NCBI GenBank assembly: GCA_011049425.1
Contig: DSBM01000116.1
Coordinates: 1-32,065, forward strand
Source of the DNA: Candidatus Aminicenantes bacterium
Lineage (GTDB): Bacteria; Acidobacteriota; Aminicenantia; UBA2199
DNA: 32,065 nt
Direction of reading: 5' to 3'
Shown here in pieces: positions 1-32,065 of the stretch. The notes beneath the pieces are model-generated. The model had not been told where the DNA came from, ran no database searches, and saw only the letters and a list, made by a program, of their open reading frames with translations. The position numbers and the translations under genes are program-made. Position 1 is the stretch's first letter. Each line of letters begins with the position of its first letter.

Positions 1-120
1 ACGCTTGCGTTCGCTTATGCTTTATGCCCTACGGGTATGTATGCCCTCTGGGCACTCTTCTCCCACAAACTCTCGCCAATCATCAATGCGGGCTTACCCA
101 CACAAAACGTAATAGATCCT
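1..120. repeat. Intergenic repeat A, copy 1
   Basis: About 120 bp that reappears with few changes at 5986-6116. Shared blocks include GCGTTCGCTTATGC, TGCCCTCTGGGCACTC and CCAATCATCAATG. It contains a short perfect stem, TGCCC-TCT-GGGCA. It may extend left of the window. No coding capacity is credible. Function unknown; it looks like a dispersed intergenic element. Confidence 0.75.
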
Positions 121-223
121 AAAAGTTGATAGGAAAAACAGTTAGTGAGGGAAGAAGTTGAGAAGAAGGTGACAGGCGTCAGGAGACAGCCATCCTCCGA
201 TTTTGGGAACGCCCCCATTTTTG

Positions 224-330
224 CATCACAGCGCTTATAAGTGCATCATCACAGTTCGGACAGGCCTTCTGAGCTGAACTGCCTGGCCGGTTTCCTCATC
301 ACTAACGCTCCTTAGTGCCATCACAAGGTT
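224..330. repeat. CATCAC-headed palindrome array (divergent copy)
   Basis: CATCAC occurs at 224, 247, 297 and 319, giving spacings of 23, 50 and 22 bp. The segments between heads are small inverted repeats: CTTATAAG, CAGTTC...GAACTG, and CACTAA-CGCTCC-TTAGTG. The 50-bp segment is close to two units. It belongs to the same family as the array at 489-580 but has different palindromes. Confidence 0.6.
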
Positions 331-379
331 TTGTCTGTTTCCTTTCGACTTTCAACTTAGGCTTCTGCCACTGGCCACT

Positions 380-580
380 CGCCAAGTGCCCTTTTTGGTC
401 CTTGTAGAACGTAGAAAGTAGAAAACCGCGCACTACGCGAGGATTTTTTATTCGTTCTCTTATTCGTTATTCGGAATTCCTTGATTTTCATCACAGACCC
501 GAAAGATTCCTCATCACCAGGGCGCTTCGCGCCTCATCACAAAAGCTCGTGAGTTCTCATCACAAGCGCGAGTTGAAAAG
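380..580. repeat. Intergenic module B, copy 1, with 23-bp CATCAC array
   Basis: First of three related modules; the others are at 20057-20260 and 28831-29010. The order is: block CCAAGTGCCCTTTTTGGTCC, a GTAGAA-rich stretch, TTATTCGTT direct repeats, then CATCAC heads at 489, 512, 535 and 558, exactly 23 bp apart. Between heads lie short palindromes such as GGCGC-TTC-GCGCC and CTCGTGAG. No plausible reading frame. The remainder of 1-679 is similar low-complexity text (GTTGARAAG, GGTGACAGG, CAGGAGACAG). Confidence 0.8.
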
Positions 581-599
581 AAAGTGAAAAATTGAAAAG

Positions 600-628
600 T
601 TGAGAATCCGCGCAGGATTGCGTAGACT
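600..628 (+). promoter_or_regulatory. Candidate sigma70 promoter of the aldehyde dehydrogenase gene
   Basis: TTGAGA at 600-605 and TAGACT at 623-628 are separated by 17 bp. The start codon at 680 follows after a leader of about 45 nt carrying GGAGG at 671-675. The -10 box is only a 4/6 match, so this is tentative. It starts immediately after the repeat module. Confidence 0.4.
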
Positions 629-679
629 GATGGGGCGCGCAGGTTCCGGTTAAAAGGAAGCCTGGCGCGGGGAGGAACC

Positions 680-2053
680 ATGCCCATATCTGCAGTGAAT
701 CCGGCGACCGGCAAACGGATCAAAGACTACATGCCCCTGGATGCGCACGCGTTGAACGCCGCATTGGACCGGGCCGTTGCCGCGCTTGAACATTGGCGCG
801 GGTTGCCCATGGAACAGCGGGCGCGGGTGGTTCGTTCTGCGGCGGAAATATTGTCATCACGTGCGTCCGAGTGGGCGGAGCGAATGACCACGGAAATGGG
901 CAAACCCATTTCTCAGTCCAGAGCCGAGGCTGAAAAATGCGCCTGGGTATGTGCGTTTTACGCGCAACAGGGAGAAAAGATGCTGGCCATGCGTGATGTT
1001 GCCACCGACGCCCCTAGCAGCTATGTGCGTTATGATCCCCTGGGGGTGATCCTGGGCATCATGCCGTGGAATTTTCCTTTCTGGCAGGTGTTTCGGTTTG
1101 CCGTTCCCGCGATGATAGCCGGAAATGCGGTCCTGTTGAAGCACGCATCCAATGTGCCGGGTTGTGCCCTGGACATTGAGGCCATCTGGCGTGAATCCGG
1201 TCTTCCCCCCAATCTTTTCCAGACCCTTCTGGTGGATGCCGCCGCAGCGGAATCTTTGATCGCGGACCCCAGGGTGGCGGCGGTTTCACTTACGGGAAGC
1301 GAGGAAGCGGGCCGGTGCGTGGCGGCTGCCGCGGGCCGGGTGGTAAAAAAGACCGTTCTGGAACTGGGTGGCAGCGATGCCTTTGTTGTTCTGGCGGATG
1401 CGGACCTGAAAGCGGCCGCCCGGGCCGGAGCCGTTTCCCGTACCATCAATTCGGGCCAGAGCTGTATCGCCGCCAAGCGTTTCATCTTGGTGGAGTCCGT
1501 GGCGGACGATTTTGTAGAGCTTTTTCGAGAATCACTGCGGTGCATGCGTGTGGGCGATCCCATGGATGAGGAAACAGAGGTGGGGCCGCTGGCCCGTGAC
1601 GACCTCCGCCGCGAACTGCATCGGCAGGTTGAGGCAACGGTTTCCGCGGGCGCCGCCACGCTCCTGGGAGGAGCAATGCCTGCGGGAGAAGGCTTCTTTT
1701 ATCCGGTCACTTTACTGGATCATGTCACGCCGGATATGGTCGCGGCCAGAGAGGAAACTTTCGGCCCGGTGGCGGCGGTGTTGCGTGTGGCCAGTGAAAA
1801 GCAGGCTGTTGACGTGGCCAATTCGTCCCGCTACGGACTGGGGGCTTCGCTATGGACACGGGACCTGGACAAGGGCCATGACCTGGCTGCCCGCGTAGAA
1901 GCGGGTGCCGTATTTGTGAATGGAATGGTAAAATCCGATCCTCGCTTGCCTTTCGGTGGTATTAAGTCATCGGGATACGGTCGCGAACTCGGGATGGAAG
2001 GAATACGTGAGTTTGTTAACATCAAGAGCGTGTGGATGGATGGTAGGTCGTGA
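680..2053 (+). CDS. NAD(P)-dependent aldehyde dehydrogenase, succinate-semialdehyde dehydrogenase-like
   Basis: Oxidises an aldehyde to the carboxylic acid with NAD(P)+, through a covalent thiohemiacetal on cysteine. The 457-residue protein is full length for the family. The visible catalytic set is N131 in MPWNFPFW, E228 in LELGG and C262 in GQSCIAAKR; the cofactor-binding segment is SLTGSEEAG near residue 203. The C-terminal PFGGIKSSGYGRELG motif is typical of the GabD/YneI branch. The start is supported by GGAGG nine bases upstream. Overall resemblance points to succinate semialdehyde, but the substrate cannot be fixed from sequence alone. The EF-hand gene follows 36 bp downstream and may be cotranscribed. 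Soluble cytoplasmic enzyme, with no signal peptide. Confidence 0.9.
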   Translation: MPISAVNPATGKRIKDYMPLDAHALNAALDRAVAALEHWRGLPMEQRARVVRSAAEILSSRASEWAERMTTEMGKPISQSRAEAEKCAWVCAFYAQQGEKMLAMRDVATDAPSSYVRYDPLGVILGIMPWNFPFWQVFRFAVPAMIAGNAVLLKHASNVPGCALDIEAIWRESGLPPNLFQTLLVDAAAAESLIADPRVAAVSLTGSEEAGRCVAAAAGRVVKKTVLELGGSDAFVVLADADLKAAARAGAVSRTINSGQSCIAAKRFILVESVADDFVELFRESLRCMRVGDPMDEETEVGPLARDDLRRELHRQVEATVSAGAATLLGGAMPAGEGFFYPVTLLDHVTPDMVAAREETFGPVAAVLRVASEKQAVDVANSSRYGLGASLWTRDLDKGHDLAARVEAGAVFVNGMVKSDPRLPFGGIKSSGYGRELGMEGIREFVNIKSVWMDGRS

Positions 2054-2089
2054 TCAAACGGGCAAGCAGCAGCCATGGAGATTCAATAA

Positions 2090-2653
2090 ATGACTACAAA
2101 AAGGGATGAGCTGAGGTTAAAGGAAATTGCCGAAACATTTATCCAGTGGACACGGAGAGATGATCCGGGCTTAGCCAAATCACTGGAAACGATCACTGTG
2201 GACGGCAGGCGCGAACTGGGTGGGGTAATTGGAAGATTTACCAGCGGACCCGCGGGCGTGTCGGACCCGGGTGTGCGCCTGCGGGTGCGGAGACTGACCG
2301 GGCGACTGCACAAGCCGGACGTAGAGATGTTGACCACTTTGAACCGGGTCCTGGATTACGCTGATCTCAATGCGGACGGCCGACTGGATGAAACTGAAAT
2401 GGAATTGAGTCTGCAGTTGTTTGAACGTTTCTCTGGACTCGTGTCCGACAACCAGACCTTGTCCATGGTTGAACTGGATCTTCTATACGCAGTCGTGCGC
2501 TTCGCGGATCGCAATGGAAACGGTCGCCTTGATGAGGCGGAGCGCAAACAGTTGTTGACAGAGATCCAGGGCGGACGCTCGTTTCTGCGCAATCAACTCA
2601 TTGTCAATCCGGAGTTCAGGGCCGTAGCCGACAAACACCATTTGACATTCTGA
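2090..2653 (+). CDS. Two-EF-hand calcium-binding protein
   Basis: Small protein of 187 residues with two canonical 12-residue EF-hand loops. Loop 1 spans residues 92-103 (D92, N94, D96, G97, D100, E103) and loop 2 spans 140-151 (D140, N142, N144, G145, D148, E151). Each is flanked by predicted helices, so the pair probably forms one EF-hand lobe binding Ca2+. No signal peptide or membrane segment is visible, which suggests a cytoplasmic protein. The N-terminal 85 residues are charged and not recognised. The start has GGAG nine bases upstream. It lies between the dehydrogenase and the sigma54 activator; whether it works with either is unknown. Confidence 0.75.
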   Translation: MTTKRDELRLKEIAETFIQWTRRDDPGLAKSLETITVDGRRELGGVIGRFTSGPAGVSDPGVRLRVRRLTGRLHKPDVEMLTTLNRVLDYADLNADGRLDETEMELSLQLFERFSGLVSDNQTLSMVELDLLYAVVRFADRNGNGRLDEAERKQLLTEIQGGRSFLRNQLIVNPEFRAVADKHHLTF

Positions 2654-2747
2654 TTCACGGCATTGCGGCGGCTTTCAGATGTAACATGATTAAACAAGGG
2701 TCTGGAGCGGATAAAACCAATATGTTTGGATAAACCCATTAACCAAG

Positions 2748-2854
2748 CCAAGTGTAACGGATGGTTACATTCAGGCGCACTTGGTTGGAAAGCTGCATAG
2801 TCCCGGCTTCTTGTGCGATTTGCCGCATTAAGTGTTTCCAAAATTTACACTTGG
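2748..2854. promoter_or_regulatory. Candidate activator-binding region upstream of a sigma54 promoter
   Basis: Cluster of inverted repeats 70-180 bp upstream of the -24 element. TGTAAC-GGATG-GTTACA (2753-2769) is a perfect interrupted palindrome. CCAAGTGTAA (2748-2757) recurs inverted as TTACACTTGG (2845-2854). CACTTGG (2778-2784) pairs with CCAAGTG at 2748. AAGTGT (2830-2835) pairs with ACACTT (2847-2852). Distance and symmetry fit enhancer sites for the adjacent activator. Binding is inferred. Confidence 0.5.
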
Positions 2855-2924
2855 GGCGGGTTCCGGTTTGGGCGGAAAAGAAAAATCCAGCTTGGGAACA
2901 GTGTTTCCGCGCTTTTTTGTAGCA

Positions 2925-2939
2925 TGGCACCGATGTTGC
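2925..2939 (+). promoter_or_regulatory. Sigma54 (RpoN) -24/-12 promoter
   Basis: TGGCAC at 2925-2930, five bases, then TTGC at 2936-2939. This is the full consensus with the required 10 bp between the invariant GG and GC, preceded by a T-rich tract. The predicted transcript start near 2950 lies after the ATG at 2947 and so favours the ATG at 2992 for the downstream gene. Confidence 0.75.
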
Positions 2940-2991
2940 GTGTTGCTTGCTTACGGACTATTGCCTGCAAGATCGATCTCGGGAGGGAAGC

Positions 2992-4413
2992 ATGGTGCAG
3001 CGTATCAAGCGCAAAGTCCAGGAGATGTTGGACCGCAAGCAGGTTTCCATGGCCATGATCTACGACCGGAACGGGCATGTATTGTGGTGTCATGGCCGGG
3101 AGATCAACGGTCACTCAATAGACGAAGCCTCGGGGTTTTGCCGCACCGCCGTAGAGGAAAGCCTGAAATACGGGACATCCATTTGCCGGGAAACGGTTTC
3201 CGGGTACACTTCATTGAAAGGAATCCGAAACGCTGACGACTCCGAAGGTTTCGGCAGTGTCATGATTCAGCCCCTGGATTCCTCTTATTTTTTCTATGTC
3301 GACAGTGGGCCCAAAAAGGAGTTTTCTGTTGAAGACCGGCGCGCATTCCAGGTGATTTTTGAGATTATGGACGAGGTCGTCGAGCATATTCGGCAATCTC
3401 AACGGGGAGTGGGAGGAATTACCGGAGAGAGTCCTGTTATCAAAGATCTGCGGGATCAGGTGCTGCGCTTCGCGGTTGAAGATGAGCCCATCTTGTTGAC
3501 CGGCGAAACCGGAGTGGGCAAGAACCATGTCGCCAAATTGATCCACCGGTATTCCGGCCGCCGGGGGCCTTTTGTGGTGGCCCATACACCGGCCATTCCC
3601 GAACAGTTGTTTGAGCGTGAACTCTTCGGGCATTGCCGCGGAGCCTTTACCGACGCACGCAGCGATCGCCAGGGCCTGGTGGCCGGTGCCCGGGGAGGAA
3701 CCCTTTTCCTGGACGAAATCACGGAAGTGCCCGTCTCCTTTCAGGCCAAGTTATTGCGCTTCATTGAATCCGGAAATTTTCGTCCCTTGGGTGAAGTGCA
3801 GGAAAAGCAATCGGATGTACGCGTAATTTCCGCCACGAATCGGGATGTATTGCGGCTGGTAACGGAAGGGCGTTTCCGCGAGGATCTTTACTATCGCATT
3901 CAGGTACTGCAGATCGGAATTCCCCCTTTGCGTGAGCGTCCGCAAGACATCCGTCATCTGGTCAACACCCATCAGCATTTTCTGAAAGGCAAAGAATTGG
4001 CGCCCGGATTCTGGGATGTCATGCTCCGGCATGACTGGCCGGGCAACATCCGTGAATTGGTTACCGTGCTCAAGCGGGCGGGCATCCTGTTGCAAAGCCC
4101 GATTAACGCGGAGGGGATTCGGCTGGTGATCGATCACGGCTGTGTGCGGGATAAACCGGTAGCCGCCGACAATTGCCGGGTCAAAACAGCATGGCGCCGT
4201 CTGGATGAAGGCGAGACATTCTGGGAAGCGGTGCGCAAACCTTTCCTGGAACGGGAATTGAATCGTCCGGAAGTGATCGAGGTGATTGAGCGCGCATTGC
4301 GTTTGAGCCGGGGTCGTTATCGCAATATCCTGGAGTTGTTCAACCTGTCGGCTGAAGAGTACAAACGTTTCATGAACTTCGTCCACCAGCATCGTTTGCG
4401 GCCGACGGCATAG
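2992..4413 (+). CDS. Sigma54-dependent transcriptional activator (NtrC-type enhancer-binding protein)
   Basis: AAA+ activator of 473 residues that remodels sigma54 RNA polymerase. Residues 1-130 look like a GAF-type sensory domain, ending in a long helix near EFSVEDRRAFQVIFEI. The central AAA+ domain has Walker A GETGVGKN (171-178), Walker B GGTLFLDE with D241, the RFREDLYYRI segment and PPLRERPQDI. The sigma54-contact loop reads GAFTDA (217-222) instead of GAFTGA. The C-terminal 45 residues resemble a divergent Fis-type helix-turn-helix. There is no phosphoreceiver domain, so control is probably by a ligand or partner on the GAF-like domain. The start at 2992 is chosen for the GGGAGG just upstream and for its position after the sigma54 promoter. 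A sigma54 promoter in front of its own gene suggests autoregulation. Confidence 0.9.
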   Translation: MVQRIKRKVQEMLDRKQVSMAMIYDRNGHVLWCHGREINGHSIDEASGFCRTAVEESLKYGTSICRETVSGYTSLKGIRNADDSEGFGSVMIQPLDSSYFFYVDSGPKKEFSVEDRRAFQVIFEIMDEVVEHIRQSQRGVGGITGESPVIKDLRDQVLRFAVEDEPILLTGETGVGKNHVAKLIHRYSGRRGPFVVAHTPAIPEQLFERELFGHCRGAFTDARSDRQGLVAGARGGTLFLDEITEVPVSFQAKLLRFIESGNFRPLGEVQEKQSDVRVISATNRDVLRLVTEGRFREDLYYRIQVLQIGIPPLRERPQDIRHLVNTHQHFLKGKELAPGFWDVMLRHDWPGNIRELVTVLKRAGILLQSPINAEGIRLVIDHGCVRDKPVAADNCRVKTAWRRLDEGETFWEAVRKPFLERELNRPEVIEVIERALRLSRGRYRNILELFNLSAEEYKRFMNFVHQHRLRPTA

Positions 4414-4419
4414 CGTTCC

Positions 4420-4450
4420 GAGCCAGAATGGTTCTTGGCGGAGCCAGAAT
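4420..4450 (+). promoter_or_regulatory. Direct repeat, possible upstream activator site
   Basis: GAGCCAGAAT occurs at 4420-4429 and 4441-4450, exactly 21 bp apart, which is two helical turns. The repeats lie 60-90 bp upstream of the second sigma54-like site. They do not match the inverted repeats at 2748-2854, so the same protein need not bind both. Confidence 0.3.
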
Positions 4451-4509
4451 CAAAAGAGAAGCTACAGTTGGAAAGCATGATAAAAAGGCGAAAAATTATG
4501 ACTGTTTGC

Positions 4510-4524
4510 TGGCATCGTTTCTGC
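4510..4524 (+). promoter_or_regulatory. Second candidate sigma54 promoter
   Basis: TGGCAT at 4510-4515, five bases, CTGC at 4521-4524. The GG-to-GC distance is the required 10 bp, and an A/T-rich stretch lies just upstream. Each box differs from consensus by one base. The position after the activator gene and before the lipoprotein gene supports it. Transcription would begin near 4536. Confidence 0.5.
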
Positions 4525-4627
4525 TTAAGAAAGCCCGTTGCGGGGAAACGGCGGCGGCGACATCAGGCGGCCGCTGACCCTAGTCGGACATGCTTGCAAA
4601 TATCCGGTCTCCAGGACCGTGCGTCCA

Positions 4628-4662
4628 CCCGGGGCCGGCGCGGTATTTGCGCCGGTCCCGGG
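4628..4662 (+). terminator. Strong hairpin in the leader; attenuator or terminator candidate
   Basis: CCCGGGGCCGGCGC (4628-4641) pairs with GCGCCGGTCCCGGG (4649-4662) around a 7-nt loop: 14 pairs with one G-U. A pyrimidine-rich stretch CCTTTGTTTCCTTTCC follows. It lies between the putative sigma54 start and the likely TTG start at 4666, so it could terminate, attenuate or block initiation. Confidence 0.45.
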
Positions 4663-4665
4663 CCT

Positions 4666-5553
4666 TTGTTTCCTTTCCGGAGACCGGAATCATTCCGGAT
4701 TGCATGGTTCCTGCTGGCAAGTTGGGTTATCGGGCTATGCGGCGGTTGTGCCATCCATCGCCTGGAAAATCGTTTCACTGATTTTGCGCGCATGAGTGAA
4801 ACGCTGGGTAATCAACTGGATGACGTCTACATCGAGGTCATGGATGCAGAGTGGGAATTGCGCTACCGTGAAAGCCGGGTCCTGGATCAAGTGAACCCGC
4901 GTGACCTGGAGCCCAGGGTATTCAGCGAAAACCGCCGCCGCAACCGCGAAAAAGCCACAGAATACCTGGCGGCCTACCCGGCATTGTTGCTGTCCCTGAT
5001 CAAGCGCGATTCCATGGTTGAACTGGATCGACAGGCGGAGCGGGTGCGCAAGGATTTAACCGTGCTGCAGCAGCATGCCTGTCAATGGATCTCGCCCCCG
5101 GTGGCGGCTGTTGCCGCGGGTTTGGTCAGTTCAATCCCGCATGCGGTCCGCGGGGTCACCACCTTCAAGCTGGTGCGGCGCATCTTGTGCGTGAACGAGG
5201 GGGTCTTTGCAGAGTTGTGCCGGGAAATGGCGGCGGATCTCTGGGACTGTCGCATCTGGGTGGAGCGCTGTTTTGCGCGGCGTTTCCGCTGGCAGGTTTC
5301 CGACGCCTGGCCGGACAAACCTTCCGGACGGGAGCGGGTCGCAAAAGCCGGGATGAAACTGTTGCAGAAACGAGACAGTGTACTGGCCCTGCTGGATCAG
5401 TCCATGGTCGTGCTGCCGGAGTTGGCCGCCGCCCACACTGAATTGACGCAACGCGTTCGCGCCGGCCGCGGTTTGTGGCCGGCGATGCGACGGTTGGCTG
5501 CCGCCCTTGACCAGATGGGCCGATGCCTTGAAGCCTGTCGCGAAAACAGGTGA
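4666..5553 (+). CDS. Probable lipoprotein of unknown function in the sigma54 module
   Basis: Not recognised. Open reading runs from a TTG at 4435, but a hydrophobic segment FRIAWFLLASWVIGL followed by CGGC sits 90-105 codons in. A TTG at 4666 instead gives a 27-residue signal peptide with two arginines before the core and a lipobox-like cysteine at residue 28. This start also falls after the predicted sigma54 transcript start. No clear ribosome-binding site is visible, and a strong hairpin lies directly upstream, so the start stays uncertain; ATG 4477 or 4498 and TTG 4594 are alternatives. The mature part, about 268 residues, is mostly helical, rich in Arg, Leu and Ala, with a more hydrophobic patch near VAAVAAGLVSSIP. 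The next gene overlaps its stop codon, which suggests the two products act together at the envelope. Confidence 0.6.
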   Translation: MFPFRRPESFRIAWFLLASWVIGLCGGCAIHRLENRFTDFARMSETLGNQLDDVYIEVMDAEWELRYRESRVLDQVNPRDLEPRVFSENRRRNREKATEYLAAYPALLLSLIKRDSMVELDRQAERVRKDLTVLQQHACQWISPPVAAVAAGLVSSIPHAVRGVTTFKLVRRILCVNEGVFAELCREMAADLWDCRIWVERCFARRFRWQVSDAWPDKPSGRERVAKAGMKLLQKRDSVLALLDQSMVVLPELAAAHTELTQRVRAGRGLWPAMRRLAAALDQMGRCLEACRENR

Positions 5554-5882
5554 AGATCGTGCCTGTGGATTTCATGCTGACCCTGGTGTTGTTGATTGAT
5601 GCCCTGGAAGAGCGCCTGGCCGGGTGTAGAGACAAAAGCCAAAGCAACCGCTTGCGCCATATGGTGGACACCCTGGATGGCTGGCTGGAACGGTGCCTGA
5701 TGGAGCGTTTTTCCTGCCGTGACGCGCTGGTTGACCGCACCCGCCGGCGCCTTGATTCCGCGCAAAGTCGTTTGCGGCGCTTGCATCCGCAAAGTACGCG
5801 TCTGGCAGAAATCCTGAAAGAGATCAGCACGGTACTGGTTCAGTTAGACGGATGGTGGGCAGCAATGAACCAGGAGAAATAA
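5550..5882 (+). CDS. Small helical protein translationally coupled to the lipoprotein
   Basis: Protein of 110 residues, not recognised. It starts with GTG inside the sequence GTGA, overlapping the stop codon of the upstream gene, which is typical of translational coupling. An internal ATG at 5574 is an alternative. The sequence reads as two or three amphipathic helices (EERLAGCRDKSQSNRLRHMV, then a stretch rich in Arg and Leu), without a signal peptide or clear membrane segment. It is probably cytoplasmic. Coupling with a probable lipoprotein is odd unless one of the two locations is misjudged. It is the last gene of the unit; a short terminator-like hairpin follows at 5918. Confidence 0.6.
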   Translation: MKIVPVDFMLTLVLLIDALEERLAGCRDKSQSNRLRHMVDTLDGWLERCLMERFSCRDALVDRTRRRLDSAQSRLRRLHPQSTRLAEILKEISTVLVQLDGWWAAMNQEK

Positions 5883-5917
5883 AGAAAACAGGAATTCACC
5901 GCTCACCACTTCGGCCC

Positions 5918-5937
5918 AGACCCATTGCGGTCTTTTT
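5918..5937 (+). terminator. Rho-independent terminator candidate
   Basis: AGACC-CATTGC-GGTCT followed by TTTT. The stem is only 5 bp, but it is correctly placed 36 bp after the stop of the coupled small gene. Confidence 0.45.
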
Positions 5938-5985
5938 GCGTATTAAGCCGACCATCCTGTCTCAGACCATGGGTCCCCGGAACCT

Positions 5986-6116
5986 ACGTTTGCGTTCGCT
6001 TATGCTTTATGCCCTGCGGGTATGTATGCCCTCTGGGTATGTATGCCCTCTGGGCACTCATCCCCACAACCGCTAGCCAATCATCAATGTGTGCTTCCCC
6101 ACACGAAACGTTAGAG
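5986..6116. repeat. Intergenic repeat A, copy 2, with a 17-bp tandem duplication
   Basis: Second copy of the repeat at 1-120. GGGTATGTATGCCCTCT is present twice in tandem at 6018-6034 and 6035-6051, but only once in copy 1. The element fills the convergent gap between the helical-protein gene and the minus-strand PP-loop gene. Remaining bases of 5883-6121 hold nothing else recognised. Confidence 0.75.
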
Positions 6117-6121
6117 ATCTT

Positions 6122-7012
6122 TTACTTTTCATTTCCCACTGGACTGCGCCGGGCCAGTATCTCATCCAGGTCGAGGCCGCGATCCTGGAAGTAGGCGGGA
6201 AAAAAATCCCGGCGCACACGATCCAGGCGGGGAGTAATGAAATCCAGAACCCTTTTCTCTGACGTGTCTTCCCGTACATGGAAGATATTGCGTTTCCAGT
6301 GGGCCAGCCAACCGGAGAGGCAGATCGGCTGAAAGCGTCGGTAGTAGCGTGGATTGAACAGGTTGAGTGGGGATTTGGGGCGTTTGACGTCGAGACTGTT
6401 CCAGTCAATGTGAAAGCCCTGTTCCAGCAGAAGCCGGCGTCGCTCTTGTCTTGAGTTCAATTCGTAAACCGGTGAAAAATAGCGGACCTGGAAATCGCGC
6501 GCGAAATCGTGAATCAATTGCAGGTATCCGGGATAATTGTCGGCGGTAACCAGGATGGTTTCCCTGCCCGGGGCCTGTTCCCAGTTGGCGCCGTCGGTAA
6601 AAGCCGGAATGCCGTGCTCCAGGGCGTAGAGCACACAGGAAAGCGCCATGGATGCGCGGCAGGGGATGCACCAGGCGATCTCGTTGCCGTACTCACGGGC
6701 GTTGCGCCGCAGGCCTTTCATCGCCATTTCGCGGAAGAGGGGCCGGATATCGACGATTTCAAAGGTCACGCGTTCCGGCCCCAGCAATTCTTCCAGGCGC
6801 CGAACGTTGGGGCGGCTGAAGTTCAACCCGCAGTGGAGATAACCTTTGTCAAACGTCAGCAGGTGGATGCGCTTGTATTGCTTGGCCAGGAACAGCGCCG
6901 TGTAAAGCGAGTCGATTCCCCCGGAAAATTGGACGATGACTTCTTCGGAACGCATCCGCGGCGCTTTCTTTGCCGGATTGTTCATTGCCATCAGAGTGGA
7001 CGCTGGACCCAT
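6122..7012 (-). CDS. PP-loop (N-type ATP pyrophosphatase) family protein
   Basis: Protein of up to 296 residues with the PP-loop signature SGGIDS at residues 30-35, which binds ATP for adenylation of a substrate in the ExsB/QueC/TilS-like superfamily. CIPC at 115-118 and further cysteines at 61 and 126 could bind metal or act in sulfur transfer. C-terminal regions rich in Arg and aromatics are not recognised. The substrate is unknown: it is not a clear TilS, QueC, ThiI or MnmA. The start is unclear. ATG codons at residues 1, 8, 10 and 20 are all possible and none has a good ribosome-binding site; residue 20 is still upstream of the motif. It is a single gene on the minus strand between two plus-strand units. 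Confidence 0.7.
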   Translation of the reverse strand: MGPASTLMAMNNPAKKAPRMRSEEVIVQFSGGIDSLYTALFLAKQYKRIHLLTFDKGYLHCGLNFSRPNVRRLEELLGPERVTFEIVDIRPLFREMAMKGLRRNAREYGNEIAWCIPCRASMALSCVLYALEHGIPAFTDGANWEQAPGRETILVTADNYPGYLQLIHDFARDFQVRYFSPVYELNSRQERRRLLLEQGFHIDWNSLDVKRPKSPLNLFNPRYYRRFQPICLSGWLAHWKRNIFHVREDTSEKRVLDFITPRLDRVRRDFFPAYFQDRGLDLDEILARRSPVGNEK

Positions 7013-7032
7013 TGTGCCCGCGGGTTTGTCAT

Positions 7033-7045
7033 GATCGGACCGATC
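7033..7045. promoter_or_regulatory. Palindrome upstream of the PP-loop gene
   Basis: GATCGG-A-CCGATC, a perfect 13-bp interrupted palindrome 20 bp before the first ATG of the minus-strand gene. Possible operator; no promoter boxes were convincing next to it. Confidence 0.25.
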
Positions 7046-7188
7046 GTGAAAAACAATATGACGGGAATACGAATTAACTGCTTTTCGCTCGTCTTCATCT
7101 GATATTAATGTCAGGCGATTTTATAGGAAGCCTCGGTGAAAGTCAAACTTTTCGCGCAAGAGTCCGGTCTGATTGCCCGGTGATTTTG

Positions 7189-7217
7189 TTGACTTCCAGG
7201 CGACCCTTCGATATAAT
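7189..7217 (+). promoter_or_regulatory. Sigma70-type promoter
   Basis: TTGACT (7189-7194), 17-bp spacer, TATAAT (7212-7217). Near-consensus. The transcript start near 7224 rules out the upstream ATG at 7108 and supports the start at 7270. Confidence 0.75.
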
Positions 7218-7269
7218 CCGGACCGCAGCAGTTATGTTCTTATTCATCAATCAAAGTACGGAGGCTTTT

Positions 7270-8964
7270 ATGAAAGTAAGGTGGTGGTTTAATTTTGCTG
7301 CCGGCCTGGCGCTGTTGGTTCCCGTATTGGTGTCCGCCCAGCAGGCAGCTCGGACTGAACCGGATTGTCCGAAAAAGGTCAAAGTACTGGTTCAGAAAAT
7401 TGAAACCGGTTTGTTTAGAGAATACAGAAGCTACTCGGTGGTTTTTCAACCCCGGGTGCTGACCGCGCGAACTGCGATTTCGGGAACCGTAACAGACATC
7501 AAGGTGTCTGATGGGGACCTGGTTTCGGAGGGTTTCGTGCTGATAATGTTGAACGAAGGCCTGGAAGCAGAGGCCCGTGAAGCGGAAGCTGAATTGGAGC
7601 GTTGGAAAAAGATCCTTTGGAACCGGGAACATTGGAAGGAACGCAGCCCGGCGGCGGAAGCCCAGGCCAAGACCCGTATCGAGGAAACCCAGGCCCGTCT
7701 GGAAGAAATCAAGGCCCGGTCGCCCCAGGCCTCAGTGTCTGCATCCCAGACCGGCACGGTGGAGTTACTGGTTGTTCCCGGCACGGAAGTGGAAGCCGGA
7801 ACCGAAGTCGCCAAGGTAACCAATCCCCGCCTGAAAACGGCGGATCTGGAAGTTGACCCGGCTGACCTGGATCTCTTCCCCCTTGGAAGTGAGATCGACT
7901 TGGGTAACGGCATGACCGCCGTGGTGGCCGGCGTGGAAAACAACGTTGTACGCCTCACCGTTATAGATCCGGCTGAGCGCCTGGGCGCGGAGCCGCTTTC
8001 TTTCAAGTTGCTCAAGCGTGAAGTGATCGATGCCGTGGTGATTTCAGAGGACCAGGTGCTCAGCGATGATGCCGGAGATCACGTATTCGTGGTGAATGAT
8101 AATCAAGCCCGGCGCGCGGACATCGTGGTCGACGCTCAATACGAGAGCCAGGCACTGGTGACTTCAGGTCTGGAGCCGAAAGATCTTCTCATCACCCATC
8201 ACCTGCTGAGCCGCAAAACCGGACAACTGGCGGATACGTTGGTCTGCCTGCAAGACGGCAAACGCGTTCGTGTCATGGTCCAGGATCCGAAATCCGGCCG
8301 CTTTGTGAAGTTCAAAGGCGAATTGCCGCCGTCGCCGGCGATAGAAGAAGAAATGCAGGAACCCGAAAAACCGGAAGTTGCGGCTGAACCGGAAACCGTG
8401 GAACCGGCTGCTGAGGAAGTTCTCAGGGAGCCGGCAGTGGAAAAGGAATGGAGCCCCAGTCTCGGAATCGGAGCCGGAATCGGCTTGTCCATGATGTCCG
8501 ACGAGGTGTTCAAGGAAGTTTACGGCTCCAGCGCCGTGAGCTTTGATTTCCGCTTGATCTACGCATTCCATCCCCACGTGGAAGGTTTCATTGACGTGGC
8601 TTACTCGACAAAGACCGGAACCATCCTGGGTGTGGATGCGGAAACAAAGATCGTTCGCGCGCCTATCGCACTGGGCGCGCGCTACGTGTTCGAAGCGGGC
8701 GGTAAGTTCAAACCCTATGTGGGTGCGACCGCCATCGCCTTCAACGCCAAGGAAACCAATGATTACAATCCCGATGCCGGTTACGTGACCCGCTGGGGAT
8801 TCGGCCTGGTGGGCGGAGTATATTATCCGGTGGCGCCGCAGGTTGACCTCTTCTTTGACATGCGTTATGGATTCGGTACGCATCAGATCGCGGATTTTGA
8901 AGATGAGGCGAAACTCGACACGCTGCGTCTGCATCTAGGTTTTGTTTATCGCTTCCGTCTGTAG
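7270..8964 (+). CDS. Secreted adaptor-like protein fused to a C-terminal beta-barrel domain
   Basis: Protein of 564 residues. Residues 1-23 are a signal peptide ending VSA. Residues 55-185 resemble the hairpin core of HlyD/RND periplasmic adaptors: a lipoyl-like half (SGTVTDIKVSDGDLVSEG), an alpha-helical coiled coil (about 98-150), and the second lipoyl-like half (TGTVELLVVPGTEVEAG). Residues 186-345 would be the beta-barrel and membrane-proximal parts of an adaptor. A Pro/Glu-rich linker (352-392) leads to residues 394-564, which look like an 8-strand outer-membrane barrel: alternating Gly/aromatic strands, ending FVYRFRL. Adaptors normally end before this, so the fusion is unusual. The start is supported by ACGGAGG and by the promoter upstream. 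It is followed after 29 bp by the BNR-like gene. No pump or TolC gene is adjacent. Confidence 0.7.
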   Translation: MKVRWWFNFAAGLALLVPVLVSAQQAARTEPDCPKKVKVLVQKIETGLFREYRSYSVVFQPRVLTARTAISGTVTDIKVSDGDLVSEGFVLIMLNEGLEAEAREAEAELERWKKILWNREHWKERSPAAEAQAKTRIEETQARLEEIKARSPQASVSASQTGTVELLVVPGTEVEAGTEVAKVTNPRLKTADLEVDPADLDLFPLGSEIDLGNGMTAVVAGVENNVVRLTVIDPAERLGAEPLSFKLLKREVIDAVVISEDQVLSDDAGDHVFVVNDNQARRADIVVDAQYESQALVTSGLEPKDLLITHHLLSRKTGQLADTLVCLQDGKRVRVMVQDPKSGRFVKFKGELPPSPAIEEEMQEPEKPEVAAEPETVEPAAEEVLREPAVEKEWSPSLGIGAGIGLSMMSDEVFKEVYGSSAVSFDFRLIYAFHPHVEGFIDVAYSTKTGTILGVDAETKIVRAPIALGARYVFEAGGKFKPYVGATAIAFNAKETNDYNPDAGYVTRWGFGLVGGVYYPVAPQVDLFFDMRYGFGTHQIADFEDEAKLDTLRLHLGFVYRFRL

Positions 8965-8993
8965 GCGGTTGAGGAACCATTGAGGAGGAAAAC

Positions 8994-10889
8994 ATGAAGA
9001 GAATTCTTATAGTTCTGTTGGCGTTCGCCGTAGCGACGCCTTTTCTGAATGCGGGTGAAAAGATCGACCTTTCATCCGACAGCGCCCGGGAAGAGATCGA
9101 TTTTTCCCGAGTCAACGCCCGCGAAGACAAGACATGTGTGTCTTGGTCGGGTGGACTTGATCCCTACTGGTCGATGCATCCAGTGGTCAAGGTGTTGAGC
9201 AACGGCCGCGTGATCGTGATGTGGGAAGAGGGCGAAAGCGTGTCCCGCGCCAACATCGTGTACCGGACCCACAACCCCGCCACCGGCCAGTGGAGTCCCG
9301 CGTTGGACCAGTTTCCGGCTGTGGCGGTGAACCGGCGTTATTCCGCTGGTTTTCCGCAGGTCCTGGAGGACAGGGAAGGCACGATACATATTTCTTATCA
9401 TGACGGCAATGCAAGCGCCAACCGTGATACATGGTATGCCTACTACAAAAATGGCGTGTGGACGAATCAGATAGTCCTCATGGACAGACCCAACTCCGCC
9501 TGGCCGCGTCTCAGCTACGATCCGGAAACCGACGACCTTTACATGACCTGGCAGTACATCGTGCCCCATCCGGAAGGCGCCAATTACAAGAACCATGACA
9601 GCGAGATCGTGGTCAGCATCCTGAGAAAGGGTTCCACGCAATGGACCTATCGCACCAATTACTCCTGCGCCTTTCTGAATCACGAGCAGGATCCGCTTCC
9701 GGGAAGCGTGACCATTCACCAGGACAATGTTTTTTCCAAGGGTCGGCTTTACGGTTTGTTTATGGACGGTGACACGGGCGATTGGACAGTGGCCGGCCAG
9801 GACATGCCCCGGGACGGCTATACGGAGCGTCGCGGCAAGGCCCCGGTCAACATTCATGCCGGCGGCTACTGGCCGGAGATTGCCGCCACCTCCACGGGCG
9901 ACATATACGGAACCTGTTCTTTCCGCTCCGGTGGCATCGCGTCTATCTACAAACCGTACAACGGAGAGTGGCGTCCCGGTCCCAACATCGGTCCCGGCCA
10001 CCAGGAGTTCCTAGGATTGGCGGTTGCCAAAAACGACGTGGCCTACGCCATGACGCAAATAAATTATGCGGATGGTTTCCTGCCCGTGGCGGTGCGTTTC
10101 ACCAAAGATTTCAAATCGCCTTTGTTTGAAGTTGATGACACCTCGCGTTTCCCCATCCGCATGGAAATCGACGTGGATTATGAGGGTAACATGCATTGTG
10201 TCTGGACCGACCGCAATTGCAACGGACTCCCCGAACACTGCCAGACCCGGGTGTGGTACCGCATGCTGCCCCAGGAGCCCGGCGGACCCACGGTCAACAT
10301 CACGGATGTGCCTGCCACCATTATCACAAAGGAACAAACCCGCTTAAGCGGCCAAACCGTCAAGGTGAACGGCAGCATCGTGAACCATACATGGTACATC
10401 CACAAATTGGGTTTATGGGAAAACGGCAAGAACCTGGATGTGACCTTCCAGGAGCCCGGATTCTACGAAATTCACTACTTTGTGGCCGACAACCTGAACC
10501 GCATGGGTCACAAGGCCATCACGGTCGAAGTGATTGACGCGCCCTTCCAGCCAACTGAGGCCGGTGTGTCCGAATCCCTGATCCGCGGATTCTTTTTGCG
10601 CCGTTACATCAACGAGTTGAGTTGGAAAACGGATGCCCGCAACGACAACAAGTTCGAAAACCTGACCCACTTCAACATCTACCGGCGCCAGGTGGGCGAA
10701 ACCGAATGGGGTACGCCTTACACCTCGATGGACTACGTGAATTCCGACACCGCTTACACCTATCGTGATGAATCCCCGGGATTTGCCACGCAGGATGAAG
10801 CGGCTGAGTGGCAATACGCCGTCACCGTTGTGGCGGAGGTGTCCGGTTCCGACAAGGAAAGCAAGAAAACAGTATTTTCCCGCGATTAA
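8994..10889 (+). CDS. Secreted BNR/sialidase-fold-like protein with Ig-like and FN3-like C-terminal domains
   Basis: Protein of 631 residues with a signal peptide (residues 1-20, MKRILIVLLAFAVATPFLNA) and a strong ribosome-binding site, GAGGAGG. Residues 60-420 contain repeated beta-propeller-like blades, for example GRVIVMWEEG, GTIHISYHDG, DDLYMTWQYI and GNMHCVWTDRN, in the style of BNR repeats. Asp-box motifs are not strict. Residues 430-520 look like a PKD/Ig-like domain (GSIVNHTWYI ... FYEIHYFVADN). Residues 530-631 look like a fibronectin-III-type domain (FNIYRRQVGETEW). No catalytic residues of sialidases can be assigned, so binding to glycans or surfaces is as likely as hydrolysis. It probably shares the promoter at 7189 with the fusion protein. 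Confidence 0.7.
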   Translation: MKRILIVLLAFAVATPFLNAGEKIDLSSDSAREEIDFSRVNAREDKTCVSWSGGLDPYWSMHPVVKVLSNGRVIVMWEEGESVSRANIVYRTHNPATGQWSPALDQFPAVAVNRRYSAGFPQVLEDREGTIHISYHDGNASANRDTWYAYYKNGVWTNQIVLMDRPNSAWPRLSYDPETDDLYMTWQYIVPHPEGANYKNHDSEIVVSILRKGSTQWTYRTNYSCAFLNHEQDPLPGSVTIHQDNVFSKGRLYGLFMDGDTGDWTVAGQDMPRDGYTERRGKAPVNIHAGGYWPEIAATSTGDIYGTCSFRSGGIASIYKPYNGEWRPGPNIGPGHQEFLGLAVAKNDVAYAMTQINYADGFLPVAVRFTKDFKSPLFEVDDTSRFPIRMEIDVDYEGNMHCVWTDRNCNGLPEHCQTRVWYRMLPQEPGGPTVNITDVPATIITKEQTRLSGQTVKVNGSIVNHTWYIHKLGLWENGKNLDVTFQEPGFYEIHYFVADNLNRMGHKAITVEVIDAPFQPTEAGVSESLIRGFFLRRYINELSWKTDARNDNKFENLTHFNIYRRQVGETEWGTPYTSMDYVNSDTAYTYRDESPGFATQDEAAEWQYAVTVVAEVSGSDKESKKTVFSRD

Positions 10890-10912
10890 CTGCTGAATCA
10901 AGAACCATAGCC

Positions 10913-10946
10913 GCCCCTGGCCGGAAAAGATTTTCCGGCCAGGGGC
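10913..10946 (+). terminator. Long perfect hairpin, probable terminator
   Basis: GCCCCTGGCCGGAAAA and TTTTCCGGCCAGGGGC pair perfectly over 16 bp with a 2-nt loop, 23 bp after the stop. The following T-run is short (TTT), so termination efficiency is uncertain. It stands between convergent genes. Confidence 0.7.
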
Positions 10947-11007
10947 TTTCCAATTCGTGTGCCTTATCTGCTTCGCGCGATGCGAGAGGACAATAAAAAG
11001 CCTCTTT

Positions 11008-13215
11008 TTACTCTGACAGCCTTTGTTTGACTTTCCCGGGAACCCGCGACGCGTTCAACACCACGTTGGCGCTGCTGAAGAACATTGCGGCCTCGGCCAC
11101 CAGTGGATGAAGCAGGGCGGCCATGGCCAGGGGGATGGCCAGTAGATTGTAAAAGAATGCCCAGAAGAGGTTCCGGCGGATGGCGCGGAAAGTAATTCGC
11201 GAGATGTCAACGGCATCCGCGACCCGCGAAAGGCCACCGCGAACGATCACCATATCCGCGCTTTCCATGGCCAGGTCCGTTCCCTCACCCACGGCAATGC
11301 CCACATCCGCGGTTTTCAGCGCGGCGGCGTCGTTGAGTCCGTCCCCCACCATGCCCACCTGCAAGCCCTTTCGCTGCAAGCGGTGTACGATTTCCACCTT
11401 TTCTTCGGGGGTCAAACCGGCAAAAACCTCATCGATGCCTGCAGCCTTGGCCACGGCCCGGGCCGCGGCTTCGTGATCCCCGGTTACCATGATGACACGG
11501 ATGCCCTCTTTGCGGAACCGCGCCACCGAAACGGCGCTGTCTTCGCGCAGGGTGTCCGCCGTGGCCAATCCTCCCATTGCGTGTTCATCACGGCGCAACT
11601 CCACAACCGTGTATCCAGCCCGCAGCCAATGCGGGTAATCGCCGGATTTTTCAGGGCGTCCCAGATAGAATCGGTTGCCGTTCACGCGGCCGCTGATTCC
11701 CTGTCCGGCTGTTTCACGGATTTGCTCAACCCTGGACGGAATGGGAGCGTGGATGCTTTCCGCGTAGCGAACCACCGCCTCGGCCAGCGGATGAATGGAG
11801 TGGTGCTCCAGGGCGGCGGCCACGCCGACCATTTCAGGGGACAGGGTATTCTCAACCACGCGCGGATGACCCTGGGTCAGAGTTCCGGTCTTGTCCAGAA
11901 GCAGCGCGTCCATTTCCTGTGACATCTGGATGGCTTCGCCGTTGCGGATGATCAGGCCGCGTTGTGCGGCTGCCCCACTTCCGGTTGTCAAGGCCATGGG
12001 CGTGGCCAGCCCCAGGGCGCAAGGACAGGCGACAACCAGTGTCGCCACGACCGCAAAGATCGCGGTGGATGCGGCGCCGGCATCCCAGACCACCCAGGGC
12101 AGCCAGCTCGCCGCCCTTTGCAGCAGGGGCTGCAGGTGGGGATACGCCCAGAACCATGCCGCGCCTGCAGCCAGCGCGCAGGCGGTGACCACGGGAATAA
12201 ACACCAGGGTAATGCGGTCCGCCAGGGCCTGGATCGGCACTTTTGATGATTGGGCTTCTTCGACCAGGCGGATCATGCGGGACAGAAAGGTGTCCGCTCC
12301 CACGTGGGTAACCACAATCTCCAGGGAGCCCGACTGCAGGATAGTACCGCTGATGACCGCATCGCCCTCATTTTTGGGTACGGGGGTGGGTTCACCCGAC
12401 ACCATGGCTTCATCCACCAGGCCCCGGCCGTTTGCAACCGTTCCGTCCAGCGGTATGCGTTCTCCGGATCGTACCCGGATCAGACTCTCCGGCTTGACGC
12501 TTTCCGAGGGAACGCGGATCGTGCCGCTCTCATGGATGAGGTCGACTTCATCGGGTTGCAGGGCCAGGAGGCCGTGGATGGCCGAGGCGGCGCGACGTCG
12601 CAACCGGGATTCCACGTAGCGTCCGCTTAAATGCAGGGCCGGCAGCATGGTGGCTAGGCTGCCGAAGGAGAGCACCGGGGCCCCCAGTCCATTCATTAAA
12701 CCGGTAGCCCAGGCCGCGGCACTGCCCATCACAACCAGGGAATCCATGTTGGTGTGGCGATGAACCAAGGCGATCCAGGCACTGCGCAGGGTGCCGCGGC
12801 CGGGAAACGCCCACAATAGAATCCCGGAAACAACCTCAATCCACGGTATACCGCGGACATGAATCCCGGACATATGCAGGATCATCAACAGGGTGACCGG
12901 AAGCGTGATCAGCAGGGCTCGAAACAGGTTGGCCCGGGCCCGGCGAAAGTGCCGATCAGCAACATCCTGTCCCGGGGGCTCGGTATCGATGTTGTACCCG
13001 GCCTCACGGACGCTCTGGCCCACTTTTTCCAGGGTCAGCGCGGGTGAACCGGTCACAAAGCCCCGTTCCGTTGCTAGGTTGATGGAAACGAAATCCACTC
13101 CCGGCGTCTTGGACAAACGCTGTTCAATCCGGCGTGCGCAGGTTGCGCAGGTCATACCCCGAATGCCGAATGAGAGCCGGGATTCATTCGTAGCGGTGGA
13201 ATCTTTCTCGCTCAT
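11008..13215 (-). CDS. copA: Copper-translocating P1B-type ATPase
   Basis: Heavy-metal pump of 735 residues that exports Cu(I) (or Ag(I)) from the cytoplasm using ATP. One N-terminal HMA domain carries GMTCATC (C23, C26). Membrane segments surround the transport motif CPC at 397-399. The phosphorylation site is D441 in DKTGTLT. The nucleotide domain has the HP motif (HSIHPLAEA), and the hinge motif is GDGLND. Length and motif order are normal for CopA. CPC with CxxC supports a copper-type substrate rather than Zn/Cd. No clear ribosome-binding site was seen before the ATG at 13215; a palindrome lies in the immediate leader. It is a single-gene unit, with no copper chaperone or CsoR/CueR regulator next to it. 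Confidence 0.92.
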   Translation of the reverse strand: MSEKDSTATNESRLSFGIRGMTCATCARRIEQRLSKTPGVDFVSINLATERGFVTGSPALTLEKVGQSVREAGYNIDTEPPGQDVADRHFRRARANLFRALLITLPVTLLMILHMSGIHVRGIPWIEVVSGILLWAFPGRGTLRSAWIALVHRHTNMDSLVVMGSAAAWATGLMNGLGAPVLSFGSLATMLPALHLSGRYVESRLRRRAASAIHGLLALQPDEVDLIHESGTIRVPSESVKPESLIRVRSGERIPLDGTVANGRGLVDEAMVSGEPTPVPKNEGDAVISGTILQSGSLEIVVTHVGADTFLSRMIRLVEEAQSSKVPIQALADRITLVFIPVVTACALAAGAAWFWAYPHLQPLLQRAASWLPWVVWDAGAASTAIFAVVATLVVACPCALGLATPMALTTGSGAAAQRGLIIRNGEAIQMSQEMDALLLDKTGTLTQGHPRVVENTLSPEMVGVAAALEHHSIHPLAEAVVRYAESIHAPIPSRVEQIRETAGQGISGRVNGNRFYLGRPEKSGDYPHWLRAGYTVVELRRDEHAMGGLATADTLREDSAVSVARFRKEGIRVIMVTGDHEAAARAVAKAAGIDEVFAGLTPEEKVEIVHRLQRKGLQVGMVGDGLNDAAALKTADVGIAVGEGTDLAMESADMVIVRGGLSRVADAVDISRITFRAIRRNLFWAFFYNLLAIPLAMAALLHPLVAEAAMFFSSANVVLNASRVPGKVKQRLSE

Positions 13216-13221
13216 GCCGGC

Positions 13222-13238
13222 ACCAGTGTAGCACTGGT
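13222..13238. promoter_or_regulatory. Palindrome in the copA leader
   Basis: ACCAGTG-TAG-CACTGGT, a perfect 7-bp inverted repeat, 7 bp before the copA start on the minus strand. It could be an operator or a leader hairpin affecting initiation. It does not match a CopY, CsoR or CueR site that I can recognise. Confidence 0.35.
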
Positions 13239-13328
13239 TGAGCGGGAATGAAAGTCAATCACCGGTGACCAATACGGGTATGGCCTGGTTGAGAACAGGC
13301 GAAATATTCAGGTTTTTGGTGAGTCTGA

Positions 13329-13691
13329 ACAACAATTCCACTACAATACGAAAATAATTCCGTCGGGGGCGCCGGCAGTGATATTTCCCTGGAAGAATCC
13401 ATCGGGTGCATTATCCAGGCGGGAAGAACCCGCTTGCGTCCGGTGCTTTTGACCGCCATCACCACCATCCTGGGCTTGACTCCCTTGGCCCTGGGGATGA
13501 ACATCAATTTCGCCTCGCTGTTGCGCTCAGGAAGTCCGTATTTATACTTCGGCGGAGACAATTCCCTGTTCTGGGGACCCATGGCGTGGACGGTGATCCT
13601 CGGCTTGACCTTTGCCACTTTTCTGACACTGATTGTGGTTCCCGTCATGTACCGTATCGGTAACCAGGCGAAACTGAAGTTGGCGCGGTAA
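13329..13691 (+). pseudogene. C-terminal remnant of an RND efflux transporter permease
   Basis: The frame is open from 13329 to a TAA at 13689. From about 13380 the translation matches the last part of HAE-type RND pumps: QAGRTRLRPVLLTAITTILG (the conserved AGRTRLRP loop), LTPLALGMNIN, YFGGDNSLFWGPMAWTVI and GLTFATFLTLIVVPVMY. A whole permease is over 1000 residues; only about 105 remain. No start codon with a ribosome-binding site is seen, and the sequence before 13368 does not continue the homology. The rest of the pump and its adaptor are absent from the window. This is most simply a deletion remnant. It precedes the MATE gene by 62 bp. Confidence 0.8.
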
Positions 13692-13753
13692 CCCGGCAAT
13701 TAGGCTTGCCTGATGCCTTGCCGGAACTCCCAACTGGAGTATAATGGGAGACC

Positions 13754-15139
13754 ATGTCCGGAGATCACCGTGTTGAAATGCTTCAGGGAGGCATGGTCCG
13801 CGCCATTCTGGGGTTGGGCATTCCTTTGGCCCTGGCATCGGTGGTGCAGACTCTCTACAATCTGGCTGACGCGTTCTGGCTGGGCAAACTCGGTAGTTCA
13901 GCCCTGGCTGCACCGGTAATCTCTTTTAACATCATCTTTTTCATTATCTCGCTGGGCATGGGATTCTCCGTGGCCGGCACTTCACTGGTCTCCCAATACA
14001 TGGGGAGCGGTAATGCGGAGCAGGCGCGCCGGGCGGCCGGCAACCTGTTTTCCTACATGGTGGGGTTTTCCATTTTTTTTGTGGCCGTGGGCCTGATCTG
14101 GGCCCGGGATTTCCTGGTTTTGTTGCGCACCCCGCCTGAGGCCTTGCAGCAGACGCTGGACTATTATCGCATCATGGTGATCGGCATGCCCGCGGCGTTC
14201 CCCTTTTTTGTGTATCGGGCGGTGATGAATGGATATGGCGATACCCGTTCCCCGTTGCGGATCGAGTTGATTTCGGCAGGAATGAATCTGATACTGGATC
14301 CGATTCTGATTTTCGGCTGGCTGGGAATGCCGGTCCTGGGTGTGAGCGGTGCCGCTTTGGCCACCGTCTTATCCCGGGCTGTGGCCTCCGGGATGGGAAT
14401 GTGGCGGTTCTTCAGGCCCAACCAGGGTTTTTTCCTTCGTCCCCGCCATCTTTTGCCCGGGTGGGACTTGTTTTCCCTTATGGTGCGTATCGGCATACCC
14501 TCTTCAATCGGTATGTCCGGCGCTTCCCTGGGATTCCTGGTGTTGATGGGAATCGTCAACCGTTTCGGCACGGAAGTGGTATCCGCTTACGGCATTACCA
14601 TCCGGGTGGTGCACCTGTTCATGATGCCGGCCATCGGCGTATCTCAGGCAGTAACCGCCATTGTGGGGCAGAATCTGGGCGCGGGAAATGTGGCCCGGGC
14701 GCGCCTGGCCGTCAACCGTGGCATGCGCATGGTCCTGGGCGTGTTGCTGCCCACCATGCTGGCGACCGCTTTCTCGGGGCGCTGGATCATCGGAATTTTT
14801 ATTGCCGCGGAGCCGGAAGTCATGGCCCTGGGACAACCTATATTCAGGTTGGTGGCGCCCTCGGTAATCTTTTTTGCCGTGGTTGTGATGCTGAACGGGG
14901 TTTTCCAGGGTGCGGGGCACACACTTCCGGTCATGTTCACCAATCTGTCCCGGATCTGGATTTTTCGGGTTCCCCTGGTCTACTACCTGGCCATGGTCTG
15001 GCTCGGAGGTCCGGGGCAGCCGGGCGCCGCCCTGGGGATCTGGTGGGGCATGCTGGTTTCAAACGCGTTGACCGCCGCCTTGATGGGGAGCTTATATCTG
15101 CGGGGGAATTGGACCGTACCGCGGATCCACTCGGCGTGA
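13754..15139 (+). CDS. MATE-family efflux transporter
   Basis: Multidrug and toxin extrusion family antiporter, 461 residues, about 12 hydrophobic helices in two related halves. It probably exports drugs or metabolites in exchange for Na+ or H+. Family features include the N-terminal IPLALASVVQTLYNLADAFW segment and GFSVAGTSLVSQYMGSGN, with a matching second-half segment AIGVSQAVTAIVGQNLGAGN. The ATG at 13754 has GGGAG close by (13746-13750). A TATAAT sits at 13740-13745 with TTGCCG 16 bp upstream; if used, the transcript would start only a few bases before this ATG, so ATG 13778 is an alternative start. The location just after an RND remnant suggests a local efflux cluster that has been rearranged. 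Confidence 0.88.
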   Translation: MSGDHRVEMLQGGMVRAILGLGIPLALASVVQTLYNLADAFWLGKLGSSALAAPVISFNIIFFIISLGMGFSVAGTSLVSQYMGSGNAEQARRAAGNLFSYMVGFSIFFVAVGLIWARDFLVLLRTPPEALQQTLDYYRIMVIGMPAAFPFFVYRAVMNGYGDTRSPLRIELISAGMNLILDPILIFGWLGMPVLGVSGAALATVLSRAVASGMGMWRFFRPNQGFFLRPRHLLPGWDLFSLMVRIGIPSSIGMSGASLGFLVLMGIVNRFGTEVVSAYGITIRVVHLFMMPAIGVSQAVTAIVGQNLGAGNVARARLAVNRGMRMVLGVLLPTMLATAFSGRWIIGIFIAAEPEVMALGQPIFRLVAPSVIFFAVVVMLNGVFQGAGHTLPVMFTNLSRIWIFRVPLVYYLAMVWLGGPGQPGAALGIWWGMLVSNALTAALMGSLYLRGNWTVPRIHSA

Positions 15140-15159
15140 AATCCGGCTTATTTGGGCGT

Positions 15160-15187
15160 TTGGCGGATTTGCATCATGTGATAAAAT
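15160..15187 (+). promoter_or_regulatory. Candidate promoter of the ffh operon
   Basis: TTGGCG (15160-15165), 16-bp spacer, TAAAAT (15182-15187), 19 bp before the ffh start. If used, the leader would be about 13 nt with the GGGAG site at its very start. Moderate match. Confidence 0.4.
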
Positions 15188-15206
15188 CAAGTGGGAGCAA
15201 ACAATC

Positions 15207-16544
15207 ATGCTGGATAATTTAAGTGGACGCCTGACCAAGGTGATGCGCTACCTCAAAGGGGAAGCCACGGTCACGGAAGACAATATGAAACAGGCGTTGC
15301 GGGAGATCCGCCTTTCCCTGCTGGAAGCGGATGTGAACTACCTGGTGGTCAAGGAGTTTGTCGCCAAACTACGTGAACGCGCCCTGGGTCAGGAAGTGCG
15401 CGAAAGTTTAACCCCATACCAGCAGGTGGTCAAGCTCGTGCAGGCGGAATTGACGCGCTTACTGGGAGAAACGCGCAAAGAGTTGGGCCGGGCACAGCGC
15501 AAACCCGGAGTCATCATGCTGGTGGGCCTTCAGGGAACGGGAAAAACCACTACGGCCGGGAAACTGGCTCTTTTCCTGAAGCGCCGGGGAGACAGCGTGC
15601 TGTTGAGTTCCCTGGATCCCAAGCGACTGGCCGCGGAGGAGCAGTTGGCGGCCGTGGCCCGCGAAGTGGATGTTCCCTGCCACCGGGCGCGAACAGACAT
15701 TTCCCTTGAGCGCCAGGTTCCCGGGTTGTTGCGGGAGGCCAGAGAAACGGGTTATGATCGCGTGATCGCCGACACGGCCGGGCGGCTGCACATTGATGAC
15801 ACGCTCATGCAGGAGTTGATCTCGTTGAAACGCGCGCTCAATCCGGAAGAGGTTTTGTTTGTCGGCGACGCCCTGACTGGTCAGGACGCGGTGGAGTCGG
15901 CACGTCGTTTCAATGAGGCGGTGGGGATTTCCGGAATCATTCTAACCAAGATGGACGCGGATGCCCGCGGCGGTGCCGCGTTGTCCATGGTCAGTGCCAC
16001 GGGTAAGCCCATCATGTTCATGGGCACGGGGGAGAAGCCCGATGATCTGCAACCCTTCCATCCCGACCGCCTGGCCGCGCAGATTCTCGGAATGGGCGAT
16101 GTGTTGTCGCTTATCGAACGGGCGGAAGAGGAACTGGACCAGCGGGAAGCCGAACAGGTGGCACGTCGCATGATGCGCAATGAGTTTACATTGGAAGATT
16201 TCGCCGCACAATTGACACAAATGACCCGGTTGGGATCTCTGCAGGACATCATGGGCATGCTGCCCCGGATGGGAGGTAAAGCCCTTGCCCTTCAAGGTGC
16301 TGAACTGGATGACAAGAATATCGTCCATATGATCGCCATTATCCGTTCCATGACACCACAGGAGCGCAGCCGACCCAAACTGATCAACGGTCGTCGCCGC
16401 TTGCGCATTGCACGCGGGGCCGGGCGTAGTGTCCAGGAAGTCAACCGCTTGTTGAAAGGCTACCAGGAGATGCGCAAAACCATGGGCAAACCCATGTTCC
16501 GCCGCATGATGAAAAGGTTTGACATTTCTCGGAAAATGGGGTAA
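15207..16544 (+). CDS. ffh: Signal recognition particle GTPase Ffh
   Basis: Protein component of SRP. It binds signal sequences of nascent inner-membrane proteins and docks with FtsY. At 445 residues it is full length. The N domain is residues 1-90. The G domain has the P-loop GLQGTGKTTT (107-116), DTAGR, the TKMD specificity motif, and the GTGEKPDDLQPF segment. The C-terminal M domain is rich in Met (MGMLPRMGG, MRKTMGKPMFRRMMKRF) for RNA and signal-peptide binding. The ribosome-binding site GGGAG and ATG at 15207 fit the usual MLDNLSGRL start. It heads a housekeeping operon with rpsP, khpA, rimM and trmD, an order common across bacteria. Confidence 0.97.
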   Translation: MLDNLSGRLTKVMRYLKGEATVTEDNMKQALREIRLSLLEADVNYLVVKEFVAKLRERALGQEVRESLTPYQQVVKLVQAELTRLLGETRKELGRAQRKPGVIMLVGLQGTGKTTTAGKLALFLKRRGDSVLLSSLDPKRLAAEEQLAAVAREVDVPCHRARTDISLERQVPGLLREARETGYDRVIADTAGRLHIDDTLMQELISLKRALNPEEVLFVGDALTGQDAVESARRFNEAVGISGIILTKMDADARGGAALSMVSATGKPIMFMGTGEKPDDLQPFHPDRLAAQILGMGDVLSLIERAEEELDQREAEQVARRMMRNEFTLEDFAAQLTQMTRLGSLQDIMGMLPRMGGKALALQGAELDDKNIVHMIAIIRSMTPQERSRPKLINGRRRLRIARGAGRSVQEVNRLLKGYQEMRKTMGKPMFRRMMKRFDISRKMG

Positions 16545-16575
16545 ATTCTCTATTTGCAATTGAGGAGAAACACCC

Positions 16576-16821
16576 ATGGTAGCCATACGACTGACCCGCG
16601 CCGGAACCAAACATCGACCCTTCTATCGAATTGTGGCGATTGACCGTGAAAAACCCAGAGAATCACGTTATATTGATTTGATCGGACATTATAACCCCAT
16701 GAGTGAACCAGCTGAAATCAAACTCGACATGGAAAAATACAACGAGTGGATCCAAAAGGGAGCGAAACCATCCCAGACAGTGCGATCGCTGTTGAAAAAA
16801 GTCCTGCGATCTGAAAATTAA
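16576..16821 (+). CDS. rpsP: 30S ribosomal protein S16
   Basis: Small-subunit protein S16, 81 residues, full length. It begins [20 protein letters not shown], the characteristic N terminus, and contains IDLIGHYNP. It is needed for assembly of the 30S body. GAGGAG lies a few bases before the ATG. It is 31 bp after ffh and 10 bp before the KH-domain gene, consistent with one transcript. Confidence 0.97.
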
Positions 16822-16831
16822 GGAGGGAAAC

Positions 16832-17074
16832 GTGAAAGAACTGGTGGAAACGGTATGCAAATCACTGGTTGACAATCCCGAAGAGGTTTCCGTGACCCAG
16901 ATTGACGGCGAACAGACAACCATTCTTGAACTTCGTGTAGCACAGAGCGATCTTGGAAAAGTAATCGGCAAGCAGGGCCGGACCGCCAGGGCGATCCGGA
17001 CGATTCTGGCCGCTGCCGGAATGAAACAGAGAAGGCGCTTTAACCTGGAAATCATCGAGCGTTACGAGCAGTAA
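16832..17074 (+). CDS. khpA: KH-domain RNA-binding protein KhpA (YlqC family)
   Basis: Single KH domain of 80 residues with the GKQGR loop ([16 protein letters not shown]), which binds single-stranded RNA. In other bacteria KhpA works with KhpB in post-transcriptional control. The start is GTG at 16832, preceded by AGGAGGG. It sits between rpsP and rimM, its usual place in many phyla. Confidence 0.94.
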
Positions 17075-17080
17075 AACTCT

Positions 17081-17578
17081 TTGCGGTTTCTGGGGAGAAT
17101 TTCAAGAACCCGGGGGAACAAGGGGGAGGTCGTATTAGAGGCCTCCTCCGAATTGAGTGGGCGGGACCTCCAAGGCGGAATTCTCTTCAGGCTTCATTCT
17201 CGAGGCCGTTGCCTTAGCCTGGCGTTGGAGGGTGTGCGCAGTATCCGGGGAGAATGGGTGCTGGCTTTCGCGGGTTGTCACTCCATTTCAGAGGCATATC
17301 GCCTGGTGGGGTTTGAAATGTGGCTGGATCGGCCCGCAGACGTAAACAACGGCGAATCCAGTTCCCTTCGGGGTTTTAAGGTGGTGGATACCACGGGAAA
17401 CGACTGCGGCGTTGTTGCCGATGTCCACCAGCGTGACGTCAACCCGTTGTTGGAACTGGAATACCAGGGACGCCGTGTACTGGTGCCCTGGCACCCGGAG
17501 ATTGTTGTGCACATCGATATCATTTCACGACGGGTGGTGATTGCACCGCCCGAGGGTTTAATGGACTTGAACGCATGA
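17081..17578 (+). CDS. rimM: Ribosome maturation factor RimM
   Basis: 16S rRNA processing and 30S head-assembly factor that binds S19, 165 residues. The N-terminal RimM domain starts LRFLGRISRTRGNKGEV (family form: VGRI..HGIKGEV). The C-terminal PRC-barrel contains LRGFKVVDTTGNDCGVV and WHPEIVVHIDIISRRVVIAPPEGL in two parts. The start is probably TTG at 17081, six bases after the khpA stop; no better codon keeps the conserved N terminus, and the ribosome-binding site is weak, which suggests coupling to khpA. The stop overlaps the trmD start. Confidence 0.93.
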   Translation: MRFLGRISRTRGNKGEVVLEASSELSGRDLQGGILFRLHSRGRCLSLALEGVRSIRGEWVLAFAGCHSISEAYRLVGFEMWLDRPADVNNGESSSLRGFKVVDTTGNDCGVVADVHQRDVNPLLELEYQGRRVLVPWHPEIVVHIDIISRRVVIAPPEGLMDLNA

Positions 17579-18252
17579 TCTTTTCAGTGGTCACCATTTT
17601 CCCGCAGATGATTCGCGACCTGTTGAAATTCGGACTTCTGGGCAAAGCAATGGAACGCGAGATTATCCGCATAGACGCTTTTGATCTGAGAGAATTTACC
17701 CGCGACAAGCACCGCAAAGTGGATGACCGTCCTTTCGGCGGCGGTCCGGGTATGGTGATGAAACCGACTCCATTGTTCCGGGCTGTTGATCATATTTCCG
17801 GATTGCGTCCGGGCCGGGTGATCCTTTTTTCCGCTTACGCGCCCATTCTGACGCAGGAACGGGTAAAAGCATTATCCATGGAGTCCCACTTGATCCTGGT
17901 TTGCGGTCGCTATGAAGGCGTGGACCAGCGGTTTATTGATCAGCGCGTGGACGAAGAACTTTCCATTGGCCCTTATGTACTCATGGGAGGAGAACTGGCC
18001 GCGGCGGTTCTGGTCGAGAGCGTGGCGAGGATGATTACCGGTGTGATCGGAAACAGCGAATCCGTGGCCACGGATTCATATTACCGAGAAGGACAGGGCG
18101 CTTGGCCGCAATACACCCAACCCCGGGATTTTCGGGGCCATGTGGTTCCGGAGGTGTTGCTTTCCGGTCACCATCACGAAATCAGTGAATGGCGCAAAAA
18201 AAACTGTTTCCACCCGCCCGCCGAACGCGAAAGAAAAAAAAAGGCAGACTGA
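17575..18252 (+). CDS. trmD: tRNA (guanine-37-N1)-methyltransferase TrmD
   Basis: Uses S-adenosylmethionine to methylate G37 next to the anticodon, preventing frameshifts. The 225-residue trefoil-knot (SPOUT) enzyme has FGGGPGMVMKP, the knot region LVCGRYEGVDQRF and SIGPYVLMGGELAA. The ATG lies in ATGA overlapping the rimM stop. The C-terminal tail is Lys/Arg-rich and encoded by runs of A (18188-18241), where polymerase slippage is possible. The rplS gene (L19), the usual next gene, is absent; ftcD follows instead after 15 bp. Confidence 0.96.
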   Translation: MIFSVVTIFPQMIRDLLKFGLLGKAMEREIIRIDAFDLREFTRDKHRKVDDRPFGGGPGMVMKPTPLFRAVDHISGLRPGRVILFSAYAPILTQERVKALSMESHLILVCGRYEGVDQRFIDQRVDEELSIGPYVLMGGELAAAVLVESVARMITGVIGNSESVATDSYYREGQGAWPQYTQPRDFRGHVVPEVLLSGHHHEISEWRKKNCFHPPAERERKKKAD

Positions 18253-18267
18253 GAACAGGAGGACATC

Positions 18268-19923
18268 ATGACGCGCATTGTTGAGTGTGTGCCCAATTTT
18301 TCCGAAGGCAGGGACAAGGCGATTATTGATCGCATCACGGCTGAGATCTGTACGGTCGACGATGTGGAGTTGCTGGATGTGGATCCGGGCAAGGATACGA
18401 ACCGGACCGTGGTGACTTTTGCGGGTTCGCCGGAAAAGATCGGCGAAGCGGCATTCCGCGCCATCCGCAAGGCGGCCGAATTGATTGACATGTCCAGGCA
18501 CAGCGGCGCGCACGCGCGCCTGGGAGCCACGGACGTATGTCCATTCGTACCGGTAGCCGGGGTTACCATGGAGGATTGTGTACAGATATCCCGCCAGGTC
18601 GGTAAACGTGTGGCCGAAGAGTTAAAGATTCCCGTGTACCTGTATGCCGAAGCGGCGACCCGCCCGGAGCGACGGCGCCTGCCCGATATCCGGCGCGGCG
18701 AATATGAAGCCCTGCCGGAAAAACTGAAGCAGAAAAATTTCCAGCCCGATTTCGGCGCGGCCGAATTCAATCCCCGTTCCGGGGCCACGGTAATTGGTGC
18801 CCGCGACTTTCTGATTGCCTACAACGTTAATCTCAATACGCGTAGCGTGAAACTGGCCAATAAAATCGCCAAGCGAGTGCGGGAAAAGGGCTACAAGGCA
18901 AAAAACCCGCAAACCGGGAAAAGGGAAACCGTGCCCGGAACGCTCAAAGGCGTGCAGGGAATCGGCTGGTATATCGATGAGTACAACATGGCCCAGGTTT
19001 CCGTCAATATTCTCAATTTTCATGAGGCCCCTTTGTACCGGGTATTTGAGGAGTGCGACCGCTTCGGGCGTGAGTTCGGCGTGCGCGTGACGGGCAGCGA
19101 ATTGGTGGGGTTGATTCCATTGCAAGCCATGGTGGAAAGCGGACGCCACTTCCTTTCTCGACAAGGGGTCTCTACCGGGGTTTCCGAAAATGAACTGGTG
19201 CGCGTGGCTGTACAAAGCCTGGGCCTGGATGAACTCGCCCCTTTTGATGTAGAAAAGCGCATCATTGAATACCGTTTTCAGCGCAAGGGGCGGTTGGCGT
19301 CAATGGACACTTATGCGTTTACCGAGGAGTTGGCGTCTGATTCCCCGGCTCCCGGGGGCGGCAGCGTGTCCGCTCTCATGGGGTCACTTTCCGCGGGGTT
19401 GAGTACCATGGTGGCCAACTTGACCAGCGGCAAACGCAAGTTTAAAGAGGTGAAAGAAGAGATGATCGTTTTGGCGGAGAAAGGTCAGGAACTGGTCGCC
19501 TTTTTTAATGATGCCATTGATCGTGATACCGAGGCCTTTAACCGCATTATGGATGCCCTGTCTATGCCCAAAGGATCGGATGAAGAGGCTGCTCTCAGGC
19601 AGCAGGCCCTGGATGAAGCCACCCGCGGGGCCGTATGTGTACCACTCGGTGTGTTGGAGAAGGCCGTAGATGCCGCCGGTTTGGCGGTTGAGGCCGCGGC
19701 GAAAGGCAACCCGAATTCATTGTCCGATGCCGGAGTGGCCGGGCTGGCCGCCGCAACCTGCGCCCGCGGGGCCTGGTACAACGTGCGCATCAACCTTGAG
19801 GGATTCGAGGACCGTGAATTTGCCGCGGAAACGGTAAAACAAGCCGACCAGTGGATGGCCCGGGTGGACAAGACGGCTGCCCGTATTCGTGAAATCATGG
19901 ATGAAGCTTTTAAACAGAGTTGA
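18268..19923 (+). CDS. ftcD: Bifunctional glutamate formimidoyltransferase / formimidoyltetrahydrofolate cyclodeaminase
   Basis: Fusion of 551 residues. It transfers the formimino group from N-formiminoglutamate (histidine breakdown) to tetrahydrofolate and then releases ammonia to form 5,10-methenyl-THF. Residues 1-330 form the transferase: MTRIVECVPNFSEGRDKAII start, SRHSGAHARLGATDVCPFVP, and GIGWYIDEYNMAQVSVN. Residues 350-551 are the cyclodeaminase: FTEELASDSPAPGGGSVSAL. The fusion is the same arrangement as in animals and some bacteria. GGAGG precedes the ATG. There are no hut genes in the window. It follows trmD closely and may be read from the ffh promoter. The stop codon lies inside an 8-bp tandem repeat. 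Confidence 0.94.
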   Translation: MTRIVECVPNFSEGRDKAIIDRITAEICTVDDVELLDVDPGKDTNRTVVTFAGSPEKIGEAAFRAIRKAAELIDMSRHSGAHARLGATDVCPFVPVAGVTMEDCVQISRQVGKRVAEELKIPVYLYAEAATRPERRRLPDIRRGEYEALPEKLKQKNFQPDFGAAEFNPRSGATVIGARDFLIAYNVNLNTRSVKLANKIAKRVREKGYKAKNPQTGKRETVPGTLKGVQGIGWYIDEYNMAQVSVNILNFHEAPLYRVFEECDRFGREFGVRVTGSELVGLIPLQAMVESGRHFLSRQGVSTGVSENELVRVAVQSLGLDELAPFDVEKRIIEYRFQRKGRLASMDTYAFTEELASDSPAPGGGSVSALMGSLSAGLSTMVANLTSGKRKFKEVKEEMIVLAEKGQELVAFFNDAIDRDTEAFNRIMDALSMPKGSDEEAALRQQALDEATRGAVCVPLGVLEKAVDAAGLAVEAAAKGNPNSLSDAGVAGLAAATCARGAWYNVRINLEGFEDREFAAETVKQADQWMARVDKTAARIREIMDEAFKQS

Positions 19924-19974
19924 AAAGTTGGGAAGTTGGAGAGTTGGAAAGTTGGAGAGGAAAGAAGTTGAAAA
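19919..19974. repeat. Octamer tandem repeat GTTGGARA overlapping the ftcD stop
   Basis: Units at 19919, 19927, 19935, 19943 and 19951, each 8 bp (GTTGAAAA, GTTGGGAA, GTTGGAGA, GTTGGAAA, GTTGGAGA), then GGAAAGAA and GTTGAAAA. The first unit contains the ftcD stop codon. Shorter versions occur near 28763 and 573. Confidence 0.7.
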
Positions 19975-20013
19975 AAGGTGGCAGGGAGACAGGTGACAGG
20001 AAAACAGCGGTAG

Positions 20014-20033
20014 GGGCGGTTCGTGAACCGCCC
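20014..20033. repeat. Perfect palindrome GGGCGGTTC-GT-GAACCGCCC
   Basis: Nine-bp stem with a 2-nt loop in the convergent ftcD/J-domain gap. Palindromes of this GGGGCGGTTCG...AACCGCCC kind are scattered in many bacterial genomes. It could also act as a bidirectional terminator, though no T-run follows. Confidence 0.6.
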
Positions 20034-20056
20034 GTACGCCCGTTGCCTCTTGCCCC

Positions 20057-20260
20057 TGGCCAAGTGCCCTTTTTGGTCCTTGCAGAAAGTAGAAGGTAGA
20101 AAAAAAACGTGAGAGGCTTTTTTCATTCGTTCTTCCTTATTCGTTATTCAGAGCCTGGTTTTTCTCTATCACAGAACCCGGAAGTTCCCTCATCACCAGG
20201 GCGCTTTGCGCCTCATCACAACCACTCGTGAGTTCTCATCACAAGAACGAGTTGAAGAGA
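20057..20260. repeat. Intergenic module B, copy 2, with CATCAC array
   Basis: Same order as copy 1: GGCCAAGTGCCCTTTTTGGTCC, AGTAGAAGGTAGAA, TTATTCGTT, then heads at 20167 (TATCAC), 20191, 20214 and 20237 (spacings 24, 23, 23). Palindromes between heads: GAAC-CCGGAA-GTTC, GGCGC-TTT-GCGCC, ACTC-GT-GAGT. The stems match copy 1 even where loop bases differ. Confidence 0.8.
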
Positions 20261-20286
20261 AGATTACAGGTAGCAGGAGACAATAA

Positions 20287-21714
20287 CTACTTCTTTTTTC
20301 CGAAAAGTGATCGTTTGCCTTTGGCGCCACCGTTCAGATCTTCCAGGCGCTTGCGCGCGATTTTGTGATCCGGGTTGATGGAAAGGGCTTTGCGGAAGAA
20401 TCCCTCTGCCCGGTTGACCAGTTGCTCTTCCTGGAAAAGCAGACCCAGGCCGGCAATCGCGTCGGCGTTCCAGGGGTCGAGTTCCACGGCGCGTTTCAGG
20501 TTGCGTTCCGCCGACCTTCTCAATGAGCTGATGTGAACCTGGGCCATTCCCAGCAACATGAAGTAGGCTGATTTGTCGTTATCCAGTTTCACCGCTTCAT
20601 CCATCAGGGTGGCGGCTTCCCAGAAGCGATGTCGCGAGTAGAGGGTTTTGGCCTTTTGGTAGAGCATGCGAGCCCGCTCCCTCAGGTTGCTCTGGGTTCG
20701 GCCTTGCGATTCATCCTCTTCCGTTTCTCCGGTATCGTATGCCCGTCGCCGCTGGGGGTCATTCAAAATGTCAAAGGCCTTATTGACGGCGGAAAAAACA
20801 AAGTTGGCCTTTTCGCGGATTCCCGGATCCGGGGCGTTTCCGAGGCGGTCCGGATGCAATTGCTTGGCCAGTCGGAAATAAGCACTTTTTATTTCATCCT
20901 CATTCGCGGTGTCTTTCAAACCAAGTATATCGTAATGACTGGCGTTTCCGCTGTTGATCCGATTAAAGAGAGCCAGCATGTTCTCGATGTTGTGATCGAT
21001 TTCCTTGTCCGCGTGACTGACTTCACTGAACCCGAGACCATTGATCAGGTAGAGATGGACCAAATGGGTCCAGGTTATGTCCTCCGTACATTTCAGGTGC
21101 AAGTGGAATGTACCGCAGGCGATGCCGGTCAATTTTGGCAATTGCTCATAGAGGGTGCGGGTTTCGGAACCCAAAGAAGCCAGCAATTCCGGGTCCAGGG
21201 AAAATCGACTGGCCGTCTGGTCGTAATAGCGGTTGCGAAAATAGGCGAGATTGGCCATGCGTGACATGCCCATGGCAATGATACGGGGAATGGGAATGCC
21301 CAGCCGGGAATCTTCGGGAATCTCCGGTAGTTCAGGAGAAAATTCCCATGTCCCTGAGTTAAGTGAAAGCGCGCCGACCGCGATTGCAGCTGCCTGGTGA
21401 GCCAGTGCGAGTGCCAGGGTTTGGGAATCCAGGATTCGCGCATGAATCAGCACTTGTCCCAGTCGATCCTTGCGACCCTCCATCATTTTGTGCAGGCTCC
21501 AGAACTGGGTCTGATTGATCTTTCCCAGTTTGTAAAGGATTTCACCCAGTCTTTCCTGGATCACCGTAGTGCGGGCGAACTCAAGGCGGCCCCGGCGGAA
21601 ATAAAGGGCTTTGGTGAAATGAGCGTCCTGGATCTGCACCACGCCGTCCAGACGTTCAACGTGAATGCGGCGGTACAATTCGGCCACAGGTTTCTCAATA
21701 ACTCGATTGGGCAT
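20287..21714 (-). CDS. PATAN (DUF4388)-J-domain-TPR protein
   Basis: Protein of 475 residues with three parts. Residues 1-155 match the PATAN/DUF4388 domain (LDGVVQIQ ... ALYFRRGRLEFARTT ... LGEILYKLGKI), found in signalling and gliding-type proteins. Residues 259-328 are a J-domain with HPD at 287-289 (QLHPDRLG), the motif that stimulates Hsp70 ATPase. Residues 343-465 contain TPR-like helices (WEAATLMDEAVKLDNDKS, ALSINPDH), and the tail is Lys-rich. No Gly/Phe or zinc region, so it is not DnaJ itself. It probably recruits DnaK to a specific partner. The ATG at 21714 is preferred over a TTG one codon upstream; GGGATGG is nearby. A weak minus-strand promoter (TTGACA, 21802-21797) lies upstream. 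Confidence 0.85.
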   Translation of the reverse strand: MPNRVIEKPVAELYRRIHVERLDGVVQIQDAHFTKALYFRRGRLEFARTTVIQERLGEILYKLGKINQTQFWSLHKMMEGRKDRLGQVLIHARILDSQTLALALAHQAAAIAVGALSLNSGTWEFSPELPEIPEDSRLGIPIPRIIAMGMSRMANLAYFRNRYYDQTASRFSLDPELLASLGSETRTLYEQLPKLTGIACGTFHLHLKCTEDITWTHLVHLYLINGLGFSEVSHADKEIDHNIENMLALFNRINSGNASHYDILGLKDTANEDEIKSAYFRLAKQLHPDRLGNAPDPGIREKANFVFSAVNKAFDILNDPQRRRAYDTGETEEDESQGRTQSNLRERARMLYQKAKTLYSRHRFWEAATLMDEAVKLDNDKSAYFMLLGMAQVHISSLRRSAERNLKRAVELDPWNADAIAGLGLLFQEEQLVNRAEGFFRKALSINPDHKIARKRLEDLNGGAKGKRSLFGKKK

Positions 21715-21834
21715 CAATTTCCATCCCTTCTCTTCCCGGCAGTCATGCCGGTCATTACCAACTGTTGCTTAGAGAAATACCCTAAATTTAAGCGGTTGTC
21801 AACAACGCGGATCTAAAGCAAAAAAAGCCTTATC

Positions 21835-21863
21835 TTGACAAAACAAAGGTTTTGTTTTATCTA
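21835..21863 (+). promoter_or_regulatory. Promoter with embedded palindrome before the OmpA operon
   Basis: TTGACA at 21835-21840; TATCTA at 21858-21863 gives 17-bp spacing, while TAAAAT at 21862-21867 is a better box at 21 bp. AAAACAAA-GGT-TTTGTTTT (21840-21858) is a perfect 8-bp inverted repeat filling the spacer, as expected for a repressor operator. Confidence 0.5.
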
Positions 21864-21883
21864 AAATACCGTGAGTTTGGAAC

Positions 21884-22000
21884 AAAACAGCGGGAAAGCA
21901 ACCGCCCTGCGGCCCGCGCGGTCGCCATGGCGACTGGGGAGAGCGAAACGTGGCGCCGAAGGCTCCGGGACGGCGCAAATGTCCCGGCTTTGCATGCACA
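21884..22000 (+). ncRNA. Structured GC-rich leader, possible cis-regulatory RNA
   Basis: The 140-nt leader of the OmpA-family gene is much richer in G+C than the promoter before it. Stems visible: ACCGC...GCGGT around 21902-21922, the palindrome GTCGCCATGGCGAC, and CCGGGAC-GGCGCAAAT-GTCCCGG. The loop GGCGC could pair with the upstream GCGCC for a pseudoknot. I cannot place it in a known riboswitch class. The ribosome-binding site CAGGAG follows. Confidence 0.4.
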
Positions 22001-22010
22001 GGAGACTGCC

Positions 22011-23258
22011 ATGAAAAAGACAATCCTGATTTGGGCCGTTCTGTTTTTGGGAGCGACTTTGACCGCCCAGAGTGATGCCGTGCAGAAACCCAGGAAACTC
22101 AATATCCGCACAGCCTATACCTATCAAGATGAATCACTGTTGGTATCGCTGGCCGATCTGTATGGTTCGTTTGTGATCAGCCCCGGTATCGATGATTCGA
22201 TCCGCATCGTGGGAGCCGAACAATTGGATTTTGATCGCAGCATTTTTACTCGTGGGGACCTCGTGTTTATCAATGAGGGAGCAAGTGCGGGGATTCGTGA
22301 AGGCGACCGCTTCCAGGTGGTTTCACGGGGAGGGAAAATCCCAGATCCGTTTTCAGTGGGCAGTCTGGGGACCTATTATCGTTTTCGTGGAGAGGCCGTG
22401 GTTACTTGTGTTTATCCGGATCGCGCCGTGGTCGAACTGGTCAACGCCCCGTCTCCAGCTGAAATCGGCCATTTCCTGTTGTCGTTTGAAAAGCAGGAGC
22501 CGGTTTACCGGCGTCAATTGAAGTACCTGGATTCCCGGCTCCCCGACGCGGGTGTCCGGGGACGTGTGGTTTACCTGGATATCGAGCAGGATGTGCCCCG
22601 GGAAATTGCATCCAGCGGCGACATGGTGGCCGTGAACCTGGGGCGGGACGTGGCTCGCAGGGGAGACCTGGTGCTTTTTTACAAGTACGTGAAGCCGGAT
22701 CTGCCTCCCGTCATTGTGGGAACCGGGATTGTGGTATATCCCCAGAACACCAATTCCACGGTCAAAATTCTGGATGGCGGTTATCCTGTGGAATTGGGCC
22801 ATCACGTTGCACTCCTGCCGGAGAGTGAAGTTGAAGCCGCTCCCATTTCAACCGAAGAGATCCCCATCCTGGACAAGTTGAAACAGGAAGAACGGCCGCA
22901 AAAAACATCTGAAGTATCCGAGTTTTCCGTGGACCTGCTATTCGATCTGGACAGCGCGGAATTATCCGAGGCGGCGACGGCTGATCTGGATAAAGCCGCA
23001 CGGTTTCTGGAAGGCAAATCAGAGTATATGGTGGTGCTCAAGGGATACACTTGCAGCATCGGCAACGAGGAGTACAACCTGAAATTGTCGCAGCAACGTG
23101 TGGAAGCGGTCAAGGAATATATGAAGAACCGTATGAACATCGGCGATGAATTTTTTGATACAAATTTTTACGGTGAGAGCGAAGCCACATTTGACAACAG
23201 TGTTGAGGCCCAGCGCCGCCTGAACCGGCGGGTTTCCCTGAAAATCATGGCCAGATGA
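22011..23258 (+). CDS. OmpA-family peptidoglycan-associated envelope protein
   Basis: Protein of 415 residues, start at 22011 supported by CAGGAG and by the signal peptide MKKTILIWAVLFLGATLTAQ; upstream ATG 21852 would bury it. Residues 305-415 are an OmpA C-terminal domain: FSVDLLFDLDSAELSEAA, YNLKLSQQRVEAVKEY, AQRRLNRRVSL. The Asp normally present in the GHTD segment reads Cys (GYTCSIG), while the paired Arg (QQR) is kept; Cys variants are known in some phyla. Residues 20-300 have no OM barrel pattern but repeated GD-x-V motifs like small beta domains (GDLVFINEGASAGIREGDRF), also seen in proteins with LysM-adjacent domains. It probably tethers the cell wall to the outer membrane. The next gene overlaps its stop. 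Confidence 0.82.
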   Translation: MKKTILIWAVLFLGATLTAQSDAVQKPRKLNIRTAYTYQDESLLVSLADLYGSFVISPGIDDSIRIVGAEQLDFDRSIFTRGDLVFINEGASAGIREGDRFQVVSRGGKIPDPFSVGSLGTYYRFRGEAVVTCVYPDRAVVELVNAPSPAEIGHFLLSFEKQEPVYRRQLKYLDSRLPDAGVRGRVVYLDIEQDVPREIASSGDMVAVNLGRDVARRGDLVLFYKYVKPDLPPVIVGTGIVVYPQNTNSTVKILDGGYPVELGHHVALLPESEVEAAPISTEEIPILDKLKQEERPQKTSEVSEFSVDLLFDLDSAELSEAATADLDKAARFLEGKSEYMVVLKGYTCSIGNEEYNLKLSQQRVEAVKEYMKNRMNIGDEFFDTNFYGESEATFDNSVEAQRRLNRRVSLKIMAR

Positions 23259-23854
23259 AATTCGGCACACTGATTGTTGCGATTTGCCTACTGGGTGGGC
23301 TCTCTCTGCCCTCCCGGCTTGACGCCCAGAGTATCGACCTTGTCAAATTGCGCAAGCAAGAAGCCGAGCGTCGCAAGAAGCTTAAGCAGGAGCAGCAGAA
23401 ACAGGTTCAGATCACGGACAGCAACCTGAAAAATATCGCGGAGGATCGCAACAAGCCCGGTTTTGCCGAATCCGGCTCCCAGACGGAGAATGTCCCCCAG
23501 ACGGAAGTACAACCCCTGGTGATCGCCGCCGACGGCGTGGTGGATTCCCAATCCCCCGAAAGTGAGGCCAGGCGGACTCCGGAATATTGGCAGCAATTAA
23601 AGCGGGGGCTGGAGGAAAGCATTGCGGAACTGGAAAACCGGGTCCGTGAGAATCAGTCGCGCTTGAACCTGCTGCATACCCAGCACCTGAACCAGGACCT
23701 GCCGCTTGAAAAACAGCGCATAAAGACGGAATTGGACGAGTTAAGGAAACGCAATGAGCTAGAAGCGCAACGGTTGAGTCAACTGAAACTGGAATTGGAA
23801 GAGTTGTATGAGCGGGCTCGCAAAGCAGGTGTTCCCCCCGGCTGGCTGCGCTGA
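23255..23854 (+). CDS. Secreted coiled-coil protein, unknown function
   Basis: Protein of 199 residues starting with ATG in ATGA, overlapping the OmpA-family stop. The signal peptide is about residues 1-25 (MKFGTLIVAICLLGGLSLPS ... AQS). Residues 32-50 are Lys/Arg/Glu/Gln-rich helix. After a Pro/Ser-containing spacer, residues 110-190 form a long heptad-patterned helix with many Leu and Glu. No cysteines that would make a lipoprotein. Location and overlap suggest a periplasmic partner of the OmpA-family protein, similar in style to CpoB/YbgF-like or Skp-like coiled coils, but no family is recognised. Confidence 0.7.
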   Translation: MKFGTLIVAICLLGGLSLPSRLDAQSIDLVKLRKQEAERRKKLKQEQQKQVQITDSNLKNIAEDRNKPGFAESGSQTENVPQTEVQPLVIAADGVVDSQSPESEARRTPEYWQQLKRGLEESIAELENRVRENQSRLNLLHTQHLNQDLPLEKQRIKTELDELRKRNELEAQRLSQLKLELEELYERARKAGVPPGWLR

Positions 23855-23902
23855 CGAACCGGGAATTGTTTTGGTCTTATTCAGATCAGGAGTACAGTTG
23901 CC

Positions 23903-24925
23903 ATGCATCCGGTAATTGAATGGAAAGACAACCAGGTCCTCATGCTGGATCAGCGACTTTTGCCCTTGGAAGAGAAAGTGGTGGTGCATCGCCACTACAG
24001 CGAGGTGGCCGACAGCATCCGCCACATGGTGATTCGTGGTGCGCCGGCCATTGGCGTGGCGGCTGCCATGGGTGTAGCCCTGGGTGTGGTAAATACCGGT
24101 CGTGATGTGGATTCCCAGTTTACCCGGATTATCGACACACTTGCCGCCACCCGTCCGACTGCGGTCAACCTGTTCTGGGCGCTGGAACGCATGCAGAAAG
24201 TGTACCAGTTACATCGGAAGGATAACGATGGTCTCGCGGCAATCATGATCCACGAGGCCCGGGCCATGGATCGGGAAGACGTGGCCATAAACCGGCGCCT
24301 GGGTGCCCGGGGCGCGGACCTGCTGAAGAACGGGGACCGGGTGTTGACCCATTGCAATGCCGGCGCGCTGGCCACGGCGGGTTACGGCACCGCGCTTGGG
24401 GTAATCCGAGCCGCGGTTGAACAAGGAAAACTGATCCGGGTTGTGGCGGACGAAACCCGCCCCTTTCTCCAGGGGGCAAGGCTGACCACATGGGAATTGA
24501 TGCGTGACGGCATTCCCGTGACCCTGATTACGGACAGTACGGCCGGAAGCCTGATGCGAAACGGAGCCATCGACGCGGTCATCGTGGGAGCGGACCGGAT
24601 TGCCCGCAACGGAGACGTAGCCAATAAAATCGGCACCTATTCCGTGGCTGTACTGGCCCGCCACCACGGCGTTCCATTTTACGTAGCCGCTCCCATGTCC
24701 ACCGTGGATCCCAAGGTTTCTCATGGGGAAGAGATTCCCATAGAAGAACGCGACGCGGATGAAGTTCGTACATTCCGCCACGTTAGGGTGGCAAATGAAA
24801 ATGTCCCGGTATTCAATCCTGCTTTCGATGTGACTCCTCATGAACTGGTTTCCGCCATTATTACGGAGAAAGGGGTTGCCCGCGGAGATTTATCCACTGC
24901 ATTGGAGGGCTGGTTGACTGAATGA
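23903..24925 (+). CDS. mtnA: S-methyl-5-thioribose-1-phosphate isomerase
   Basis: Methionine-salvage enzyme that converts 5-methylthioribose-1-phosphate into the ribulose form. At 340 residues it is normal in length. Motifs: [24 protein letters not shown], the active-site cysteine C151 in [27 protein letters not shown] and D231 in [23 protein letters not shown] precedes the ATG. No other mtn genes are in the window; in such genomes MtnA may also serve related ribose-phosphate salvage routes. The next gene overlaps its stop through ATGA. Confidence 0.95.
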
Positions 24926-27618
24926 AGGGGTTGCGACGACTCCTTTCACCGTTTGTGCTGCTTGTCCTGCTTTTCCTCTTTTCCCCCAAAAGCCCGGGCG
25001 CGACGTTGAACGTTGCAACCGACCTGTTGCTTACCCGATGGTCCACTGAACACGGGCTGCCCCAGAGTACTGTTCGTGACCTTTGCCGCAGCGGCGATGG
25101 CTATCTGTGGCTGGGAACTCGTTCGGGACTGGTTCGCTTTGATGGTGGTCGTTTCTTTATATTTAATCATTGGAATTCTCCCCAGTTGCCCGGCGAAGAG
25201 ATTCTGACGCTGTTGGCCACAGGTAAAAGGGGAATCTGGGTGGGAACCAGCGCGGGTTTGGCCTTTTTCGACGGCATAACCTGGAGTGTCCCGGTTTTTC
25301 CCCTGGAAGATGGTACCCCTTTGACTGTCACCGGCCTGGTCGTGGGCAGTGACGACGCCATCTGGGTGGGGACATCCAGGGGCTTGTTCTGGTTGCGCGG
25401 CTTTAAGAACGCGACCCGGGTTGGGAATTGGCCGGGAAACCGCGCCGTTGCCTGCCTGGGGTCCGCTTCCGGCTCACGGGTATGGGCAGCCGACAAAGCA
25501 GGGGAAATCTTCCTTCTGGGAACGAGACCGTATGAAGGAATGATGCAATTGACGCGGGTTCCCGGCCGGGTCCACGCGCTTGAACAGTGGAGAAACCGGG
25601 TGTGGATAGCCGCGACTTCCGGACTTTTCCAGGTGGGGGTGACCGGGGGCGAAGCGGAAAAAGTATCTCTCCCTGACCGCACTATCCCCCATTGCCTGTT
25701 TCCGGATAACGAAGGCGGAATGTGGGTGGGAACGGGAGAGCGGGGGTTGATCTACTTGGGACCTGACGGTATGCCCGCATCCTCCCCGCCGGATTTAGAC
25801 AGCGGCTCCGTGCTCAGCCTATTGCTGGATGGGCAAAAGAACCTTTGGGTGGGTACGGAAGTGTCCGGATTGGTACGGTTGCGCCGGCGTGCGGTTCATG
25901 GACTGGTGGAGGAAGCCGGACCCGTGACCGCAATCACGACAACTGAAAAACGGGCCGCCTGGGTTGCGACCCGCAACAACGACATCTTTATTGTTGAATG
26001 GAACGGTCGCCATCATGCGGGCGCGAAAGAGATCAATGTGCCTGGACTCAGCCTGGGGTTCCAGGACGATGATACGCTCTGGGTAGGCACTGCCGGGAGC
26101 GGGTTGCTGCGTTTGGCCTTGTCCACGGGTGATCGTCGATGGTTTCTGAAGGACCCGGCGGTTTCCATTCGCGCCATTCTGGCGCAACCCCGGGGTGCGG
26201 TCCGGGTGGCCACGAATGTTGGCCTGTTCCGGGGTGAGGGGAGCCGGTTTGCGCCTGTTCGCTTGCCCGGCGACGTTGCAAAACAGGGCGCCATCTCCAC
26301 GCTGGTTGCCAATGAAGCCGGGGAGCTTTGGGTCGGTGGCGAAGACGGAGTATGGCATCTGGCAGCCGGGACATGGACTCGGCTTGAGGGGAGGGATCAA
26401 CAACCGGAACCAAGCCGGGTATCCGCCATGTTCAGGGACAATCACGGTCTGTTATGGGTGGGGACCCGGGGCTGGGGCTTGTTTGCCTATAGCCAGGGAA
26501 GATGGACTCAAATTAATGAATCGCATGGCCTGACGGACAACTACGTGATGGGTATCCTACAGGATGATCACGGGTATCTCTGGTGCGGCAGCCGACGCGG
26601 GGTGTTCCGCATCATGGAAAAAAACACCCGGCGGCTTTTGCAGAGGGAAACACCCCGCGTGGACTGCATGGTTTGGAATGAAAGCGAGGGCATGCCCAGC
26701 AGCGAGTGCACGGCCGATGCTCAACCTTCGGCGTGGAAGATGCCCGATGGGCGCATGCTTTTTGCCACGGTTCGGGGTGTGGCCATGCTGGATCCACTAA
26801 TGGCCGCGGAAAAACCACCACCCATCCCCGTATTGATCGAAGCCGTGTTGGCGGATAGCCGCAATCTGAATCCTGAGCAACCGGCTCGTTTCAACCGCCG
26901 CTTACAGATGCTGGAATTCTATTTCACTTACCCGGACCTGGCCGCCGCCGAGAAAGTGGTGTTTCGCTACCGCTTAAAAGGATTCGGTGATCAATGGACC
27001 GTATCCCGCCCCGGTCAGGAGCGGACCGCTCTCTACTTGAACCTGGGGCCGGGAAAATATGAGTTCCAAATACAGGCTCGCAGTGGCTCGGGGTTCTGGA
27101 CAGCAAGCATGGACACGTTTTCCCTGGAGGTCCGCTCCAGGATCCGGGGCGTTTACCTGCTTCTTGTTTTCTTGCTCATCGGTGCCGCGGTGGGGTTATG
27201 GTATCGTCGTCACTTGACTCGGAGCACAGCCAAAGCCAAGTACCGGACCTCCGGGCTGACCACGGATGTAGCGGAAAAGAAATTGGCAGACCTTTTGCGG
27301 CTGATGAAAGAAGAGAAGCCGTTTCTGGAAGCGAACCTGACACTGGTCAAACTGGCCCGCCACATGAACATTCACGCAAATTACCTTTCCCGTATTATCA
27401 ACGAACGCCGCAACCAGAGTTTCAACGACTTTGTGAACCAGTATCGCATAGAGGAAGCTTGCCGCCGCCTGGCGGATCCTCGCTGGAAGGAAATGACCAT
27501 CCTACAGATCGCTTACGAAACCGGTTTCTACTCCAAGTCGGTGTTCAACACGGCCTTTAAAAAGTTCACGGGCCGGACCCCATCTCAATACCGCAGCCAA
27601 AGCACCTCCGCTGATTGA
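24922..27618 (+). CDS. Membrane-spanning regulator: beta-propeller sensor, Y_Y_Y domain, AraC-type DNA-binding domain
   Basis: Protein of 898 residues. An N-terminal signal sequence/anchor ([13 protein letters not shown]) is followed by a periplasmic sensor with at least nine two-component-regulator propeller blades ([41 protein letters not shown] and others). A Y_Y_Y domain (about 660-735, [19 protein letters not shown]) follows. A single membrane helix is near 742-760 ([16 protein letters not shown]). The C terminus, about 795-895, is an AraC/XylS helix-turn-helix ([17 protein letters not shown] ... [20 protein letters not shown]). This is the Bacteroides HTCS layout without the histidine-kinase and receiver parts, so signal detection and DNA binding appear joined in one chain. 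The start overlaps the mtnA stop. The ligand is unknown, possibly a sugar or oligosaccharide. Confidence 0.88.
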
Positions 27619-27643
27619 CGGGCTGTTTCGTCTTGGGTACAAT
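27615..27643 (+). promoter_or_regulatory. Sigma70-type promoter
   Basis: TTGACG (27615-27620), 17-bp spacer, TACAAT (27638-27643). It overlaps the stop codon of the AraC-type regulator gene, so the downstream pair is an independent unit. The start near 27650 is 18 bases before the small ORF. Confidence 0.65.
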
Positions 27644-27667
27644 AGCAACCGTTCACCGGGGTGCCAC

Positions 27668-27847
27668 ATGCACAAAAGATTCTCGAAATGTGTAGCGGTG
27701 ATTGCTGTACCCCGAGGAAGCGGGCTGCTTCCTGAAGACGGATTCTGGTTCATGATATCCGCGGCGTTTGCCCGGCGTTTCAGAATTTCAAATGTGGCCA
27801 AGCGCGGTGGACGCAACATGGTGATGGTTGAACCGGAATCCAAATGA
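27668..27847 (+). CDS. Small ORF, 59 residues, coupled to the metallophosphoesterase
   Basis: Not recognised. The ATG at 27668 follows a G-rich stretch (GGGGTG) six bases upstream and a good promoter. The stop TGA overlaps the next gene's ATG (ATGA). The product is basic (MHKRFSKCVAVIAVPRGSGL start, VAKRGGRNMVMVEPESK end) with a central hydrophobic/aromatic patch FWFMISAAFARRF. It could be a small basic protein or a leader peptide that couples translation. It is not a membrane protein by appearance. Confidence 0.55.
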   Translation: MHKRFSKCVAVIAVPRGSGLLPEDGFWFMISAAFARRFRISNVAKRGGRNMVMVEPESK

Positions 27848-28725
27848 GTTCCGAGAAAGAGCGGCCAATTCGCAGCCGGAAGTTGAGTTTTTTTGTCAGC
27901 GATCTACATGGTCATGTTGAAAAATATGAAAAACTGTTTGAGCGTATAGAAAAAGAGCGTCCGCCGGCCCTGTTTCTGGGTGGTGACCTGCTCCCGGCGA
28001 GGGGAAAGCTGTCTTATGAGGGCGGATTTGTGCGAGGTTACCTGGAGCCGGCATTCCAGAAACTTCATCGCAACCTGGAGCCGGACCCGTTCCGTGTGTT
28101 CCTGATCCTGGGAAACGACGACCCCCGGGTGCATGAAGCCGCGGTTCGCGAAGTTGAGGCAGGCGGCGCCTGGCAATATGTGCATGACCGTTGGGTGGAA
28201 TGGGAATCGCTGCGTGTCTGCGGATATGCCTTTGTTCCTCCGACACCGTTCCGGCTGAAGGATTGGGAACGGTACGACGTATCCCGTTTTGTGGATCCCT
28301 GTTCCACCCATCCCCAGGAAGGCACAATCACCTCCCTGGTAACGGAATCAGAGCTGGCTTTTTTTACCATTCAGGAAGGCCTGGCCAGACTGACCCGGGA
28401 CGACGCCATGGACAGGACCGTGTGTTTGTTTCACGCCCCTCCTCACAATACCGGCCTGGATCGGGCAGCCCTTGACGGCCGTAAAATCGATCATGTACCC
28501 CTGGATGTGCACGTGGGCAGTATCGCCATTCGGCGGTTTATCGAGGAGCGGCAACCGCTGGTTACTCTCCACGGCCATATCCACGAGTCGGCCCGTTTGA
28601 CCGGCACATGGAAAGAGTCATTGGGCAAAACGGTAATGCTTTCGGCCGCTCACGACGGCGATGAACTCTGCCTGGTCAGATTCGACCCGGAACAGCCGCA
28701 GGATGCCACCCGGGAACTGATATAA
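27844..28725 (+). CDS. Calcineurin-like metallophosphoesterase
   Basis: Phosphoesterase of 293 residues with a binuclear metal site. Signature blocks in order: SDLHG (metal ligands D and H), LGGDLL (GD), LGNDDP (in place of GNHE), FHAPPHN and HGHIHES (GHxH). The GNDD form is used by several bacterial metallophosphoesterases of the YfcE/UPF0046-like type. No signal peptide; cytoplasmic. The substrate is unknown; 3',5'-cyclic nucleotides or phosphomonoesters are common in the family. The start lies in ATGA overlapping the small ORF, and no other ribosome-binding site is visible. Confidence 0.9.
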   Translation: MSSEKERPIRSRKLSFFVSDLHGHVEKYEKLFERIEKERPPALFLGGDLLPARGKLSYEGGFVRGYLEPAFQKLHRNLEPDPFRVFLILGNDDPRVHEAAVREVEAGGAWQYVHDRWVEWESLRVCGYAFVPPTPFRLKDWERYDVSRFVDPCSTHPQEGTITSLVTESELAFFTIQEGLARLTRDDAMDRTVCLFHAPPHNTGLDRAALDGRKIDHVPLDVHVGSIAIRRFIEERQPLVTLHGHIHESARLTGTWKESLGKTVMLSAAHDGDELCLVRFDPEQPQDATRELI

Positions 28726-28830
28726 CCGTGGTGAACAAAGGAATACCTTTGACCACTACGGAGTTGGAGAGTTGAAAAGAAGGTGACAGGTATCAGGCGG
28801 CAGGTGACAGGAAGGCAGGAGACAGTCCCC

Positions 28831-29010
28831 TGGCCAAGTACCCTTTTTGGTCCTTGTAGAAAGCAGAAGGTAGAATGTAGAAAAAAACGGAGAGGATTTT
28901 TTTATTCGTTCCTCCCTATTCGTTATTCAGAATGTCTTGATTTTCATCACAGAACCCGGAAGTTCCTTCACCACCAGAACGCTTTGCGCCCCATCACAAG
29001 AATCAGTTAA
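28831..29010. repeat. Intergenic module B, copy 3, with CATCAC array
   Basis: Same block order as copies 1 and 2: TGGCCAAGTACCCTTTTTGG, GTAGAAAGCAGAAGGTAGAA, TTATTCGTT, then heads at 28945 (CATCAC), 28969 (CACCAC) and 28992 (CATCAC), spacings 24 and 23. The CTCGTGAG palindrome unit is missing, so the array is one unit shorter. Upstream, 28762-28824 carries the GTTGGAGA and GGTGACAGG blocks. No ORF is credible in 28726-29170. Confidence 0.75.
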
Positions 29011-29060
29011 GTAGGTTGAAAACTTGGAGAGGCAAAACGGTTGGCCGAGTTGAATGGCAA

Positions 29061-29089
29061 TTGATTCTCCGCTCCCGTTATGATACAAA
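29061..29089 (+). promoter_or_regulatory. Candidate promoter of the NuoE/NuoF-type operon
   Basis: TTGATT (29061-29066), 17-bp spacer, TACAAA (29084-29089). Each box has two mismatches. The leader to 29171 would be about 75 nt. No operator was recognised. Confidence 0.4.
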
Positions 29090-29170
29090 AAAACCTTATG
29101 AATGGTGTTCTGAACTTGTTGTTGCAATCATTATGAATCTTGAATCCAATCCAGTACAGGAGCCCTGCCC

Positions 29171-29668
29171 ATGGAAAACCAACTTCAGCCTCAGCTGGAT
29201 GAACAGCAGTGTGAGGAGTTCCGGTGCATTCTTCAAGAGAAGGCACACCGCCCCGGAGTGTTGATCGCCCTGCTGCAAGAGGCCCAGGATCTTTTCGGTT
29301 ACATCCCTGAAACCATTATCGCTGAGATCGCCGCGGCAACCGGGGTACCCTCGGCCAATATCTATGGTGTGATCACCTTTTATTCTCAATTCCGTCTGCA
29401 GCCCATGGGGCGGAACGTGATCCGTATCTGTGAAGGGACCGCATGCCACGTCAACGGCGCCAAGGGAATTCTTCAAGCCATTGAAGACGAGTTGAGCATC
29501 AGTGTAGGGGAAACAACCGGGGACGGAGAATTCACGCTTTTGTCCGTGGCTTGCCTGGGGTGTTGTTCCCTTTCACCGGTGATCATGATCAACAGCGAAA
29601 CCTTTGGCCGCCTGACTCCACAGAAGGTGCGGGATATTCTGAAGAAACAGCGGCAGCAAACGGCCTGA
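29171..29668 (+). CDS. NuoE-like [2Fe-2S] subunit of an NAD-linked bifurcating-type complex
   Basis: Protein of 165 residues with the thioredoxin-like [2Fe-2S] fold of NuoE/HndA/HydC. An N-terminal helical bundle (residues 12-60) is followed by cluster ligands C87 and C92 (CEGTAC) and C128 and C132 (CLGCC). GVITFYSQF is the family hallmark before the cluster. It relays electrons to or from the flavin subunit. CAGGAG lies upstream of the ATG. It is first of three genes at 12- and 16-bp spacing; subunit order suits StnABC, HydABC or NAD-linked formate dehydrogenases. Confidence 0.93.
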   Translation: MENQLQPQLDEQQCEEFRCILQEKAHRPGVLIALLQEAQDLFGYIPETIIAEIAAATGVPSANIYGVITFYSQFRLQPMGRNVIRICEGTACHVNGAKGILQAIEDELSISVGETTGDGEFTLLSVACLGCCSLSPVIMINSETFGRLTPQKVRDILKKQRQQTA

Positions 29669-29680
29669 GGGAGGATCACC

Positions 29681-31444
29681 ATGAAACAGATCAAGGTTGG
29701 GTTGGCGACTTGCGGAGTTTCGGCCGGCGGCGAAGCGGTTTTTTCGGCCCTGCGGGAGCGGTTGGAAGCCACCAAGGCCGATGCGAAGCTCCTGGAAACC
29801 GGTTGCGTCGGCATGTGTTACAACGAGGTTCTGGTTGAGGTTATTGACGGTGACATCCACCACCTGTACAGTCAGGTCACGCCGGAACGGGTGGAACGGA
29901 TCGTAGACGAGGATGTGGTCGGCGGCAAGGCCGTTGATGAGTGGCTGGTTTCCGGCCCGGGCGTGGATCGCGAAGCGGCCTTTTTCTCTAAGCAGAAGCG
30001 AATCGTATTGAGTAATTGCGGCATCATCGATCCGGGTTCCATTGACGACTACATCGACCGGGATGGCTACCAGGCGGTCCGCAAAGCAATTTCCGGCATG
30101 ACGCCGGAAGAGGTCATTGAAATGATTCAATCTTCCGGCCTGCGGGGCCGCGGCGGCGGTGGATTTTCCACCGGGCTGAAGTGGAAATTCGCGCGCATGG
30201 CCAAAGGTGATCAGAAATACGTTATCTGTAACGCCGACGAAGGGGATCCCGGCGCTTTCATGGACCGCTCCGTGCTTGAGGGTGATCCGCACGCGGTGCT
30301 TGAGGGCATGATGGTGGCGGCATACGCCATCGGGGCGGATGAAGGCTATATTTACGTGCGCGCCGAATATCCCAAGGCCATCCAGCGCCTGCGTCGGGCC
30401 ATTGCTCAATGTGAGGAGCGGGGATTCCTGGGCAAAGGCATTTTCGGCGGCAAGACCGATCTCAACCTGCATATCAAGGAGGGGGCCGGAGCTTTTGTGT
30501 GCGGCGAAGAGACGGCTTTGATTGCCTCTATTGAAGGCAAACGCGGCGTCCCACGCATTCGCCCGCCTTTCCCGGCCATCAAGGGTTTGTGGGGCAAGCC
30601 GACCAACATCAACAACGTGGAAACCTATGCCAACGTGCCCTGGATCGTGCGCAACGGTGCGGATGCTTTTGCCTCCATGGGAACGGAACGTTCCAAGGGA
30701 ACCAAAGTTTTCGCCCTGGCCGGCAAGATCGCCAAGAGCGGCCTGGTTGAGGTACCCATGGGAATCACCATCAACGAGATCGTACAGGACATCGGCGGCG
30801 GAATCCGCGACGGGAAAGCGTTCAAGGCGGTGCAGATGGGCGGTCCGTCGGGAGGCTGCATTCCCGCCTGCATGGGGGATTTAAACATCGATTACGATGA
30901 AATCACCAAGACCGGCGCCATCATGGGTTCCGGCGGCATGGTGGTGTTGGATGAGACCACCTGCATGGTGGATATGGCCAAATATTTTCTGACCTTCACC
31001 CAGAACGAATCCTGCGGCAAATGCACATTCTGCCGCCTGGGAACCAAGCGCATGCTTGAGATATTGCAACGCATCACCGAGGGCCGGGGCCGGGAAGGCG
31101 ACATCGAGTTGCTGGAAGACCTGGCCGAAAAGGTTCGAAGCAGCAGTTTGTGCGGCCTGGGTCAGACCGCGCCCAACCCGGTATTAACAACCTTGAAGTA
31201 TTTCAGGGAAGAATACGAGGCGCATATCAATGAAAAACGCTGTCCGGCCGGTGTGTGCAAGGCCCTGTTCCATTACCGCATCAAACCGGATACCTGCGTA
31301 GGCTGCACCTTGTGCGCACGCAAATGTCCGGTTAACGCCATCAGCGGTGAAGTCAAGAAATCCCACGTCATCGACCAGGATGCCTGCATCAAGTGCGGGA
31401 TGTGTTACCAGGTCTGCCGCTTCGACGCGGTGGAGATTGAGTAG
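29681..31444 (+). CDS. NuoF-like FMN/NADH-binding subunit with extra ferredoxin domain
   Basis: Protein of 587 residues. Residues 1-115 are a thioredoxin-like [2Fe-2S] domain, but only three likely ligands are seen (C11, C42, C46) instead of four. The middle is the flavoprotein core: NADH site GLRGRGGGGFSTGLKWKFA, FMN segment CNADEGDPGAFMDR, EGAGAFVCGEETAL. An [4Fe-4S] site follows in ESCGKCTFC plus the distant SSLCGLGQ. The C terminus has two ferredoxin-type motifs, CVGCTLCARKCP and CIKCGMCYQVC. This is the HndC/HydB/StnB layout that passes electrons between NAD(H) and ferredoxin-like clusters; the respiratory NuoF lacks the ends. GGGAGG precedes the ATG. Cytoplasmic. Confidence 0.95.
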   Translation: MKQIKVGLATCGVSAGGEAVFSALRERLEATKADAKLLETGCVGMCYNEVLVEVIDGDIHHLYSQVTPERVERIVDEDVVGGKAVDEWLVSGPGVDREAAFFSKQKRIVLSNCGIIDPGSIDDYIDRDGYQAVRKAISGMTPEEVIEMIQSSGLRGRGGGGFSTGLKWKFARMAKGDQKYVICNADEGDPGAFMDRSVLEGDPHAVLEGMMVAAYAIGADEGYIYVRAEYPKAIQRLRRAIAQCEERGFLGKGIFGGKTDLNLHIKEGAGAFVCGEETALIASIEGKRGVPRIRPPFPAIKGLWGKPTNINNVETYANVPWIVRNGADAFASMGTERSKGTKVFALAGKIAKSGLVEVPMGITINEIVQDIGGGIRDGKAFKAVQMGGPSGGCIPACMGDLNIDYDEITKTGAIMGSGGMVVLDETTCMVDMAKYFLTFTQNESCGKCTFCRLGTKRMLEILQRITEGRGREGDIELLEDLAEKVRSSSLCGLGQTAPNPVLTTLKYFREEYEAHINEKRCPAGVCKALFHYRIKPDTCVGCTLCARKCPVNAISGEVKKSHVIDQDACIKCGMCYQVCRFDAVEIE

Positions 31445-31460
31445 AGCGGAGGAGAACCCC

Positions 31461-32065
31461 ATGGAAACCATCACGCTGACCATAAACGGACAGGAAGTTT
31501 TATCCAAAGCGGGAAAGACGATTCTTGATGTAGTCAACGAACATAAACTCGATCGCATTCCCACCCTTTGTCATGATCCGCGCCTGGAGCCGTACGGGTC
31601 CTGTTTTCTCTGCGTGGTCGAAGTGGCCGGATTGAAAAAGCTGGTTCCCGCCTGTTCCACGCTGGCCACGGAGGGCATGATCGTGGACACCGACAATCCG
31701 CGCATCCGCAGTTCGCGCAAGACCGCGCTTGAACTCCTGCTTTCCAACCACTACGCAGACTGCATCGGACCCTGCATCGACAACTGTCCCGCCAATGTGG
31801 ACGCCCAGGGCTATATCGCCCTGATCTCCATGGGCCGTTACGAAGAGGCTCTCAAACTGGTGAAGGAGAACAATCCCCTGCCCCTCTCCATCGGCCGGGT
31901 ATGCGTGCGGGATTGCGAAGCCGCATGCCGCAGGCAGATCCTGGACGAATCGGTGGCCATCAATCACCTCAAGCGTTTTATTGCCGACAAGGACGCCCCC
32001 CACATGTGGACTCCCAGGGTTCCGGAACCCAACGGCAAAACCGTTGCCGTGGTGGGCGGCGGCCC
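31461..32065 (+). CDS. Iron-sulfur/flavin oxidoreductase subunit, NuoG-type N terminus plus GltD/NfnB-type domain (partial)
   Basis: Runs off the right edge; 201 codons are visible. ATG at 31461, with GGAGG upstream. Residues 1-80 are a plant-type [2Fe-2S] ferredoxin domain (C37, C48, C51, C65). Next comes a His-Cys3 [4Fe-4S] motif, H97, C101, C105, C109 (HYADCIGPCIDNC). Then the glutamate-synthase-beta-type cluster region CVRDCEAAC (148-156). Residues 193-201 (KTVAVVGGG) start a Rossmann dinucleotide-binding fold. This is the form of StnC in the Sporomusa-type Nfn transhydrogenase. Formate dehydrogenases carry the same N terminus followed by a molybdopterin domain, so the missing 3' part decides. 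It is third in the operon. Confidence 0.85.
   Translation, partial: METITLTINGQEVLSKAGKTILDVVNEHKLDRIPTLCHDPRLEPYGSCFLCVVEVAGLKKLVPACSTLATEGMIVDTDNPRIRSSRKTALELLLSNHYADCIGPCIDNCPANVDAQGYIALISMGRYEEALKLVKENNPLPLSIGRVCVRDCEAACRRQILDESVAINHLKRFIADKDAPHMWTPRVPEPNGKTVAVVGGG

Follow-up and report, generated by a model that had tools for sequence, protein, structure and literature searches.

Arrays of the window and their anatomy

The window, a whole contig of 32,065 nucleotides, is one of the 171 contigs of a metagenome-assembled genome of 2.62 Mb (G000). Its intergenic DNA carries arrays in which the six-base head CATCAC recurs on one strand at short intervals (Table 1). Same-strand CATCAC pairs 22-24 bp apart occurred seven times in the window compared to a mean of 0.03 and a maximum of 1 in 200 second-order Markov windows, which confirmed the arrays as real. 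Two elements were told apart; type B, with heads separated by spacers of 17 or 18 nt, and type A, which includes a longer, well-paired hairpin. The general form of type B was TTTT-CATCAC-(17/18)-CATCAC-(17)-CATCAC-(17)-CATCAC, followed in many copies by AAGNACGAG, and that of type A was CATCAC-(17)-CATCAC-(39-48)-CATCAC-(16)-CATCAC with the hairpin as the long spacer. The first type A and type B arrays of the window were in the same orientation with 164 bp between them.

Table 1. Array features and preceding repeat blocks in the window.
Feature	Position	Strand	Description
Type A array	224..324	+	CATCAC-(17 nt, AGCGCTTATAAGTGCAT)-CATCAC-(44-nt hairpin)-CATCAC-(16 nt)-CATCAC; covariance-model score 123.7 bits
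Type A long hairpin	253..296	+	TTCGG a CAGGC ... GCCTG g CCGG; consensus fold; best-supported structured part
Block preceding type B	366..488	+	CCAAGTGCCCTTTTTGGTCCTTG ... ATTCGTTATTCGG ... TTGATTTT; repeat families D2, D8
Type B array	489..563	+	CATCAC four times at exact 23-bp intervals; three spacers of 17 nt
Same block, second copy	20044..20166	+	D2, D7
Type B array	20167..20242	+	TATCAC, then three CATCAC; spacing 24, 23, 23
Same block, third copy	28818..28944	+	D2, D7, D8
Type B array, shorter	28945..28997	+	CATCAC, CACCAC (28969), CATCAC; one spacer arm lost

The first-pass annotation of this DNA had described a 23-bp period, and the heads at 489, 512, 535 and 558 were indeed CATCAC and spaced as it had read them. 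For the heads at 224, 247, 297 and 319, which it had called nearly so, the outer intervals were 23 and 22 bp but the middle gap was 50 bp and held the hairpin. The recurrences it had reported at 20167 and 28945 exist with the spacings given, although one head in each (20167 and 28969) departs from CATCAC.

Type A and type B were also found joined as inverted, back-to-back pairs at six loci in two genomes, four in the window genome (C21, C53, C107 and C12) and two (C79 and C49) in G001, the genome of a congeneric sister species (Candidatus Aminicenantes bacterium Zod_Metabat.571, JAFGNX). The clean centre of this fused form was GTGATG-AAAACC-CATCAC. The arrangement of these pairs resembles that of REPINs, in which two tagged units are inverted; most arrays had a single orientation. 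One fused array (L202:5895-6072 and 6168-6533) was located about 100 bp past the 3' end of an RNase P RNA gene (RF00010).

The block preceding the type B array at 489 had the same order before the arrays at 20167 and 28945 and before arrays on C154 and C107. The surrounding intergenic DNA (120-190, 330-480, 19918-20290 and 28762-28930) was pieced together from degenerate repeats of 7 nt (TTTCGAC/TTTCAAC, GGTGACA/GGTATCA, GTAGAAA and TCGCCAA), and relatives contain runs such as AATGACC. A repeat of about 120 nt at 1-125 and 5986-6119 had some 30 more copies in the genome and probably breaks the assembly, since many copies lie at contig ends. In addition, a palindrome at 20015-20032 (GGCGGTTCGTGAACCGCC) follows GTAG and resembles a GTAG-type REP; the near-palindrome gave 52 forward and 50 reverse matches in the genome at two mismatches or fewer, and hence roughly 50 sites.

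Genomic distribution and spread

The first-pass annotation had proposed a genome-wide intergenic search, and the arrays proved to be dispersed beyond the window, with 68 matches to CATCACN{15,19}CATCAC and none to the reversed pattern. No array with at least three heads overlapped a called gene, and three or four of the 68 two-head matches fell in long coding-like frames, roughly the number expected by chance (estimated at about 1.6). Of the 25 array loci with both neighbours called, 14 stood between genes of the same direction, 8 between convergent genes and 3 between divergent ones, a bias also reported for REPs (PMC3733652). Arrays lay in either orientation to genes and at no fixed distance; about half were just 3' of a stop codon, and arrays on the strand of the nearest gene and on the opposite strand were near 50:50.

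Among the 119 genomes searched, CATCAC arrays were confined to that of the window and that of a single sister species, and among 60 relatives arrays with at least three heads were found in this sister species of the same genus alone. The type A covariance model matched at 17 places in the genome of the window and at 13 in G001, while the remaining 117 genomes gave no match in a search whose filters were stricter because of the number of genomes; several of the weaker places were type B arrays. A scan of named genomes for the pattern gave 51 stretches, six of them contigs of JAFGNX, and the others, single matches or small groups in unrelated taxa, are expected to be mostly chance or coding. Viral contigs gave four pattern matches, and the phage records searched held no DNA similar to the arrays. 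The Rfam search of the window and the fused loci gave no family match except the RNase P RNA beside one fused locus, and arrays of this kind were not found in the literature searched.

Units that occupy equivalent positions in separate arrays were 60% alike compared to 50% for units within one array, which showed that arrays are copied as blocks, and the upstream repeats travel with type B. Slippage of single units was thereby rejected for type B. Comparison with the sister genome covered the second and third type B arrays of the window, as the sister contig starts inside the gene after the first arrays. Both arrays (20167 and 28945) were absent from the matching G001 gaps, the one matching 28945 being a short, array-free spacer. 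Absence in G001 may reflect deletion because intergenic DNA turns over wholesale, and neither target duplication nor precise excision was seen. Other arrays were common to both genomes (C34/C83, C49/C131 and C30/C91). Those of C34/C83 and C49/C131 were 99-100% identical, while C30/C91 and C154/C39 showed strong differences, including a module swap in which GGGCGGTTCGCGAACCGCCC, a different palindrome, stands in G001 C39 at the place of the second spacer of C154. The same G001 C39 array (L204) lies at a synteny break, with one side matching G000 C107 and the other C154 (L255, L267), which could mean that the array was the site of a rearrangement or that the assembly joined two pieces there.

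Several other readings were rejected. The gaps between two arrays that might have held an autonomous element, 1.2 kb between type A copies on G001 C184 and 1.4 kb on C127, contained ordinary genes. A 2.85-kb difference between G001 C79 and G000 C63 was not taken as an insertion; G000 seems instead to have lost DNA, because the segment includes an alcohol dehydrogenase whose end survives there. Finally, mini-ORFs running from the ATG of one GTGATG head to a TGA in the next fit a 23-bp but not a 24-bp period and were judged a coincidence.

Spacer structure and AATGAC relatives

The element is dispersed, purely intergenic and more frequent than chance, with nearly invariant heads beside variable spacers, and in these respects the first-pass annotation was supported. 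The annotation had further held that palindrome arms are kept while loops change, as if structure matters. The pair GGCGC-TTC-GCGCC and GGCGC-TTT-GCGCC is real, but these copies are paralogous (88% identity over 86 bp), and in a third copy in the window (AGAACGCTTTGCGCC) most of one arm is gone. Dyad symmetry of the CATCAC spacers exceeded that of shuffles with z 9.8 for all spacers and z 6.8 after removal of near-duplicates. The type A hairpin was nearly invariant in close copies and kept its pairing with different bases in diverged copies (C127, C90, C53 and sister C36 and C184), such as ATCGGaCGGAGC..GCTCCGgCCGAT on C127 and CGGCCAGGC..GCCTGGCCG in the sister genome. For type B, a spacer on C47 (ATGGGTGC-TTTT-GCACCCC) had changed arms with the pairing kept, but RNAalifold returned no consensus pair, neither strand of the spacers folded more stably than shuffles (z -1.8 and -0.7) and compensatory change was limited, with a small covariation of opposite positions that varied with the centre chosen. 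G-U compared to A-C mismatches had no strand bias that would mark an RNA strand. Many spacers formed poor or imperfect hairpins. Overall, structure matters for type A, and for type B the case is weak; the constant feature is the tag and its spacing, and palindromic spacers are frequent but not general.

Both the window's own genus and other genera of its family had arrays of the same kind with the head AATGAC (GTCATT on the other strand). Reversed-pattern controls were at zero or near zero in most, and some of the matches, mainly in g7, were plain heptamer repeats. Tandem and back-to-back forms both occurred in other genera; g3, g8 and g9 had AATGAC arrays, and the back-to-back divergent topology of g3 and g8 (G003, G014) was like that of the CATCAC arrays. 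The two heads have four of six bases in common. A profile of CATCAC spacers scored AATGAC spacers above shuffles in g3 (z 7.6) and g9 (z 4.0) and, on two units alone, in g8 (z 2.4), with no excess for g7 spacers or for the GC-rich ones dominant in the window's genus. One such pair is AATGAC-AAGCACCGTGAATTCTT-AATGAC in G003 and CATCAC-AAGCACTCGTGAGTTCT-CATCAC. Common descent with a change of tag is inferred, and the profile test is suggestive of it rather than proof, because the spacers share compositional edges. Dyad symmetry was not in excess in g3 and g9 spacers (z 1.1) and was in g7 (z 5.3), where the array spacing was 21 bp. Two G018 contigs, C139 and C145 (L321, L322), carried up to seven consecutive exact GTCATT heads 21 bp apart. 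The palindromes between them (TCCCTTGAGGG) were almost the same, local duplication appears to have expanded these arrays, and some heads had changed to GTGATT.

Relation to known repeats and interpretation

The arrays are not CRISPRs, as the repeat is only 6 nt long, spacers recur between loci and the neighbours in the window are housekeeping genes. BOX elements are likewise modular intergenic repeats assembled from different subunits, a likeness of architecture. The statement of the first-pass annotation that no named element has this layout was too strong, as the arrays come closest to REP elements, above all to those tagged CGTC (PMC3733652). The arrays are extragenic, dispersed and multi-copy. 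REPs have units of 20-40 bp with a palindromic stem; the arrays have units of 22-25 bp with significant dyad symmetry and a good hairpin in type A, but type B spacers showed no folding excess over shuffles and little covariation.

CGTC-tagged REPs, which include Neisseria dRS3 and Rickettsia RPE-4/RPE-6, likewise have no linked transposase, and Aminicenantes are not among the phyla listed for them (PMC3733652). Both these REPs and the CATCAC arrays are short tagged extragenic palindromes that form inverted dimers without a dedicated transposase, and the other strand of the AATGAC arrays, GTCATT, approximates a CGTC/TGTC tag followed by AT. The CATCAC arrays differ in their CATCAC/GTGATG tag, in spacers that are diverse and often weakly palindromic, and in their predominant head-to-tail order, in which one shared tag recurs at 22-24 bp; this order is reported as absent or rare in most REP families (PMC3733652). 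The likeness to GTAG-tagged REPs and REPINs with their RAYTs (PMC3116915, PMC3733652) lies in tagged, extragenic, multi-copy palindromes and in the inverted pairs. However, neither of the terminal tags of the REP super-families, GTAG or CGTC (PMC3733652), was present in the arrays, and none of the three Y1 transposase (Y1_Tnp) genes in the genome was flanked by CATCAC arrays, so a RAYT link was rejected. One of the three (L194:237-1228, contig C25) lies between unrelated 35-bp inverted repeats of its own that are 97% identical, and so resembles tyrosine transposases of Acidobacteria that have been described with flanking TIRs (PMC3733652). The TAACTGA sets of Beggiatoaceae and cyanobacteria (PMC4679880) are also small sets of a short intergenic tag, but there the direct repeat is a heptamer and most sets sit immediately before a start codon, while the arrays alternate a six-base tag with longer spacers and showed no start-codon position.

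On balance, the arrays are probably non-autonomous, REP-like extragenic repeats; they are called REP-like and not members of a named REP family because they have neither the tag nor the linked transposase of such families. The unit is the tag with a spacer of 16-19 nt, often a small palindrome, and three or four units head to tail make an array. In the fused form the heads of opposite arms, on either side of the centre, can pair. A protein may recognise the tag, perhaps in its single-stranded form, much as REPs are recognised by RAYT transposases. Whole arrays would move from one intergenic site to another through copying or recombination, and slippage of single units would not be the route.

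The nearly invariant heads, variable spacers and regular spacing of 22-24 bp are also what would be expected if a protein bound the heads cooperatively on double-stranded DNA, shaping the chromosome or regulating neighbouring genes, with the spacers serving as distance. The g3 and g9 AATGAC spacers, which hold their spacing without a dyad excess, fit such binding, as do the two orthologous arrays at 99-100% identity next to coding DNA, 150-600 bp away, at about 83-89%. At those two loci, however, the flanking intergenic DNA is equally conserved, and two other shared arrays are conserved no better than their surroundings. Nor is 23 bp a whole number of turns; the earlier suggestion of two helical turns did not hold, as about 21 bp would be expected and CATCAC arrays have 22-25 (the g7 arrays have 21). 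With orientation and distance to genes not fixed and arrays present or absent between sister species, we regard double-stranded binding as unlikely.

Decay offers another account, in which the arrays are inert fossils of old repeats, spread by recombination among intergenic modules and lacking a dedicated protein or function. Their travel with other repeat blocks, the swapped module of G001 C39 and the many imperfect spacers agree with it, but intact heads beside drifting spacers are unexpected under neutral decay and similar arrays with a consistent tag persist in several genera, which makes it distinctly unlikely. A transcribed element, either a 3' untranslated element or a small RNA made of hairpins, which in the fused form would be paired on the sides of a stem, appears improbable. 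Three fused elements did fold better than shuffles with the heads of the two arms paired (z -3.7, -5.5 and -5.5), the type A hairpin is retained in diverged copies and about half of the arrays directly follow a stop codon. A fourth fused copy was no better than shuffles (z -1.3), though, and head pairing is not independent evidence because any inverted repeat pairs. The even strand distribution and the lack of an Rfam match also speak against it, and for type B the tests of fold energy, consensus structure, covarying pairs and strand bias in G-U pairs gave an RNA reading little support.

The AATGAC relatives allow a further and rather doubtful proposal. Aminicenantes would carry a family-wide system of tandem tagged repeats whose tag switched between genera, from AATGAC to CATCAC, on both inverted arms at once, implying that a putative tag-recognising protein changed its specificity alongside. 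The fused form, a paired-tag stem with side hairpins, would then be a multi-junction single-strand substrate undescribed for REPs.

REP-type repeats are common, and the means by which they spread when no transposase is linked to them is described as an open question for the CGTC repeats (PMC3733652). The CATCAC arrays look like an unusual tandem form of REP-type extragenic repeats with a tag that differs between related genera, and head-to-tail tagged arrays can thus be the main form in a lineage. A lineage with similar arrays and genus-specific tags is a natural experiment, in which a protein that changes with the tag would be a candidate recogniser.
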